This document shows, piece after piece, positions 1 through 64,000 of a stretch of 64,000 nucleotides of DNA (position 1 is its first letter; the number at the start of each line of letters is the position of its first letter). Both the position numbers and the translations under genes were made by a program. The stretch is from Mucilaginibacter sp. L3T2-6 (lineage in GTDB: Bacteria; Bacteroidota; Bacteroidia; Sphingobacteriales; Sphingobacteriaceae): NCBI RefSeq assembly GCF_030519355.1, contig NZ_JAUMKC010000015.1, forward strand, positions 1 through 64,000, written 5' to 3'. Under the pieces are notes generated by a model that saw nothing but the letters and a program-made list of their open reading frames with translations, was not told the DNA's origin and did no database searches.

Positions 1-225
1 AGAGTTCTTCATCCTTTGACTGTTTAAAGTTAAGACTTTTCGTCCTTTACACAGTCCGGTTTTTAGGAGGGGTTACAAATCGGCTTTGGCAGCCGGGGTA
101 ATTTCCATAACTAAACTAAAAATGTCAAAAATTAATACCGAGTGGATTCCACAGCCTGCGTTAATTAAACGCCTGCATAGCGGAATCCACGTTAAACAGT
201 TAAATATACCGGGCAGTGCGGTTTG

Positions 226-519
226 CTATTTCGAAGCCAGCAGCTCCACAGGTTCTATCACCGGGCCGGAGGCTAAAAGCCCGGGAGCATGAGCCAGCAA
301 AGCCTCCGCTATAGGTCCTTTTAAATGCTGGCTGCGGCCTTCCTCGGTGTCAAAGGTGTCAAAAATCCCAAAAGTGTTTGGCCCGGCCTGATATGCGAAC
401 CAATTAATTGTAAATAGCTCCTGCAGCGCGAGCGGCAGCGCGCTTTTTAAAAATTCCGCCAGTTCTTCCTGTTTACCGGGTTTCGCTTCCAGGCGAACCA
501 ATAATCCAAATTTAACCAT
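226..519 (-). CDS. putative quinol monooxygenase (ABM domain)
   Basis: The 97-residue product matches the antibiotic-biosynthesis-monooxygenase (YgiN-like) family in length and layout. It has an N-terminal strand (VRLEAKPGKQEE), an amphipathic helix, a central aromatic strand (WFAYQAGPNTFGIFDTF) and a C-terminal strand ending PVIEPVELLA. Family members are small cytoplasmic dimers with a ferredoxin-like fold that oxidise quinols or other aromatics without a cofactor, or simply bind small ligands. The substrate cannot be read from the sequence. It stands alone, with no co-directional neighbour. The family call is firm and the exact activity is open. Confidence 0.8.
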   Translation of the reverse strand: MVKFGLLVRLEAKPGKQEELAEFLKSALPLALQELFTINWFAYQAGPNTFGIFDTFDTEEGRSQHLKGPIAEALLAHAPGLLASGPVIEPVELLASK

Positions 520-755
520 AATAAAGTGTTTTAGTTATTAGTCGGTCTAAGGCCCGTAAACTTACATCGGCTTTTTTTTCTTGTAAGGATTTATGCGGGG
601 TAAAGACAAAGTTTTTTAAATCACAGGTATTACCGGCCCTAAAGGATTCATCTTTTAAGGAATCCAATTGGGAATATCCATAAAAATAAATGCGGCATAA
701 ATCAGTACTTCCTAATTTTAAAGCCGTTTAAAAAATAAATTACAACTGAAATATA

Positions 756-1205
756 ATGATAAAAGGACTTTATGAAACCCACCTGTTTGTGGCCGATATT
801 GATGTTTCGATTGCATTTTACAAGAATATGCCTGGCCTCGAGTTCTGCTATTACGAAAAAGAACGAAAGATAGCTTTCTTTTGGATAGGCAAACCGAAAC
901 AAGCTATGCTTGGCTTATGGGAAAAACCAAAAGAAAAAATAGATAAAAGGCACTTTGCATTCCGGTGTGATGCGGATGATATTTTATACAGTTCTGTGGA
1001 TTTTTTAAAATCAAGGGGCATTAAACCTTATAATTTTCTGAACGACGGCAGTGAAACTCCAATGGTATTTGCATGGATGCCCGCCCTCGCTATTTATTTT
1101 GAAGATCCCGATGGGCATGAACTCGAGTTTATTGCTATTCTGGATGGCCCGTCGAGGCCTGAATTAGGGGTAATTTCTTATGACGACTGGAAAAAAATAG
1201 CGTAA
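756..1205 (+). CDS. VOC family protein (glyoxalase/bleomycin-resistance fold)
   Basis: The 149-residue protein has the vicinal-oxygen-chelate layout. An N-terminal repeat opens with ETHLFVADIDVSIAFYKN, carrying a candidate metal-ligand His. A second repeat near residues 105-130 contains FEDPDGHELEFI, where the Glu is the usual distal ligand. VOC proteins include glyoxalases, dioxygenases and resistance proteins, and nothing here picks one. The following DoxX gene on the same strand is about 125 bases away, so co-transcription is possible. Confidence 0.8.
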   Translation: MIKGLYETHLFVADIDVSIAFYKNMPGLEFCYYEKERKIAFFWIGKPKQAMLGLWEKPKEKIDKRHFAFRCDADDILYSSVDFLKSRGIKPYNFLNDGSETPMVFAWMPALAIYFEDPDGHELEFIAILDGPSRPELGVISYDDWKKIA

Positions 1206-1329
1206 TAGGGTGAAAAAAGAGATTGTCTTACCTCGGGATATGAAGAATATCAAATTAAAATAAAATTATTGTAAGGATAACTAGCCATGACGACCAATTC
1301 AGTAAAATCCATTATTGAAATTAAAAATT

Positions 1330-1794
1330 ATGACTGAGTTATCAAGAATTCCTGAGCAGAAAAAGTATGCCCTTTGGGGTCCTTTTTTCCTGCGGCTGAT
1401 TATCGGTTACGGTTTTATGGCCCATGGTTTTGCAAAACTAAGCCGCGGGCCAGCCGGATTTGAAAAGCTGCTGACGCAATTAGACATTCCCTTGGCTCAT
1501 TTCAGTTCCTGGCTGGTACCGCTAATCGAATTTTTTGGCGGACTAGCTGTATTGCTGGGTATATTTGTAGATATAACTGCTATTCCGCTTATAGCTACAA
1601 TGCTTGTCGCCATGGTAAGTGTTCATTTAAAATATGGTTTCAGTTCGGTTAATACAATCGGCCTCACGCCGTCCGGCCCTCGTTTTGGGCCACCCGGATA
1701 TGAAATTGATCTTTTATATATTGCGGGCCTTATTTCCCTGATGCTAACGGGGCCGGGGGCTTTTTCTTTACATCAGTTATTCAAAAAAAAGTAA
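1330..1794 (+). CDS. DoxX family membrane protein
   Basis: This is a four-helix membrane protein of about 154 residues. The first segment (FFLRLIIGYGFMAHGFAKL) is characteristic of DoxX, and a second helix pair follows around residues 60-105 and 130-150. DoxX-type proteins are linked to oxidoreduction (thiosulfate:quinone oxidoreductase subunit, or redox partners), but most are uncharacterised. The ATG at 1330 is preferred over the in-frame TTG at 1315. A 16-codon ORF starting at 1287 ends across this ATG. Confidence 0.82.
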   Translation: MTELSRIPEQKKYALWGPFFLRLIIGYGFMAHGFAKLSRGPAGFEKLLTQLDIPLAHFSSWLVPLIEFFGGLAVLLGIFVDITAIPLIATMLVAMVSVHLKYGFSSVNTIGLTPSGPRFGPPGYEIDLLYIAGLISLMLTGPGAFSLHQLFKKK

Positions 1795-1833
1795 GTAGTT
1801 GTACTAACTACCATAAAACCAATCATAAACTAT

Positions 1834-2775
1834 ATGCCTAAATACCATTCCATTGTTAAACACACCCTCATTATCCTGTTTATCACTATAGCAGCCAGCC
1901 AGTTGGCTGCACAGGTACCAAAAGTAGCTTACGGTACTATTCAACAGATCGAAAAGTTCCAGTCAAAATACGTTGACCCGCGAAATGTCGACGTTTGGTT
2001 GCCACCAGGCTATTCGGACGAAAAAAAATACGCAGTGTTGTATATGCACGACGGCCTGTCCCTCTTCGACAGCACCATCACGTGGAACAAACAGGAATGG
2101 GGTGTGGATGAAACCATGGGCAAATTACTGGCTGAAAAACGCATTGAAGATTGCATCGTAATAGGCATATGGAACAACGGCGCGAAAAGGCATCCGGAGT
2201 ATTTTCCGCAAAAGCCTTTTTACAGCCTTACGCCCGAAGAACAGCAAAAAATACTAGCCATAGGCCGTGACAGAGGGACGCCTTTGCTCGGCGATGGCCC
2301 GCTGTCTGACAATTACCTGAAATTTATGGTAACAGAACTTAAGCCTTATATCGACAGCCATTTCAGCACCCTGCGCGACCGTTCTCATACGTTTGTCGCA
2401 GGATCGAGTATGGGAGGATTAATCTCGATGTACGCAATTTGCGAATATCCGGATGTGTTTGGGGGTGCGGCTTGTCTTTCTACCCACTGGCCGGGTACCT
2501 TTTCTGTAGACGACAAGCCGGTGTCCGATGCCTTTCTTGCTTATCTGAAAGCACATGTTCCATCTCACAAGAACCACAAAATATATTTCGACCATGGCAC
2601 GGCTACCCTCGACGCTGAATATAAACCCTATCAATTGCAAGCCGATGCTATTATGAAGGCCGCCGGATACACCGGACGCAACTGGATCTCTCGTGAATAT
2701 CAGGGAGCCGACCATTCGGAAAACTCCTGGCGCAAACGCCTTGATGTGCCATTAATATTTTTGTTAGGTAAATAA
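1834..2775 (+). CDS. secreted alpha/beta-hydrolase (esterase D / enterochelin-esterase-like)
   Basis: The 313-residue product has a signal peptide (residues 1-27, ending LAAQ) and a PF00756-type esterase domain. The nucleophile elbow GSSMGG places the catalytic serine at about residue 192. The oxyanion strand YMHDG is near residue 70, and a likely catalytic His is in GADHSENSW near the C terminus. The family hydrolyses ester bonds in siderophores, feruloyl sugars, formylglutathione or mycolates. Export and the lack of siderophore genes nearby make a periplasmic carbohydrate-ester or general esterase role more likely (inference). It lies 39 bases after doxX on the same strand. Confidence 0.82.
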   Translation: MPKYHSIVKHTLIILFITIAASQLAAQVPKVAYGTIQQIEKFQSKYVDPRNVDVWLPPGYSDEKKYAVLYMHDGLSLFDSTITWNKQEWGVDETMGKLLAEKRIEDCIVIGIWNNGAKRHPEYFPQKPFYSLTPEEQQKILAIGRDRGTPLLGDGPLSDNYLKFMVTELKPYIDSHFSTLRDRSHTFVAGSSMGGLISMYAICEYPDVFGGAACLSTHWPGTFSVDDKPVSDAFLAYLKAHVPSHKNHKIYFDHGTATLDAEYKPYQLQADAIMKAAGYTGRNWISREYQGADHSENSWRKRLDVPLIFLLGK

Positions 2776-2862
2776 TTACCGCTGATAACAGAAGGGTATT
2801 GAGCATATACTCTTCTATTCATCAATCCATTACAAAAAATTTTAATGAACTAAGGGTGCGGG

Positions 2863-3429
2863 TTACCGGGGAGTATTAAGCATGATATGCATTAGCAGGT
2901 CAGTTTGCGGATCGCCGGCTACCTGGTAATTGTGGGTAGCAAATTGTGTAAAGCCGTTACGTTCGTAAAATCTTATTGCCTTATGGTTATGCTCCCAAAC
3001 AGCCAGCCACAACCGCGGGAACCCTTTGGATTTGGCCCTGTAAATGGCATATGTTAGTAAAGTTTTGCCTATGTGATGATGATGATATCCGGATAGGACG
3101 TAAATCCGCTCCAGTTCGGCAGCGGGATTATCCTGCAAGACTGCCCTGGCATCAGGATAATTGATTTTGATGTAACCGGCCGTAACACCATTAACCCTGG
3201 CAAAATAAAACGCAGTATTTACTTCAGTAAGTTCCTTTTCCAAACGATCGGCAGAAAAAGCCTCATTTGCATAGGCATAATATGCGTCGGGATCATTAAA
3301 AGCCTCAAAGAAAGTCTCGAAATAAGTTTGATTGCTGATTTGTACCAATTCATTCAAATCAGCTACCGTTACACGGTTGAGGCGTAAGTGCGAACGACAT
3401 ATTTCCAATAGATCTTCCATCTTCTGCAT
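2863..3429 (-). CDS. GNAT family N-acetyltransferase
   Basis: The 188-residue product has a GNAT fold. The acetyl-CoA loop lies in YHHHHIGKTLLTYA around residues 115-128, where the usual Q/R-x-x-G-x-G/A is replaced by His-rich sequence ending IGKT. The C-terminal motif NHKAIRFYERNGF is typical. It is the last gene of a three-gene operon: its start abuts the anti-sigma stop without a gap. The substrate is unknown. Co-transcription with a sigma/anti-sigma pair may be incidental. Confidence 0.85.
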   Translation of the reverse strand: MQKMEDLLEICRSHLRLNRVTVADLNELVQISNQTYFETFFEAFNDPDAYYAYANEAFSADRLEKELTEVNTAFYFARVNGVTAGYIKINYPDARAVLQDNPAAELERIYVLSGYHHHHIGKTLLTYAIYRAKSKGFPRLWLAVWEHNHKAIRFYERNGFTQFATHNYQVAGDPQTDLLMHIMLNTPR

Positions 3430-3720
3430 TTAAATACCACGGATAATCCTACCCTTAATCCGTTTTTTTATTTCATCTTTAAATGCGTCGTCAAGTCTTG
3501 GCTCTACCCGGGCGGCCTTAAATATTTTGCTCATTAGGCCGTTCATCAAAATACTTTGCTGCTCATACACCCGGCAGATGTAACAACCTGCCAAATGCAA
3601 TTCCAGCTCCATCCTTTCGCGCGGAGTGAGTTCAACCTCGTGCTTCCTTTCAATAAGAAGTGTCGCTTTTCTGCAGTTGTAGAGAATTTTCTCCCTGCGT
3701 GTTTTTAATTGCTTGCTCAT
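3430..3720 (-). CDS. putative zinc-finger anti-sigma factor
   Basis: The 96-residue protein carries HLAGCYIC (H-x3-C-x2-C), the signature of zinc-binding anti-sigma (ZAS) domains, at about residues 47-54. It has no clear transmembrane helix, so it would be a soluble anti-sigma factor. It starts directly after the stop of the upstream sigma factor and abuts the downstream GNAT gene. Known ZAS proteins hold their cognate sigma inactive until redox or metal change releases it. That role is inferred here from motif and position. Confidence 0.72.
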   Translation of the reverse strand: MSKQLKTRREKILYNCRKATLLIERKHEVELTPRERMELELHLAGCYICRVYEQQSILMNGLMSKIFKAARVEPRLDDAFKDEIKKRIKGRIIRGI

Positions 3721-4323
3721 TCAGATCCAGTTTTTTTGTAAACATGAACGCAGGTTAACCTTTGCCCGGTGAATAATTACCCAATAATTTGATGCGCTTA
3801 AGCGGAGCGCTTTGCAAATATCTTCGGTTTTTTCATCGTCCATATGCTTCAGCCTGAAAACCGACATCCATAAAGAGGGCAACTTTTGCAGGCATTTTTG
3901 CAGTATGTCCATAAATTCCTTATCCTCAAGCGGATCGGTTCCTTTACAAACAAAGGGCTCAGGCCAATGCTCTTTTTTCCAGTTATTCAGTTCGGGGTCA
4001 AAAAAATCTTCGTCGTCGGCTGGCATGCCATACCCTTCTTTTGTTGTAAAAGCCCGGGCTTTTTTCCGGTAAACGTCTATCACTTTGTATTTTATAATTG
4101 CGGTAAGCCACGTTCGTTCCGAACTTTCACCCCTGAATGCTCCGGGTTTTTCCAGGGCCGCCAGGAAGGTCTCCTGCACCAGGTCACGGGCCAGTTCTTC
4201 ATCGTTTATCCTCGAGTAGGCATAGCTGAAAAGAAAGTCGGAGTGCAGATCAACCCACTTCTCGGGGTCTGACTGATGTTTACCGGGGTTAACTGCTGTA
4301 TCAACAATAGGTTCACTGTGCAT
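3721..4323 (-). CDS. ECF-type RNA polymerase sigma-70 factor
   Basis: The 200-residue protein has region 2 near residues 25-90 (SYAYSRINDEELARDLVQETFLAA, then WLTAIIKYKVIDVYRKK) and a region 4 helix-turn-helix near residues 140-195 (LPSLWMSVFRLKHMDDEKTEDIC). The insert between regions 2 and 4 is fairly long and acidic. It is the first gene of a sigma/anti-sigma/GNAT operon with zero-base spacing. It should direct polymerase to a small regulon, and no target can be named from the sequence. Confidence 0.88.
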   Translation of the reverse strand: MHSEPIVDTAVNPGKHQSDPEKWVDLHSDFLFSYAYSRINDEELARDLVQETFLAALEKPGAFRGESSERTWLTAIIKYKVIDVYRKKARAFTTKEGYGMPADDEDFFDPELNNWKKEHWPEPFVCKGTDPLEDKEFMDILQKCLQKLPSLWMSVFRLKHMDDEKTEDICKALRLSASNYWVIIHRAKVNLRSCLQKNWI

Positions 4324-4452
4324 AGGTCATTTTTATCTTAAATGAATATTTTGACCTTCGGTCGTAAACCGCACAGTTTACTTACAAAAATTAGCCTTTG
4401 GTTACTCTTTATGACAAGCCGTTAACAAATAGGTTATTTAGCGGCAAAATGA

Positions 4453-4941
4453 TCATATCTCAGTTTTACCGTCCAGGCGCTTTTTCAGCATGGCCATATC
4501 CGTTAACTGCACACCATCTTCAAATATCGGCGCAGTGTAATAATCTATGAAAAAATCCTTTTTGACATCAAACAGCACAAAACCCGCCCGCCGGTAAAAA
4601 TTCAGCTGCTTTTCAGCAATGGTTGGAGTGCCTACAATTATTTCTTTAAAGCCCTTTGCCTGTGCTTCTATGCCGGCATGATTCAACATGAATTTGCCTA
4701 TCCCCTGGTTTTGGTAGTCGGGGTCGACTGCGATTGCTTTGATTTCCGCCATATATTCATCGACCGGAAAAAGCACATAAACGCCAACCAACTTACCGTC
4801 AGTTTCAGCCACATATATTTCTGATTGATGTATATACCGGTTGATGGCCTGCATTTCTTCGTCGGCCAGCAACAGCAGGCCGAAAGGCGCCGGCTCATTT
4901 GTTCTTAGCCGGCGCATAACCGGATAATTATTAAAGTTCAC
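4453..4941 (-). CDS. GNAT family N-acetyltransferase
   Basis: This is a 162-residue GNAT protein. The acetyl-CoA pyrophosphate loop is canonical (DPDYQNQGIGKFMLNHA, about residues 93-109), preceded by the strand AEIKAIAVDP. A late motif (EKQLNFYRRAGFVLF) closes the fold. It lies 8 bases after the thioredoxin-like gene on the same strand and may be the last gene of a peroxiredoxin-thioredoxin-GNAT unit. The substrate is unknown. Confidence 0.85.
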   Translation of the reverse strand: MNFNNYPVMRRLRTNEPAPFGLLLLADEEMQAINRYIHQSEIYVAETDGKLVGVYVLFPVDEYMAEIKAIAVDPDYQNQGIGKFMLNHAGIEAQAKGFKEIIVGTPTIAEKQLNFYRRAGFVLFDVKKDFFIDYYTAPIFEDGVQLTDMAMLKKRLDGKTEI

Positions 4942-4949
4942 TTCAAGGA

Positions 4950-5375
4950 TTATTTAATATTGGCCGCAGCAGCACCCAGGTCTTTGGCATCTGTAAACCC
5001 TTCCAGCCGTTTAATCAGTTCGCCATCCGAATTGATAAAAAGCAGAGTGGGGTAAGCTGTTACCTGGTAATGATCAGCAAACGCTACGCCGCCGTTTTTT
5101 TCAACGTCTACCGCCACATTAATATAGCGGGCATTAAACCTGGCTGCAATAGTGCGGTCGGTAAACGTTTTTTGCCGCATTTCCTGGCATGGCGCACACC
5201 AGGTAGTAAAAGCATCAACAAAAATTGGTTTATGCGTTTTTTTTGAAAGCGCCAAAACGCTTTTCCAGTCTTTGTCAATAAACCGTATATGTGGCAGCGG
5301 CTTCTCCCTACCCTGTGCTGCAGCGTGGCTAATCCATAGCACGACGGCCAGCAACATCAATTTAATTGCCTTCAT
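4950..5375 (-). CDS. secreted thioredoxin-fold protein
   Basis: From the ATG at 5375 the product is 141 residues with a signal peptide (MKAIKLMLLAVVLWISHAAAQ) followed by a thioredoxin domain. The active site WCAPCQ is near residue 57 and the cis-Pro loop reads TAYPTLLF. The longer frame back to 5600 is rejected because the signal peptide fixes the start. It overlaps the end of the upstream peroxiredoxin gene by 14 bases, which suggests translational coupling and a thiol-redox pair in the periplasm, with the thioredoxin reducing the peroxiredoxin (inference). Confidence 0.85.
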   Translation of the reverse strand: MKAIKLMLLAVVLWISHAAAQGREKPLPHIRFIDKDWKSVLALSKKTHKPIFVDAFTTWCAPCQEMRQKTFTDRTIAARFNARYINVAVDVEKNGGVAFADHYQVTAYPTLLFINSDGELIKRLEGFTDAKDLGAAAANIK

Positions 5376-6057
5376 TAGTCTTGCCTGCGTTGTCGTCTTT
5401 AATAGCTTTGGCAACAGATTGGAGCAGCTTTGGACTAATACGCTGTTTGAAATCAGGGTTAATGTATTCGTACCGGATAGTTCCTTTCTGGTCAAGTATA
5501 AATACAGATGGCACCGGCAGTAACCTGTCGGTATTTTTGCCTCCTGAACTTGCAACAAGCAACTGGTCGTAATCTTTTGGCGCTTTAAAAGCCAGGCCAA
5601 ATTGTTTGGTAATATTCAAATCAGCATCAGATAGCAGGGTGTATGACAATTGATGTTTTCCGATGCTTTTGTTCAGGTTTTCGGGGCTGTCGGTACTGAT
5701 CGCAATAATCTGGTACCCCAGTTTAACCAGGTCTTGCTGAATTCCCTGCAGGCCTGCCAGTTCTTTATTGCAAAAAGGGCACCAGCCGCCGCGGTAAAAA
5801 ACAAGGATGGTTGGCTTTTGAGCCACATGGTCGTTCAGGTCGAACAGTTTGCCATCTGCTGCCGGAATTTTTACCGCAGGGATTTGCTCGCCTGTTAGTA
5901 ATGGGCTAACATCTGCAGGCTGTGCAGCCCAATGCTGCATAACGGTAGTGTCGTTTAATAAAGCCGGTTTAGCTGCAGCATTACTCTGCGCAGCAGAAAA
6001 AATCGCCGCGCTTACTATCGATAAGCCGGTAAATATTTTTGTGATGTAAGATTTCAT
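5362..6057 (-). CDS. secreted peroxiredoxin (AhpC/TSA family)
   Basis: The 231-residue product has a signal peptide (about residues 1-27) and an AhpC/TSA domain. The redox motif FYRGGWCPFCNKEL is near residues 88-101. The CxxC arrangement resembles BCP/TlpA-like peroxiredoxins, and the motif AISTDSPENLNKSI follows as in the family. It would reduce peroxides outside the cytoplasm. The downstream thioredoxin-fold gene overlaps it by 14 bases and is the likely electron donor. Confidence 0.85.
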   Translation of the reverse strand: MKSYITKIFTGLSIVSAAIFSAAQSNAAAKPALLNDTTVMQHWAAQPADVSPLLTGEQIPAVKIPAADGKLFDLNDHVAQKPTILVFYRGGWCPFCNKELAGLQGIQQDLVKLGYQIIAISTDSPENLNKSIGKHQLSYTLLSDADLNITKQFGLAFKAPKDYDQLLVASSGGKNTDRLLPVPSVFILDQKGTIRYEYINPDFKQRISPKLLQSVAKAIKDDNAGKTNEGN

Positions 6058-6080
6058 TTTAAACTGAGATGCTTTGGTTT

Positions 6081-6106
6081 AGCGGGCGGATGGGCATCCG
6101 CCCGCT
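6081..6106 (-). terminator. perfect 11-bp hairpin after the Met/Lys-repeat gene
   Basis: Arms at 6081-6091 and 6096-6106 are perfectly complementary and very GC-rich, with a GGGC loop. The hairpin lies 7 bases beyond the stop of the 70-residue gene. No strong T-run follows on the minus strand, so it may be an RNA-stabilising or weak terminator structure rather than a classical intrinsic terminator. Confidence 0.5.
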
Positions 6107-6113
6107 ATGGGTT

Positions 6114-6326
6114 TTACATTTTCGAAGTGTCTTTTTTCATTTTCGACATTTTGCCCATTTTCTTGTCGCCTTTTTTGTGGTCCATTTTTGACATCTTCGA
6201 CATTTTTGACATCTTCGAAGTGTCTTTGTCCATTTTGGCCATTTTTTGCTGCGCATTTGTGCTTACAGCTAAAAAGAGAACCGCAGCCGCGGCCATACAA
6301 ATTGTTTTTAAACCTGTTGTTTTCAT
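6114..6326 (-). CDS. small secreted Met/Lys-repeat protein
   Basis: The 70-residue product has a signal peptide (about residues 1-25, ending STNAQQ). The mature part is built almost only from Met, Lys, Asp and Ser in repeats of the KMSKM/MDKDTSKM type, with one His. Evenly spaced methionines on a Lys/Asp background recall the MxKDx pentapeptide-repeat family and some Met-rich copper- or silver-binding peptides, but no function is established. It sits between a frameshifted spondin-domain gene and the peroxiredoxin gene on the same strand. The signal peptide and flanking hairpin argue that it is real despite low complexity. Confidence 0.65.
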   Translation of the reverse strand: MKTTGLKTICMAAAAVLFLAVSTNAQQKMAKMDKDTSKMSKMSKMSKMDHKKGDKKMGKMSKMKKDTSKM

Positions 6327-6384
6327 GTTTTGGTTGTTATAATTTATCCCTTAGTAGGGGCAAGCTCTTATTCCTTACAAATTA

Positions 6385-7676
6385 TTATTTCAAGGTTATT
6401 TTTATGATCGCGGTGATATCGGGCAGGGTAGTAAAGGCATTCGGATTCGGAACCGCAGCTATCGGCTTACTCTCTTTTAACGGGGTGCCCGCAAGGTTAA
6501 ACTGGGTAACCCCTGCTCCCGGGAACTGGTTAATTGCCGTACCGTCATCAAACAATTTAACGCCTGCTGAAATATCGCCCTTTTGGGTGGCATCCACGCC
6601 GTTGTCAGCAAGCGCAAAGAACCAATCGTTCGAGAAGCCGTACATAGTAGCAACAGCGATACGGTCGCCCTGGCTAACTGTTAATTGCTGTGAAACGATC
6701 CCTCCTTTTTGATTGCCGATCTGCGGCAGCAGCACCCTGGTAGTTGGGGCAGGTAACACATACACAGCCTTGATGCCTGGCTTGCCTTTTAAATAAGCAG
6801 CCAATGTATCGGCATTGCCTTTTTGGGCAAGCGGCGTAAGCCCTTTTCCGGCGTCAAGCTGTCCATTTTTGAAAATAGGATTGTCAATGCCATTATATAC
6901 CACCACCAGTACAGGCGACAGCGGGGTAAAAATACCTGTGATGGATTTTACGTAGTTGCTGAGCATCGTGTTGTCGCCGACCTCGGCAATATTGGTTAAA
7001 CCATTGGCCGTAGGTTGCCCCGTTTTATATAGCGGATTATCAGCAAGCAGGCTGCCCCCGACAATGTAGGATACGCTCCATACCCCGGGGCTCAGCGGCG
7101 TTTCGTTAGCAGTGCCGCCCGAAATATTTTTTAGTGTAAGCGTAAAGGTAGAATTGCCATTATAGGCCAAAGTGGCCTTAACCAGTTGGGAAGCGGGCAG
7201 GTAAGTATTGCCCTGGGCATCTGTTCCGTTCACTTCACTGATGTTCTTGGTTTCCGCCGTTCCGGGATGGGTAACGGTTGCGCCCGTTTCTGGTTTACGC
7301 GGGTACCATTGTCCCATAACTTAATTTGTGCCGAAACATCCCCCTCGACAGGGTTGCCGTTATTATCGTAAACTTGAATGCCTGGATTGTCCGGCGCGAA
7401 GAAGAGATCGTTAGAGGCGCCATACATGGTAGCGAATGATAAGGCCTCCCCTTTAGCTGCTGAAAAGGTAATGGTGGTTGATTCGCCCGGCCTGATTAAA
7501 GCCGGCGTACCCGTGCCCTGAAAGGTGCCCGACTCTACCAGTGGCTGTGATTTAAGTACATTTTCAACCGTGATGGTAGTTTGCTGGCTTACCACGCCAT
7601 CTTTTTTACATGCCGCCAATACAAACGGCAATAACGCCGCAAGCGAAATTGGCTTCCAATTTTTAAGTTGTTTCAT
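6385..7676 (-). pseudogene. two-domain spondin-type lipoprotein, frameshifted
   Basis: Two frames together encode one protein. The first runs from the ATG at 7676: a lipoprotein signal (LPFVLAACKKDG), then one spondin-N-like domain with SFATMYGASNDLFFAPDNPG and VSAQIKLWDNGTRVN. The second frame (to 6385) continues with the rest of that domain and then a second copy (IAVATMYGFSNDWFFALADNG, SAGVKLFDDGTAINQF). By analogy with INQFPGAG in copy two, the frame breaks at about 7285-7300. One extra C in the minus-strand CC at 7292-7293 would restore VNPETGA. A recent 1-bp deletion or a sequencing error are both possible. Intact homologues are surface lipoproteins of unknown ligand. Confidence 0.75.
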
Positions 7677-7835
7677 CGTGTATGATTTTTTAGCTTTTAG
7701 TCGCCAGCAGCAAAACCGGCTTACACTACTAACTAATAAAAAATCAACCATGACAATAGGGTGACAAAAGCCTCCGAGTCTAAAAATAAATTTAATTTAC
7801 TGGAGCAGAAGCTCCATTTGATTAACACACGATAA

Positions 7836-7864
7836 ATAAAAAAGGGCAATAATGCTAATTGCCC
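7836..7864 (-). terminator. intrinsic terminator of the BNR-like lipoprotein gene
   Basis: On the minus strand a GGGCAAT/ATTGCCC stem with a six-base loop is followed directly by TTTTTTATTTAT, a classical intrinsic terminator. It lies about 145 bases beyond the stop of the gene ending at 8007 and upstream of the spondin-type gene, so the two are separate transcription units. Confidence 0.75.
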
Positions 7865-8006
7865 CTGTGTTAATTAAACTGGCTAATGCGAAAAGGAAAT
7901 TTTACCAAAAATACGGCCTGGGGTGTGTTCAGAGAATGGACTATGATGTTTTCCTTCGATTTGTTGCCTTAAGTTTCTTATTGCCGCGGTACTATGTCCC
8001 TGTGCA

Positions 8007-9035
8007 TCACAGTTTCCGAATATAAAATCCATGGTCAGTTGCCAGAAAAAGTTTACCGTTAAGCTCGGCTATGCCGTTCAAAAGGATTTTAGATAAAAAA
8101 TCGTTTTTTATTGCCCAGGACGAACCAACGGGTGCTGCCTTGTCTCTTTGCTGGGTCCAGCCGCCGTTTACGGTATTTATCAGTACATAATAGTTTAATG
8201 AGCCGGTGTATAACTTTTCATTACTAATAACCATGGAGATGCTGCTCAGTAAGTCCAGGGCATCATATATCCAGTCCATGCCCAAGTTCTCACTGCGAAG
8301 GATTTTTCCTTCCGTACCTATTCCGATTATAGCGCCGTTGTCAACGACCATATCCAGTATGTAAGTGCCATGTTTCGGTAATGAAGATTCAATCCATTGC
8401 CTGGCATCGAAACTATAGCGATAAAAAGTACTGTTGACACCTGCCGCCGCCACCAGTGTATTGTCTATCCTAGTTATTTTAAAAACATGGTACGATGTAA
8501 ACGGCCGCGGCAAATTATAACTAAACGATTCCCATTTGTTTGAAGACTGGTTTAAAACAAATACACCATCCCCATCGCTGGCTGCGTATAATTTATTATT
8601 CAGTTCGGCAAATGATGAAACACTGTTTTCGAACAAGCTTGCGTTGCTATTTTCCCAATTCACACCACCGTCGTTACTACTGAATATGCCGTTGCCACCA
8701 GCGCTACCTATATAAATGCAATTATTAAAAACTTTAATAGCGGTAATATCTGCCGCTCCGGGGGCTGCCACCTTTACAGATTTCCAGGTCGCACCTTCAT
8801 CTTTGCTGATATATAATGTATTTCCGCTTCCAGCATAAATGGTATTATTTACTACCTCGACTGCACTTACATTCCAATTTGCGGTATTCAAATGGGTCCA
8901 TTTATCTGTCGGAACAGGCACAGATACACGAGGTTGCGGATTTTCATTTTTATTCTTGTGACATGAAGATAGACCATAAAACACAAATGCGGCCAGCAAG
9001 CAAATACATATCGTTTCTGATAATTTTGTTCTCAT
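8007..9035 (-). CDS. BNR/photosynthesis-stability-like beta-propeller lipoprotein
   Basis: The 342-residue product has a lipoprotein signal (FVFYGLSSCHKN). A run of short repeats follows with BNR-type Asp boxes, for example ISKDEGATWKSV, FSSNDGGVNWENS and RSENLGMDWIYD, and strands of the NNTIYAGSGNTLYI type. This predicts a beta-propeller exposed at the outer membrane or in the periplasm, as in WD40/YVTN/BNR-repeat proteins of Bacteroidota. No catalytic residues of sialidases are recognisable, so a binding or structural role is more likely than glycosidase activity. Confidence 0.7.
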   Translation of the reverse strand: MRTKLSETICICLLAAFVFYGLSSCHKNKNENPQPRVSVPVPTDKWTHLNTANWNVSAVEVVNNTIYAGSGNTLYISKDEGATWKSVKVAAPGAADITAIKVFNNCIYIGSAGGNGIFSSNDGGVNWENSNASLFENSVSSFAELNNKLYAASDGDGVFVLNQSSNKWESFSYNLPRPFTSYHVFKITRIDNTLVAAAGVNSTFYRYSFDARQWIESSLPKHGTYILDMVVDNGAIIGIGTEGKILRSENLGMDWIYDALDLLSSISMVISNEKLYTGSLNYYVLINTVNGGWTQQRDKAAPVGSSWAIKNDFLSKILLNGIAELNGKLFLATDHGFYIRKL

Positions 9036-9192
9036 AAAGCGTAAAATACTTTTTACTGCATCACGATGAGAACAAAGCTCTGGTTGCCCGGAATAGTAAA
9101 CTTACACTACGATGACGTGGCAAGGTTATCTCGGTCTGCTTCCAAGGGACAATATGACACCGGGTACTGGAATAATTCAAACAAAGAATAAC

Positions 9193-10368
9193 TCAGCCCT
9201 GTTTTTCCGGGATTTTGAAGCCAAGATAGGTTCCCGCGGTTATGCCCTGCAATGTCAGCAAAGTTGCCGGGAAATCAGGCATGGTAAGCGTTGCCCAGGC
9301 AGTGTACAGAAAAACGAAGCCCAACACTGCTGTAAAAGTTACCATCTGCAGCCGGTGAAAGCTAACGCCATTTTCGTCGGTTAATATGTCGTTAAAAAAG
9401 CTATCCTTACCTGCCTTCAAACCATCTATCAGGTGGTTGATGTCGGAGGTAAGCTGGCCATCCAGGAAATCGTTATATAGGATCTTTTCCTGTACGCCAG
9501 CTGCCGGTAACGAAGCTGACAACAAGGCGGTAGCCTGCCGCAGTTCTGACTGCTGTGCCTGCAGGGCCTGGATTTTTTTTATGGTTCCCTCTGATTTATT
9601 GTTAGTGATACTTACCGCACCAAGCCCGGTGGCTGCGCCTATGCCAATAAGAGCCAGCGTACCGGTGGTGATCAGGTCGTAATTGTCGGTTATCAGCCAG
9701 ATAAAAATAAAGGAGGCCAGCACAATGGAAAACCAAAACGCCATCTGTACCTTGCCAAGACTGTAAGGCGCGTTACCGGCGCTCAATCCCGGGATGCCCA
9801 GGGGCGTGAGGTCAGCGGGCGCATCGCGGAGCATCGGCGTCTTTTTTGCATACCTGAACAGTATCCAAAAATAGAAGGCCAGCACTACCATGCATCCCCA
9901 AAACCATCCCTGATCAATGCGAATAAACTGAAAGGCATTCACTTTGGTAGGCTGTGCACTTTGCCCCGTAACACCGATGCTGATGCTTAAAGGCAAACGG
10001 TGAAACTGGCTGCCAAACTCCGGGTAACCAAGCAGCATATTCCATGTTTTGTTATTATCCTGGTTGCGCTGGAGCAGAAATTTAAGATCAGCGCCGTCGC
10101 CGTGGATATACCAGCCAAGGGGCACAGTTCCTTCTACCTCGATGTCGTTAATGAAAAGCCGTACTTTTTTAATATCAGTTTGCGGGTTCAGCAGGCCGGT
10201 TATGTGAGCCACTTTTACACAAAGTATGTCGCTTATTGCCGCAGACTTTACCTTCGGGTAACCATCCAGGTAGGCGTCAACTACGGTATCGGGTTTTGCG
10301 CCCGGAATTTGGGCCATTAAATTTAAACTGAATAACGCTGCAACAAGGCTAAGGATAAACTTTTTCAT
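9193..10368 (-). CDS. membrane protein of unknown function with periplasmic N-terminal domain
   Basis: Starting at the ATG at 10368 (MKKFILSLVAALFSLNLMAQ, a clear signal peptide), the protein has about 391 residues. A periplasmic beta-rich domain covers roughly residues 25-145. Transmembrane segments follow (WGCMVVLAFYFWILF, FWFSIVLASFIFIWLI, TGTLALIGIGAATGLGAV), then a coiled-coil stretch (KKIQALQAQQSELRQ) and two C-terminal helices. I do not recognise the family. It stands alone, flanked by intergenic DNA on both sides. Confidence 0.75.
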   Translation of the reverse strand: MKKFILSLVAALFSLNLMAQIPGAKPDTVVDAYLDGYPKVKSAAISDILCVKVAHITGLLNPQTDIKKVRLFINDIEVEGTVPLGWYIHGDGADLKFLLQRNQDNNKTWNMLLGYPEFGSQFHRLPLSISIGVTGQSAQPTKVNAFQFIRIDQGWFWGCMVVLAFYFWILFRYAKKTPMLRDAPADLTPLGIPGLSAGNAPYSLGKVQMAFWFSIVLASFIFIWLITDNYDLITTGTLALIGIGAATGLGAVSITNNKSEGTIKKIQALQAQQSELRQATALLSASLPAAGVQEKILYNDFLDGQLTSDINHLIDGLKAGKDSFFNDILTDENGVSFHRLQMVTFTAVLGFVFLYTAWATLTMPDFPATLLTLQGITAGTYLGFKIPEKQG

Positions 10369-10389
10369 GATAAGGTTTATTGAGTACAT

Positions 10390-10743
10390 GCCGCCTGTCT
10401 AATTGCGGCATTTAAATATAGGGAATCATTTTAAAAAACAAGCAGGTAATAAACAGTGAAATTGTATTTAAACTTTATCACAGTTCTTATAGCGGTGAGT
10501 TAAAACATGTCCTCCTGACGCAAGGCGGTGCACTAAGCTGATATATATAACAAATAATCCTGAAGCTGAATCCATAATCAAAGCCCTGCAAGGCCGCCAA
10601 TCTATCAGCGACTGGCATCCGCCCGTCGTAATGAAGATTGCATTTATCTCTGCCAAACAATGCGTCGGACGTCTTATTTCCCACTCTTGATTCGCTTTTA
10701 ACCACAATTAATTTATATTTTACGGCCGTACAACATAACTACT
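10390..10743. other. intergenic region, about 350 bp, no gene seen
   Basis: This stretch separates the divergent membrane-protein and DUF808 genes. Short ORFs on both strands lack signal peptides, family resemblance or plausible starts. TATATTTT at 10714-10721 is one base from the -7 consensus and may belong to the DUF808 promoter. Nothing else is evident. Confidence 0.5.
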
Positions 10744-11622
10744 ATGGCATCAGGTTTTTTTGCGGTTCTGGACGATATAGGCGCTTTGATGGACGACGTG
10801 GCGGTGACCGCAAAAGTTGCGTCAGGCAAAACCGCAGGCATATTAGGCGACGATTTGGCCGTGAACGCCGAAAAAGCTACCGGTTTCCTGTCGTCGCGCG
10901 AATTGCCTGTGTTATGGGCTATTACCAAAGGCTCGCTGTTAAATAAATTGATCATCGTCCCCATTGCTTTGATTCTAAATGCGTTTTTTCCGGCAGCCAT
11001 TAAAATTGTTTTAACCCTGGGCGGATTTTACCTTGCGTATGAAGGCGTGGAAAAAATAACGGAATATTTTTTTCATCATCACAAAACAGGCCATAAGGCT
11101 GCTGAGGAAGTAGAGCAAAGCCCCGCTGCCGCGGAAAAGAAAAAAGTAAAAGCGGCGATACTTACCGATTTTATCCTTTCTATCGAGATAGTGATTATTG
11201 CACTGGGAACCGTGCTGGATAAGAGTTTGCCAATCCAAATCATAACCGTCGCAATTGTCGCCTTCCTGGCTACTATTGGCGTTTATGGCGTAGTAGCTCT
11301 CATCGTCAGGATGGACGATGCCGGCTACGCATTAATTAAGCGCGCTAACAACAAAGGCTTTTTTTCATCCCTGGGCGCACTGCTGGTTAAATCGCTGCCC
11401 GTGGTGATAAAGGTTTTGGGCGTTGCCGGTACCATTGCGCTGATCCTGGTTTCCGGCGGCATCTTTATACACAATATTGAATATTTACATCATATATTTC
11501 CGGCATTGCCATCAGTTTTGAAAGATGCAGCAGCTGGGTTGATTGCGGGTTTGGTTTCAGTTGGGGCGGTAAATGGCGTTAAGAAAATGTTTTGGAAGAA
11601 GAAGTCGCAGCAAAAGAAATGA
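10744..11622 (+). CDS. DUF808 family inner-membrane protein (YedI-like)
   Basis: The 292-residue protein begins with the DUF808 hallmark MASGFFAVLDDIGALMDDVA and continues KTAGILGDDLAVNAEKATG. Five or six hydrophobic segments follow, including LIIVPIALILNAFFPAAIKIVL and ILSIEIVIIALGTVL, with a His-rich cytoplasmic loop (YFFHHHKTGHK) near residues 112-122. The family is widespread (E. coli YedI) but uncharacterised. The C-terminal tail is Lys-rich. It is probably monocistronic or paired with the DUF2200 gene 36 bases downstream. Confidence 0.88.
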   Translation: MASGFFAVLDDIGALMDDVAVTAKVASGKTAGILGDDLAVNAEKATGFLSSRELPVLWAITKGSLLNKLIIVPIALILNAFFPAAIKIVLTLGGFYLAYEGVEKITEYFFHHHKTGHKAAEEVEQSPAAAEKKKVKAAILTDFILSIEIVIIALGTVLDKSLPIQIITVAIVAFLATIGVYGVVALIVRMDDAGYALIKRANNKGFFSSLGALLVKSLPVVIKVLGVAGTIALILVSGGIFIHNIEYLHHIFPALPSVLKDAAAGLIAGLVSVGAVNGVKKMFWKKKSQQKK

Positions 11623-11658
11623 ACCAGGCTACAGGTTTTAAATTTTGTATTTTTGAAT

Positions 11659-12021
11659 ATGAACACCACCAGCCAGCACGACGAAAAAATAGCAAAAATG
11701 ACCTTTGCCTCGGTCTATCCGCATTACGTTGCGAAAGTTGAAAAAAAAGGCAGGACCAAGTCCGAATTACATCAGGTGATCACCTGGCTTACCGGCTTTG
11801 ACAATGAAAAGCTGCAAGAACTGATCGACCAAAAAGCAACTTTTGAAACATTTTTCGGGCAGGCCACCATCAATCCCAACGTACACCTGATAACGGGCCT
11901 GATCTGCGGCTACCGCGTGGAAGAGATTGAAAACCCGCTTACGCAACAGGTGCGGTATTTGGATAAGCTGGTGGATGAGCTTGCGAAAGGGAAAAAGATG
12001 GAAAAAGTGTTGAGGGGATGA
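11659..12021 (+). CDS. DUF2200 family protein
   Basis: The 120-residue cytoplasmic protein carries the DUF2200 pattern: FASVYPHYVAKVEKKGRTK, the segment ELHQVITWLTGF, and the C-terminal ICGYRVEEIENPLTQQVRYLDKLVDELAKGK. The family is annotated as conserved and of unknown function. The ATG at 11659 is preferred over the TTG two codons earlier. TATTTTTG, a perfect -7-like element, lies at 11648-11655, almost on the start, so a nearly leaderless transcript is possible. The hairpin at 12080 ends the unit. Confidence 0.85.
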   Translation: MNTTSQHDEKIAKMTFASVYPHYVAKVEKKGRTKSELHQVITWLTGFDNEKLQELIDQKATFETFFGQATINPNVHLITGLICGYRVEEIENPLTQQVRYLDKLVDELAKGKKMEKVLRG

Positions 12022-12079
12022 TATGATAAATTAAAGTATAGGATTCATAGCAGCCGTTAACCGGACGATTATTGAACCA

Positions 12080-12111
12080 GAAATCCGGAGACCTCAGAGC
12101 CTCCGGATTTC
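12080..12111. terminator. bidirectional hairpin between convergent genes
   Basis: Perfect 11-bp arms (12080-12090 and 12101-12111) with a ten-base loop lie between the stop of the DUF2200 gene (12021) and the stop of the convergent beta-helix lipoprotein gene (12136). The position and symmetry fit a shared terminator, although T-runs are short. Confidence 0.6.
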
Positions 12112-12135
12112 GTATTTAATGATTCACTATTGTGG

Positions 12136-13509
12136 TTACTTCCAATCAACCCATGCGCTCTGTGCGGCCCAATTACTTGTGCCAAATGCGCCCCGATACA
12201 TTATTTTTGTAAAAAAGCCGTTTGAAAAATCTGCGCCTGTAAAGTCCGCTCCGGATGCAGCAGGCGACCCATCGGCGAGGGTTAGATCCGGGGCGTCGGC
12301 GGCGTACATTGTTTTTAGCTTAAAGTCAGCATCTGTATTTAGTACCGTATTCTTATTGGTGGAATTGGTTTGAAAAATCGTCATCTCCGGGTCGGGCACT
12401 GCGATTACTGCGCCCTGGTCCCATGCAAATGTGCGGGCTGCCGTATCAGACTGAACCAGATTGCTTCTAAACTCGGCATCGTCATCAGCAAGTATCACGG
12501 GCCTCGTCCTCGGGCATGTCATAAAAGCACCTTCGGAATATTCTGCTATTATTGAATTTCGGATGGCCAGCCGGGTTCCTTTACGCATATATACCCCCAT
12601 ATTAATATTCGTTTTTGTTGCATCAATACCCTGCGGACCAATAATAGTCATGTTAGAAACAACCGGACGTGTTAACGGTGTATTGGATGTCGGGACTTCA
12701 TCGTTGTAGCTTTCAAAGCCGTTAGCACGAACTGCTTGCGACGAAGCATGGGTGCGATAGCCTAACAGGAACTGGAGATATCCCTGGTAGCCAAGGTCGA
12801 AGTCGAAATCATCATCGCCGCAGTTATAGCTTAATAAGTGCGTGGCGTTAACAGTGCCGCCAACGAATTGAAAGCTGTCGTCATTGGAGTACTTCACCAT
12901 AACATTGTCAATTTTGGTCCCTGAACCGACGCTAGCCATAACCAATCCACTAACTTTATCCACTTTCCACTCATCCTCGGCCGGTGGGTTGATACCGCCC
13001 GTATATTCCAATCTGAGATAAGTAATCGTCCCCGAATTGTCAGCTGGATCACTTCCGCCATACTTTGTGTCGTCAGAAGCGGTCAGGCCCATGGCATTAC
13101 CCGTGCCGGTATTGGTGGGCGCTTTACCTAATAGTACAATGGCGCCCCAATCGCCGGGAGCGGGTGATGCAGACGCCGAAGTAAATACCACGGGTTTAGC
13201 TGCTGTGCCATTAATAAATAATTTGGCTCCCCGGGTAATTACCAGCACGGACTTTTCCGCGGGAGCATCATTTTTCTGTACGAATACAGTTACGCCGGCC
13301 GGTATGGTAAGCTTTGCATTACCTTTTACAAATACCTGCCCTTTAAGAAAATAGTTTTTGTTGCCATCCAATGTACGGTCGGCGGTGATCGCTCCCTGCA
13401 ATGTATCGACCTTCCGTTGATCATTACCGTTATTTCCGGAAATATTATCCTTTTTACAGGCGGCAAAAAAGGTCAAAGCCATTAAATAGAGTAAATAGGT
13501 TTTTTTCAT
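12136..13509 (-). CDS. surface lipoprotein, right-handed beta-helix-like
   Basis: The 457-residue product has a lipoprotein signal (MALTFFAACKKDN). A domain follows that opens with strands such as YFLKGQVFVKGNAKLTIPAG and GVTVFVQKN, then SVLVITRGAKLFINGTAAKP. This repeating strand-turn pattern is typical of parallel beta-helix proteins common in Bacteroidota. Later parts contain YLRLEYTGG and DSFQFVGGTVNATHLLSYNCGDDDFDFD, with many Asp residues that could bind calcium. No enzymatic motif is visible. It is likely anchored at the outer membrane, with function unknown. Confidence 0.72.
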   Translation of the reverse strand: MKKTYLLYLMALTFFAACKKDNISGNNGNDQRKVDTLQGAITADRTLDGNKNYFLKGQVFVKGNAKLTIPAGVTVFVQKNDAPAEKSVLVITRGAKLFINGTAAKPVVFTSASASPAPGDWGAIVLLGKAPTNTGTGNAMGLTASDDTKYGGSDPADNSGTITYLRLEYTGGINPPAEDEWKVDKVSGLVMASVGSGTKIDNVMVKYSNDDSFQFVGGTVNATHLLSYNCGDDDFDFDLGYQGYLQFLLGYRTHASSQAVRANGFESYNDEVPTSNTPLTRPVVSNMTIIGPQGIDATKTNINMGVYMRKGTRLAIRNSIIAEYSEGAFMTCPRTRPVILADDDAEFRSNLVQSDTAARTFAWDQGAVIAVPDPEMTIFQTNSTNKNTVLNTDADFKLKTMYAADAPDLTLADGSPAASGADFTGADFSNGFFTKIMYRGAFGTSNWAAQSAWVDWK

Positions 13510-13880
13510 AAATATCTGAATTTGAAGAATAACCGGCAGAAGTATAAAAAGTTCTTAAAAGTTAAAAAAATATACGATAAGTTTATTAAACAAATCCGGC
13601 AATCCTGCGTTAACTCCGCGCCTGATCTGCAACTACAGGCTTTGCGGCTACAAAGATTTCTTTTGCCAGCGGGTATTTATGAGTGATATCGGCCATGGTG
13701 CGGCCTGGAAGCAGTGCTTCAGAAAGCAAACCACGGAAGAATTGACGCGGCATTTGTGCTTACGGCTGTGCGGCACGCGGTCGAACTACAACCTGTGCAA
13801 AAACGCTTTAGAATCAAATCAATGCGGCACGAGTTAAAAATACATCCCGTTGGTTATCAAGGAATAACGCTTTTAGCAAT
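13510..13880. other. intergenic region with a short ORF remnant
   Basis: About 370 bp between two minus-strand genes. The minus strand holds a 47-codon frame (13753 to 13610) encoding a protein-like C terminus with LLPGRTMADITHKYPLAKE. An in-frame TAA lies three codons before its Met. The composition looks like coding DNA, so this may be the tail of a decayed gene. I do not recognise the family. No promoter or terminator stands out in the rest. Confidence 0.35.
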
Positions 13881-14354
13881 TTAGTTTTTAGCCAAAGGGT
13901 ATCCCTTGGCAATCCAATTGGTATGCAGGTTAGTAGGGAGATTCAGAACCCGTATTTGTGTGAAACCACTTTTTTTCAACTCAAGGTATGCAGGTTGTAT
14001 ATTGGGACATTTGGTGAAGGGGCAGCAGCCGCAATAAATTACTATTGGCTTTTCTTTTGACAGGCCTTCAAGGGTTTTTTTCAGCTTTATCATATTTTCC
14101 GTTTCATTAACAGCACCAATATGAATAGCGCCGGGCAGATCTTCAACCGCACCGATATTAAGAATTGTAATTTTAGCGGTTCCGGATTTTATAGCAGCGG
14201 CAAGATTTGCAGGCTCCATCAACTCTGCTTCCTTCCATGGATATTTCAATCCGGACACTGCTGTAGCAAGAGGTGTTACCTGCGCTATGCCTTTATCTAT
14301 TCCTGCAGCTACAAAGAAAACCAATAAGCTTATCGTCAAAAATCTGTTTTTCAT
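13881..14354 (-). CDS. secreted rhodanese-like domain protein
   Basis: The 157-residue product has a signal peptide (residues 1-24) and a rhodanese-like fold. Its active-site loop region reads PIVIYCGCCPFTKCPN, with Cys at the position of the persulfide-forming residue plus two extra cysteines nearby. The motif GAIHIGAVNE is the usual pre-catalytic DARP-like segment. Single-domain exported rhodaneses carry sulfur or act in redox sensing. The CGCCPFTKC cluster could also bind a metal. It is apparently monocistronic. Confidence 0.8.
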   Translation of the reverse strand: MKNRFLTISLLVFFVAAGIDKGIAQVTPLATAVSGLKYPWKEAELMEPANLAAAIKSGTAKITILNIGAVEDLPGAIHIGAVNETENMIKLKKTLEGLSKEKPIVIYCGCCPFTKCPNIQPAYLELKKSGFTQIRVLNLPTNLHTNWIAKGYPLAKN

Positions 14355-14481
14355 TTCCTGGCTAAATAAAGTGTGCTAATATAAGTATTGTTTAGTAACA
14401 GTATAACCAGATAGCTAAAGCCGCCGGGAAAGATGCTAAAGCCTTCACCGGTCTGAAATTTGAAGTGATACATTGTATCGT

Positions 14482-15531
14482 TCATCTGATGACTATTTTA
14501 CGGATAAGTGTGTTGTCATCGGTAACGTAAATATTACCAATTATGTCTACAGCTACGTCACGCGGGCCTGCAAAGGTAGCAGTGTTGCCAGGGCCGTCGT
14601 TCGATCCAAATTCGCCACTGCCTGCTATTGTAGTGACTAAGCCTTGCTGGGTAACCTTGCGTATCTTATAATTGCTGCGATCTGCCACGTATATATTACC
14701 AAAGAAATCTAAGCCTAAACCCGTAGGATGGTTAAATGAAGCTGCAGCCCCCCGGCCATCGGCTGCACCCTGGGCGCCGCTTCCTGCGAGCGTGCTGACT
14801 ATTCCTCCCCGGTTAATCTTGCGGATCAGGTTATTATATGTATCTGCCACATATACATTCCCAATAGCATCTACTGCTACATCGTATGGCGAGCTAAAAG
14901 TGGCTTCAGCGGCTTTACCATCGGCCGAACCGCCTGCGCCACTTCCTGCCACCGTTGTTACTATACCATCGGGGCTTATTTTACGAATCCGGTTATTATC
15001 CAGATCTGCAACGTACAGATTGCCGAAGGCATCCAGGGCCACCCCTCTTGGCTTATAAAACTTAGCGCTAGCTGCTGGTCCATCGGCAAACCCCTGAACA
15101 CCGCTACCTGCAAAAGTTGTTACCTCGCCGGCCGGGCTCACCTTTCGGATCCTGCTATATTGACTGTCGGCTATATATAATGTCCCGGAATCATCTATTG
15201 CTATGCCGGCCGGGTACCAAAAGAAAACGCCCCTGCCGTCCATGTTTATCGGCCCGTTGTTAACGATGGTTGTGACTTCAGCCTTTGGACTTATCTTACG
15301 GATATTGCCGGTCCAGTCGTCAGTTACATATAAGTTGCCGGCGGCATCTGCCGTTATTCCCTCCGGGCTGTAAAACCTGGCTGAGGTACCGGTTCCGTCG
15401 GTTGTTCCCACAGTAGCACCGCCGGCAAACGTGCTTACCGTTACAGTTGTGGGTTTGTGGAAGTCCTTCATACAGGAGGTGCTGCTTAAAAGCAAAGCGA
15501 CTCCCAAAATAAAAGTTGATTGAGTTTTCAT
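14482..15531 (-). CDS. NHL-repeat beta-propeller lipoprotein
   Basis: The 349-residue product has a lipoprotein signal (LLLSSTSCMKDF) and then six NHL repeats of about 56 residues. Each has the form F-x-P-x-G-[IV]-A-x-D-x-x-G-N-[IL]-Y-V-A-D-x-x-N-x-x-I-R-K-[IV], for example GVALDAFGNLYVADLDNNRI and VAVDAIGNVYVADTYNNLI. Between repeats lies a conserved VTTVAGSGAGGSADG-like linker. This predicts a six-bladed propeller exposed at the cell envelope. Such proteins bind ligands or partner proteins, and no catalytic site is evident. Confidence 0.85.
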   Translation of the reverse strand: MKTQSTFILGVALLLSSTSCMKDFHKPTTVTVSTFAGGATVGTTDGTGTSARFYSPEGITADAAGNLYVTDDWTGNIRKISPKAEVTTIVNNGPINMDGRGVFFWYPAGIAIDDSGTLYIADSQYSRIRKVSPAGEVTTFAGSGVQGFADGPAASAKFYKPRGVALDAFGNLYVADLDNNRIRKISPDGIVTTVAGSGAGGSADGKAAEATFSSPYDVAVDAIGNVYVADTYNNLIRKINRGGIVSTLAGSGAQGAADGRGAAASFNHPTGLGLDFFGNIYVADRSNYKIRKVTQQGLVTTIAGSGEFGSNDGPGNTATFAGPRDVAVDIIGNIYVTDDNTLIRKIVIR

Positions 15532-15686
15532 GGCGGAGTGATTTAATAATGAGATAAACCAGTTGAGTACAAACTTAACTTAGTACCTCTCCGGCCTCAA
15601 ATGACGGTCGTTACTAAATTGCATGATTTTGATTATTGCATGTTACTCATCTCCAAACAATTCCCTTTCCTGCCACTTTACTATTA

Positions 15687-16442
15687 ATGCAGCAAAAACA
15701 TTTAAAAAAAGCCGCAACCAAAAACATCCGATCGGCAAAACGCGCACTGTTGTCCTTCATTAAAAAGGGTGACCAGGAAAAGCTGCACCGGTTTCGTACC
15801 TCGGTAAAAAAGTTGCGTGCATTGGCGCAAATGGCCGGACAGGCATCAAGGGGTGCCCGGTTACTGCGTAGCTTAAAGCCCATTCGCAAGATATATAAGC
15901 CGGGCGGCAAAATAAGAGATTGCTATCAACACCTGGAACTCGGCAAACAGGAACAAGCCGGCCCGGGCTACCTTGCAGACCAGGAAAATCAGATGGAAAA
16001 AGCCATTGTACTTTTTTGTCGCGATAAGAAAAAACATTTAAAACGTATCCGCCGGTCCAAAAAGTCGTTGCTGAAAAAACTAAGACCGGTAAAAGACATT
16101 AAATTAACTTTGTTTTATGAACAAGAGCTGCGCGCGGTGGCAGAAGTGTTTAACAATAACCCGAACGACGAAGAGCTGCATACCGGGCGCAAACGGATAA
16201 AAGTACTGTTATATAACCTGCCATTGGTAAGGCATATATTAAACATGCCGGTAAGCGAGGACTATTTAGACGAAGTGCAAACCGCCATTGGCAACTGGCA
16301 CGACCTGCTGCTGGCCGGAGAAATTTTTCCGGTATTGCAGAAAAAAGCCCAAACGCTGCGGGATCAGTTGCGGTACCAGACAAATGATTTTTATGACCGG
16401 GCTACGGGGCCGGTTGCAGCAGCGCATCAGCAAGCCGATTAA
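15687..16442 (+). CDS. CHAD domain protein
   Basis: The product is about 251 residues from the ATG at 15687, which gives the typical CHAD opening MQQKHLKKAATKNIRSAKR. It is rich in Lys, Arg and His, with the helical motifs KLHRFRTSVKKLRAL and ELHTGRKRIKVLLYN. CHAD domains are alpha-helical and bind inorganic polyphosphate through conserved basic residues, often beside a CYTH triphosphatase. No CYTH gene is in view. The in-frame ATG 51 bases upstream would add a non-CHAD extension and is less likely. Confidence 0.82.
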   Translation: MQQKHLKKAATKNIRSAKRALLSFIKKGDQEKLHRFRTSVKKLRALAQMAGQASRGARLLRSLKPIRKIYKPGGKIRDCYQHLELGKQEQAGPGYLADQENQMEKAIVLFCRDKKKHLKRIRRSKKSLLKKLRPVKDIKLTLFYEQELRAVAEVFNNNPNDEELHTGRKRIKVLLYNLPLVRHILNMPVSEDYLDEVQTAIGNWHDLLLAGEIFPVLQKKAQTLRDQLRYQTNDFYDRATGPVAAAHQQAD

Positions 16443-16712
16443 AACTTCTAAAAATAGTCTGCAATAACAAAACACCAATTTCAATTTAATTTATTGATTA
16501 TCAATTATTTAATTAATACCTCATGAAATTTCTAAAGGTTTACAGGTGCAACCATATCTGCAACCATTAAAACACTGATTTTCAGTAACATATCTCCAAA
16601 AGTTATCAAAAAACTGTAAACCATCTGTCAACCTTTATAAGGTACCTGCTGTACTCATTCACCACTTCATAATCCCAACAAAAAGCCCTTACTTTACCGC
16701 AAGAAACAAAAC

Positions 16713-18437
16713 ATGCTAAAAAATATACTTTCCGCTACATTGATACTTTGTGCCGGCCTTGCCTGTGCACAAAAACCCTCAAATACTGTCGACAGCTATT
16801 ATCCGCTTTTAAGAAAAACGTTTAACGAGAATAATGCTTTTAAAACCGTTGCTTTTGTGGAGCAGCGCTGGCGTGTGCCGGGCAATGCTGGTTTTAACCA
16901 AAGCATATATGAGGTAGAAAAAATTTTGCAGGCGGCGGGGTTTAAAAAAGAGGTAAAGGGCGAAGCGGACGGCCCCCTAACCTACCGGCTGGAAACGCGC
17001 GAACTGCGCCAGCCGGCATGGGATCCGATAAACGCCGAAGTGACGATAGAGGGCGAGTCACAACCTTTATTGAAATTTGCAACCAACCGCAATATGCTGG
17101 CTATGAACTCCGGCAGCACACCTGCGGGCGGTGTTACCGCTGAAGTTGTATATGTTGACAGGAGCGAGCTTAAAAACCTATCTCCCGAAAAGGTAAAAGG
17201 CAAGATTGTGTTCGCTGAAACATCAACCGGCCAGGTTTATTCGGCAGCAGTAAAGAATGGCGCTTTGGGTGCATTTGGTTATAATATGCCGGCTTACACG
17301 CAGCCGGAAAAAAATGTAAATTCCATACAATTCGGCGGAATTAGGAACGACGATACGCTGAGTCATAATTTCGGTATACTGCTATCGTACCAGGCAAAGG
17401 AACGGCTGAAAGCCGCCCTTGCAAAGGGGCCGGTTAAGGTGCATGTGATAACCGAATCGAAAATGTACGCCTCAAAGGAACTAACGCTGGTTGCCAACGC
17501 CCGCGGCGCAGCAAAACCCGGCGAGCGCTTTGTATTCAGCGCACACGTACAGGAGCCCGGGGCAAATGATAATGCCAGCGGCGTGGGCACGCTGGCTGAA
17601 ATGGCACGCGTAACCGCAGAGCTGATCAACCAGAAAAAATTTACACCGGAGCGCACCATCACCTTTCTGTGGGGTGTAGAAATCAGTTCGACGGCAAGAT
17701 ATATCAAGGAAAACGCTGAACGCGCCAAGGGCATATTATGGGGCATGAGCCTGGACATGGTAGGCGAAGACACAAAAAAAACAGGTGGTACCTTCCTGAT
17801 CGAAAAAATGCCCGATCCGTCCGCCATCTGGACACGCGGCGAGGACAAGCATACTGAATGGGGCGGCCGTGCTCTATCAGAAAAAGATATGTTCCCGCAT
17901 TATTTTAATGACCTGGTGCTGGACCGTTGCAAACAACAGGGAAAAGAAAATGGCTGGGTTGTAAAAAGCAATCCTTTTGAGGGCGGTAGCGACCATACGC
18001 CATTCCTGCAAGCGAAAATACCCGGACTGCTAATGTGGCATTTTACCGATGTATTTTACCATACCGACGCCGACCGGCTGGATAAGGTGTCTCCCTGGGA
18101 AATGAAAAACTGCGGCGTAAGCGCTTTGGCTACAGCTTATACCCTAACCGCCGCTAACGAAGCCACCACCCTGGCGCTGGTTACTGAACTGCAAAAAGAT
18201 GCTACTGACCGGCTGCAAGCTGAATATCAATTGGGACTGCAAGCTATAAAGGGCGGCTCTCCGGCGGCTGACGAAAGGCATAAAATTGACGTTTGGGCGA
18301 AATGGTATGTGGATGCGATTGATAAGATGACGGATATCAATGTGAATGGCGAAACAACCCAAATACGCGGCAAAATAGCAGCGGCTCAAAAAACGGTGAG
18401 CGAATTGAATAAGAAATTAGACGAGGGACTGAAATAA
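16713..18437 (+). CDS. secreted M28 family zinc peptidase
   Basis: The 574-residue product has a signal peptide (residues 1-19) and a PA-like insert (KGKIVFAETSTGQVYSAAVKNGALGAFGYN) before the M28 peptidase core. Metal and catalytic motifs are visible: FSAHVQEPGANDNASGVGTL (His and bridging Asp), WGVEISSTARY (Glu), MSLDMVGED (Asp) and a late His in FYHTDADRLDKV. The family comprises aminopeptidases with two zinc ions. Export suggests peptide scavenging in the periplasm or outside. It is monocistronic, with a terminator hairpin 17 bases downstream. Confidence 0.87.
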   Translation: MLKNILSATLILCAGLACAQKPSNTVDSYYPLLRKTFNENNAFKTVAFVEQRWRVPGNAGFNQSIYEVEKILQAAGFKKEVKGEADGPLTYRLETRELRQPAWDPINAEVTIEGESQPLLKFATNRNMLAMNSGSTPAGGVTAEVVYVDRSELKNLSPEKVKGKIVFAETSTGQVYSAAVKNGALGAFGYNMPAYTQPEKNVNSIQFGGIRNDDTLSHNFGILLSYQAKERLKAALAKGPVKVHVITESKMYASKELTLVANARGAAKPGERFVFSAHVQEPGANDNASGVGTLAEMARVTAELINQKKFTPERTITFLWGVEISSTARYIKENAERAKGILWGMSLDMVGEDTKKTGGTFLIEKMPDPSAIWTRGEDKHTEWGGRALSEKDMFPHYFNDLVLDRCKQQGKENGWVVKSNPFEGGSDHTPFLQAKIPGLLMWHFTDVFYHTDADRLDKVSPWEMKNCGVSALATAYTLTAANEATTLALVTELQKDATDRLQAEYQLGLQAIKGGSPAADERHKIDVWAKWYVDAIDKMTDINVNGETTQIRGKIAAAQKTVSELNKKLDEGLK

Positions 18438-18453
18438 GCCTGATCAGAATCGC

Positions 18454-18486
18454 AAAAGCCGTTTTTGGGGAAAAGAAACGGCTTTT
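18454..18486. terminator. intrinsic terminator hairpin after the M28 peptidase
   Basis: Arms at 18454-18464 and 18476-18486 form a perfect 11-bp stem whose distal side ends in TTTT on the plus strand and whose other side gives a U-rich end on the minus strand. It lies between convergent genes and probably serves both. Confidence 0.7.
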
Positions 18487-18542
18487 ATGCTGATTCGCGC
18501 ACCTGCATACTTAATTTCCAGCTTCCCAAATCATGCGTATCG

Positions 18543-19532
18543 CTAATTTGCCGCCTCTTTATTATACCTGCTCCGATATTCCAGCGGCGACATCCCGGTA
18601 ATTTTACGGAAAACTTCACGGAAGGCTTTCTGGTCGGAGTATCCAACTTCATACATTACCTCGTTAATGGTTTTCCGGCTCACCTCCAGTTCTTTTTTGG
18701 CCAGCTCTACCTTTACCCGCTGCGCATATTCCAGGGGCGTATTTCCGGTGGCCTTGATAAATCTTCTGTCGAAATTACGCCTGCCAATGGCAAATTTTGA
18801 GGAAAGTTGCTCAACCGAGATCCTTTCGCTCAGCGAGCTTTCTATATATTTCTGCGCGTCCTCCACCATTTTATCGCCATGAAGTTTCTGCCCCGTAAAA
18901 ATGGAAAAGGCAGACTGGCTGTTCCGGTCCATTTCAATTTGCAGGTTTTTGGAACAGAAGATGGCTGTTTCGCGATCATAATACTTCTCTACCAGGTAGA
19001 TCATCAAATTGAGGAAGGAAAACCCCCCTCCATTTGTACAGATACCATTTTCGTCGGTTATCAGCTTATCGGTCATCAGGTTTACTTTTGGAAACTGCCG
19101 TCTGAAATCATCTGCATGCGCCCAGTGAGTGGAACAGCTCTTTCCATCGAGCAGCCCGGATGCGGCCAGCATAAATGCGCCGGAGCAAATGCTCACAACC
19201 ACAGCACCTTGTTTGTATTGCATTGTTACCCATTCAATTAAGGCATTATCTTCCGGCGATGCCTGGCTAAAGTCTGTATCCATGGATGGCACGATAACAA
19301 GGTCTGTTTTGGATATTTCCGAGATATTACGTTGCGGACGTACAGTGAACATGCCGCCGTAAATATCTTCAGCCCCCAGGGTTCCGGCCAGTTCTATTGA
19401 GAACAGATCTGTTTCGCCGTTTTTCCGGCGATAGGCATTGGCGGTAATGAACGTCTCAAAAGCTGCGGTTATGCAGGCCAGGGTGCTGTAGCCGCTGCGC
19501 TTTGCCGGGTAAACGATGGTTGCATGTTTCAT
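18543..19532 (-). CDS. GlxA-type regulator (DJ-1/PfpI domain plus AraC HTH)
   Basis: The product is about 329 residues from the ATG at 19532. The N-terminal half (to about residue 170) is a DJ-1/PfpI-like domain whose nucleophile-elbow region reads VVSICSGAFMLAASGLLDG. The C-terminal third is an AraC helix-turn-helix pair (ISVEQLSSKFAIGRRNFDRRF and TINEVMYEVGYSDQKAFREVF, ending MSPLEYRSRY). The GTG at 19547 is rejected because it overlaps a perfect -7-like promoter element. GlxA-type regulators often control quaternary-amine or detoxification genes. The target is unknown. Confidence 0.88.
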   Translation of the reverse strand: MKHATIVYPAKRSGYSTLACITAAFETFITANAYRRKNGETDLFSIELAGTLGAEDIYGGMFTVRPQRNISEISKTDLVIVPSMDTDFSQASPEDNALIEWVTMQYKQGAVVVSICSGAFMLAASGLLDGKSCSTHWAHADDFRRQFPKVNLMTDKLITDENGICTNGGGFSFLNLMIYLVEKYYDRETAIFCSKNLQIEMDRNSQSAFSIFTGQKLHGDKMVEDAQKYIESSLSERISVEQLSSKFAIGRRNFDRRFIKATGNTPLEYAQRVKVELAKKELEVSRKTINEVMYEVGYSDQKAFREVFRKITGMSPLEYRSRYNKEAAN

Positions 19533-19546
19533 ATCTATTGTTTGCA

Positions 19547-19554
19547 CAAAGGTA
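19547..19554 (-). promoter_or_regulatory. -7 promoter element of the GlxA-type regulator gene
   Basis: On the minus strand these bases read TACCTTTG, an exact match to the Bacteroidota -7 consensus TAnnTTTG, 15 bases before the ATG at 19532. This implies a very short leader. A matching -33 element was not clear. Confidence 0.45.
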
Positions 19555-19644
19555 AGCTTAAAGCTTTGTCTAAATCAACCCGCAAAAATGTCTATTTAGC
19601 ACCCCATATTATACGAAACCTGCCGTTAACACTGGCATGCGCTG

Positions 19645-21237
19645 TCATCTTCCAGGGTTATAAAGCTGATTCTTGAAGATGATTATCCCGTATTTTGCAG
19701 CCTTCCATTTCCCGTCGAGGTTAGGGGGCACAGCGCCGGGGCTTTGCGCAAAGTTGCCGGCAATGATATCAGTATCCCCATCCCCGTCAATATCAGCTTT
19801 TTCCAGGGTGAGCGTTTTTAGGGGGACATCGCTTTTTAGCGTGTAAGGCTTAAAACTAAACTTAGTTTCATCCTTATTCTCAAGATAGATAAACGATTCA
19901 TCAACCAGCCTGGTAAAATCAGGAAAAAATGAGCTGACGGCAAAATCAATATCACCATCCTTGTCAAAGTCTTCGGCTACCACCCTTGTAGCGCCATATA
20001 TGGGGTAAAAGAATTTTTCTTTGAATGTCCCCGCACCCTGGTTGATGTTTATCCGTATGCCGTGATAGGCTTTCAATATGTTCGAATAATCGGCATTGTC
20101 GCCATGCACGGTTATAATGTCCATTAGTCCATCGTGGTTATAGTCCACCAGCGCCATATCTGTAGTGCCATAATTGGGCGGAAAGCGCAGCACCCTTTTT
20201 GCCTTGAAGTCCAGGTCACCGTTCTGATAAAAGATGTAAACACTCTCGTCGCCCTGCGAAAACATGGCTAATATGTCTTTTTTACCATCACCATCCATGT
20301 CTCTGATAAAGCATTTAATCGCTCCGGGAAGCTTCAATAAAACCTGCTCGGTGTACTTGCCTGATTTGTTTTTCTTATACAGCGACAATGTCCCTATTTT
20401 ATTGCCGAAGTTGCACATTACTATTTCCGGAGTGTTATCATTGTTCAAATCTTCTATTTCGGCATGTACAGGGCGGTGCAATGGGGTAAGCAATGGCGAA
20501 ACGATGGTATCGTTATACCTGGCATAATCACCGATGCTTAGTTCTGTAGGATAAAGCTTCCCAATTTCGGTAAAATAAGTACTGCAGTGATAAAAATTAA
20601 AATCGACAACGGGACTGTTGGCTTTGATGGTTTTGGTTACGCCTGTATTATATTTCCAGGTAAATACCTGGTTAAAAAAATTGCCTATCCATAAGGTATT
20701 AGTTTCGTAATTATATTTCAGGCCGGTAATTAACGAAGGGCCTTCAGCTTCAACCTGTATATCCTCCCTTACGAATTGGGTTAACGGACTGTCGCGCTTT
20801 AGCCGCGTACTGTCCAGGCAAACACTGTCAGGTGCATTGGCCAGGATGTACTGCACCAGTTTTTTCCATTTATCCTCCTCCAGTACCGGGCCGTCAAAAA
20901 TGATATTATTTTTTTTTACTATGTCTTTTTCCTCCTGCGAAAGGCCACTGAATGGGTCATAGTTAGGATAAATAATCCCCATCCTGGCGGCCATAATGGG
21001 TAATACATGGTTTTTCCAGATGCTTTTTGTAAGGCTGGCCGGCTCCGGCAGCATATGGCAACTGGAGCAGTAAGCTGTAAATAACTTCTTTCCCTCATCA
21101 TCCTGTTTCCCGCTTTTCTGTATAAATGAATTCAGGCTGATAAATGTTATCAATATAAAAAGGCTGCTCAGCAGAAACGGTCTCACACCACTAAACGAGT
21201 TATTCCTGATCCTCATATTTCTACTGAATGTACACAA
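19645..21237 (-). CDS. FG-GAP (VCBS) repeat protein with an N-terminal c-type heme motif
   Basis: The 530-residue product has an N-terminal hydrophobic signal and then a cytochrome-c-like segment with the heme motif CSSCH near residue 55 and Met candidates in HVLPIMAARMG. An FG-GAP/VCBS propeller follows, with repeated calcium-type loops such as DLNNDNTPEI, DMDGDGKKDI, DYNHDGLMDI and DFDKDGDIDF. It is read divergently from the sigma/FecR/SusCD locus, whose downstream part also encodes FG-GAP and haloperoxidase proteins. This suggests a shared extracellular process. A role in electron transfer is inferred from the heme motif only. Confidence 0.8.
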   Translation of the reverse strand: MCTFSRNMRIRNNSFSGVRPFLLSSLFILITFISLNSFIQKSGKQDDEGKKLFTAYCSSCHMLPEPASLTKSIWKNHVLPIMAARMGIIYPNYDPFSGLSQEEKDIVKKNNIIFDGPVLEEDKWKKLVQYILANAPDSVCLDSTRLKRDSPLTQFVREDIQVEAEGPSLITGLKYNYETNTLWIGNFFNQVFTWKYNTGVTKTIKANSPVVDFNFYHCSTYFTEIGKLYPTELSIGDYARYNDTIVSPLLTPLHRPVHAEIEDLNNDNTPEIVMCNFGNKIGTLSLYKKNKSGKYTEQVLLKLPGAIKCFIRDMDGDGKKDILAMFSQGDESVYIFYQNGDLDFKAKRVLRFPPNYGTTDMALVDYNHDGLMDIITVHGDNADYSNILKAYHGIRININQGAGTFKEKFFYPIYGATRVVAEDFDKDGDIDFAVSSFFPDFTRLVDESFIYLENKDETKFSFKPYTLKSDVPLKTLTLEKADIDGDGDTDIIAGNFAQSPGAVPPNLDGKWKAAKYGIIIFKNQLYNPGR

Positions 21238-21426
21238 CAGACTTTACAATTTGTTGATTTTATTTTTTAATTGTAACTTTTACACTAAATTTAAATAAAA
21301 GAACTTAGTTTGCAATATTATTTTTCTTATGCGGATGAACATAAGTTTATTAATGATATTAAAAAATATTTGATTTAACGGCAAAGTTCTTACATTGCAT
21401 ATAATTCTACTAATAACTGACACGTA

Positions 21427-22029
21427 TTGAAAATTGAAACAGCAACAATTCCCAGCCTGTGGAATCGGGTTTGTTCAGATAGCGATATTAAAGCTTTTGA
21501 ACAGCTGTTTTATGTTATGAATACAAGGCTGATTAAATTCAGCGTATTTTATATCAGGCAAAAAGAAGCCGCGGAAGAAATCGTGGCCGATGTTCTTGTA
21601 AAGTGCTGGGAGAACAGGCAGAACCTTTTGGAAATAGCCAACCCCGAAACCTACCTTTTTGTTGCAGTAAAAAATCAGTCTTTCAATTACCTTAAAAAAT
21701 ATTCAAATATCCACCTGGTACAAGTGGAAGAATCTGATGAAGTTGAATTTATCAATACGTTCAATCCTGAAAAGGAACTTGAACGAAAAGAATTAAACTT
21801 TTTGCTGGATAAGGCAATCGACTCGTTACCTCAGCAGGCCTGCATCGTCTTTAAATTAATAAAAGAAGACGGGATGAAATATAAAGAGGTAGCTGAAATC
21901 CTGAACATCTCTCCACGCACCGTTCAGACACAGTTATTCAGGGCCATTAAAAAATTAAGCATTATTTTGTCTGCCCATCAAACGTCTTCGAAGCAGCCAA
22001 TCAGGGAGCCTTCCCCTTTCGAATTATAA
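21427..22029 (+). CDS. ECF sigma factor (Bacteroidota FecI-like)
   Basis: The 200-residue protein has sigma region 2 (IRQKEAAEEIVADVLVKCWEN) and region 4 (LPQQACIVFKLIKEDGMKYKEVAEILNISPRTVQTQLFRAIKKL) separated by a short linker, as in FecI-like sigma factors of Bacteroidota. The reading frame begins with TTG, and the next in-frame Met is about 36 residues in, inside region 2, so the TTG is probably the start. The next gene is its FecR anti-sigma partner, then SusC/SusD. It should activate this locus when the TonB receptor signals ligand. Confidence 0.87.
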   Translation: MKIETATIPSLWNRVCSDSDIKAFEQLFYVMNTRLIKFSVFYIRQKEAAEEIVADVLVKCWENRQNLLEIANPETYLFVAVKNQSFNYLKKYSNIHLVQVEESDEVEFINTFNPEKELERKELNFLLDKAIDSLPQQACIVFKLIKEDGMKYKEVAEILNISPRTVQTQLFRAIKKLSIILSAHQTSSKQPIREPSPFEL

Positions 22030-22123
22030 ATTTCTGCGACTTTCAAAAAAAATTTAAAAAGCTTGTAGGCATTTTTAAAAAAACTATTGTCCTCACTATA
22101 TCCGCAAGGATTATTGGAATTGA

Positions 22124-23203
22124 ATGGTAACAGACAGATTTATTGAACTGCTTGCACAAAAGCTATCCGGCGAGATAGATATGGAAGAACAGGAAGAGCT
22201 TAACCGGCTGCTAAATGATGCGGAATGCCGCAGTCAATATAATTTGTTGAAAGACTATTGGGTGCCCGACCAGGTACAACATTCCAACGCTAAACTGCTG
22301 TTTGATAAAGTAAAAAGTAAGATAAATTATTCTGAAGACGAGGAGAAAAATCCTGGCGAAAAGAAACACAGGGGGATCAGAAGGCTCATTTTTATTTGTG
22401 CAATCGCTGCTGTAATACTGGCATTTCTGTTTGTTGCTGTATTTTTTTACACTTCGCGGTATAGTTTTAAACCAATAAAAAATACGGTGTTAGAACTTAC
22501 AACAACCCCAAGCCGTGAAAAGTCCAAAATTTATTTGACAGATGGAACTGTAGTCACACTTAATTCAGAAACAACTCTAAAATATCCGCCGGCGTTTTCG
22601 GGGCAAACCCGGGAAGTATATTTAAGCGGCGAAGCGTTCTTTGAAGTAGCAAAAGACCATGAGCATCCGTTTATAGTACATGCAGGCAAAATGAGTATTA
22701 AAGTGCTGGGCACCGCTTTTAATGTTAAATCGTACCAAAATGACATTACCAGCGAAACAACGTTAATAAGGGGCGCAATTGAGGTGACGCTTTCAGACAG
22801 GCCTTCAGATAAGATTATACTTAAGCCAAACGACAAATTTGTTTTAAAAACCAATACCCGGAGACAGCAGGGAACTAAGCGACAGACAATTGAAGCGCAT
22901 GACAATTTAAAACAGAGTTACAAATTATCCAACGCCACCTATTTTAAATCAAACGATACCACTGTGGTGGAAACTTCATGGATCAATAACAAACTCGTGT
23001 TTAAGGATGAAGACTTTGCCGAGCTGGCCAATAAAATGGAACGCTGGTATGGCGTGAAAATAAAGTTTAAAACCGAGACTGTAAAAGACTATCGCTTTAC
23101 CGGGATTTTTGAAAGGGAAAGTCTTGACCAGGCCCTTTCGGCCTTACAAATGATAGAACCTTTTTCCTACAAGGAGAAAAATCGTAATGTAAATATTTAT
23201 TAA
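22124..23203 (+). CDS. FecR-type anti-sigma factor
   Basis: The 359-residue protein has a cytoplasmic N-terminal region of about 85 residues (LAQKLSGEIDMEEQEELNRLL), one transmembrane segment (LIFICAIAAVILAFLFVAVF, about residues 88-107) and a periplasmic FecR domain (IYLTDGTVVTLNSETTLKYP, EVYLSGEAFFEVAKD, FIVHAGKMSIKVLGTAFNVK). A C-terminal STN-like module (WYGVKIKFKTE) completes the family pattern. It would hold the upstream sigma factor until the SusC receptor with its own STN domain signals. The gap to the sigma gene is 94 bases. Confidence 0.9.
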   Translation: MVTDRFIELLAQKLSGEIDMEEQEELNRLLNDAECRSQYNLLKDYWVPDQVQHSNAKLLFDKVKSKINYSEDEEKNPGEKKHRGIRRLIFICAIAAVILAFLFVAVFFYTSRYSFKPIKNTVLELTTTPSREKSKIYLTDGTVVTLNSETTLKYPPAFSGQTREVYLSGEAFFEVAKDHEHPFIVHAGKMSIKVLGTAFNVKSYQNDITSETTLIRGAIEVTLSDRPSDKIILKPNDKFVLKTNTRRQQGTKRQTIEAHDNLKQSYKLSNATYFKSNDTTVVETSWINNKLVFKDEDFAELANKMERWYGVKIKFKTETVKDYRFTGIFERESLDQALSALQMIEPFSYKEKNRNVNIY

Positions 23204-23387
23204 CCAACTAACTTAATTAACTCAAAAAAATGAATCAGCCTATGAAACAATGAAATTACTCAACCAAACAAAAACGGGAATCACCAACAGGCAATCCCCG
23301 TTAAAAAGACGATGACCAGTAAACAATTGTGATAGTCTCTCGAACAGACTGTCACGTTTAATCAACCACCTTTAATTAAGTAAAAAT

Positions 23388-26300
23388 ATGAAATATTTTA
23401 GACACCCTTTGGGTGTAAGAGATAAATATTGGCTATTAAAGTCTATGTTAATCATGAAATTAACGCTATTTTTTATAGTATTATTCAGCCTGCAATCGAT
23501 AGCTTCGGGCTATTCGCAGCAAAAAGTCACGATAACCACCAAATCTGCTGATTTCAAAAAAATCGTTGCGGCAATCCAGCGGCAAACTGATTACCGTTTT
23601 GTTTTCAGTGAACGAAAAATCCCATTAACAAACAAGATTGATCTTAACGTTAAGGACGAAGAAGTTACTTCGGTACTTAAAAAGGTTTTGGCTAATTCAG
23701 GATATTCCTTTACAGTGCTTGCAAACAACCTGATTGTAATTACCACCGGAAATGAAACTGTAACCAACGTAACCGTTACCGGTAAGGTTTTGGATGAGAC
23801 CGGCCTGCCGGCCCCCGGTGTTTCAATCCGTCTTAAAGGAACTACTGTAGGCACTGTAACAGATGCCGAGGGAAATTTCTCTATCAGCGTTCCGGACAAT
23901 GCTACACTTGTAGTTTCTTTCTTAGGATACGAAACGCAGGAAATTGCACTCGCCGGCAGAACTACTTTGACCATTAAACTTACCGTATCGGCCAAAAGCT
24001 TAAATGAAGTAGTTGTTACCGCTTTAGGCATCAAAAAAGATGAAAAAAAATTAGGCTATGCCATTACAACTGTTAACGGAAGCGCTATAGATAAAGCTAA
24101 AGAACCCAACGTAGCATACTCATTAGAAGGCCGCGTGGCCGGCTTAAGTATTAGCGGTACCAATGGCGGTGCAGGCTCGTCCGCGCGTATATTGCTTCGC
24201 GGAGTAACCAGTACCAGTAAAACCCAGGGTCCGTTATTTGTGATCAACGGCGTGCCCATGGACAACACCCAAAGAGGACAGTCGGGCGAGTGGGGCGGTG
24301 CTGATTATGGCGATGGTATTGCCAACATCAACCCTGATGATATAGAAAGTATCACCGTTTTAAAAGGCCAGTCTGCATCCGCACTTTACGGTACACGTGC
24401 TACAGGCGGTGTTATTTTAATCACTACCAAATCGGGGAAAAAGAATTCTGGATTCGGTGTGGAATTTAACTCTAACTTCCAGGCAGACAAGGTTGTAAAT
24501 AATACCGACTTCCAAACAGAATACGGCCAGGGCGAAAACGGAAAAAAACCGGTAAATGCTGCTGATGCATTAAGTTCAGGCAGCCTTGCATGGGGTGCCA
24601 AACTGGATGGCTCACAAGTACCTCAATTTGACGGCAAAAGCTATGCCTACTCAAAGACCAGCGACGATTGGACGCATTTTTACAAAACCGGTCACACCTT
24701 TACCAACACTGTTGCTTTAACCGGCGGTAATGAAACAGGCGCTTTCCGCTTATCATTATCCGATCTGAATAACCATGCCATTACGCCAAACAGCGGTCTC
24801 GACAGGAAAACGTTCAACTTTAACGGTTCCCAAACTGTGATTAAAAATCTTGACGTAAACCTGGTTGCCAATTACATTTTGGATAACGAGAAAAACCGTT
24901 CAGGCTTAAGTGACGGCCCGGGCAACCCGAATAACGTGCAGTTTTTAGCACCAAATGAGGCGCAGAGCATTTTAGCCCCAGGCACAAAAGCTGATGGAAC
25001 AGAGCAATCGTTCACTAACGACGTTTATGTAACCAATCCTTATTTTGCTGCTTATAATTTTATAAGCAACACCACTAGAGAGCGTTTAATATCTTCAATT
25101 TCGGCTAAATATGCTATTACGCCATGGGCTTATGTTCAGGGCCGCTTAGGTTATGATAAAATTAACGACACCCGTTTTGGTGTTACGCCTACCGGTACAG
25201 CCTATAATTCGGGAAACAATGGCAGTGTGAACACTCAAACTACTCAACTAAGGGAGTTTAATGCCGACGTTTTGTTGGGCGCCAAGCATGATTTAGTTAA
25301 GGACTTGTTAAATCTGGATTTGTCGTTAGGTGGTAACATCCGCAAAAATCAATACAGCGGAACCTACATTAATGCCAATAACCTGATCATTCCTTACTTC
25401 TATGACCTGTCGAACGGACAAACCAGAACCAGCGGCAATGTGGACAACACTTACAGGCTACAGGTGAATTCAGCTTATTATACCGCTGATTTTGGTATAA
25501 AGAACTTCCTGGTGCTGAGTACCAACGGTCGTTATGACTATTACAGCAGTATTTCTAAGGCTGTAGGGCCAGGTATCTTTACGCCTTCGGTATCAGCCAG
25601 CTTTATTTTTTCTGAATTTACACATATCAGCGCCCTCGACTTCGGAAAACTGCGTATTTCCTACGCACAGACCAGCGGCGGTGCAGATCCTTACAGTAAC
25701 CAGATTTACTATAGCGTAGCCAACGCAATAAACGGCGTTAGCGCAGGTAGTTTTAGCAACCAATTACCAAACGTTCTGTTAAAACCTTATACCTTAAGTG
25801 AGTTTGAAATTGGTACGGAACTTAAATTCTTTAAGGATCGCCTCGGCCTGGATGTGGCTTATTTCGATAAGAAAACCAAAAACGAAATCGTTAACAGCAG
25901 TATAGATATCTCAAGCGGTTATACCAACGCATACGTGGCCACCGCATCTATGCAGAATAAAGGTATTGAGGTTGAAATCCATGGCTCGCCGGTTGTTGGT
26001 GCCTTTACCTGGACCCCATCTTTTAACTTTACCTACGTTAAGAACAAGGTATTGTCAACAGATGCCAACGGAAACAATATCGGCTTAGGTACTTATCGTC
26101 CGCTAAATGCTACCACCGCCTTTGTTAAAGGCATGCCAGGCCCGCAGATCATGGCTAACGACTACAAACGCGATGCCAGTGGAAATATCATATTCGATGC
26201 AACCGGTAATGCAGAAACTACCGGACGTATAGCAATGGGCAGTGTAACCCCTAAAATATACGGTGGTTTGAACAACGATTTCAGCTACAAGCATTTCAAC

Positions 26301-26774
26301 CTTTCATTCCTGGTTGATTACCGCTTCGGGAATAAAGTGTTATCAGCAACCAACTATTACAGCATCTTCCGCGGTGAGAACAAGATGACGCTTCCCGGCC
26401 GCGAAACCGGTGTTGTTGGTGTTGGTGTAACTGAGTCGGGCGCGCAAAATACCACTAATGTACCTGCAGAAACTTACTACCAGACTTTAGCCCGCAACGT
26501 GTCGGCATTGAACGTTTTGGATGGCAGCTTTATTAAACTGCGCCAGGTAACACTTGGTTATACAATCCCAAGTGAGGCTATCGCACACACACCATTCAAT
26601 TCTATAACCTTGTCGGCTGTAGCAAGAAACCTTTGGACAATTATGAAGCATACTGACAATATTGACCCTGAATCGAACTTTGCACCAGGCATCAATTATG
26701 CAGGTATTGAAGGCACAAGCGTGCCAGCTGTGAGAACGTATGGCTTTAATCTAAACTTCAAATTTAAAAAATAA
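23388..26774 (+). CDS. SusC/RagA-type TonB-dependent outer-membrane receptor with STN domain
   Basis: The 1128-residue receptor has, in order, a signal sequence (ending near GYSQQ, residue 45), an STN domain (about 50-120, VTITTKSADFKKIVAAIQRQ), a carboxypeptidase-regulatory-like domain (about 128-205, VTGKVLDETGLPAPGVSI), a TonB box/plug with the SusC hallmark GIKKDEKKLGYAITTV and the RGVTS/VINGVP motifs (about 210-340), then the barrel. The STN domain marks it as a transducer for the FecR/ECF pair upstream. It imports a ligand captured by the SusD lipoprotein 5 bases downstream. No glycan-degrading enzyme is in the locus, so the ligand need not be a polysaccharide. Confidence 0.94.
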   Translation: MKYFRHPLGVRDKYWLLKSMLIMKLTLFFIVLFSLQSIASGYSQQKVTITTKSADFKKIVAAIQRQTDYRFVFSERKIPLTNKIDLNVKDEEVTSVLKKVLANSGYSFTVLANNLIVITTGNETVTNVTVTGKVLDETGLPAPGVSIRLKGTTVGTVTDAEGNFSISVPDNATLVVSFLGYETQEIALAGRTTLTIKLTVSAKSLNEVVVTALGIKKDEKKLGYAITTVNGSAIDKAKEPNVAYSLEGRVAGLSISGTNGGAGSSARILLRGVTSTSKTQGPLFVINGVPMDNTQRGQSGEWGGADYGDGIANINPDDIESITVLKGQSASALYGTRATGGVILITTKSGKKNSGFGVEFNSNFQADKVVNNTDFQTEYGQGENGKKPVNAADALSSGSLAWGAKLDGSQVPQFDGKSYAYSKTSDDWTHFYKTGHTFTNTVALTGGNETGAFRLSLSDLNNHAITPNSGLDRKTFNFNGSQTVIKNLDVNLVANYILDNEKNRSGLSDGPGNPNNVQFLAPNEAQSILAPGTKADGTEQSFTNDVYVTNPYFAAYNFISNTTRERLISSISAKYAITPWAYVQGRLGYDKINDTRFGVTPTGTAYNSGNNGSVNTQTTQLREFNADVLLGAKHDLVKDLLNLDLSLGGNIRKNQYSGTYINANNLIIPYFYDLSNGQTRTSGNVDNTYRLQVNSAYYTADFGIKNFLVLSTNGRYDYYSSISKAVGPGIFTPSVSASFIFSEFTHISALDFGKLRISYAQTSGGADPYSNQIYYSVANAINGVSAGSFSNQLPNVLLKPYTLSEFEIGTELKFFKDRLGLDVAYFDKKTKNEIVNSSIDISSGYTNAYVATASMQNKGIEVEIHGSPVVGAFTWTPSFNFTYVKNKVLSTDANGNNIGLGTYRPLNATTAFVKGMPGPQIMANDYKRDASGNIIFDATGNAETTGRIAMGSVTPKIYGGLNNDFSYKHFNLSFLVDYRFGNKVLSATNYYSIFRGENKMTLPGRETGVVGVGVTESGAQNTTNVPAETYYQTLARNVSALNVLDGSFIKLRQVTLGYTIPSEAIAHTPFNSITLSAVARNLWTIMKHTDNIDPESNFAPGINYAGIEGTSVPAVRTYGFNLNFKFKK

Positions 26775-26779
26775 CAAAG

Positions 26780-28366
26780 ATGAAAAAACGACTTATATAT
26801 AGTTGCCTGGTTGCAGGCGCTACTCTTATAGCGGGTTGTACTAAAGACTTTGAAAAAATAAATACGGATCCTACTAAAGTAAGCGCAAATTTATTTAACG
26901 CCAATTATTTGATGGCGCAGGCGCAGATAAAGTTCTCGAACACAGGATACGATCAGTTGCTGTTTCAAAGCATGTGGGTGCAATCATTGGCTTCTACGTA
27001 TGATTACTATGGCAATGGCGATAAGTATGTTTACGCAGGCAGCGGCAGGGATTATTTTTCACGCACCTGGAATACCAGCTATGGCTCATCAACGCTTATT
27101 GATGAGATGAAAAACCTGATAAAAGGGAATCCGGCCTATACCAACCTGGATAATTGCGGTACCATTTTAAGAATGATGATACTGGAGCGCATTACAGATG
27201 CCTACGGCGATGTTCCCTTTTCGCAGGAAGGGCAAGCAAAAACAGGCATAACAACGCCCGTTTTTGACAGCCAGCAGAGCATCTACACTTCAATGTTGTC
27301 TCAACTTGAAACTGCCACCGCAGCCCTTGACCCGGCAAAAGACAAACCATCATCTGACCTGTTTTACGGCGGCGATATAACCAAATGGAAAAAGCTGGGT
27401 TATTCGCTGATGCTAAGGGCCGCTATGCGCCTTACAAAAGTTGACCCCGCTACTGCACAGAAGTATGCCGAGAAAGCATATACCGGCGGTACCATGACAT
27501 CAATTGATGACAACGCAAAAGTAAAGGCCGATAATGCAAACGGTAATGGTAATAGCGATGCTGCAGCATTATTGGTTCCCGATGACTTTAGAGAAGTAAG
27601 ATGGTCAAATACCCTGATGAGCTTTATGCAGTCAAGTAACGATCCGCGCATCAGCGCTATCGGCGAAATATCAACCGGTACCGGAAAAAAAGCCAATGAA
27701 AACGAGGCGCCTGGTATCAATACAGCAGCGCTTCAAATTGGTATGCCTAACGGTTATGACCAAAAAGGCGGTGCAACCGATATTTCAAAAGCTCCGGGCT
27801 ATCCCGGTGCAACCCCGGCAGACCCTGCCGTTGCAGGCGACGCCGCAGCGCCCGATGGCAAATATTCGCGCCCGCAGTTTGCTGTTTATGACGACCGTAA
27901 CCGCTATAACTTCATCCTTACCTATGGCGAAACTGAGCTTTTGTTAGCCGAGGCCGCTACAAGGGGTTGGGCAACTGGTGATGCAGCTACGCATTATGCC
28001 AATGCGCTTACTGCTGATATGCAAACTTTGGCGCAATTCGGTACAACTTCAGTTCCATCCGCAAGCATAACCGCTTATGTGGCTGCGCATCCTTTAGTGC
28101 CGGCTACTGCACTGGAACAAATAAACATGGAATACTTTGTTGAAACATCTACGACATTTAACTTCAACGAAGCATGGTCGAACTGGAGAAGGTCAGGATA
28201 TCCTGCAATTACTCCTGTTTCTTATCCAAATCAGTTTGCTACCAGCATACCAAGAAGGATTCCGTACCCGGTTACCTTACCTGCAACAAACGGCGTAAAT
28301 TATGCCGCCGCTGTTCAAAAGCTGGGAGGAGACACCTTCACAGCGCGGGTTTATTGGGATAAATAA
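26780..28366 (+). CDS. SusD/RagB family nutrient-binding lipoprotein
   Basis: The 528-residue lipoprotein has the lipobox region GATLIAGCTKDFEKINTDP, where the IN-DP motif is typical of SusD-like proteins. The helical TPR-like scaffold follows (MILERITDAYGDVPFSQ, a strongly conserved SusD segment), and the C-terminal RRIPYP motif is also conserved. It lies 5 bases after SusC and forms the surface lid that binds ligand for import. The predicted subgroup is SusD-like type 2 (inference from the N-terminal DYGDVP-like motif). Confidence 0.93.
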   Translation: MKKRLIYSCLVAGATLIAGCTKDFEKINTDPTKVSANLFNANYLMAQAQIKFSNTGYDQLLFQSMWVQSLASTYDYYGNGDKYVYAGSGRDYFSRTWNTSYGSSTLIDEMKNLIKGNPAYTNLDNCGTILRMMILERITDAYGDVPFSQEGQAKTGITTPVFDSQQSIYTSMLSQLETATAALDPAKDKPSSDLFYGGDITKWKKLGYSLMLRAAMRLTKVDPATAQKYAEKAYTGGTMTSIDDNAKVKADNANGNGNSDAAALLVPDDFREVRWSNTLMSFMQSSNDPRISAIGEISTGTGKKANENEAPGINTAALQIGMPNGYDQKGGATDISKAPGYPGATPADPAVAGDAAAPDGKYSRPQFAVYDDRNRYNFILTYGETELLLAEAATRGWATGDAATHYANALTADMQTLAQFGTTSVPSASITAYVAAHPLVPATALEQINMEYFVETSTTFNFNEAWSNWRRSGYPAITPVSYPNQFATSIPRRIPYPVTLPATNGVNYAAAVQKLGGDTFTARVYWDK

Positions 28367-28383
28367 ATTTGCTGAATAATTCA

Positions 28384-28420
28384 ACAGATGGGGAGAAGCT
28401 AATTTCTCCCTGTCTGTTTT
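28384..28420 (+). terminator. hairpin terminator or attenuator after susD
   Basis: ACAGA and GGGAGAA arms pair with TTCTCCC and TCTGT across a short loop, followed by TTTTATAAAC. It lies 17 bases after the susD stop and about 80 bases before the next gene, so the downstream genes may be read at reduced level. Confidence 0.65.
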
Positions 28421-28500
28421 ATAAACCTTTTGTTTTAACTTATATTAACCTGCTGCGACCTGTGTACCATCAATAGTCGCTGCATTTAAGCCCTGACTAA

Positions 28501-31500
28501 TTGAAACGAATTTTTATTATTGGCCAAATACTTACAGGAGTTTTTTGCTGTACCTATTTTACGGCGAATGCTCAGCAACCTCTGTTTAAGCTGCTAAATG
28601 CCAGGGAAACCAATATAAAGTTCAGTAATGACATTAACGAGACTGAAGCGCTTAACGTGCTCTCATACGAATACTTTTACAATGGCGGCGGCGTGGCCGC
28701 AGGCGACATTAACAACGATGGTCTGCCCGATCTGTTCTTCACTGCTAATATGCAGCCCAACAAGCTGTACCTGAACCTTGGGCACATGAAGTTCAAGGAC
28801 ATCACCAGAGATGCAAGCCCTGACCTGCAGGGCCGTCCGGGTTCATGGAAAACCGGGGTCACCATGGCTGATGTAAATGGGGATGGTTTACTGGATATTT
28901 ATATATGCTACTCCGGGAAAACCGGCGATGACAGGCGCAGAAACCAGTTATTTATAAACCTGGGGAATAATAAATTTAAAGACGAAGCCAAAGAATACGG
29001 CCTTGACGACCCCGGATACAGTACACAGGCTGTTTTTTTTGATTATGATAATGATGGAGACCTGGATATGTTCCTGTTGAACCATAACATAAAAAAACTG
29101 GATAATATGGAGCTGGCCCGTTACAAAAATCAAACAGATGATCTGGCCAGTAATAAATTATTCAGAAATGATAACGGGCACTTTACCGATGTGTCAAAAA
29201 CAGCCGGAATAGTTCAAAATCCCCTTACGTTCGGTCTGGGCGTAGCCATTGCCGATATTAATAAAGACGGCTGGCAGGATATTTATGTAACCAATGATTA
29301 TAATGAGCCTGATTATATTTACATCAACAACCACGACGGCACCTTTGCCGAAAAATCAAAGGCCATGCTCAGGCATATGTCGCACTTCTCGATGGGGGTG
29401 GATATTGCCGATTTTAATAATGACGGCTTGCCGGATATACTGACACTCGATATGCTGCCGGAAGATAACCACCGGCAAAAATCGCTTCAACTGGAAGAAA
29501 ACTATGAGTCTTTTGCGCTGATGGAAACGCAGGGCCTCTATAAACAATATATGCGGAACATGCTCCAGCTAAACAATGGGGACAATACCTTCAGCGAGAT
29601 AGCACAGCTGGCGGGCATTTCGAACACCGACTGGAGCTGGAGCCCGCTGATAGCCGATTTTGACAACGACGGCTATAAAGACATATTTATCAGCAACGGC
29701 TATTTAAGAGACTACACCAATAAGGATTTTTTACGCTACTGGGGCGATTATAAAATCAAAAAAGCGATGGCTGCTGAACCTTTCAGGCTGATGGACCTGA
29801 TTATGGCCATGCCTTCGACAAAGCTGCCGAATTATGTATTTAAAAACAACCGCGACCTTACTTTTAGCAACAAACAAGTTGACTGGGGACTTAACGAAGC
29901 AACCGTTTCGAGCGGGGCGGCATACGTCGACCTGGATAATGATGGCGACCTGGACCTGGTGGTGAATAACATCAATCAGCAGGCTTCGGTTTATCAAAAT
30001 ACGAGCCGCGAGAGCGGTAACACTTCTTACCTGGCCATTAAGCTAAAAGGAATCGCTAAGAACACTGACGCCATCGGAGCAAAAGTATATGTGTACTCGC
30101 CGGGAAATTTGCAATACCAGGAAGTTAACCGTAACCGGGGCTACCTGTCGGCTGTATCCACCACGTTGAATTTTGGATTGGGTAAGCAAACATCGGTCGA
30201 TTCGGTCCGCATTATTTGGCCGGATCAGTCTGTGCAGATGCTAACAAATGTTAAAGCTGATCAACTGCTTGTTATTGCTGAACAGCCCGATAAAAGACAT
30301 GAAGATAGCTCGGTTGCCCCCAAGAAAACTATTTTTAAGCCCGCCAGCCCGATAATTGATTTTAAACCCGAAGAAATCACCATAAATGATTTTAAGCGCC
30401 AATTGCTGATGCTTTTTATGTATTCCAAAACGGCGCCGGTTATTGCCAAAGCTGACGTAAATAGCGATGGTTTGGAGGATTTGTATATTAGCGGCGATAA
30501 AGATAGTCCAGGTAAAATCTATTTACAGGAGGCGGGCGGAAAGTACCGCGCCGTGAAGTTGCTAAGAGGCGGGGCGGAAAACATCGGTACGATCGCTGCC
30601 GCAACATTCTTTGACGCCAATGGCGATGGCAGGCCCGATCTGTATCTTGCAAAAGGAGGTTATTCGTTATATGAGCCTAATACTGCTGACTTGCAGGACG
30701 AACTATATTTGAATGAAGGTGATAACCGCTTTGTATTATCGCTAAACACCTTGCCTGTACTTAATGCCAACAGCAAATCGTGTGTGCAGGCATGTGATTT
30801 CGACGGTGACGGCGACCTTGACCTGTTTGTTGGAGGAAGAGTGATTCCCGGCCAATACCCGGTTGCACCGCAGAGTTACCTGTTGGTAAACGACGGAAAA
30901 GGCAAGTTTAAAGCGGCTGACTTTTCATTCGCTAAAATCGGAATGGTAACCGATGCACAATGGATAGACCTGAATAGTGATGGCCGCAAAGACCTGGTTT
31001 TATGCGGGGAATTTATGCCGATAACCGTGCTGATAAACACTCCTGAAGGCTTTAAGGACAAAACATCGGATTACTTTAATACCCCACAAAGCGGGTTTTG
31101 GTTTAAACTGGCCTTTGCAGATGTAAATGGAGACGGTAAGCCGGATTTAATAGCCGGTAATCTGGGGACCAACTCGCAGATACATGCAACGGCTGCCGAA
31201 CCTGCCGAAATGTATTATGCGGATTTTGATAACAATGGCTCGATAGACCCGTTCTTTAGTTTTTATATACAGGGCAAAAGCTATCCATTTGTAAGCCGCG
31301 ATGAATTGAACGATCAAATTTATCCCATGCGGAGGCGTTTTAGCTCGTATAAGATGTATGCCGATGCAACCATCAACGAAATATTTGATGCCGGTGAACT
31401 TGCTAAAGCCAAAAAGCTCAGCATCAACAACGTCAAAACGACACTTTTCATTAATAACAACGGCAAATTTACCGCTGCGCCACTACCCGTTGAAGCCCAG

Positions 31501-31794
31501 TTTGCACCGATTACCCAAATACTTACCGGCGATTTTAATCACGATGGGTTCGCTGATGTATTGTTGCTGGGCAACCACTCAGATAACCGACTTAAAGTAG
31601 GCAGCATAGACGCCAATTATGGCTGCCTGCTAACAGGAAATGGAAAGGGAACGTTTACCTATATCACCCAGCCAGAATCAGGCCTTTCAGTTACGGATGA
31701 TGTAAAATCGGCCATTGAAACAACTATAGATAAAGTTCCGTACCTGGTTATCGGCACTGCCGGCGAACCTCTGAAATTTTACAAAGAACAATGA
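28501..31794 (+). CDS. large FG-GAP/VCBS and ASPIC-UnbV protein
   Basis: The 1097-residue product has a signal peptide right after a TTG start (MKRIFIIGQILTGVFCC, cleaved near ANAQQ). Many FG-GAP repeats with calcium-loop motifs such as DINNDGLPDLFF, DVNGDGLLDIYI and DFDNDGYKDIFI follow. An ASPIC/UnbV domain lies near residues 510-600 (YLAIKLKGIAKNTDAIGAKV and SVRIIWPDQSVQ), and a second FG-GAP block fills the C terminus. CRTAC1-like proteins of this kind accompany SusCD pairs in Bacteroidota and probably act at the surface. The TTG start is chosen because the next Met is far inside the mature protein. It overlaps the haloperoxidase start by 4 bases. Confidence 0.87.
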   Translation: MKRIFIIGQILTGVFCCTYFTANAQQPLFKLLNARETNIKFSNDINETEALNVLSYEYFYNGGGVAAGDINNDGLPDLFFTANMQPNKLYLNLGHMKFKDITRDASPDLQGRPGSWKTGVTMADVNGDGLLDIYICYSGKTGDDRRRNQLFINLGNNKFKDEAKEYGLDDPGYSTQAVFFDYDNDGDLDMFLLNHNIKKLDNMELARYKNQTDDLASNKLFRNDNGHFTDVSKTAGIVQNPLTFGLGVAIADINKDGWQDIYVTNDYNEPDYIYINNHDGTFAEKSKAMLRHMSHFSMGVDIADFNNDGLPDILTLDMLPEDNHRQKSLQLEENYESFALMETQGLYKQYMRNMLQLNNGDNTFSEIAQLAGISNTDWSWSPLIADFDNDGYKDIFISNGYLRDYTNKDFLRYWGDYKIKKAMAAEPFRLMDLIMAMPSTKLPNYVFKNNRDLTFSNKQVDWGLNEATVSSGAAYVDLDNDGDLDLVVNNINQQASVYQNTSRESGNTSYLAIKLKGIAKNTDAIGAKVYVYSPGNLQYQEVNRNRGYLSAVSTTLNFGLGKQTSVDSVRIIWPDQSVQMLTNVKADQLLVIAEQPDKRHEDSSVAPKKTIFKPASPIIDFKPEEITINDFKRQLLMLFMYSKTAPVIAKADVNSDGLEDLYISGDKDSPGKIYLQEAGGKYRAVKLLRGGAENIGTIAAATFFDANGDGRPDLYLAKGGYSLYEPNTADLQDELYLNEGDNRFVLSLNTLPVLNANSKSCVQACDFDGDGDLDLFVGGRVIPGQYPVAPQSYLLVNDGKGKFKAADFSFAKIGMVTDAQWIDLNSDGRKDLVLCGEFMPITVLINTPEGFKDKTSDYFNTPQSGFWFKLAFADVNGDGKPDLIAGNLGTNSQIHATAAEPAEMYYADFDNNGSIDPFFSFYIQGKSYPFVSRDELNDQIYPMRRRFSSYKMYADATINEIFDAGELAKAKKLSINNVKTTLFINNNGKFTAAPLPVEAQFAPITQILTGDFNHDGFADVLLLGNHSDNRLKVGSIDANYGCLLTGNGKGTFTYITQPESGLSVTDDVKSAIETTIDKVPYLVIGTAGEPLKFYKEQ

Positions 31795-33131
31795 AGTTTT
31801 ATACTCTTTTTACAGCGCTTTTTTTTACATCAGCCGCCTTTTGTTTTGCCCAAAACAAACAGGCAGAGCTCCCGGATTATCTACAACCCGATCACGCTGT
31901 AAATGCGGTAACCATGGTAATGGTGCATGATGTAACCAACCCGCCGGTCGCCGCACGCTATTATGCTTACTGCATGTTAGGCGCCTATAACCTGGCAGCG
32001 GCGAATAACAAGAGCATCCCGCCCCTTGAATCGTTCGTAAAGGATTATAAACACAACGCCGGGCTGGATACTCTGCACATCAAATATGATCCGAAGATTG
32101 CCGCATATTACAGCATTCTTGAAATTGGTAAATCACTCCTCCCTTCAGGGTTCATGCTGAAAGATGACGAGGAAAATTTTATCCGGACAGTGCAAAAAAC
32201 TGGCGTAAAGCAAACCGTGATAAATAATTCGGTAAAGGCTGCTCAAATCGCAGCGGCAGCAGCTGTAGACTTTTCCAGGACCGACCACTACAGTAAATTA
32301 AGTGCATTGAAAAGATATACCCCTATTCAGGACGAGAGTAAATGGTACCCAACACCGCCGGGATATTTTGAGGCTGTTGAACCCAATTGGAAAACTATCC
32401 GCACTATGGTTATCGACTCAGCCAACCAATACAAACCCGATCCGCTCATACCCTTCAGTAAAGATACCGCTTCGGCATTTTACAGGCAGGTAAAGGCAGT
32501 TTATGATGTATCGAAACACTTAACCACTGAACAAATTAACCAGGCGATGTTTTGGGACTGTAATCCTTTTGCTATTACAACATCTGGCCACATGATGATA
32601 GGCTATAAAAAGATTAGTCCGGGCGGGCATTGGATGCATATTGCCGGACTGGTGACCAGGAAAGCCAAACTAAACTTTGACAATTCGGTTGTGGTGCTTA
32701 CGCTTGAGGGTATTACCCTGATGGATGCTTTTATAAGCTGCTGGGAAGAAAAATACGACAGCAACCGCATCCGCCCTGAAACCTATATTAACCGGTACAT
32801 GGATGTTAAATGGCAACCCATATTACAAACACCGCCTTTCCCGGAATACACCAGTGGCCATGCTGTTATTTCAAATGCAGCGGCAGAAGTGCTAACCTAT
32901 TTACTGGGTGATAATTTTGAATACACCGATAATACCGAAATTCCTTTCGGAAGCAGCGAGCGCTCGTTTACCTCGTTCAGGCAAGCCGCCGCAGAAGCCT
33001 CGATGTCAAGATTTTATGGAGGCATCCATTATCCCGAAAGCATTGATAAAGGCAACACACAGGGTAAACTGATTGCCGCCGGCATTATTGCCAAGCTAAA
33101 AAAAGCGGGTATTAACAGGCTGGTTAAATAG
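31791..33131 (+). CDS. vanadium-dependent haloperoxidase-like protein (PAP2 superfamily)
   Basis: The 446-residue exported protein shows the vanadate/phosphate site of the PAP2 superfamily: K-x6-RP in KYDSNRIRP, the SGH motif in FPEYTSGHAVIS, and the final motif SRFYGGIHYPESIDKG (R-x5-H-x3-D). In Bacteroidota such proteins are annotated as vanadium-dependent haloperoxidases, which oxidise halides with hydrogen peroxide. Related sequences are acid phosphatases, and the sequence alone cannot separate the two activities. Its ATG overlaps the preceding FG-GAP gene by 4 bases, which indicates coupled translation. Confidence 0.85.
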   Translation: MKFYTLFTALFFTSAAFCFAQNKQAELPDYLQPDHAVNAVTMVMVHDVTNPPVAARYYAYCMLGAYNLAAANNKSIPPLESFVKDYKHNAGLDTLHIKYDPKIAAYYSILEIGKSLLPSGFMLKDDEENFIRTVQKTGVKQTVINNSVKAAQIAAAAAVDFSRTDHYSKLSALKRYTPIQDESKWYPTPPGYFEAVEPNWKTIRTMVIDSANQYKPDPLIPFSKDTASAFYRQVKAVYDVSKHLTTEQINQAMFWDCNPFAITTSGHMMIGYKKISPGGHWMHIAGLVTRKAKLNFDNSVVVLTLEGITLMDAFISCWEEKYDSNRIRPETYINRYMDVKWQPILQTPPFPEYTSGHAVISNAAAEVLTYLLGDNFEYTDNTEIPFGSSERSFTSFRQAAAEASMSRFYGGIHYPESIDKGNTQGKLIAAGIIAKLKKAGINRLVK

Positions 33132-33231
33132 TCTGGCTTCCTTATGCCGTAAAATATCTGCATAAAGCTTTTTGCATTTATAGAGATTTGATAACTTTAT
33201 CTTGAAACAGTGAATATTGCCTGTTGAAGTA

Positions 33232-34062
33232 ATGACCGCCTTTAGATTCATTCCGGTAACCCCGCACCTTTTATTAAGCCCGTATATTGCCAAAATGTAT
33301 GTGTTTGAAAGCAGCGGCCGCTTGCCCGAATTGGATAAAAAACTGATTGTACCGAATGCAAATTTCAAGCTAACGCTCACCTACCGCAATGGTATAGCGG
33401 CCGGGATTGGGACCAACACCTTCGTGCAGGATGAAAATAAACTAAGTTTAGCTGGTATCATTGATACCCCGGTAAGCCTCGATCCGTGTGATGATATCCA
33501 AACCGGCACTATCATTATAGAATTTAACCCGGTTGGCGCTTATCGTTTGTTTCGCTTATCATACGCCGATATTAAAAATCAAATCGTGGAACTGGGCGAT
33601 TTGCTAGGCAACTATACCAAAGAGCTTGAATCGCGGCTTGCTGAAATTAACTCTGTAACGCTGAAATTGCAGCTATTGCAAAATTTCCTCATCAAACGGC
33701 TGGAAAAAACTACTGCCGACCCGATCTACGACTACTGTATCGACCGTATAACCGCCGCCGATGGCATAATTAGCGTGGCAAAGCTGGAAAAAGAAACGGG
33801 TTACAGCTCACGCTGGCTGCATACAAAATTCTCGGAACACCTGGGTACCGGGCCCAAAAACCTTTCGGAAATAATCCGTTTCAAACAAGTTTACCGGGCG
33901 TATTCAGCCGGCAGCGACATGAAAGGCTTGAAAACATACATGTATCGTTACTATCACGATCAATCGCATTTCATCAGGGCGTTTAAGCGATTTACCGGTT
34001 ACACACCAACTGACCTCCAGAACAGCATGAACGAGCTTGCCACACGGCATTATACAAGTTAA
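33232..34062 (+). CDS. AraC-family transcriptional regulator
   Basis: The product is about 276 residues from the ATG at 33232. The N-terminal half is a small cupin-like or DUF6597-type sensory region (MYVFESSGRLPELDKKLIVPNANFK). The C-terminal part is an AraC helix-turn-helix domain (ISVAKLEKETGYSSRWLHTKFSEHLG and the second helix region YRYYHDQSHFIRAFKRFTGYTPTDL). It faces the same way as the downstream SRPBCC gene (81-base gap) and could control it. The inducer is unknown. Confidence 0.85.
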   Translation: MTAFRFIPVTPHLLLSPYIAKMYVFESSGRLPELDKKLIVPNANFKLTLTYRNGIAAGIGTNTFVQDENKLSLAGIIDTPVSLDPCDDIQTGTIIIEFNPVGAYRLFRLSYADIKNQIVELGDLLGNYTKELESRLAEINSVTLKLQLLQNFLIKRLEKTTADPIYDYCIDRITAADGIISVAKLEKETGYSSRWLHTKFSEHLGTGPKNLSEIIRFKQVYRAYSAGSDMKGLKTYMYRYYHDQSHFIRAFKRFTGYTPTDLQNSMNELATRHYTS

Positions 34063-34143
34063 CTTCCGATTTGTACAATACTTCGGTTTTTTTGCGCCCC
34101 ATTTTTGTCTGAAAAAATGAATAATTATTAATCAGCAAACGCA

Positions 34144-35001
34144 ATGAAAAAGAATGATTTTAACTGCAGCATTACCGTAAAAATGAGCGCCGCCGAAGCA
34201 CTTGAAAAAATAAGTAATGTGCCTGAATGGTGGGGAGTAGCATTTACCGGGAGCGCCGCAAAACAAAATGACGTGTTTACGGTGAAAATGGGCGGCGACG
34301 CCTTCTTCAATTTCAAGGTAACCGATTTAATACCAGGCAAAAAAGCAGTTTGGTTAGTTACGGATTGTTACATGCCCTGGTATACTGCTAAAACAGAATG
34401 GACCGGTACAAAGCTGATATTCGATCTCCCAGAAGACGACGGCCTTACCAAACTGAATTTTATCCACGAAGGCCTCACGCCTGATAGTGAATGTTATAAA
34501 GACTGCGAACCGGGATGGTCGCATTGGATAAAGACAAGCCTCTTCTCGTACCTTACCACCGGGAAAGGGCAATTGAAAACAAAGAAAAAGGTAAGCTACA
34601 GCACTAGTATTACAGTGCCGTTTAGTCCGGCAACTGTGTTTGAACATATCAACGATGTGGCCAGGTGGTGGCCCGAGGATTTTGAAGGCAAAAGCACAAG
34701 TCTTAATGACGAGTTTGTGCTAAAAACCGGCGATGTCCATTATAGCAGGCAGCGGATTATTGAATTTGTACCAGGCAAAAAAGTGGTGTGGCTCACTACC
34801 GATAGTAAACGCACTACCGACAATTATGAATGGACCGGCACCAAAATGATCTTTGAGTTATCCGATACTGCCGATTCAACAACGGTTAATTTTACTTACG
34901 ATGGGCCTGTTTTTGAAAACGAATATAACAGGCTCGTCCAGGAATGCGATGGGGTTATTAAAACAAACCTATACAACTTTATAACCGGTAAGAACAAGTA
35001 G
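34144..35001 (+). CDS. tandem SRPBCC (AHSA1-like) domain protein
   Basis: The 285-residue protein contains two copies of a START/AHSA1-type ligand-binding fold. Each copy has the pattern of an N-terminal strand with the domain start (FNCSITVKMSAAEALEKI and YSTSITVPFSPATVFEHI), a WWGV or WWPEDF segment, the strand motif VPGKK-[AV]-VWLVTD/LTTD, and a TEWTGTKLIFDL or YEWTGTKMIFEL strand. Such proteins bind hydrophobic ligands or act on Hsp90. The tandem fusion suggests gene duplication. No enzyme motif is visible. Confidence 0.85.
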   Translation: MKKNDFNCSITVKMSAAEALEKISNVPEWWGVAFTGSAAKQNDVFTVKMGGDAFFNFKVTDLIPGKKAVWLVTDCYMPWYTAKTEWTGTKLIFDLPEDDGLTKLNFIHEGLTPDSECYKDCEPGWSHWIKTSLFSYLTTGKGQLKTKKKVSYSTSITVPFSPATVFEHINDVARWWPEDFEGKSTSLNDEFVLKTGDVHYSRQRIIEFVPGKKVVWLTTDSKRTTDNYEWTGTKMIFELSDTADSTTVNFTYDGPVFENEYNRLVQECDGVIKTNLYNFITGKNK

Positions 35002-35047
35002 TACAAAGGAACAATATAGCCCCCTTTAACAAAGTCTCCGTCAACCC

Positions 35048-35074
35048 GGGCAGGCGTGAAGACCACGCTTGCCC
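35048..35074 (+). terminator. GC-rich hairpin after the SRPBCC gene
   Basis: Arms 35048-35058 and 35064-35074 form an 11-bp stem with one G-U pair in the RNA, 46 bases after the stop. No T-run follows directly, so a terminator role is tentative. Confidence 0.4.
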
Positions 35075-35248
35075 GCTACTACAGTTATACGGCACCCGTC
35101 AAAATTTTTCCGGCTGATTTGGAAATTGTTAACAGCTTATCGTAATTACTTGATACTATCAATTCATAATCAATAATTTCAGCGAAACTCAGGGTATTCA
35201 TGAGAAAAAATGAACAGTATGAACGAAATAGATTTGAGATCTCAGGTC

Positions 35249-35701
35249 TTATTGCTTCCGCAGTTCCTCCGCCAAACCAATTAAGATTCCCTCAACGCCG
35301 CGTATGTAGCAAAGCTTATAAGCATTCTCATACTTAACCACCTCTCCCACCAGCTCAGCGCCATGTTTGGCGAGCCGGGACACCAGTTCATCGATGTCTT
35401 CAACGGTGAACATGGCACGAAGGTAGCCGAGGGAATTTACCGGGGCGGTGCGGTGGTCGGCAATTACCGCGGGCGTTATAAACCGCGAAAGCTCGAGACG
35501 GCTGTGACCATCGGGAGTAATCATCATGGCAATTTCCACATGCTGTGCGCCCAGCCCGGTAACGCGGCCGGCCCACTCCCCTTCTATCGTAGCCCGGCCT
35601 TCCAGCTTCAGGCCTATCTCGCGGAAGAAGGCAATTGCATTGTCGAGGGACTCCACCACGATGCCCATATTGTCCATTCTCAATAATTTGTTTTCTGCCA
35701 T
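35249..35701 (-). CDS. VOC family protein
   Basis: The 150-residue protein has the VOC pattern: MDNMGIVVESLDNAIAFF at the start, a mid strand HVEIAMMITPDGHSRLELS and a C-terminal GVEGILIGLAEEL. Metal-binding residues of glyoxalase I are not all conserved by eye, so a glyoxalase activity is not claimed. TACTTTG about 50 bases upstream on the minus strand resembles a -7 element with one spacer base missing. It is monocistronic. Confidence 0.8.
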   Translation of the reverse strand: MAENKLLRMDNMGIVVESLDNAIAFFREIGLKLEGRATIEGEWAGRVTGLGAQHVEIAMMITPDGHSRLELSRFITPAVIADHRTAPVNSLGYLRAMFTVEDIDELVSRLAKHGAELVGEVVKYENAYKLCYIRGVEGILIGLAEELRKQ

Positions 35702-35813
35702 AGTTTTAATTGCTTATCGTTAATAACGTTTAATTGCATAAATGTTCTGAACAAAGTATGCCAGGTTTAAAATATTAAATTGTACAAAACAGAATAAAGC
35801 TGCAAAACCCTAT

Positions 35814-35848
35814 AAAAAAAGCGAACAATCAAACATTGTCCGCTTTTT
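35814..35848 (-). terminator. intrinsic terminator of the YncE-phosphoesterase gene
   Basis: On the minus strand a stem AAAAAGCG-x-ACAAT / ATTGT-x-CGCTTTTT ends in a run of seven T. It lies 23 bases beyond the stop at 35871 and fits a strong intrinsic terminator. Confidence 0.8.
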
Positions 35849-35870
35849 GCTTTAATTACTTAAAAAAATT

Positions 35871-38474
35871 TCAATCATCATCATCCTTATATTGAGGATC
35901 AATCTGCAAACCCAGCGCCTTTAAACCCTTGCCATGTGCCCCGAAGTATTTTTTTGGAAACGGCTTGTCACCATGAATGGTTGACCACAGGTATTCACTG
36001 AATAACAAGGCATCTTTATCGTTGAGGTCGGGTTTGGAGAAGTCCATTTTCTCTGTTAAAGGAGCCAGTCTTTTAGTGGTTTTGCTGCCTATCTTTTGCT
36101 TGGGCGGGTTCATTTCGTTAATAGCAACAGCCGGCGTCAAGGTAGTATAAGGCGTGTAATCCGGGCTTTCCTGGAAGCAGTCATTCATTAAAGGGGCCAT
36201 GGCCACCATTTGATTCATCGGCTGTGTACCAAATATCTGGCAAATGGTATGCAATACAGATGCCTGGTTATAAAATTTGCTGACGATACTTTTCCGCTTT
36301 GCATACGGGCTGGCCACAAAGCAAACCGACCTGTGACCGTCAACATGGTCTGTGCCGCTTTGCGGGTCATCCTCATTCACAAATATGGCCATGTCTTTCC
36401 AGAACGGACTTTTGGAAAGCGCCTCTACTACCCGGCCGGTCGCCAAATCATTATCAGCCACATAAGCTCGCGGCGTAGGTGATTTTTCGTCGTACCCGCT
36501 GGTATGGTCATTAGGTAAGTAAATAATGGTAAAATCAGGGAAGCTGCCTTTGGCCTCATATTCATGCAGCGCCTTGATAAATACATCGGCCCTTATTTGT
36601 TCCGGAATGGTCAGGTTCCAGCCGGGGTATCGCAAGTCGCTGTATTTTTCGAGGCTTTTTGACTGGTAGGCGCATTTGTACCAAACGGAATCGCCTTTAT
36701 CCTTCCAGTTATCATACAAATTTGTCCAGCTTTTGCCTTTTGTTACCTCTGCCAGGTCGAACTCGCCAAAATTTCTGAAAGATATGCCTTTGCGCAACAG
36801 GTGGGTCCAGATAAAACCGCAACCGGCATAGCATAAAGGATCGGTGCCGAAATCATAGGCGCAACGCCCGCCCGAAAAGTCTTTCTCGTGGTAAGGTGTA
36901 GAAATGCCCTGGGTTGCCCATTGATGGCCGTCGCTGGAGTTAATGCCGTTGCAATAATAATTGTCAAGTAAGATAAATTGGCCGGCGAGACTGTGGGCAT
37001 TGGGGGTTATGTGTTTGGCGTATTCAACCAGGGTGGAGTCGCAATTGCCCTTCCCGAAATCGCCTAATTCCTGGTCGAATTTTTTATTTTCCCTTATGAT
37101 ATAAACCACATGTTTTATAGAGGAAGGCTCGCCTACATTGGCCGGCACCGGCTGAGGCCTGGCCTTTAAATTTGCCTCAGCCTGCGCGCGCATCATTTCT
37201 ATAAAATGAAAGCCTTTTTTTGCCGTAGTAGTATAGGCATCCAGTTGCGCCTTACTGGCCGGCAGGGCCACCTTTTGTAAAGCGCCCTGCTTCAATGGGG
37301 TAACGTTGCCGATAAACAGGTTATGCGCAGTAACGCACACAGCACCCGGAAAACCGCCGCCGGCAATAAACCCGTAAGGACCTTTTTGCGGATGCTTGGG
37401 GTCGATAAGCGCGATTGCATTATTACCCGCATTGGCGGCATACAATACTTTGCCGTCGGGGCTAAAGGCTAACGCCGTAGTAAGGCTTCCATAAGGCAGG
37501 GATGGATCAGGCTTCGTATCTATAGTATGTACCACTGCCAGTTTTTTTGTGTCCACCACGCTGATGCCATCGCCGCTTTCATCAGTTACATAGAGCAGGC
37601 TGCCATCGGGCGATAAAGCCATCGATTCCGGGTATATGCGGGTGGCGATCTGCTTGACCGCTTTCCTCGATTGAATATCGATTACGGTAACAGAGCCGCG
37701 CAGGGCGATAGAGTTGTCGTCTACCGCAACCTTTGTCCCCGCTGATACCTCCGTCCGGTCTCCTTTTCGGGCTTGCGGGCCGCCGAAATTGCTTACAAAT
37801 GCAAGCCTTTTGTCTTTACTGATAACAATGGCATACGGGCAAACGCCCACCGGTACTTTGGCCAGCACCTTACCTGCAGCAATATCCACCACCGCTACCT
37901 GGTTGGGTATAGCCAGCGCCACATAAGCAATATGCTTATCCACTAAGCCTATACCCAAAGGGGTGGCCGTTTTTTTATTAACAGAAAGATCAATCTTTTC
38001 GGTAAGCTTAAACTCGCCCGATTGAGTGATATTGCCTATATACAGGTTCTTCTGTGCGCCGGTAAAATAAACGGTAGAGTCGTTGCCGTCAACTGCGAGG
38101 CCATACATGGAACCCGCTTCATCTTTTTCGTATTCGAACCGGTTGGCCACCGTAAAGTCGTCCGCATTAATAACGGCCAAGCCCCCATTGTTTTTTGAAA
38201 GGAGGAATTTGTCGTGCCTGGCCAGTTCTATGTTCATTACGCGGGTGCCTTGGGCCAGGTCGAGGGTTTGGCCGGCAGGGTTGAACGCCTGGCTGTTTAC
38301 AAACATTTTATCACCTGCCGAGGCTTGGTTCCAAGAAGTATCAACCGGGGATTTAACATCCTTTCTTTTTTCAGGCGATTTTGATGTTTGAGCCTGTATG
38401 CTTTGGCTGCATATAGTAAAAACAGACAGACATACGCCAGTAATTAAAATGGAGTGAGAAATTTTCATGCTCAT
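35871..38474 (-). CDS. YVTN beta-propeller / phosphoesterase fusion protein
   Basis: The 867-residue exported protein has two parts. Residues about 40-400 form YncE/YVTN-type propeller blades (YVALAIPNQVAVVDIAAGKV, LYVTDESGDGISVVDTKK, LYAANAGNNAIALIDPK). Residues about 445-830 match the phosphoesterase family (alkaline-phosphatase-like fold, PF04185): KHVVYIIRENKKFDQELGDFG, HSLAGQFILLDNYYCNGINS, FTIIYLPNDHTSGYDE, IFVNEDDPQSGTDHVDGHRS. The last part keeps Asp/His metal-ligand clusters. Similar fusions are annotated as bifunctional YncE/alkaline phosphatase family proteins. It is probably periplasmic, and the phosphate ester is unknown. Confidence 0.85.
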   Translation of the reverse strand: MSMKISHSILITGVCLSVFTICSQSIQAQTSKSPEKRKDVKSPVDTSWNQASAGDKMFVNSQAFNPAGQTLDLAQGTRVMNIELARHDKFLLSKNNGGLAVINADDFTVANRFEYEKDEAGSMYGLAVDGNDSTVYFTGAQKNLYIGNITQSGEFKLTEKIDLSVNKKTATPLGIGLVDKHIAYVALAIPNQVAVVDIAAGKVLAKVPVGVCPYAIVISKDKRLAFVSNFGGPQARKGDRTEVSAGTKVAVDDNSIALRGSVTVIDIQSRKAVKQIATRIYPESMALSPDGSLLYVTDESGDGISVVDTKKLAVVHTIDTKPDPSLPYGSLTTALAFSPDGKVLYAANAGNNAIALIDPKHPQKGPYGFIAGGGFPGAVCVTAHNLFIGNVTPLKQGALQKVALPASKAQLDAYTTTAKKGFHFIEMMRAQAEANLKARPQPVPANVGEPSSIKHVVYIIRENKKFDQELGDFGKGNCDSTLVEYAKHITPNAHSLAGQFILLDNYYCNGINSSDGHQWATQGISTPYHEKDFSGGRCAYDFGTDPLCYAGCGFIWTHLLRKGISFRNFGEFDLAEVTKGKSWTNLYDNWKDKGDSVWYKCAYQSKSLEKYSDLRYPGWNLTIPEQIRADVFIKALHEYEAKGSFPDFTIIYLPNDHTSGYDEKSPTPRAYVADNDLATGRVVEALSKSPFWKDMAIFVNEDDPQSGTDHVDGHRSVCFVASPYAKRKSIVSKFYNQASVLHTICQIFGTQPMNQMVAMAPLMNDCFQESPDYTPYTTLTPAVAINEMNPPKQKIGSKTTKRLAPLTEKMDFSKPDLNDKDALLFSEYLWSTIHGDKPFPKKYFGAHGKGLKALGLQIDPQYKDDDD

Positions 38475-38584
38475 AAACTGATGCTACCTAAATTAGGTAT
38501 TGTTCAGCAATAATAAACATTGTTTATTGTGATTAAATTTTGCTGAGGTTAAAAAAGTGTGAAGAAATGGGCATCGCCGGTTCA

Positions 38585-40723
38585 TTAAACCGGCAGCGAA
38601 ATAACAAACTCCGCACCTTCACCCTCCTTCGTTGTAAACTCTATATTGCCCCCGTGCCCGTTCACCACGATATCATAGCTTAAAGACAGGCCCAAACCCG
38701 TGCCTTCGCCAGTAGGTTTGGCAGTAAAAAAAGGCTGCATCACCTTGTCTCGTATAGCATCCGGGATTCCATCCCCGTTATCTTTTACCGAGATCATCAC
38801 GAAGCCACTTTGCAGTGTTGTCCGAAGTTCTATCGTCGGTATATAATCGGCTCCGGTTGTTTTTGCCTTTTGCTGAATGGCAAAAAAGGCGTTGTTGAGC
38901 ACATTCAGCAGCACCCGGCCAATATTCTGCGGAATAACGTTTGCTTTAGGAAGCTCCGCCGCGAAATCTGTTACCAGCACAGGATCAAAATTTTTATCCT
39001 TTTCCCGCAGGCTGTGATAAGCCAGGCGCAGGTATTCATCGGCTAAAGCATTCAGGTCTGTGGGCTCCTTCTGACCAGAAGCCATGCGACTGTGCTGGAG
39101 CATGCTTTTTACAATAGCATCAGCACGCTTTCCGTGGTGATTGATCTTCTGTTCATTTCCTATCAAGTCGTTTATCAGCTCGGCCTCCAACTGCTCATCC
39201 CTTTTATCCTTCGGCTTTGTACTTTCTGCTTTTAACTCCTCCAGCATTTCCTGGTTCACATCCGAAAAGTTGTTAACGAAATTCAACGGGTTTTGTATCT
39301 CGTGTGCGATACCCGCGGTCAACTCACCCAGTGAAGCCATTTTTGCCGACTGAATAAGCTGGGATTGCGCTGCCTTCAATTCCGTAAGTGATTGATTTAA
39401 TTCAACTGTACGCTCGGTTACTTTTTGTTCAAGGATTTCATTTTGGCGGGCAAGCAGGTCCTGTTTTTCTTGTTCCTGCTTAAGGCTCCTGGCTGATAAG
39501 CGCTCCACCTCCGTGAGTTTTTGGCGAAGTGAAATAAGGTTACGTGAAAACTCTCCGGCGAGCAGTATAGCAAGCATAATTGCCGGCGTTAAAAAGGCCA
39601 GGGCTACTTCAAAACTTTCCATTAAAAAGGATTGATGAATACCCAAACCGTTTGTAGTGAAAAGAATAAAAAATATTAAAGCAACGCAAATGCCCGCCAG
39701 GAACAATCGAGCCCCGTCTTTTTTTTGCCTTACCGCTTTTACGGATAAGCCGATGATGATGAGATAATTTATAACATTGTAAATGGCAAGTACGACTTCA
39801 TCCCTAGCGTTATCGCCAATAAATTGGACAATAATAACCGGCAGGCAAAGCGCTGCCATTGCATAAAGCAACCAATTGTACCGGAAGCCAAAAAAAAGAT
39901 ACGTCATTGCCAGCAAAAAGACAAGTTCAGCAGGCGCCGAAAGATTAAACGCCCACTGAATCACAGTTATCCAATTGGCGGTTGGCAAAATTGGGACCAA
40001 AAGACCATCCATAAGGGTAAATAGCTGTAAAAAAGCGAAAACCGATAAGTACAGATTAATTTTTCGTTCGCGGTTGAAAAAGTAAATGGCCAATTGCAAT
40101 ATGCCCAATAACATAAAGCAACCCGAAACCCACGACCGGGTAGTGTAAAAATCAACCACCAGGAAAAACCTCTCCCATGCGCTGTCCACTTCTTCAAAAG
40201 AAGCAGCTATTACAGGATCTCCGTACCCGATGATGAAGTTCGATTTGTTGAACGAATAGCGGATCGCCAGGTACTGCAATGGAGCATTACTGAGCCGGAC
40301 AGTCAGCGGTTCATCCCTGGAGCGCCGGGTTTGCTCCACGGTGTAGTCTGCGCTCACCCTCCCCATAGTACGTATAAGTGTTCCATTAAAATAAATTTCT
40401 GCGGCACCATGTTGATTTACAATCAATGCGACAGTCTTGCCCCGAAGTGTGGGCGACACCTGTATTTTTAGCCGGAACCATCCAATTTGTTCATTGTTGA
40501 CTTGCGGCAAAAAATGGCGCAGTTGTGTAGGATCCAAGCGTTGCCAACCTTTATCGTTAAAAGCGGTGTCAACCCAGGCGGCGTTATCGCCCATATGAAA
40601 TCTCCATTGGTTGGTGGCCCGGGCAGGCAGGCGATCAAGTTTAAACCCAGTATCAGGGGGCAATTGACCGAACACAGTTGAAAAATGGAAGAGAATTATT
40701 ACAAGCAATAATTTATTCATCAT
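38585..40723 (-). CDS. 7TMR-DISM-type sensor histidine kinase
   Basis: The 712-residue kinase begins with a signal peptide and a periplasmic sugar-binding-like domain (about residues 25-185). Seven transmembrane helices follow (about 190-395), then a coiled coil with [21 protein letters not shown]. The HisKA box is [20 protein letters not shown], with the phospho-acceptor His near residue 474. The ATPase domain has N box [26 protein letters not shown] and [13 protein letters not shown]. No response regulator is adjacent, so the partner is unlinked. It lies 110 bases from the phosphoesterase gene and reads the same way, so it could be upstream in one unit. Confidence 0.88.
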
Positions 40724-41469
40724 AAAAATATTGCGATGTTAAGTATGGAATATTTGCCGTTCGATTTTGCTTCGGGAATACCACACAAGGGAGATGACAG
40801 GATTAAATAGGGGTGGCTTTTTCATTAGGAATACCGGCTTAAAAATTACGCTGAATATACTGATTAATTAAGTTTTATAGATAAAAAATGAAATAAACTA
40901 AATGCTATCTCCAGTGCGGCAGAAACGCTTTATTGGGCAGATAAAAAAGTTCACCTCGCCGGTTCAAGCGAGACGTCATAGCCGTTAAATTAAAGATATT
41001 TATGCTTATAGCGCTCTCTAAATCGCCCCCGGGCAGGGAAGACTTTATCTGCACTCTCTCGCAATTTTTAAAGTCCTCCCAACGAAGATGATTTAAGCAG
41101 GGGGTGACCCGCTGCCGAGGGTGATTTTGCCTTAAGTTAGCGTGAATTAGATGTAAGCAAATGGATGCATATTTTCGGCCTTCTTCCTGCAAAGTTCCGG
41201 TCGCCTAACCCTGCCCCTCTCCAATTACGCGCCGTAGCTTTAGCGGTGGCACAAGGAGAAGGCTCTAAACGCTTGCTCAGCTCAGGTCATCTCCAAACAG
41301 CCTTTTGTCGCTTCTCTTTTCCCGTGTTGATGGTGACTGAAAGCCGGATGAGGCAAGAGGATTATTTCGAGAGGGCTTTTCCGTCTAGGTAAGGCTAGCA
41401 TAAGGTTTAAGGTTTCTGCCCTTATATCGAACTCACGTAAGCTAATAATACACATATTTATCGAAAACG
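40724..41469. other. intergenic region, about 745 bp, without a credible gene
   Basis: This is the longest gene-free stretch. ORFs of 75-97 codons here are low-complexity and lack starts, signal peptides or family resemblance. Around 41200-41260 an imperfect inverted pair (CCCTCTCC and GGAGAAGG) resembles the degenerate intergenic repeats common in this group. It separates the kinase from the nos-linked beta-barrel gene. I could not identify an IS end, tRNA or other RNA gene. Confidence 0.5.
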
Positions 41470-42402
41470 CTAAAAAGACCTGACTATACCTATCCGGACC
41501 CTGTAACCGGCATCGTTCTGGTTGCCATTCAGATGTTGAAGCAGCGGCGGTGAAAAAGTAACAGGTATCCCCCACTTTTTATAGAAAAGATTAGCGCCCA
41601 GATTGATAAAACCCAGATAATATCCTGAATTCTTGTCAGAGACACCATCTTCAGTTATTTTATCAAGCAATTCACCATAATAACCACCGAATACATTTAA
41701 CCCAAAGTTATTTTTAGCTGCAAGCTTTGGATCAGATGTACAAAAAGAAGTCTCTCCGCCAGCAATACGGTACGATAAGGTAACATTTTGAACAAATACG
41801 CTGCTGTAATAATTACCGCCGAAACCTTTGGTAGTATGTTTATAAAACAAGTTGCCCTGCAGAGAAAATTTAGCCCACCGGTGAGCGGCAAGCAAGCCTG
41901 CCGCAGGATCGTATGAACCGGAACCAACAACAACCGTTGTGTTGTCAAAGTTTGAGCTTTTTTGTACACCGGTGGGTAGCTTAATACCTGCCTGTAGCGC
42001 AAAACGGGTATTGCCATAAGTCGCTACCTCAAAAGTGCCGAGAAGCATAGCGTCACCAAGTCCGCTGTCGTTACCATAGTTTGTATGCAGAAAAGTATAG
42101 GGCAGCAGGGCTGAAAGAGTGACCTTGTCGCTCAGCCCGTACCTCGCGCCAAGCGAAGTAATGGTCATGTTTTTCAGCGGCGCTTCTTCATCGCCGAGGG
42201 GCGTAACGCCGGCCCCGGCCCTGATAGTCCGAAAGTCAGCGTAAGTTTCTATCACAAATTGTTTTTTCGGCAGCGTGAAGATGCCATTATTAAAGTCGCC
42301 GCTGGCAGAGGCTGCTCCGGCGCAACAAGCACATTGACTGTAAGCAAGGTTTGAAAAGAGGAATATCAGGCCCAAAGTAAAGGCAATAAGTTTTGTAGTC
42401 AT
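41470..42402 (-). CDS. outer-membrane beta-barrel-like protein with N-terminal CACC motif, nos-linked
   Basis: The 310-residue product has a signal peptide whose mature start reads YSQCACCAGAAS, so three cysteines sit at the new N terminus. A run of alternating strands predicts an outer-membrane barrel (GVQKSSNFDNTTVVVGSGSY, RWAKFSLQGNLFYKHTTKGF, VQNVTLSYRIAGGE) and it ends with Phe (GIVRSF), as barrels usually do. It follows nosY by 170 bases on the same strand. Roles in copper delivery or export for the nos system are possible by context only. Confidence 0.72.
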   Translation of the reverse strand: MTTKLIAFTLGLIFLFSNLAYSQCACCAGAASASGDFNNGIFTLPKKQFVIETYADFRTIRAGAGVTPLGDEEAPLKNMTITSLGARYGLSDKVTLSALLPYTFLHTNYGNDSGLGDAMLLGTFEVATYGNTRFALQAGIKLPTGVQKSSNFDNTTVVVGSGSYDPAAGLLAAHRWAKFSLQGNLFYKHTTKGFGGNYYSSVFVQNVTLSYRIAGGETSFCTSDPKLAAKNNFGLNVFGGYYGELLDKITEDGVSDKNSGYYLGFINLGANLFYKKWGIPVTFSPPLLQHLNGNQNDAGYRVRIGIVRSF

Positions 42403-42572
42403 TTTTATAAAATTTTAGGTATGCTGCTTGCAACGCATTTTAAAGGACAATTAAGTAAACAGGCCAAAGCGGCGGGGATAAACGCGGGTCAGCCCACAAC
42501 GAGGTAGAAGCGCCCCTGGCACAGAAAGCAGCTTGCATATTATTTCAGCATTTTATTGTCAGTTCATTTCAA

Positions 42573-43352
42573 TCACAGATCCTTCTTTTTGAAGGCCTTT
42601 AAAGCCAGCAACAACGGCGCTCCTATCCATATAATTTGCAGGATCAGTGAGAAGATGATGCCTGACCCGCTGCCAAAAAACTGCTGGTATAATGCGCCGG
42701 TATAGCCCATTAAGGCGGAAATATCAAGCTGCAGCAAAATGAGTATCCGTGCCAGGTCTATCGGGTTCAGGGCAGTAAGTGCTATCATAGCTTTTTCCAG
42801 CGGGTAGTCGGCGAAGCTGTAGAGGAATAATAATACCAGTCCGTCAAACAGTATTGCAAAATAAAACCACAGCATCAGCGCAAGCCCTATCCCCCGGGCC
42901 TTATCGCGTGTGCGGGTAGAGGTAAAAAATGCAAGTGATACGAAACTCAATGTGAGCAGGCACCCCGATACCATTAGTGTGATACCTGTGGCTGAAAACG
43001 CGAATATACTAACCGGAATACATACGCCTGCTACAAATGCAAACAGCACCGAACTGCCAATACCAATAAATTTGCCCATCAGGATATTTTTACGGCTGAT
43101 AGGCTGTGATACTAATAGTTCGGTAAATTCTGCCGCATTGAAATAGTAAGTAGTCGAATACACAACACTCACAAGCGGAACTATGATCATGATGACGGTG
43201 GTGATGCTCACCAATCCCTTGGTTACATCGCCGTCTGCCATAAATATGGTAAGGCTGATGGCCAGCAGCAGCACAGTATAAGCAATAAGCACTTTGCTCC
43301 TTACTATATCCAAAATGATATATTTAGCTATCTTAAACATCTGATTATACAA
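42573..43352 (-). CDS. nosY: NosY-type ABC transporter permease
   Basis: The 259-residue protein has six hydrophobic helices (VLIAYTVLLLAISLTIFM, ITTVIMIIVPLVSVVYS, IGIGSSVLFAFVAGVCIP and later ones), typical of the ABC-2-like NosY permease. Its start overlaps the end of the NosF gene by 8 bases, the order seen in nos operons. NosDFY is required to build the CuZ tetranuclear sulfide centre of nitrous oxide reductase, where NosFY is thought to move a sulfur species or energise NosD. An alternative ATG at 43340 avoids the overlap. Confidence 0.85.
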   Translation of the reverse strand: MYNQMFKIAKYIILDIVRSKVLIAYTVLLLAISLTIFMADGDVTKGLVSITTVIMIIVPLVSVVYSTTYYFNAAEFTELLVSQPISRKNILMGKFIGIGSSVLFAFVAGVCIPVSIFAFSATGITLMVSGCLLTLSFVSLAFFTSTRTRDKARGIGLALMLWFYFAILFDGLVLLFLYSFADYPLEKAMIALTALNPIDLARILILLQLDISALMGYTGALYQQFFGSGSGIIFSLILQIIWIGAPLLLALKAFKKKDL

Positions 43353-44052
43353 TTATTTTGGTGAGTGCCCGGCCCAGTTTTTGTTCGCCTGTCTCGTCTT
43401 TTAGCTGGTGCAGCGACTTGTAGAATTTAATCTGTCCCTCAATTAGATACATAATGTTGTCCGAGATTTCATCGGCTTCGCTCAGGATATGAGAGGTGAT
43501 AAGTATCAGCTTGCCCCTGTGTTTTTCGTGCATAATTTTTTCTTTCAGTGCTTCTGCAGCAAAAGGGTCCAGGCCTGCGCTCGGCTCGTCAAGGATCAGC
43601 ACATCCGGGTTGAACATAAACGCTAATGCAGCACTTACCTTTTGAAGCGTTCCGCCAGAAAGGGTGCGCATGGTTTTATTATACATGCTCTCCAGTTTGT
43701 ACTCTTTCAGCAGGTCAGTGTCCAGTGCCGTGTCCTCCTGCCTTATATCCATTACCATCCTGAAAAGCTGACCGATCTTCATATTATCGGGATACCTGCC
43801 TATCTGTGGCATGTAGCCTATGTGGCGTTTGTAGTTATATGTACCTGTTACAGGGGCGCCTTTAAACAAAATATCGCCTTCGTCCGGTATCACCATGCCC
43901 AGTACCGACTTTATAAGCGTGGTTTTTCCAGACGCATTCGGTCCCAGTATCGAAACAACCCTGCCCTCTTCAAAGCTGCAACTGATATTTTTTAGTACAG
44001 ACAGCCGCCCGAATGATTTTTTTAGCCCTTTTATGCCTATTATCTCTTCCAT
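43345..44052 (-). CDS. nosF: NosF-type ABC transporter ATP-binding protein
   Basis: The 235-residue ATPase shows Walker A GPNASGKTTL (about residues 38-47), a signature LSGGT and Walker B VLILDEPSAGLDP, then HILSEADEI. It overlaps the NosD end by 13 bases and the NosY start by 8, which indicates translational coupling. With NosD and NosY it forms the maturation transporter for the CuZ site of NosZ. Confidence 0.92.
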   Translation of the reverse strand: MEEIIGIKGLKKSFGRLSVLKNISCSFEEGRVVSILGPNASGKTTLIKSVLGMVIPDEGDILFKGAPVTGTYNYKRHIGYMPQIGRYPDNMKIGQLFRMVMDIRQEDTALDTDLLKEYKLESMYNKTMRTLSGGTLQKVSAALAFMFNPDVLILDEPSAGLDPFAAEALKEKIMHEKHRGKLILITSHILSEADEISDNIMYLIEGQIKFYKSLHQLKDETGEQKLGRALTKIIV

Positions 44053-45275
44053 GGTTTCATCATAGGTTTTTCATCTTTCACTGTTTCAGGAGTTACCGAG
44101 GGCACAGCGCGCTCCACCTTATCCATCAGGTTTACAATAAAGCTGCGCATAAGCATCACACTTTGCGGGTTTTGCTCAATAACCTGGGCGTAAAGGCTTA
44201 TGGGCCTGTATGGTACATCGCCAATGCCATTTTTGTCCAGGTCATACCCTTCATATTTATCCCAGTAATTATTACTGAAATAATTTTCCTTTAGCGAGCC
44301 ATTGGTAGTCGCGTCAAAAGAGTTCCCTTCAAAATTGTTGTTCGTAAAATAATTGTTATAGCAGCTTGCCAGTACCCTTACGGCCCAGCCGTTCGAACGG
44401 AAGTTGTTTTTAGTCACCCTTATCCTTTCGGTATTTTCCATATAAATGCCCGTAGTATTCCGTATAAATTGATTCCCCTCTATTTGTGCGTCGCTTATCT
44501 CTTTAAGCAGTAGTCCGTAAATGGAACCGCCCCAGTTTTGCGTGAACGTATTGTTCAGCATCTTTATCCGCCGGGTATACATCACCGCTACACCCGACCC
44601 ATTGTTGCGAAAAGTATTGTGCAGGTAAGTGTCATCGTCAGAAAACATAAAATGCAGGCCGTACCGGATATTCTTTTCGCTCACATTGTTTTCGATGGTG
44701 CTGTTTTTGGCAAACTCAAAGTATATCCCGTCCCGGTGATGCGTAACGTAATTACCGCTGATAAGCACATATTTACATTTCCAAAGGTGGATACCGTTGC
44801 CGGAGTTTTCGGCGTTATTGGAGCCGGACAAATGATTATTGATTACGCTGATATTGTTACTGTCAGAAAGGTATATTCCAAAGAAATTATTAAGCAGCGT
44901 ATTATTGCTTACCGTTACGTTTTGAACTTTGCTGAGCCTGACACCCGCAAAATCTCGCATCGACCCGGTTCTTGAGTTTTGAATTATAAATCCATCAAAC
45001 TTTACATTATTGCTCGTTATGGTAACTACCTCTTCGCGGTGATGAGCATCCAGTACAGGCTTGCCCTCACCCAGTATGGTCAATTCTTTATTAACTATGG
45101 TGTTAATGGATGTGTATAGCCCCGGTTGTACAATAATGGTATCACCATTCTTCGCCAGGTCAATTGCCTTTTTTAGTGTTTGGATCTGGGTATGCGGAGA
45201 AACAATTATAGTGCGGCCAAATACGGCAGCCGGCAGCATCAGCAGCAAACAAAGCTTAAGCAGATAATTCCTCAT
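44040..45275 (-). CDS. nosD: NosD, periplasmic copper-site maturation protein
   Basis: The product is about 411 residues from the ATG at 45275, which begins a signal peptide (LLKLCLLLMLPAAVFG). The rest is a right-handed beta-helix of CASH/NosD type with repeats such as NVTVSNNTLLNNFFGIYLSD, NISVINNHLSGS and KYVLISGNYVTHHRDGIYFE. The longer frame to 45476 overlaps nosL and is rejected. NosD is needed for CuZ assembly and copper insertion into NosZ, and it works with NosF and NosY next door. Confidence 0.92.
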   Translation of the reverse strand: MRNYLLKLCLLLMLPAAVFGRTIIVSPHTQIQTLKKAIDLAKNGDTIIVQPGLYTSINTIVNKELTILGEGKPVLDAHHREEVVTITSNNVKFDGFIIQNSRTGSMRDFAGVRLSKVQNVTVSNNTLLNNFFGIYLSDSNNISVINNHLSGSNNAENSGNGIHLWKCKYVLISGNYVTHHRDGIYFEFAKNSTIENNVSEKNIRYGLHFMFSDDDTYLHNTFRNNGSGVAVMYTRRIKMLNNTFTQNWGGSIYGLLLKEISDAQIEGNQFIRNTTGIYMENTERIRVTKNNFRSNGWAVRVLASCYNNYFTNNNFEGNSFDATTNGSLKENYFSNNYWDKYEGYDLDKNGIGDVPYRPISLYAQVIEQNPQSVMLMRSFIVNLMDKVERAVPSVTPETVKDEKPMMKPWKR

Positions 45276-45282
45276 GATAATT

Positions 45283-45723
45283 TTACGGTCTGGACTTAAG
45301 TAGTTCATTCCAGTTATAAATTGTACCCGCTGCGCCATTTTGAAAACGTTTCGCCAGGTTTTCCGAGCCGAAAGCAGCAAGATTTCCACCCATAGGCGAA
45401 GAAACAGTTGGAGCCTCGAGGAATGCAGATTTTCGGGCATCGTTAAATGATCCGGGAGCCTGGTAGTAGCTAACAAACAACAACGCCTGCTTATCGGTTG
45501 CCAGTCCGGGGTTTTCTTTCAGGTAACCTGCCATACATTCGGCGGAATCAAACTTGTATACCTTCCCTTTAGCAGTTACAATTTCGGCAGCAAACCTTTT
45601 GTCCATAATTGTCATTTTACAATGCCAGCAGGCGTCCTTACCATATTGAATAGCTTCCGGACCACGGGAGCAGGCGCTAAACAGCAAGCCGGCGATCGTC
45701 AGGAGTATGCAGATTTTTTTCAT
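45283..45723 (-). CDS. nosL: NosL copper chaperone lipoprotein
   Basis: The 146-residue lipoprotein has the lipobox SACSRGPE and the NosL signature DACWHCKMTIMDKRFAAEI, where the second Cys and the Met form the copper site region. NosL binds Cu(I) in the periplasm and delivers it to the NosZ assembly system. Its start overlaps the upstream membrane-protein gene by 47 bases, and nosD starts 8 bases after its stop. Confidence 0.9.
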   Translation of the reverse strand: MKKICILLTIAGLLFSACSRGPEAIQYGKDACWHCKMTIMDKRFAAEIVTAKGKVYKFDSAECMAGYLKENPGLATDKQALLFVSYYQAPGSFNDARKSAFLEAPTVSSPMGGNLAAFGSENLAKRFQNGAAGTIYNWNELLKSRP

Positions 45724-46288
45724 TGTTGATTTTCGATTTTTTTCTTTTGATAAGCGGCAGTGCGGCTAATACTCCGCCTATACCCACTATAATGCCGCCA
45801 GTGTCGGGGAGTGAGCCTGCTGTAAAATTGAGCAGCTGCTTATAGCCAAACAACGGCGGCTGATAATACATTCCTTCAACCTTTATAGCCGCATGCGGGT
45901 TAAGGTGGTGGCCATAATTATATTCCCAGATATAAAAATCGGTGAAGCCGGCTATGCCAAACAGGCACAGACTCAGGAACCATGTGATGGCCAGTTTGCG
46001 GCTGTTAATAACGGCAGCCACAGCGCCAAGTAAAAGTACCATGCCAAAAGCGTAAGGCAGTATCTTAAACTCTCTAAAGTCCGCTATAGAGATATGTTTC
46101 ATTCCGATATAATGGTTTAAACCATTTATCTGGTCGATATTTCCGGACAAGCCATTGAGCCATATTTTCAATTCAAGTCCTTCAGGATACTGAGGAGCAT
46201 CCAGCAGGATGTGCCATAGCGGAAGCACATATGCGCCCAGCATCAACACGATGCTTGTCCCGATCAGTATCCGCAATACAGGTTTCAT
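45677..46288 (-). CDS. nos-cluster inner-membrane protein of unknown function
   Basis: The 203-residue protein has about four transmembrane helices (LRILIGTSIVLMLGAYVLPL, FGMVLLLGAVAAVINS, WFLSLCLFGIAGFTDFYIW, IIVGIGGVLAALPLI) and periplasmic loops rich in His, Tyr and Pro (YIWEYNYGHHLNPHAAIKVE, YYQPPLFGYKQLL). The loop with EYNYGHHLNPHA could bind copper. It lies between nosZ and nosL and overlaps the latter by 47 bases, so it belongs to the operon. Similar proteins occur in Bacteroidota nos clusters but their role is not known. Confidence 0.8.
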   Translation of the reverse strand: MKPVLRILIGTSIVLMLGAYVLPLWHILLDAPQYPEGLELKIWLNGLSGNIDQINGLNHYIGMKHISIADFREFKILPYAFGMVLLLGAVAAVINSRKLAITWFLSLCLFGIAGFTDFYIWEYNYGHHLNPHAAIKVEGMYYQPPLFGYKQLLNFTAGSLPDTGGIIVGIGGVLAALPLIKRKKSKINNEKNLHTPDDRRLAV

Positions 46289-46301
46289 AATTTTACAATT
46301 T

Positions 46302-46340
46302 TATCACCCGCACGTCTCACGTGGGTCGTAGCGGGTGATA
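46302..46340 (-). promoter_or_regulatory. intercistronic hairpin after nosZ
   Basis: Perfect 10-bp arms TATCACCCGC (46302-46311) and GCGGGTGATA (46331-46340) enclose a 19-base loop. It lies between nosZ and the following membrane-protein gene. There is no T-run on the minus strand, so it more likely stabilises or processes nosZ mRNA, lowering expression of the accessory genes, than terminates fully. Confidence 0.55.
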
Positions 46341-46351
46341 CATTTATATAG

Positions 46352-48334
46352 TTATTGGGTTACAGGGTTTACACCGATGGAAAACTTAAGCGGCGTATCG
46401 GCGCCGGCGGGAGATACCCTGAAGTATCCTTGCATCTCCTGGTGCAGCGCCGAACAAAAATCGGTGCAATAGAATGGGAATATACCGGAGCGGTCCGGGG
46501 TCCACTTCAGCGAGGAGGTTTCGCCCGGCATAATCAGCAATTCAGCATTATTAGCGCCCTTTATTGCAAAACCATGAGGCACGTCCCAGTCCTGTTCAAG
46601 GTTAGTTACATGCACATACACCTCGTCACCCATTTTTATCCCTTCAATATTGTCAGGAGCCAGGTGAGAGCGGATAGCCGTCATATAAACATCCACCCGG
46701 TTGCCGGTACGAACAACCTTTGAATCTTTTTCAGCCCTGGTTACATAAGCATTTTTATTATCCTCTATTTTGAAAAACTTAACCTGGTTTTTCAATATTT
46801 TGTCTGCAGGTATCATCTGACCATAATGAGGCTCGCCGATTGTCGGAAAATCCAGCAGAAGCTTCATTTTTTCGCCCGAAATATCTATCAGCTGACAGGC
46901 CTGCGGAAGTTCGGGACCTGTAGGGAGATACCTGTCCTTAGTTATTTTGTTTAACGATAAAAGGTACTTGCCGTAAGGCTTTTTAGAATCACCGCCAACG
47001 ATGGACAGGTGCCCCGGTGAATAGTAAGATGGTATCCTGTCTATAATTTGCAGATTGTCTATTTTCCATTTTACTACCTCCGACGAAACAAACATGGTGG
47101 TATAAGCGTAGCCTTTACCATCAAATTCGGTATGCAGTGGCCCCAAACCAGGCTGTTTAACCTCGCCATGCAGCACAGATTCATATTTTAATACCGGCAA
47201 CGTGCCGTCAATCATTCCATCGTAATCCTTTTTATCGATGGCAGTCAGCATTTTTTTATAAGAAAATACGGGTATTACCGCGGCGAGTTTTCCGCTGGCA
47301 GCAATATACTCACCATCAGGCGCTACATCTACCCCGTGCGGCGATTTTGGGCATGGCATGTAATATACCAGTCCGGGATATTTTGTCACATCCAGCGTTA
47401 GTGTCCCGCTTTCAATTTGGGAAGAGGCGGTATGGGTCTTTTCGTTGTATACATTATGCGCATATTTAACCGGTGTTTTAACCCCTTTGCCCTGCCTGAT
47501 CAGTTCCTCGGCTTTCTTCCAGTTAATTGCCATAATAAAGTCCTTATCGCGCTGGCTTGCATTAACCTCCAGCAAGGTATTTGCCTCCTCCGTGTTATAG
47601 CAGGTAAAAAATAGCCAATCATGCGATACCCCCTTGCCTGCATGGGCAAGGTCGTAATTAAAGGGAGGAACAATCAGCTGGAACGACAGGTTCATGGAAC
47701 CCGTTCCTTTATCAACTTTAACAAATGATACTGCGCCCTTAAAGGTTTTCTTATAACTATTTATAGGCACATCACCTTTTTCAAAATCCAGCGGTTCGCT
47801 AAACCGGGTGTTACCTACTACATACTCTGTGTTTTCGGTACAAAACGGCGAGGCGTGGTTGCCCCCTATGTTTGGCAGCTCAATAATTTCGTCGGTTTTG
47901 AAAGTAGCAAGGTTAATCCGCGCTATGCGTGGGGTATTATTACCGTTGATAAACAGCCAGCGGCCGTCATCTTCTCCATTGGTTTTAGATAGTTCCGGGT
48001 GGTGCGAATCGTCCCACGGTACAAAACCATGAGAAGTATTCAGCATGGGTTTGGTTTCTTCCGAGTAACCGTAGCCGTTTTCCGGATTTTGGGAAAACAC
48101 AGGAATCACCTTCAGCAAACGCCCCGACGGGATACCATAGGCAGCTACCTGTCCGCTAAATCCTCCGGATAAAAAGGCGTAAACCTCATCATATTTGCCT
48201 GGCGCTACATACACCTTTTGGGCCGCGTCCGCATCTAATTTTGAACCCACTTTCCCGGGTTTACAGGAATAAATTGCCAGCGACGAAAGCAGGATAATGG
48301 CCAGCGGCAAAAGTTTTATAATTGAAATTTTCAT
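46352..48334 (-). CDS. nosZ: clade II (Sec-dependent) nitrous oxide reductase
   Basis: The 660-residue enzyme starts at the ATG at 48334 with a Sec-type lipoprotein-like signal (IILLSSLAIYSCKPG), not a twin-arginine signal. That is the mark of clade II NosZ. The CuA domain motif CTDFCSALHQEM (Cys, Cys, His, Met at about residues 623, 627, 631, 634) follows the ligand His in VPHGFAIKG. CuZ propeller histidines are seen in NIGGNHASPF, CPKSPHGVDVAPDG, GPLHTEFDGKGY, YYSPGHLSIVGG and IGEPHYGQMI. It reduces N2O to N2 in the periplasm as the last step of denitrification. It lies 22 bases after the cytochrome c gene. Confidence 0.96.
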   Translation of the reverse strand: MKISIIKLLPLAIILLSSLAIYSCKPGKVGSKLDADAAQKVYVAPGKYDEVYAFLSGGFSGQVAAYGIPSGRLLKVIPVFSQNPENGYGYSEETKPMLNTSHGFVPWDDSHHPELSKTNGEDDGRWLFINGNNTPRIARINLATFKTDEIIELPNIGGNHASPFCTENTEYVVGNTRFSEPLDFEKGDVPINSYKKTFKGAVSFVKVDKGTGSMNLSFQLIVPPFNYDLAHAGKGVSHDWLFFTCYNTEEANTLLEVNASQRDKDFIMAINWKKAEELIRQGKGVKTPVKYAHNVYNEKTHTASSQIESGTLTLDVTKYPGLVYYMPCPKSPHGVDVAPDGEYIAASGKLAAVIPVFSYKKMLTAIDKKDYDGMIDGTLPVLKYESVLHGEVKQPGLGPLHTEFDGKGYAYTTMFVSSEVVKWKIDNLQIIDRIPSYYSPGHLSIVGGDSKKPYGKYLLSLNKITKDRYLPTGPELPQACQLIDISGEKMKLLLDFPTIGEPHYGQMIPADKILKNQVKFFKIEDNKNAYVTRAEKDSKVVRTGNRVDVYMTAIRSHLAPDNIEGIKMGDEVYVHVTNLEQDWDVPHGFAIKGANNAELLIMPGETSSLKWTPDRSGIFPFYCTDFCSALHQEMQGYFRVSPAGADTPLKFSIGVNPVTQ

Positions 48335-48356
48335 GACATGAAATTTAGAGTTGTGC

Positions 48357-48851
48357 TTATTTTTTATCGTTTTGCCTGAAGTATTCAAGTATCTGGCGTG
48401 TCTCGTCATCAGTTACGTTCTGAAAAGTCATTTGGGTGAGATACTGGGCCAGCAATGCTTTACCTACCGGATCTTTCTGTTCCATTTCAACCGGGTTGGT
48501 AATCTGGTTCATTATCCATTCCGGGGTGCGCCTTTCGGTAACGCCTTTCAGGCCCGGGCCTACTACCCGGTCGGTAGTTACCTTATGGCAAGCGGAGCAT
48601 TTAGCAGTGAATACTGCTTTACCTTTTTCCGCCATGCCGGCATCTATAGCGCCCAACTGCACCGACGTAAATTTGCCGACGCCTTTACTATCGCTTTTCG
48701 CAGCAGGATCTGCACTAACCGCGCTCGCCGCCGCTGTTGATGAAGTATCTGATGAAGACGACTCGCTACCCGAGCCGCCGCAAGCGGATAAAAAAGCGAC
48801 TAATGATATTGTTATTACAGAAATTAATTGTTTGAGTTTCGTTGTCTTCAT
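48357..48851 (-). CDS. c-type cytochrome lipoprotein, first gene of the nos operon
   Basis: The 164-residue product has a lipobox (LVAFLSACGGSG), a Ser/Thr/Ala-rich linker and one heme c domain with motif KCSACHKV (heme near residue 90) and axial Met in YLTQMTFQNV. It should be the electron donor or shuttle to NosZ, by position 22 bases upstream. The start chosen, 48851, begins MKTTKL, and an ATG two codons earlier is also possible. Expression is likely controlled by the Fnr-like site at 48921. Confidence 0.88.
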   Translation of the reverse strand: MKTTKLKQLISVITISLVAFLSACGGSGSESSSSDTSSTAAASAVSADPAAKSDSKGVGKFTSVQLGAIDAGMAEKGKAVFTAKCSACHKVTTDRVVGPGLKGVTERRTPEWIMNQITNPVEMEQKDPVGKALLAQYLTQMTFQNVTDDETRQILEYFRQNDKK

Positions 48852-48868
48852 GATCATTGATTTTTTTG

Positions 48869-48934
48869 TAAAACTATTGGTATACACACGGGCCCGGGGT
48901 GACGTGACTTATTTTAAAATATGATACAAGTCAT
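48869..48934 (-). promoter_or_regulatory. Fnr-like site and -7 element for the nos operon
   Basis: ATGAT-ACAA-GTCAT at 48921-48934 sits within a longer palindrome (nine-base arms). On the minus strand TAGTTTTA at 48869-48876 matches the -7 element in seven of eight positions, 55 bp from the site centre. The first start codon is 48851. The spacing equals that before the P-type ATPase gene and is 22 bp more than at the 33-bp promoters. Confidence 0.65.
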
Positions 48935-49037
48935 ATTTTAAATGATTTTTATATAATTTTATCTTAAATAATATTACTTAAATCATACTATTAAGAACTT
49001 TGACCTGTGGTAATCTTAAAGAAATCTTAACTTTTCG

Positions 49038-49079
49038 AGGTTCAGCAATAAGGCCGGATATCAGCCTGCTGCCGAACCT
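49038..49079 (-). terminator. imperfect hairpin after the RIC gene
   Basis: AGGTTC and GAACCT arms, with further inner pairing, form a bulged stem about 35 bases beyond the stop of the RIC gene. No strong T-run follows. It is tentative, between the RIC gene and the nos promoter. Confidence 0.4.
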
Positions 49080-49114
49080 GTTTAGTTAAGAGTGGTAATT
49101 GGCGTCGTATCGCT

Positions 49115-50065
49115 TCACCCCTGTTCTTTTTCAATTTGTATCGCTTTTGGAAACAGGATGTTATTTTCCAGGTGAACATGACGGTACAGGTCGTTCTCAT
49201 ATTCTTCCAGCTTTTTGAATAATACCGTGTACGACCGGCAGGCATCAACTGGCAACAAATAGTCAAACGTTAGCCGGCGGATCTCTGCAAAATCTTCGCC
49301 CGCCTGTTCATGTTCCGATTCCATTACGTGAATGGGGGCAGAAACCAACCCTAAATCGTCAGACGGTATTTTGGCGCCTATTTTTTTATAGTACGCCAAC
49401 TCCTTAATGCGCGGGAAGAGTATTCTTTCTTCTTTCGCCATGTGCAGTGTAAGATCGTGCGCAACCTGTTCAAAAACTTCAGCCACCTCAATTAGTTCCG
49501 GGTGGGCTGCGCCATGTACGCGGGCAACTTTTTGCGCTATCTCCTGCACAAACGGTGTATTGTCTTTTACGTACTGATGATGTGTATTAACAATATAATC
49601 GCTCAAAAAGCCGATATCCCATTTTTGAAAATCGTGCTCACTGTCCGGCGCCTGCTGCTCAACAGACAGTAATTCTTTTTCAAGCATCGGCCGATCGATG
49701 CCTTTCTTTTCACACACCTCGCTTACCGTTTTTTTTCCGCCGCAGCAAAAATCAATACCGAATTTTTTGAATACTGCAGCCTTGCGAAAATCCGCTGCCA
49801 CTATCTCGCCTATTGTCTCAGAATTTTCATTGTCAGCTCGTTTCCCAATACGCACCTGCCATATTTCCGGGCCTTCTTCTACATATTCCCATTTAAAAAT
49901 CTGTCCGCGTTCGGCTGAAAGCTGGTAGTACAGCAATTTCGGATCATGGTCGTTGTGGATAATGAACGATTCTCCGGGCAGCAATAAATCAAAATTTTGA
50001 AAGATAGTCCGGTGCTTTAACGGCGGCTCTATCACCGTTACATCAAGTATTGTTTCTGTTTCCAT
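49115..50065 (-). CDS. DUF2249 plus RIC-type di-iron repair protein (ScdA/YtfE-like)
   Basis: The 316-residue protein has three parts: a DUF2249 domain (about residues 5-85, DVTVIEPPLKHRTIFQNFDLL), a ScdA-N/DUF542 segment (about 90-145, KAAVFKKFGIDFCCGGKKTV) and a hemerythrin-like domain (about 165-310). The last carries di-iron ligands His and Glu in THHQYV, HMAKEERILFP, HEQAGEDFAEI and YRHVHLENNILFP. RIC proteins repair iron-sulfur clusters damaged by nitric oxide or peroxide. The DUF2249 fusion occurs in some Bacteroidota. It lies upstream of the nos operon, which suggests NO protection during N-oxide respiration. Confidence 0.9.
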   Translation of the reverse strand: METETILDVTVIEPPLKHRTIFQNFDLLLPGESFIIHNDHDPKLLYYQLSAERGQIFKWEYVEEGPEIWQVRIGKRADNENSETIGEIVAADFRKAAVFKKFGIDFCCGGKKTVSEVCEKKGIDRPMLEKELLSVEQQAPDSEHDFQKWDIGFLSDYIVNTHHQYVKDNTPFVQEIAQKVARVHGAAHPELIEVAEVFEQVAHDLTLHMAKEERILFPRIKELAYYKKIGAKIPSDDLGLVSAPIHVMESEHEQAGEDFAEIRRLTFDYLLPVDACRSYTVLFKKLEEYENDLYRHVHLENNILFPKAIQIEKEQG

Positions 50066-50089
50066 TTTTTAAAGTGTTTTAATAAAAGA

Positions 50090-50132
50090 CAAAAATGTCC
50101 TTTATTATTCCATAAAAAATGACCTGCATCAC
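50090..50132 (-). promoter_or_regulatory. Fnr-like site and -7 element for the RIC gene
   Basis: ATGAC-CTGC-ATCAC at 50119-50132 is centred 60 bases before the ATG. On the minus strand CATTTTTG (50090-50097) is a -7-like element whose centre is 32 bp from the site centre. This matches the 33-bp geometry of four other promoters in the window. Confidence 0.68.
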
Positions 50133-50261
50133 TTTCCCTATAAATTTTACCTATAAGCCGGCCAGGCAAAGCTGAATGGAAAATACCATGTTGAATATGA
50201 AACAATTAAGGGAAAATCATCATTGACGATCTCCGCCTTACTACTCCCGGAAATTATGGAA

Positions 50262-51530
50262 TCAGGTACTGAATTGCAGGTAAAGCATAGTGACCGCGGC
50301 GGCGGCCATAAGCAAAAAAGTTAACCAACCCAGGATATTGGACCATCTCCCGTTGATCTCATTACCCATCACAGCCGGGTTATTGCTAATGTGCAGGACG
50401 ACCAAAACGATAACCGGCGCAGTGAGGCCATAAAGCATGGCGGCATACAGCAGGCCCTGTACCGGATTAACGCCAATAAGATTCAGTAATACACCGATAA
50501 CCAAGGATATGATAATGACACCATAAAAAGGCCTTGCCTGGTAAAATTTCTTATCAAGGCCCTGCTTCCAGTTAAAGGTTTCTGCAAACATATAGGACAG
50601 TGAGCCGCTGAGAACAGGAATAGCCAGGAAGCCGGTGCCGATAATTCCCATCGCAAACAGCCAGTAAGCCATATCTCCCGCTATCGGCCGGAGTGCGGTA
50701 GCAGCCTGTTCCACAGTTTCAATCTGGTGCACGCCATGCGGATAAAGCACGCTGCCGCAGGTGAGAATGATAAAAAACATGACCACGTTTGAAAAAAGCA
50801 TGCCGGTATCAACATCTCCACGCATTTTAGTAATCATCCGCTTGTCTACCATCAGGGCCCGCCCCTTCTTCTTAACATCTTCGGCCTCCATAGTAGCCTG
50901 CCAGAAGAACAGATAGGGCGAGATGGTTGTGCCCAGGATAGCAACCAGCGCATTGATATAATCCTTACTCCAGGTAATATGAGGAATGATGGTGGACTTA
51001 AATACATCCGCCCAGTTAACATCAGTAAAAAAGGGGACGGCCAGGTACACCAGGAGTGTTATACAAAACCACTTAAGGATGCCGGCTACCTTTTTATAAG
51101 GAAAAACAATAATTGCCGCCAGTATTAATACGGTAAATAAGATACTGAACGCGAAGGCAGGAACAACAGGTACAATGAGATGGGCAGCGGCGCCCATGCC
51201 GGCAATATCAGCGCCAATGTTAAGGATAATGGCAGGGAAAGAAAATGCGATCATCAGCCAGAGTACCCATTTAGGATAGTGGAACCGAAGGGTTGAAGTC
51301 AGGCCTTTACTGGTGACCAGTCCAATTCGCGCACACATTTCCTGGATAGCAGCCATTAGCGGAAATGTTACCAATGCCGTCCATAAGGCGGCAAAGCCGA
51401 ACTGGGCGCCTACCTGCGAATAAGTCGCAATACCGGAGGGATCATCATCGCTGGACCCGGTGACGAGCCCAGGACCCAGTATTTTCAATCCAGCTGTAAG
51501 TTTGCGTAAATATTTATGGCGTTTTCTCAT
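50262..51530 (-). CDS. Nramp-family divalent cation transporter, divergent subgroup
   Basis: The 422-residue transporter has about eleven helices of the LeuT-type Nramp fold. Helix 1 reads GSSDDDPSGIATYSQVG, so the classical DPGN motif is DPSG. Helix 6 reads TTISPYLFFWQA where classical Nramps have a Met-Pro-His motif, so the metal-selecting Met is missing. Such divergent members may prefer hard divalent ions such as Mg or Mn (inference). It lies 118 bases after the P-type ATPase gene and probably shares its transcript. Confidence 0.82.
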   Translation of the reverse strand: MRKRHKYLRKLTAGLKILGPGLVTGSSDDDPSGIATYSQVGAQFGFAALWTALVTFPLMAAIQEMCARIGLVTSKGLTSTLRFHYPKWVLWLMIAFSFPAIILNIGADIAGMGAAAHLIVPVVPAFAFSILFTVLILAAIIVFPYKKVAGILKWFCITLLVYLAVPFFTDVNWADVFKSTIIPHITWSKDYINALVAILGTTISPYLFFWQATMEAEDVKKKGRALMVDKRMITKMRGDVDTGMLFSNVVMFFIILTCGSVLYPHGVHQIETVEQAATALRPIAGDMAYWLFAMGIIGTGFLAIPVLSGSLSYMFAETFNWKQGLDKKFYQARPFYGVIIISLVIGVLLNLIGVNPVQGLLYAAMLYGLTAPVIVLVVLHISNNPAVMGNEINGRWSNILGWLTFLLMAAAAVTMLYLQFST

Positions 51531-51648
51531 TTTAGTTTAGTGCCCTTAAAGATAGGCGACGGGCAGCGTTCAATCAAGCGCGACCTGTTTCTTAAGCGCG
51601 GCTGTCTGTCTTACAAAGACAATAAGTAGTAAATTATTGCTGCTCGGC

Positions 51649-54162
51649 TCAATTACGTTCCCGGTCATTTATCCGCCTGATCCACTTAAATGCCTCCAGC
51701 CATATTGCAGAAAGAAAACCGATACCGGCGCTTAGGCCAAGTTGCCGGTGTAAAATTGGTGCAAATTCAAAAAAAGCAGCTACAGGCTTTATATATAACA
51801 TTATTGCTGCTAAAGACAAGGTCAGCAAGATTACTAACACCATTAGCCGGTTTCCGTATCCTATTGTAGTATATACCGAATAATAAAATGACCGGTTTAC
51901 CAATGTCAGCCAGATATTTGCCGAGAGCAGGCAGCTGAAAACCATGGTGCGGGTAAGCTGCTCGTTAAAACCGTGATAAACAGCATAATTGTACACAAAC
52001 AATGTACCGGCAGTAATTATTAATCCCTGGACAATACTTATTATCAATTCCTTCCCGCGAAAAAAGGTTACGCTATACGGCCGTGGCGGCCGATTCATTG
52101 TGTGACGTTCCATAGGCTCATTTTCATAAATGATAGAGCACGTAGGGCCCATAACCAGTTCTAAAAAGATAATGTGCACCGGCGAAAAGATATTCGGATA
52201 AACCCATCCCAGCGCCAGCGGTATAAAAACTGTCAGGATGATGGGTATATGAATGGAAATAATGTATTGTATTGCTTTTTTAAGGTTCGTGTAAATCCGC
52301 CTTCCCATCGCTATCGCATCCACCATTTTTGACAGGTCATCGTCCAGCAGTATTAGCGAAGCGGCTTCTTTGGCAATTTCCGTTCCCTTTTTGCCCATCG
52401 CAATCCCAATGTGGGCTGCTTTTAAGGCCGGGCCGTCATTCACCCCGTCTCCGGTCATGGCCACAATCTCTTTGTTGGCCTTCAGCGCATCTATTACCCT
52501 TAATTTGGCATCGGGAAACATCCTCGTAAAAATATTAACCTTCCTCACTTCTTGCTGTAGTTCTTTTTCAGACAATTGCATCAGCGCATCACCGCTCAGG
52601 GAGCGCTCCGGTCCGCGAAAATCAATTTGCCTTGCTATAGCTCCTGTGGTTTCAGTGTAGTCGCCGGTTATGATTATTACTTTTATACCAGCCCGGTAAA
52701 AGCCCTGCAATACCGCAGTGATGTTCTTTTTTGGCGGATCATAAAATGCTACCAGGCCTTTAAATTCGAACTTAAACTCCTGTTGTGTATCCGGAAAGTC
52801 GTCACCTGTAAAATTTGCTTTACCCACACCCAGCACCCGGTAACCTTCAGCCGCCATTGCCTTAATTGCCAGAGCAATGTGTTCTATTTCGGTTTCACTT
52901 AAATTACTAACGGCTATCAGCGCTTCGGGCGCTCCCTTTGCGGCGATGATGCGCCGTCCCGATCCGTTTTCAAACAAATGGGTCATCATTGGCGGTTTGC
53001 CGCTCAAGGGGTACTCGTGGATCATCTTATAGTCCGGGCGCTCGTCTTTAATACCTGAATTTGAATAAGCGGTATGCAGGGCAACTTCCATAGGGTCGAA
53101 AGGTATCGGCTCACTGGCCCACATTGCCAGCTCTAATAGCTCCTGTTGCGGACCGGTTGAACTACCTGCTATAGCATCAGCTACAATATCTTCTTCCGGC
53201 GTATATACTTTGGCCAGGGCCATCTTATTTTCTGTTAACGTACCTGTTTTGTCGGTGCAGATTACTGACGCACTGCCAAGAGTTTCCACCGTTTTCATCT
53301 GCTTAACCACGACACCCATTTTCATCATGCGCCAGGCGCCCAGCGCCATAAAAGCCGTAAATGCTACCGGTATCTCTTCCGGTAATATACTCATAGCCAG
53401 CGTCAGCGCTTTAATGAGGCTATCCAAAATATCCGGCGACCGGAAATAATTAATAACCCATACACCCACAAACACTATCCCCCCGGCAGCCACCATCTTC
53501 TTAACGAAATTATTGATCTGCAATTCCAGTGGCGTTTTTTCATTGTCAATTGTTTCCAGGCTCTTGCCAATCTTGCCCAGCCGGGTTTGGCCCCCTATAG
53601 CGGTAATGGTTGCAATAGCCAGGCCGCTTGCTACTGTAGTACCACAAAAAATTAAATTATCCGCCGAAGCTCTGTCTTTATATACTGTCAACGACTCTCC
53701 CGTAAGGACGCTTTCGTTCACAGAAAAATCGTTGGAATGCACAATAAAGCCATCGGCTGTTATGGAAGTCCCTTCTTCAACCATCAGGCTGTCACCTACT
53801 ACCAGTTCTCCGCTTCTTATTTCTATGACGGTGCCATTCCGGATCACCTTACATTTGGGCTGCGAAAAGTCCTTTAATTTTTCAAGCGCAATGCGGCTGC
53901 GCGAATCCTGGTATAAGGAAATGCCTGCCACCAATACTATAGCCGAGGCCAAAAAAATACCATCGCCGGTTTTGCCGCTAATAAAATAAATGCACGAAGT
54001 AACCAGCAACAAGATAACCATCGGCTCCTTCGCAATTCTCTTCAGCGCATCAATAAATTCATTTGTTTTTTTAAACGACAGATCGTTTACCCCGAACCTC
54101 GCCCTCGATTTAATTACTTCATTATCACTTAATCCCTGTATACCGTAGTTATTTCCCGTCAT
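51649..54162 (-). CDS. P-type cation ATPase (P2-like)
   Basis: The 837-residue pump has an actuator TGES loop (VLTGESLTVYKD), phosphorylation motif ICTDKTGTLTENKM (Asp near residue 308), the hinge TGDGVNDGPALKAA and helix-rich N and C termini. Helix 4 reads MSILPEEIPVAF, with PEEIP in place of the PEGL typical of P2A calcium pumps, and the C-terminal part FLELVMGPTCSIIYENEP resembles the bacterial Ca2+-ATPase-like group. The ion cannot be assigned. An Fnr-like site and an intrinsic terminator both precede its start. The Nramp-family gene follows by 118 bases. Confidence 0.9.
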   Translation of the reverse strand: MTGNNYGIQGLSDNEVIKSRARFGVNDLSFKKTNEFIDALKRIAKEPMVILLLVTSCIYFISGKTGDGIFLASAIVLVAGISLYQDSRSRIALEKLKDFSQPKCKVIRNGTVIEIRSGELVVGDSLMVEEGTSITADGFIVHSNDFSVNESVLTGESLTVYKDRASADNLIFCGTTVASGLAIATITAIGGQTRLGKIGKSLETIDNEKTPLELQINNFVKKMVAAGGIVFVGVWVINYFRSPDILDSLIKALTLAMSILPEEIPVAFTAFMALGAWRMMKMGVVVKQMKTVETLGSASVICTDKTGTLTENKMALAKVYTPEEDIVADAIAGSSTGPQQELLELAMWASEPIPFDPMEVALHTAYSNSGIKDERPDYKMIHEYPLSGKPPMMTHLFENGSGRRIIAAKGAPEALIAVSNLSETEIEHIALAIKAMAAEGYRVLGVGKANFTGDDFPDTQQEFKFEFKGLVAFYDPPKKNITAVLQGFYRAGIKVIIITGDYTETTGAIARQIDFRGPERSLSGDALMQLSEKELQQEVRKVNIFTRMFPDAKLRVIDALKANKEIVAMTGDGVNDGPALKAAHIGIAMGKKGTEIAKEAASLILLDDDLSKMVDAIAMGRRIYTNLKKAIQYIISIHIPIILTVFIPLALGWVYPNIFSPVHIIFLELVMGPTCSIIYENEPMERHTMNRPPRPYSVTFFRGKELIISIVQGLIITAGTLFVYNYAVYHGFNEQLTRTMVFSCLLSANIWLTLVNRSFYYSVYTTIGYGNRLMVLVILLTLSLAAIMLYIKPVAAFFEFAPILHRQLGLSAGIGFLSAIWLEAFKWIRRINDRERN

Positions 54163-54187
54163 CGGCTATAAAGCTAAATTAAAAAAA

Positions 54188-54212
54188 ACGGAACCGGGTC
54201 TTCCGGTTCCGT
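54188..54212 (-). terminator. intrinsic terminator just upstream of the P-type ATPase start
   Basis: A perfect 10-bp stem (ACGGAACCGG / CCGGTTCCGT, five-base loop) is followed on the minus strand by a T8 run at 54181-54188, ending about 20 bases before the ATPase ATG. It lies downstream of the -7 element at 54290, so it would act in the ATPase leader. It could also end transcription from the FixH-like gene. Confidence 0.72.
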
Positions 54213-54289
54213 AATGCCGCATGCACCAGCCCAAAACCGTGCCGGCGTCATTTACCGAAACAGGAATAAATTCCATCCATCGGTTGTTC

Positions 54290-54355
54290 CAAATTTAGAT
54301 GACAGAATAGTGACCAGCCGCGAGATTAGTCAGTATTTTTAATGATTTTCATCAC
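54290..54355 (-). promoter_or_regulatory. Fnr-like site and -7 element for the P-type ATPase gene
   Basis: ATGAT-TTTC-ATCAC lies at 54342-54355, 186 bases before the ATG. On the minus strand TAAATTTG (54290-54297) is an exact match to TAnnTTTG, with its centre 55 bp from the site centre. The predicted leader, about 125 bases, holds the terminator at 54188. Confidence 0.68.
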
Positions 54356-54379
54356 ATTAACTGAATAGAACATTCCTGG

Positions 54380-54604
54380 TCAGGGAATTTCAAACTCTTG
54401 CGCATAGCAGTAATTTTTACCGTCGTACTCCCATTCAAGCGTTGCGGTCCACCGGCCGCTGCAAAGATCATTAAGCGGGATGCCTATTTCCTGGCCATCC
54501 TCCTCCTTTACCTGAATAACACGGGTTGCGTGCGGGTCAACCCGGTTGAAGAGTCTGACTTTCCCATTCACAGGGTGACTGAAATTAAACTGCAACGGCT
54601 CCAT
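54380..54604 (-). CDS. short FixH-like protein
   Basis: The 74-residue protein has no signal peptide or membrane helix. Its sequence (NGKVRLFNRVDPHATRVIQV, LNDLCSGRWTATLEWEYDGKNY, ending EFEIP) resembles the periplasmic C-terminal part of FixH, which normally has about 150 residues and a membrane anchor. FixH assists copper handling for cbb3 oxidase. Loss of the anchor may mean a cytoplasmic or different function. A 33-bp-geometry Fnr-like promoter precedes it. The family call rests on the pattern only. Confidence 0.55.
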   Translation of the reverse strand: MEPLQFNFSHPVNGKVRLFNRVDPHATRVIQVKEEDGQEIGIPLNDLCSGRWTATLEWEYDGKNYCYAQEFEIP

Positions 54605-54621
54605 AGCTTTCGATTTAAATG

Positions 54622-54665
54622 CAAATTTCCGGTTTATTCCGCAGTAAAAGAATGACGGGCATCAA
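54622..54665 (-). promoter_or_regulatory. Fnr-like site and -7 element for the FixH-like gene
   Basis: ATGAC-GGGC-ATCAA at 54652-54665 is centred 54 bases before the start codon. On the minus strand GAAATTTG (54622-54629) is the -7 element, its centre exactly 33 bp from the site centre. Confidence 0.72.
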
Positions 54666-54705
54666 TTAAAATACTGATAAATAATAAATTACCAAACAAT
54701 AAATA

Positions 54706-54749
54706 TTGACTGCCGTCATAGCAGCGAATATAACCGATAACCATTTTTG
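54706..54749 (+). promoter_or_regulatory. Fnr-like site and -7 element for the FixL-like kinase gene
   Basis: TTGAC-TGCC-GTCAT at 54706-54719 is followed by CATTTTTG (54742-54749), with centres exactly 33 bp apart. The kinase start lies about 90 bases beyond. Together with the adjacent site at 54652 this makes a divergent promoter pair. Confidence 0.72.
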
Positions 54750-54840
54750 TGCATCAATACCATTCTCGTGACGAGCAGCCTGACCTGAAAAATAATACCT
54801 GGTGCATTCGGGATATGGCTAAATAAATGAAGCCATTGAA

Positions 54841-55944
54841 ATGGTTACGCGAGCATATTTAATCAACATGGATAATCCCGAACTTCTTACAGCTGTGTTT
54901 GAGCATGCGATTGATGGCATCGTCGTAATCGATGAAAAAGGTAAAATCCGGATGGCTAATCCTGCCGTTTGCGACCTTTTTGGATACAGTCAAGACGAGT
55001 TGGCCGGCCAAAGCATCAACCTGCTCATGGATCCGGCAGACGCCCGGCACCATGATAATTATCTTGATGATTACCGGCAGACCAGGGTGCCTGTGATCAT
55101 CGGCAAAGGCAGGGATCTGAAAGGCAGAAAAAAGGATGGTTCAATATTTCCCTTCCGTTTGGCGGTTAGTGAATTCACCAATAAATGTCAAACTTATTAT
55201 GCCGGCATAGTGCATGACTTAAGCAAACAGAAACAAGCAGAACTATCCCTCGACCATGAACAAAACCTTAACCAGGTAAAGACAAGACTCTTATCAATGG
55301 CGTCGCACGAGCTTCGTTCGCCGCTCAGCCGCGTGCAATTATCTGCCTCGCTTATTGAACGCTATTATGAACGGCTTGATAAGGATAAGATAATCGGTCA
55401 TTTAAGAAAAATAAAAATAGCCGTCGACGACATGACCGCTTCATTGAACGACTTCCTTTCTATCGAAAGAATAGAAGCCGGTAATATAAAAGCTGATAAC
55501 AAGGTGTTTGACCTGGCGTTATTTGCATCAGACCTAACTGAAGAGATGCAACAACAAGCAAGAGCCGGCATTCAAATTAAATACACCAGTACTGCTGATA
55601 ATACCACGGTTTGTCTTGATCAAACGCTTCTGCGGCACTGCCTGGTTAACCTGCTCTCTAATGCAATTAAATATTCAAAGGAAACCGGCGCCATTGAATT
55701 CACTACAGACATCTCCGCAACAAACTGCATAATTACAGTAAAAGATGAAGGCATTGGCATACCCGAGCAGGATCAGCAATATATCTTCGAACCGTTTTTC
55801 AGGGCTGCCAACGCGATTGATATACAAGGCACCGGTCTCGGCCTCAATATTGTTAAAAACTACGTACAGCTTATGGGCGGAGAAATTACTTTCAAAAGCC
55901 GGGAACAGATAGGGACATCATTTACCCTCAGCTTCAGGCAATAA
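54841..55944 (+). CDS. FixL-like heme-PAS sensor histidine kinase
   Basis: The 367-residue kinase has a PAS domain (about residues 12-130), a HisKA domain (LLSMASHELRSPLSRVQLSA, His156) and a HATPase domain (LVNLLSNAIKYS, DEGIGIP, GTGLGLNIVKNY). Within the PAS domain RHHDNYLDDYR and IIGKGRDLKGRKKDGSIFP follow the FixL pattern. His71 aligns with the heme ligand His200 of Bradyrhizobium FixL and Arg91 with its regulatory Arg220, exactly 20 residues apart as in FixL. It therefore likely binds heme and senses O2. No transmembrane segment is seen. Its response regulator is not in the window. ATG 54868 is an alternative start. Confidence 0.88.
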   Translation: MVTRAYLINMDNPELLTAVFEHAIDGIVVIDEKGKIRMANPAVCDLFGYSQDELAGQSINLLMDPADARHHDNYLDDYRQTRVPVIIGKGRDLKGRKKDGSIFPFRLAVSEFTNKCQTYYAGIVHDLSKQKQAELSLDHEQNLNQVKTRLLSMASHELRSPLSRVQLSASLIERYYERLDKDKIIGHLRKIKIAVDDMTASLNDFLSIERIEAGNIKADNKVFDLALFASDLTEEMQQQARAGIQIKYTSTADNTTVCLDQTLLRHCLVNLLSNAIKYSKETGAIEFTTDISATNCIITVKDEGIGIPEQDQQYIFEPFFRAANAIDIQGTGLGLNIVKNYVQLMGGEITFKSREQIGTSFTLSFRQ

Positions 55945-57381
55945 AGGGACTGTAAACAAGAGCTCCTTTTCATACTGTTTTACTATCCTCGCGGTTAGTT
56001 TCAATTCATCTTTAATTTTTACGCGTAGCGCTTCCTGTGCGCAGGGCTCGCCATGTACAAGAAAAACACTGGGCTTACCACTTTTAAACTGCTTAAGCCA
56101 GCTTAACAGTTCAGTTTGATCAGCGTGTGCAGACAAACCCTCAATTTCCCTTATTTGTGCCTTTACCGGGTAATATTGCCCGTGTATCTTTACTTCATGC
56201 GCCTGGTTAAGAAGTGCCCTGCCACGGGTACCCTCAGCCTGGAATCCTATTAGCAATATGGTGTTACGCGCATCACCTAAATAATGCTTCAGATATTCAA
56301 GCACCCGGCCGCCGGTTAACATACCGCTGGCAGCCATAATAATCTTGCTCCCACGCCGGCGGATGATCTTTTCGGTGTCCTGATACTCCTGGTTAATGGT
56401 TACGCCATTAAACATCCGGGCGCATTCCTTTTTATCAATAGCAAACCACTCTGGGTAATGCTGCAGTACTTTGCCTGCCGAAGCCGCCATGGGGCTGTCC
56501 AGGTATTCCGGTACCGGTGCAGGAATTTGGCGCTGTTGTTTCAGGCGATAAATCAGATGCATTACTTCCTGCGCACGGCCCACAGCAAAACACGGGATCA
56601 ATATGTTACCCTTGTTAAATACTGTATCGTTAATTACCAAAGCCAGTTCCTGGGCTGTGTCGGTCTGTGCATGCAGGCGGTCGCCATAGGTCGACTCCAT
56701 GATCACAAAATCGGCACGTGATAATGGTTCCGGTGCGGGCAGCAACTCGGAAATTTTGCGCCCGATATCGCCGGAAAATATAAGCGTCTTTCCGTAACAA
56801 TTTATCCTGACAGAGCAAGCGCCCGGGATGTGTCCGGCAGGATGCAAACTGAAACTAAGCCAGTCATTTAAAGGTAGCTCGGTATCAATTTCGCAAACTT
56901 CAAAAAAAGGGAGCGCGGCCTCTGCATCCTTTACAGTGTACAGTGGCTTGGCAGGGTGGTGCTTAGAATAACCGTGCCTGTTGGCTTTCTCGGCGTCTTC
57001 TTCCTGCAGCTTAGCGCAGTCCCGCAAAATAAGCTCAGCCAGGTCTCGCGTCGGACGGCTCATATAAATTTTCTTCCGGTAACCGTTCTTTACCAGTAAA
57101 GGAATGTAACCACAGTGGTCCAGGTGCGCATGTGTAAGGATCAGTGCGTCTATATCAGTTGGATTAACCGGCAGGGGTTCCCAGTTTTTTTCCCTTAACG
57201 CCTTTATACCCTGAAAGAGGCCGCAATCAATCATGACGTTCATTCCAGGCGTCAGCAGCAAATGCTTTGAGCCTGTTACGGTTCCGGCCGCTCCAAGCGA
57301 CTGAAGGTAAACTGCAGCCTGTTCAACGGCAGGATTCCCCGATATGGGTGTCCACTCGCTAGCGTGTTTTTTCATGTTCAT
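55918..57381 (-). CDS. MBL-fold metallo-hydrolase with RNA-specificity domain
   Basis: The 487-residue protein has the metallo-beta-lactamase motif ALILTHAHLDHCGYIPLL near residues 80-97, then HPAGHIPGACSV, FSGDIGR, a beta-CASP domain (IMAASGMLTGGRVLEYL) and the C-terminal motif GLSAHADQTELLSWL. These mark the beta-CASP ribonuclease group (YSH1-like) that processes RNA. Its stop overlaps the end of the convergent kinase gene by 27 bases. An Fnr-like site sits 48 bases before its start, opposite that of hsp20. Confidence 0.9.
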   Translation of the reverse strand: MNMKKHASEWTPISGNPAVEQAAVYLQSLGAAGTVTGSKHLLLTPGMNVMIDCGLFQGIKALREKNWEPLPVNPTDIDALILTHAHLDHCGYIPLLVKNGYRKKIYMSRPTRDLAELILRDCAKLQEEDAEKANRHGYSKHHPAKPLYTVKDAEAALPFFEVCEIDTELPLNDWLSFSLHPAGHIPGACSVRINCYGKTLIFSGDIGRKISELLPAPEPLSRADFVIMESTYGDRLHAQTDTAQELALVINDTVFNKGNILIPCFAVGRAQEVMHLIYRLKQQRQIPAPVPEYLDSPMAASAGKVLQHYPEWFAIDKKECARMFNGVTINQEYQDTEKIIRRRGSKIIMAASGMLTGGRVLEYLKHYLGDARNTILLIGFQAEGTRGRALLNQAHEVKIHGQYYPVKAQIREIEGLSAHADQTELLSWLKQFKSGKPSVFLVHGEPCAQEALRVKIKDELKLTARIVKQYEKELLFTVPLLPEAEGK

Positions 57382-57393
57382 TTTTTTATGATC

Positions 57394-57436
57394 TAAAGTA
57401 ACGCCGGATTAAAACAACAGAACTGACTAATATCAC
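57394..57436 (-). promoter_or_regulatory. Fnr-like site and weak -7 element for the MBL-fold gene
   Basis: CTGAC-TAAT-ATCAC at 57423-57436 is centred 48 bases before the ATG at 57381. The best -7 candidate on the minus strand, TTACTTTA (57394-57401), matches six of eight positions at 32 bp. It is weaker than the other sites but on the right face of the divergent promoter. Confidence 0.5.
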
Positions 57437-57444
57437 GGTGTGGC

Positions 57445-57488
57445 TTGATTACAGTCATAGCCAGGATTTTGCTCTCCAACGAAATTTG
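57445..57488 (+). promoter_or_regulatory. Fnr-like site and -7 element for hsp20
   Basis: TTGAT-TACA-GTCAT at 57445-57458 is followed by GAAATTTG (57481-57488), with centres exactly 33 bp apart. The start codon of hsp20 is 65 bases from the site centre. Confidence 0.75.
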
Positions 57489-57516
57489 AATTATTAATTC
57501 ATCAAAAAATAAATTT

Positions 57517-57948
57517 ATGACAACCTTAGTAAAATCAACCCGCTTTCCGTCATTACGGACAATGATGGAAGACTTTTGGAACACTGACCGCTTTTTTGAA
57601 AAAGCATTCGGCGATGGGGACTTCCTGCCTGCAGTCAATATCCGTGACGCCAAAAACAGCTACAAGGTAGACGTTGCCGCTCCCGGCTTTAAAAAAGACG
57701 ATTTCAAGATCGCCACTGAAAACGGCGTACTGACCATTAGCGCAGAAACACACAAGGATGAAAAAGAGGAGACAGAAAATTATACCCGAAGGGAGTTTTC
57801 TTCATCTTCTTTTACCCGCACATTCACCCTGCCTGAGAATGTTGACGAAGATCATATCAGCGCAAATTATAATAATGGCCTGCTGGAGATCGAACTAAAA
57901 AAAACCGGCAAAACAGTTGCCGCAAAAAAAGAAATAAAAGTTGCCTAA
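57517..57948 (+). CDS. Hsp20/alpha-crystallin small heat-shock protein
   Basis: The 143-residue protein has an alpha-crystallin domain (about residues 38-132) with NSYKVDVAAPGFKKDDFKIA, NGVLTISAETHKDEKEE, FTRTFTLPENVDEDHISANY and NGLLEIELKKT, and the short N-terminal arm WNTDRFFEKAFG. It is an ATP-independent holdase. The Fnr-like promoter and its neighbours suggest induction when oxygen is low rather than by heat alone. A GC-rich hairpin separates it from ppsA. Confidence 0.93.
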   Translation: MTTLVKSTRFPSLRTMMEDFWNTDRFFEKAFGDGDFLPAVNIRDAKNSYKVDVAAPGFKKDDFKIATENGVLTISAETHKDEKEETENYTRREFSSSSFTRTFTLPENVDEDHISANYNNGLLEIELKKTGKTVAAKKEIKVA

Positions 57949-57957
57949 AGGTTACTG

Positions 57958-57984
57958 CCCGCGGGCCAGGCCCGCGGGTTTCTT
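57958..57984 (+). terminator. partial terminator between hsp20 and ppsA
   Basis: CCCGCGGGCC and GGCCCGCGGG arms are separated by one base, effectively an 8-bp stem with a five-base loop, and are followed by TTTCTTT. No new promoter was found in the 50-base gap, so ppsA probably relies on read-through, giving more hsp20 than ppsA mRNA. Confidence 0.7.
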
Positions 57985-57998
57985 TAAAAAACCATAGC

Positions 57999-60407
57999 AT
58001 GGGAAACTATATAAAAAAATTTAGTGAAACCACTATCGCTGATATATCTGAAGTAGGTGGAAAAAATGCGTCTTTGGGAGAAATGTATACCCAACTGGGT
58101 GAAAAAGGTGTGCTTGTTCCAAATGGTTTCGCTGTTACCGTATCAGCCTTTCAGCATTTTATCAACCATAACCAACTCAACGAAAAGCTCTGCAAACTAA
58201 TGGCCGGGCTGGATAAAGTAAATTTCTCGAATTTGTCAGGTACCGGGTCCAAAGCGAGAAAGCTGGTTTTGGACGGTATTATGCCGAATGACCTGAAAAT
58301 GGCTATCATAGACGCTTACGATTATCTTTTCGAGCAAACTGAACCAGCTGTAGCCGTACGCAGCAGCGCAACTGCAGAAGACCTGCCAGGGGCCAGTTTT
58401 GCCGGCCAGCATGAGTCTTACCTGAATATTAAAGGGCATGTAGCGCTGGTTGATGCCGTTAAGCGGTGCTTTGCCTCACTTTATACCGACAGGGCCATTA
58501 AGTACCGGGAGGACAAGGGTTTTGATCATAATAAGGTCTTTCTATCCGTCGGCGTTCAGCAAATGGTACACGCTGATACCGCTTGCTCGGGAGTCGGTTT
58601 TACGCTGGAACCGGAATCTGGCTTCCGGGATGTTGTTCATCTCGCAGGTGTTTGGGGGCTCGGTGAAAATATTGTGCAGGGTACAGTTACCCCGGATGAA
58701 TTCCTGATTTTTAAGCCATCGCTAAAAAATGGCTTAAAATCCATCATTCAAAAAAACAAGGGCGCCAAAAGCCAAACGATGGTTTACGCCAGTGAGGGCA
58801 CAATGAATAAAGACACGCCCTGGGAGATGCGAGAGAAATTTATATTAAATGACCAGGAAATTGAACAATTAGCACGCTGGGCCCTGATTATTGAAGACCA
58901 TTATGAGCAGCCGATGGACTTTGAATGGGCAAAAGACGGGAATGACCATCGGCTTTATATTATCCAGGCACGGCCCGAGACGGTACACAGCCAGGAAAAA
59001 AAGCTACAGGTTAAAAGCTATACGATTATTGAAAAAGGTGAAGAAATTGTTCGCGGCGAAGCAATAGGTACCATGATTACTACAGGTACAGCGCGGTTGC
59101 TATCCTCACCGGGCGAGGCAGCGCGCCTGTTACCGGGCGATATTTTGGTGACCGATAAAACCAGTCCTGACTGGGACCCCATATTAAAAAAAGTGGCTGG
59201 CATTGTAACTAACAAAGGCGGAAGGACAAGCCACGCTGCAATTATAGCACGCGAACTGGGCGTGGTGGCCCTTGTAGGAACGGAACACGGTTCTGTAAAT
59301 ATCAAAGATGGCGAAACCATTACCATTAGCTGCGCTGAGGGCAAAACAGGTTACGCCTATCGCGGGAAATTGAACTGGAGGGAGACCATTACCGATGCAG
59401 GTGCAATAAAACTTCCGGGCACGGTTAAAGCCCAGTTAATCATCGGCGAACCGGAGAAAGCTTTCCAGCTCTCCTTTTTCCCAAACGATGGCGTAGGCCT
59501 GATGCGGCTTGAATTTATTATCAACAACTATGTACAGGTGCATCCAATGGCGCTTGTAAAATTCAGCCAGGTTACTAACGAGGCAGACAGCGTTAAAATA
59601 ACCAACCTCACCCACACCTACCCTAACAAACAACAATATTTTGTAGATAAACTGGCTGAAGGAGTGGCCACTATCGCCGCAGCTTTTTATCCTAAAGAAG
59701 TGATTGTGCGCATGAGCGACTTTAAGACCAATGAGTATGCCGGCCTGATTGGGGGTACCTATTTTGAGCCCGCCGAAGAAAACCCAATGATTGGTTTCAG
59801 GGGTGCCTGCAGGTATTATAGTGAAAGTTACCGTGATGGTTTCCGGCTGGAGTGCGAAGCAATGAAAATTGTGCGGAATGAAATGGGCTTAACCAATGTA
59901 AAGCTGATGATCCCATTTTGCCGTACAGTAGAAGAAGGCAAAAAGGTAGTAGAACTGATGGCCTCTTATGGATTAAAACGCGGTGAAAACGGCCTGAAAA
60001 TATTCGTAATGGCGGAGATTCCGAGTAATGTATTGCTGGCTGAAGAATTCGCTGAAGTGTTCGACGGCTTTTCCATTGGCTCCAACGACCTCACCCAACT
60101 CACGCTGGGCATAGATCGGGACTCGGCGCTGATTGCCGACTTGTTTGATGAGCAAAATGCTGCCAGTAAACAATTAATCGTTACCATGATAAAAAAAGCC
60201 AATAAGTTGGGCAAAAAAGTGGGTTTGTGTGGCCAGGCCGCCAGCGATTCCGAAACATTTATCCGCTTATTGGTTGAAACCGGTATCGATAGCATATCCT
60301 TTAACCCGGATGCTCTCGTCAGAGGTATCGAAAATATCAATACAGCGCTAAAAAGCGTCGGCAAAAGAAGCGAACCGGTGCTGCAAAAGACCGGCATTGA
60401 AACATGA
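57999..60407 (+). CDS. ppsA: phosphoenolpyruvate synthase
   Basis: The 802-residue enzyme matches PpsA in length and order. An ATP-grasp-like nucleotide-binding domain comes first (VAVRSSATAEDLPGASFAGQ near residue 120). A phosphohistidine domain follows with KGGRTSHAAIIARELGV, where the His is phosphorylated (about residue 412). A C-terminal PEP-binding barrel ends with EIPSNVLLAEEFAEVFDGFS, IGSNDLTQLTLGIDRDS and GLCGQAASD. It makes PEP from pyruvate and ATP, for gluconeogenesis. The final 4 bases overlap the start of the HdeD-like gene. Confidence 0.95.
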   Translation: MGNYIKKFSETTIADISEVGGKNASLGEMYTQLGEKGVLVPNGFAVTVSAFQHFINHNQLNEKLCKLMAGLDKVNFSNLSGTGSKARKLVLDGIMPNDLKMAIIDAYDYLFEQTEPAVAVRSSATAEDLPGASFAGQHESYLNIKGHVALVDAVKRCFASLYTDRAIKYREDKGFDHNKVFLSVGVQQMVHADTACSGVGFTLEPESGFRDVVHLAGVWGLGENIVQGTVTPDEFLIFKPSLKNGLKSIIQKNKGAKSQTMVYASEGTMNKDTPWEMREKFILNDQEIEQLARWALIIEDHYEQPMDFEWAKDGNDHRLYIIQARPETVHSQEKKLQVKSYTIIEKGEEIVRGEAIGTMITTGTARLLSSPGEAARLLPGDILVTDKTSPDWDPILKKVAGIVTNKGGRTSHAAIIARELGVVALVGTEHGSVNIKDGETITISCAEGKTGYAYRGKLNWRETITDAGAIKLPGTVKAQLIIGEPEKAFQLSFFPNDGVGLMRLEFIINNYVQVHPMALVKFSQVTNEADSVKITNLTHTYPNKQQYFVDKLAEGVATIAAAFYPKEVIVRMSDFKTNEYAGLIGGTYFEPAEENPMIGFRGACRYYSESYRDGFRLECEAMKIVRNEMGLTNVKLMIPFCRTVEEGKKVVELMASYGLKRGENGLKIFVMAEIPSNVLLAEEFAEVFDGFSIGSNDLTQLTLGIDRDSALIADLFDEQNAASKQLIVTMIKKANKLGKKVGLCGQAASDSETFIRLLVETGIDSISFNPDALVRGIENINTALKSVGKRSEPVLQKTGIET

Positions 60408-61009
60408 AAACACCGGCAAACTATGAGCAGGAAAACGGTGCATTTTTAAAAAAAATTGCCGGTATCCTTCGGCATTGGTGGTTAATGCTGGTAACTGGGC
60501 TGCTGCTGCTCGGCATAGGCACATGGGTGTTATATCATCCTTTTCAATCGTACCTCAACTTAAGCTGGTTCTTTGCCATCGGAATGGTTATTACCGGCTT
60601 GCTTGATATCATTTTTGCCTTGAAGAACCGGCAAAGCAGGCGATGGATGTGGTGGCTGCTTGCAGGAATAGCCGACATAGTAGTTGGTATTTATCTATTT
60701 AACAACACCTTAATTACAATTGTTTTTTTACCCCTGGTAATCGGATTATGGACATTCTACAAAGGCTTTATGGCCATTGGCGACGCTTTTCACATCCGTA
60801 CCTACAAATTCGGCAACTGGCGGCGGCTGTTATTTACCGCTGCAGTGGCACTCATGATGGCGCTGTTGTTAATGGCATGCCCGGTGATAGGTATCGAAAA
60901 TATCTTTCTATTCAGCGGCCTGGCTTTTATTGCCGCCGGCATTTTCCGTATCTATCTGTCATTAAAATTATTAGCGATAGAACAGAAAATAAGGCAGACT
61001 GAAGCCTAA
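60404..61009 (+). CDS. HdeD/DUF308-family membrane protein
   Basis: The 201-residue protein has about six membrane helices in HdeD-type pairs (WWLMLVTGLLLLGIGTWVLY, WFFAIGMVITGLLDIIFAL, WWLLAGIADIVVGIYLF, and others). HdeD proteins are membrane components of acid-resistance loci in E. coli, and the family function is otherwise unclear. The start overlaps the ppsA stop by 4 bases, so it is in the hsp20-ppsA operon. Confidence 0.85.
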   Translation: MKTPANYEQENGAFLKKIAGILRHWWLMLVTGLLLLGIGTWVLYHPFQSYLNLSWFFAIGMVITGLLDIIFALKNRQSRRWMWWLLAGIADIVVGIYLFNNTLITIVFLPLVIGLWTFYKGFMAIGDAFHIRTYKFGNWRRLLFTAAVALMMALLLMACPVIGIENIFLFSGLAFIAAGIFRIYLSLKLLAIEQKIRQTEA

Positions 61010-61059
61010 CCATCGGTAGTGCATTACCGGAATTTTTTTTGATTCGTATCTATCTTAAA

Positions 61060-61124
61060 ATGACGGTGGTCATTTTCTGCCTTTAGTTATATCAACAAAC
61101 CTCATGCCTCAAGTCATAAATTGA
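61060..61124 (+). promoter_or_regulatory. Fnr-like site for the MCE/Mla operon
   Basis: AAAATGAC-GGTG-GTCATTTT (61057-61076) is the most symmetric site in the window, with eight-base perfect arms. A weak -7 candidate (TAAATTGA, 61117-61124) lies 54 bp away, about two helical turns beyond the 33-bp class. A second palindrome, TTGAC-A-GTCAA at 61121-61131, overlaps it. The site centre is 123 bases before mlaE. Confidence 0.6.
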
Positions 61125-61189
61125 CAGTCAATCTCCCGCTATTTTTACAGTAAAATCATTTTTTTTATTGATTTAAACCAGTTACCGAT

Positions 61190-61960
61190 ATGGCGTTTAC
61201 AACCAATATAAAAACCTTTTTTGGGGAAACAGGAAATATCGCCGGGTTCACCGGTCGCTTTTTTTCCACGGGGCTCAAACCCCGTTTCGAGTTTCGCGAG
61301 CTATTAAACCAATGCTACATTATCGGGTACAAATCGTTGCCGCTTATCGGGCTTACAGGGTTTATTATGGGTCTTGTTCTGACTATGCAGCTCCGCCCGT
61401 CACTGGTGGATTATGGCGTCGAGTCGCAACTGCCTGTTATGGTTGGTATTGCCATTGTGCGGGAGATAGGCCCGGTAATTACGGCTTTGATATTTGCAGG
61501 TAAGATAGCCAGCAGCATTGGCGCTGAGCTCGGCTCTATGAAAGTGACTGAGCAAATTGACGCCATGGAAGTTAGCGGCACTAATCCTTTTAAATACCTG
61601 GTAGCCACCCGTGTAATGGCTACAACACTAATGCTTCCGGTACTGACGGTAATGGGCGATGCTATTTCACTTTTTGGCGCCTATATTGGTGTCAACATCC
61701 GTTCGGTAACCAGCTTTCATCTTTTCTTTACTCAGGTTTTTCACAGCCTGGAATTTAGTGACGCACTGCCTGCGTTCGTCAAAACCTTTTTCTTCGGTTT
61801 CGCTGTTGGCATGATCGGCTCTTACAAGGGATATACATCCAGCAAAGGCACGCGTGGTGTGGGCAGCGCGGCTAACTCCGCAGTCGTACTATCGTCAGTT
61901 GTAATCTTTATTATAGATCTGCTGGCAGTCCAACTGACTGACCTGCTGGGATTAAATTAA
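61190..61960 (+). CDS. MlaE-type ABC transporter permease
   Basis: The 256-residue permease has five to six helices and the MlaE hallmark VREIGPVITALIFAGKIASSIGAELGSMKVTEQIDAMEV-like segment at about residues 88-127. MlaE works with an ATPase (next gene) and an MCE substrate-binding protein (third gene) to move phospholipids or other lipids between the membranes. It lies 5 bases before the ATPase. No MlaB or MlaC homologue is in view. Confidence 0.9.
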   Translation: MAFTTNIKTFFGETGNIAGFTGRFFSTGLKPRFEFRELLNQCYIIGYKSLPLIGLTGFIMGLVLTMQLRPSLVDYGVESQLPVMVGIAIVREIGPVITALIFAGKIASSIGAELGSMKVTEQIDAMEVSGTNPFKYLVATRVMATTLMLPVLTVMGDAISLFGAYIGVNIRSVTSFHLFFTQVFHSLEFSDALPAFVKTFFFGFAVGMIGSYKGYTSSKGTRGVGSAANSAVVLSSVVIFIIDLLAVQLTDLLGLN

Positions 61961-61965
61961 AGCCA

Positions 61966-62745
61966 ATGGAAACTGCAAGTAATCCTTTATCTGATATCAG
62001 CCCGGAGCACAAGCCCGGCACAGCCGCAATCATCATAGAAAACTTATGCAAACGCTTCGGCGACCATATTGTCCTGCAGGATTTTGGTCTTACGGTTCAA
62101 AGAGAGCAGAATGTGGTAGTGCTTGGCAAATCAGGTTCGGGTAAATCGGTGCTCATTAAATGCATTATCGGCCTCCTTAGACCCGATAGCGGTACTATCC
62201 GCGTATTTGGCGAAGATGTTACCAAACTGGATCATGACGCACTCGACAAAATCAGGGTAAAAATTGGCTTCCTCTTCCAGGGCAATGCTTTATATGATTC
62301 TATGACCGTCCGGGAAAACCTTGAATTTCCTTTGCGCCGGCACTGGTTCGATCATTCGCAGAAAGAAGTTGATGCCCTGGTTATTGAAGCACTGGAGAAC
62401 GTTGGATTAGCACATACGGTTGACTTGATGCCCGAAGAACTTTCCGGCGGTATGCTCAAGCGGGTTGCACTGGCCAGGACAATGATACTTAAACCGGAAG
62501 TAATATTATATGATGAGCCTACGACAGGCCTTGATCCGGTTACTGCCCGTGAAATTGATAACCTGATAGTGAAGCTTCAACGAAAATATCATACGTCATC
62601 TATCATCATAACACACGATATGAATTGTGTTAGAAACACCGCCGACAGAGTCGCCCTCCTCCTTGACGGCCATTGTTACGCCCAGGGCACATATGCAGAT
62701 TTTGAACGATCGGCAGACAAGAAAATTAAACAATTTTTTGAATAG
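61966..62745 (+). CDS. MlaF-type ABC transporter ATP-binding protein
   Basis: The 259-residue ATPase has Walker A VLGKSGSGKSVLIK (about residues 52-65), the signature ELSGGMLKRVALART and Walker B VILYDEPTTGLDPVT, then ITHDMNCVRN. The LSGGM signature and the Q-loop LFQGNALYDSMTVREN are typical of Mla/MCE transporters. It is 5 bases after mlaE and 2 before mlaD. Confidence 0.92.
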   Translation: METASNPLSDISPEHKPGTAAIIIENLCKRFGDHIVLQDFGLTVQREQNVVVLGKSGSGKSVLIKCIIGLLRPDSGTIRVFGEDVTKLDHDALDKIRVKIGFLFQGNALYDSMTVRENLEFPLRRHWFDHSQKEVDALVIEALENVGLAHTVDLMPEELSGGMLKRVALARTMILKPEVILYDEPTTGLDPVTAREIDNLIVKLQRKYHTSSIIITHDMNCVRNTADRVALLLDGHCYAQGTYADFERSADKKIKQFFE

Positions 62746-62747
62746 CC

Positions 62748-63728
62748 ATGGCAAACCAGGGAGAAAATCATATTAAGCTAGGTGTATTTGTACTGACAGG
62801 ACTGTCTGTATTGATACTTTCTTTTTATCTGATCGGAAAAAATCACAACCTGTTTGGCAGTAATTTCCGGATCAGGGCACGCTTCTCGAACCTGAACGGG
62901 CTCACCGAGGGTAATAATGTGCAGTTTTCGGGTATACAGGCCGGCACCGTGAAGACAATTAATATGATCAACGACACAACGATAGAGGTGACTATGCTAA
63001 TAGACAATAAGATAAAATCCTTTATCCGTCGGAATGCCATTGCGTCTATTGGGACAGAGGGCCTGATGGGTAATAAGATTGTAAATATCCTTCCGGGTAA
63101 AGTTGCCGGTCCGCCGGTTTCCGAAGGCGATCTGCTCGCCGCAGAAAGAATGGTGAGCACTGATGAGATGCTGCAAACTTTATCCAAAACAAACAGTAAC
63201 ATCGCGCAGATATCTGAAGCAATTAAGGCAACGGTGCTTAAAATAAACACCAGCAGCCTGATGGATCTTGCTAACGACAAGAGAATAGGCCCCAGCGTGA
63301 GGTCTTCATTACTGCGTGTTGAAAAAGCCGCCGGGAACGCTGCCCAGGTTACAGCAGGCCTGAATGAATTGATTAGAGGGATTAAAAATGGCAGGGGTGC
63401 CGCAGGGGTGTTGATTTCTGATACAGCGTTGGCAGGAAATCTGCAAATGGCTATATTAAAGATCAGGAAGGCAAGTGATAACGCAGACAGGTTAACACAG
63501 CAATTGAATAGCCTTACCCAAACTATTGATCAGCGTTTAAATCAGGGCGATGGGTCTCTGAACGTTCTTTTGAAGGATTCCGTTTTTGCTCAAAATCTTA
63601 AGCAAACTATGGAGAACCTTAAAAAAGGCACAGACGGATTTAACCAGAACATGGAAGCGCTTAAGCACAATTTTCTTTTCAGGGGATTTTTTAAAAAACA
63701 GGAAAGAGAAAAAGCTAAGCAAAAATAG
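62748..63728 (+). CDS. MlaD/MCE-domain protein
   Basis: The 326-residue protein has one N-terminal transmembrane anchor (LGVFVLTGLSVLILSFYLIG, about residues 12-31), one MCE domain (about 38-115: RARFSNLNGLTEGNNVQFSG and IGTEGLMGNKIVNILPG) and a long C-terminal helical region (about 130-310), as in MCE proteins that form tunnels across the periplasm. Lipid transport is inferred from the family. An SDR gene with its own promoter begins about 90 bases later. Confidence 0.9.
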   Translation: MANQGENHIKLGVFVLTGLSVLILSFYLIGKNHNLFGSNFRIRARFSNLNGLTEGNNVQFSGIQAGTVKTINMINDTTIEVTMLIDNKIKSFIRRNAIASIGTEGLMGNKIVNILPGKVAGPPVSEGDLLAAERMVSTDEMLQTLSKTNSNIAQISEAIKATVLKINTSSLMDLANDKRIGPSVRSSLLRVEKAAGNAAQVTAGLNELIRGIKNGRGAAGVLISDTALAGNLQMAILKIRKASDNADRLTQQLNSLTQTIDQRLNQGDGSLNVLLKDSVFAQNLKQTMENLKKGTDGFNQNMEALKHNFLFRGFFKKQEREKAKQK

Positions 63729-63753
63729 AAAGCGGCTGTTATCAGGATTTTTA

Positions 63754-63797
63754 ATGATCTGGGTCATTCTTTAAACAACAGGCGTGGGTCATTTTTG
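63754..63797 (+). promoter_or_regulatory. Fnr-like site and -7 element for the SDR gene
   Basis: ATGAT-CTGG-GTCAT at 63754-63767 is followed by CATTTTTG (63790-63797), with centres exactly 33 bp apart, the same -7 sequence and spacing as before the FixL-like kinase. The start codon at 63821 is 60 bases from the site centre. Confidence 0.75.
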
Positions 63798-63820
63798 TCA
63801 GGGGTTAAATCAAAAAATTT

Positions 63821-64000
63821 ATGAAGCTATTATCACAAAAGGTAGCCCTTGTGACCGGGGCCGGATCGGGAATTGGGAAAGCAATTGCTGAACTATTCGC
63901 AGTGCAGGGGGCGACAGTAGTACTGACTGATATTCATCAATCAAATATTGAAGCGGTGGCCGCAGAGATTACCGCGAAAGGGAATACGGCTGTATGCGTG
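63821..64000 (+). CDS. short-chain dehydrogenase/reductase, cut by the window end
   Basis: Sixty codons are visible. They encode [20 protein letters not shown], the Rossmann TGxxxGIG NAD(P)-binding motif of classical SDRs at residues 12-19, then VVLTDIHQ, where the Asp suggests NAD preference. The rest lies beyond the window. The substrate cannot be told. Its own Fnr-like promoter joins it to the low-oxygen set. Confidence 0.88.

Follow-up and report, generated by a model that had tools for sequence, protein, structure and literature searches.

An orphan histidine kinase with a likely FixL-type haem PAS domain in a putative low-oxygen island of a Bacteroidota genome

In the 64,000-nucleotide stretch of DNA analysed here (the window), an open reading frame at 54841-55944 (+) raises the question of what the encoded kinase senses, to which regulator it passes its signal and whether its own gene is among those that it controls. 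The reading that we favour, with a probability of roughly 0.55, is that of a cytoplasmic haem-PAS kinase that would report oxygen, signal in trans to a fusion of a receiver with a CRP/FNR module (Rec-CRP) and so have the surrounding island and its own gene switched on; it is drawn from the sequence and from analogy with FixL. The domain itself is common, and what merits follow-up is the architecture of the partner, the promoter code and the linker of this orphan kinase.

The frame (367 aa) is intact in the reading-frame check, and Pfam finds PAS (residues 16-126), HisKA (147-214) and HATPase_c (260-366) domains in it, in agreement with the sequence-only reading, which had called it a histidine kinase with a PAS domain and no membrane anchor. 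The absence of an anchor is borne out by the highest 19-residue Kyte-Doolittle mean, which is only 1.06, and a soluble, cytoplasmic PAS-HisKA-HATPase kinase is supported. Since M10 is aligned with a Met in all nine aligned relatives, and residues 1-10 of the model have a pLDDT below 50 and are disordered before M10, ATG 54868 is the likelier start codon and probably the real one; counted from it, the putative haem-ligand His and the Arg (H71 and R91 in the numbering used here) are residues 62 and 82. The coordinates of the features are collected in Table 1.

Table 1. Positions in the window of the kinase, its domains and the neighbouring promoter elements
Feature	Position	Strand	Remarks
Orphan FixL-like sensor histidine kinase	54868..55944	+	Probable true start ATG 54868 (ORF from 54841)
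PAS domain, likely FixL-type haem PAS	54886..55218	+	From sequence and fold of the model
H71 codon (BjFixL H200, proximal haem ligand)	55051..55053	+	Alignment
R91 codon (BjFixL R220)	55111..55113	+	Alignment
Shortened stretch from DIT-like Asp (D126) to phospho-His (H156)	55219..55308	+	30 residues vs 66/73/80/87
HisKA/DHp with H156	55279..55482	+	HELRSPL; HEFRTPL in nine aligned relatives
HATPase_c catalytic domain	55618..55938	+	Pfam
FNR-like site of the kinase promoter (TGACTGCCGTCA)	54707..54718	+	Perfect box
-7-like element CATTTTTG	54742..54749	+	5/6 of TAnnTTTG; distance to site centre exactly 29 bp
FNR-like site of the FixH-like gene	54653..54664	-	-7-like GAAATTTG at 54622-54629 (-), distance 29
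FixH-like small gene, 74 aa	54380..54604	-	Pfam FixH 24.6 bits, cut-off 23
FNR-like site, P-type ATPase promoter	54343..54354	-	TAAATTTG at 54290-54297 (-), distance 51
Tandem FNR-like sites 22 bp apart	57424..57457	.	-7-like elements (5/6) at 29/51 bp, both sides
FNR-like site and -7-like CATTTTTG at 29	63755..63797	+	Before the dehydrogenase-like gene at 63821

The segments RHHDNY and IIGKGR are both present in the PAS domain, with H71 and R91 20 residues apart. In the alignment H71 falls on H200 of Bradyrhizobium FixL (BjFixL) on Fα, and R91 falls on the Gβ Arg R220, so that the haem ligand and the regulatory arginine claimed for this kinase are indeed kept at the claimed distance. In this numbering we take H200 to be the proximal His and R220 the Gβ Arg, which in DosP is presumably R97; R220 is the residue of FixL that pairs with oxygen. 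The positions of I215, L236 and I238, which we take to be the distal hydrophobic residues of the FixL haem pocket, are occupied by I86, L107 and V109. R206, H214 and I218 of FixL are not kept in the alignment, D77, V85 and K89 standing in their place; the first two are presumably near the haem, and position 206 varies among 62 close homologues (R in 38, N in 18). The genome has 38 PAS places (PF00989), some of them fragments, and since alignment with the FixL PAS finds His and Arg together at the FixL positions in only two of them, the window kinase and a paralogue on contig C39, the pair is not due to chance. In the loci covered, both residues are also kept in 61 of 62 distinct homologous segments that are at least 40% identical (the remaining alignment stops short of both positions) and in 4 of 25 that are less than 40% identical; identical segments and the window's own segment were skipped in these counts.

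The best PDB sequence matches of the window PAS are BjFixL (5.5e-23), SmFixL (1.5e-17) and DosP (1.5e-14), and the next (6.7e-8) is more than six orders weaker than this set. The matches of the full-length model were dominated by kinase structures and the fold was therefore queried with a PAS-only AlphaFold model (14 sequences, pLDDT 88.9). FixL or DosP chains are the top 29 of the 50 Foldseek matches listed, and the model agrees with 1drm to 1.4 A, so that the comparison with FixL structures, which had been proposed as a check, favours the claim on a model without ligand. As the His and Arg are kept and the closest PDB sequences and folds are those of FixL and DosP, haem binding is likely and the domain is probably a FixL-type haem PAS.

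FixL oxygen sensing is known mainly from proteobacteria, and the sequence-only reading had described it as best known in rhizobia. According to the available part of one paper, the Fα His is the primary determinant of haem binding in the FixL/DosP PAS cluster, and more than 9,700 sequences of this cluster (60%) keep it (PMC10468136). Together with matches in 79 of the 395 sampled genomes of the class (E <= 1e-18, PAS query, this genome included), these sequences indicate that the FixL-type PAS is widespread and not peculiar to rhizobia, and the window PAS is, as far as its sequence tells, an ordinary member of this kind. The counts come from PAS-only searches because a whole-protein search of an 84,980-species collection gave mostly kinase-domain matches; in that search the best 11 of 80 named loci (L044-L054) were labelled as Bacteroidota and the rest were mixed, matching mostly in the kinase part. 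A plasmid collection yielded 369 records with a PAS match of less than 60% identity, most commonly from Rhizobium (102) and Sinorhizobium (77).

The kinase had also been described as lying inside a low-oxygen island. Contig C6, to which the window belongs, carries stress and respiration genes between the cluster of nitrous-oxide-reductase type and about 100 kb, namely those for hemerythrin, Nramp, P-type ATPase, beta-CASP nuclease, Hsp20, PPDK, phosphate acetyltransferase, BON and USP proteins (one each checked by Pfam, the others by eye). Within the window a NosZ propeller, NosD and NosL are encoded at 45283-48887 (-); some 5-11 kb separate the kinase from these genes and from one for a DUF2249-ScdA_N-hemerythrin protein, all of them upstream of it. 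The gene content does read as low-oxygen, and it is from this content that we infer the label. The N2O-reduction cluster and the hemerythrin gene could suit a kinase whose haem senses NO or CO instead of oxygen, and on the proximal side of the pocket positions 206 and 214 are not as in FixL. We give this alternative little credence, as the residues of the distal side (I, L, V, R) are like those of FixL and include the counterpart of its oxygen-pairing R220, and as the C39 paralogue adjoins cbb3-oxidase, FixG, FixH and radical-SAM (HemN-like) genes and not genes of denitrification.

Pfam finds no response regulator among the genes adjoining the window kinase, for which an orphan FixJ-like partner had been suggested. 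The relatives of the kinase point to a different protein. The C39 paralogue overlaps by four bases the gene of a 350-aa regulator made up of Response_reg, cNMP_binding and HTH_Crp domains (Pfam), with FNR and FixK-like NCBIfam matches below the cut-offs; its further neighbours encode COX1 and FixO (cbb3 oxidase), FixG, FixH, a radical-SAM protein (HemN-like by eye) and a P-type ATPase. A Rec-CRP gene lies downstream, on the same strand and within 6 kb, mostly at next-gene distance, at 51 of 59 FixL-type places, these 59 being the ones that could be scored among 83; for the remaining 24 the list as printed gave no Rec-CRP place. FixJ had been considered as the partner of the relatives and was dropped, since Pfam shows CNB and HTH_Crp in the partner. 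Of the 395 genomes sampled from the class, 198 have Rec-CRP; it is present in 77 of the 79 that carry a FixL-type PAS versus 121 of the 316 others. These 121 of the 198 Rec-CRP genomes have no FixL-type match at E <= 1e-18, so that Rec-CRP may often have another sensor. Each of the 22 Rec-CRPs examined has the phosphoacceptor motif and one to three cysteines, too few for the FNR-type Fe-S set, and the recognition helix E-T-V/I-S-R is present in 10 of the 12 that were picked by place; ten rows found by regular expression were left out of the helix count, since their pattern includes the helix. Judged by its domains, Rec-CRP looks like FixJ and FixK combined in a single protein. Among the matches listed in the open-access literature there was no paper that describes a Rec-CRP partner for a FixL from Bacteroidota, which does not prove that none exists.

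Directly downstream of the window kinase there is no Rec-CRP gene, and together with its orthologue in genome G174 it makes up two of the eight non-adjacent cases. The window kinase and three kinases found in congeneric species form an orphan clade (support 100/99), which stands next to a clade of 37 other kinases (98/94), the two clades together being supported at 97/91; the window kinase sits on a long end branch (1.76). It is an orphan paralogue of the same lineage as the Rec-CRP-paired kinases. The orphan of G049 lies about 3 kb from a paired kinase and is followed by beta-CASP, Hsp20, PPDK and DUF308-like genes (by eye), that of G174 is followed by an Hsp20-like gene, and that of G050 is divergent from, and adjoins, a paired kinase. 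In the present genome there is a second Rec-CRP gene at C6:83640-84683, inside the island, the first being at C39:209448. The partner could instead be another regulator, for example the single-domain receiver at C6:83229-83594, through which the kinase would feed a phosphorelay. This receiver of 121 aa adjoins a PAS-PAS kinase in the same island, and a related kinase that has the His without the Arg (L161) also has a single receiver beside it; however, the receiver on C6 directly follows its own kinase and the DHp of the window kinase groups with those of Rec-CRP-paired kinases, which makes a phosphorelay rather improbable.

The Fnr-like site that had been placed before the kinase is present, as TGACTGCCGTCA at 54707. 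TAnnTTTG is the -7 element of Bacteroidota, and the proposal that the kinase is both sensor and target gains support at the sequence level from this box, by its exact distance of 29 bp from a -7-like element. That the kinase gene is a target of an FNR-like regulator is accordingly a prediction with support from its promoter. The site at 54653 had also been tried as the box of the kinase and was dropped, as no -7-like element on the kinase side stands 29 or 51 bp away from it and it suits the FixH-like gene, which lies between the P-type ATPase gene and the kinase and has similar frames in loci L036 and L026. The tandem at 57424-57457 is flanked by genes for Hsp20 (57517, +) and for the beta-CASP nuclease (ending at 57381, -). 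A further FNR-like site, at 48922, lies 51 bp from a -7-like element in a one-mismatch search and belongs to the side of the NosZ-type cluster at 45283-48887 (-).

With no prior motif, the top two inverted repeats in the intergenic DNA of 12 sources are TGAC-N4-GTCA (13 vs 0.53 expected) and TGAT-N4-ATCA (26 vs 1.59 expected); in the window alone the FNR-like motif is not among the top inverted repeats. TGAYNNNNRTCA occurs 13 times in the window versus 2.7 times in shuffles, none of 100 shuffles reaching 13, and 3 of the 13 boxes are inside genes. Box pairs up to 120 bp apart are spaced by exactly 22 bp in 8 of 11 cases on C6 and in 12 of 25 at 15 further loci, of which this genome supplies four. 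The genome as a whole has 11 perfect 22-bp tandems, 8 of them within C6:57424-97675, and the reversed control has 0. Several tandems of that section precede USP, BON, Hsp20 and nuclease genes. Of the 49 matches to TAnnTTTG of at least 5/6 that the pieces of this genome show over 102 distances from the box centre, 13 lie at 29 bp and another 13 at 51 bp; for ten loci from elsewhere than this genome the figures are 13 and 17, respectively, of 100. The sources of these counts were picked for FixL/Rec-CRP or for tandems, which biases the sites seen and not their distances. A genome-wide search with one mismatch gave 48 instances of the 29-bp form (control 9; 13 on C6) and 35 of the 51-bp form (control 9; 12 on C6). 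No gene start lies within 260 bp in 22 of the 60 genome-wide loci of box and -7 element that were examined, so that not every match need work.

Seven of the 11 window promoters scanned fit the 29/51 code, namely those of the kinase, the FixH-like gene, the P-type ATPase, the beta-CASP nuclease, Hsp20, an MlaE-type gene (box 7/8) and the gene at 63821. The promoters of PPDK, of the gene at 48887, of the hemerythrin gene and of Nramp do not fit at threshold; PPDK starts 50 bp behind Hsp20, and the 51-bp form would suit the 48887 gene if it started later. As for the three other orphans, a box at 29/51 bp directly precedes the orphan gene in G050, and in G049 and G174 the box precedes the gene upstream of the orphan. 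FixL genes with an adjoining Rec-CRP have such a box at threshold in 2 of 7 cases and none in 5, and none at threshold is found at the Rec-CRP gene of C6. On balance the promoter code supports activation, with the proximal box predicted near -41 and the distal one 22 bp above. The code, made up of box, 29 or 51 bp, -7 element and 22-bp tandem, could predict low-oxygen genes of these bacteria.

Which protein would bind these boxes was approached through the genomes that carry them. At least five tandems are found in 32 of 198 genomes with Rec-CRP and in 1 of 196 without, leaving out G375, which was excluded from the tandem comparisons because its 109 tandem matches versus 61 in the reversed control are probably a repeat family; all these counts treat genomes as independent, uncorrected for relatedness. 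A second class of candidates is offered by two Cys-rich FNR-like proteins of this genome (C33:171970-172653, next to a gene whose product we take to be NirD by its look, and C22:260504-261160). It is conceivable, although we consider it unlikely, that these two, as oxygen-sensing Fe-S proteins, switch the island and the kinase gene, and that the kinase acts elsewhere as a haem-PAS oxygen sensor. Both carry an N-terminal CxxxxCxxCxxC with a further Cys, and the presence of FNR-like proteins tracks tandems both where Rec-CRP is absent (one tandem or more in 45 of 100 genomes with FNR versus 9 of 96 without) and where it is present (five or more in 27 of 126 versus 5 of 72). However, their recognition helices are ETVFR and ETFFK and not ETVSR, and among FNR-bearing genomes at least five tandems go with Rec-CRP (27 of 126 with it versus 1 of 100 without), whereas in genomes without Rec-CRP the presence of FNR makes no difference at this threshold (1 of 100 versus 0 of 96). 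Moreover one Rec-CRP gene is inside the island. Rec-CRP is therefore the better candidate for the predicted binding of the boxes, and not the sole one.

The stretch between the Asp of the DIT-like motif and the phospho-His sets the window kinase apart. A distance was obtained for 44 of 52 rows (8 gave none), and in all 43 measured relatives it is 66 (36 rows), 73, 80 or 87 residues, always 7n+3. With 30 residues (7n+2), 36 fewer than the commonest length, the window kinase does not follow this rule of the Rec-CRP-paired kinases. Four residues past the phospho-His it has Ser, versus Thr in nine of nine aligned relatives, and its DHp is identical to that of the C39 paralogue at 41 of 70 positions. 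In the FixL-derived kinase YF1, 7n linkers are described as signal-repressed and 7n+1 linkers as inverted in the available part of the source (PMC6798134). The heptad shift is minus one in the window kinase versus plus one in inverted YF1, and since the linker does not keep the heptad register, FixL is no guide to the sign of the response here. It is a long shot that two haem kinases of opposite or shifted sign, the paired FixL of C39 and the orphan of the window, act on one Rec-CRP regulator. If this were so, and if the orphan were driven by the regulon, it would act as an inherent brake or booster and make a plain low-oxygen switch graded or self-limiting. The linker is in itself a natural experiment on linker length in haem kinases.

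The odd linker, the Ser in place of Thr and the long end branch would also be expected of a decaying duplicate that has been uncoupled from its signal by linker loss and fast evolution. Such decay appears improbable to us, as the frame is open, the kinase motifs and haem-site residues are kept, the promoter box is at the exact distance and three orthologues in other species have open frames as well.

Under the preferred reading, that of an oxygen-reporting kinase with Rec-CRP as its partner, the Fe(II) haem held by H71 would bind oxygen, and R91 would pair with the bound oxygen and swing away on its release. The change at the haem would pass through the short helical linker to H156, all three steps being modelled on FixL. 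The phosphate would then go in trans, most likely to a Rec-CRP copy, either C39:209448 or C6:83640, the latter lying in the island of the kinase at a distance of about 28 kb. Once phosphorylated, Rec-CRP would recognise TGAYNNNNRTCA boxes that stand 29 and/or 51 bp before -7 elements, and would activate island genes, namely those for Hsp20 (with PPDK 50 bp behind), the beta-CASP nuclease, USPs, the P-type ATPase and the kinase gene. The kinase may thus help to run the programme that turns its own gene on, which would make a feedback loop.

Like the FixL of Bradyrhizobium and Sinorhizobium, the window kinase has the proximal His, the Gβ Arg and the distal I/L/V followed by a histidine kinase, and its C39 paralogue adjoins cbb3 (FixO), FixG and FixH genes. 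Unlike rhizobial FixL it is soluble, has R206 and H214 replaced and has no FixJ with a LuxR-type HTH beside it; with the NCBIfam FixL model NF041777 it scores 138 bits, below the cut-off of 850. In the FixL-FixJ-FixK cascade of rhizobia FixJ switches on a separate fixK gene. In the hFixL-FxkR-FixK cascade this is done by FxkR, as far as the available part of the source goes (PMC7888657). Both cascades resemble the circuit proposed here in low oxygen, a haem kinase and an FNR-family protein switching cbb3-oxidase genes, but differ in that here the receiver and the CRP/FNR module are fused. With both in one protein no transcription of a second regulator would be needed, and the data point to a circuit shorter than the rhizobial one, from haem kinase to receiver-FNR fusion.

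The kinases of DosR use GAF haem. The low-oxygen-activated (lxa) locus of Burkholderia and the mycobacterial DosR regulon share USPs, a heat-shock protein and a BON protein with the island, and in Burkholderia dolosa a FixK homologue is under FixLJ; these systems are from other phyla, and the part of the source available makes no mention of a Rec-CRP fusion (PMC6127331). DosP of E. coli (EcDOS) falls in the same PAS cluster, has the His ligand and is described in the excerpt at hand as oxygen-sensing (PMC10468136), but its output is a c-di-GMP phosphodiesterase and that of the window protein is a kinase.

Among the named loci, the PAS parts of L012, L044 and L046 keep the His and have Met or Leu in place of the Gβ Arg (R[PS]MGxG[LM]). 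The L012 kinase is the L161 protein mentioned above, with its adjoining single-domain receiver, and the same arrangement seems, by eye, to hold for L163.
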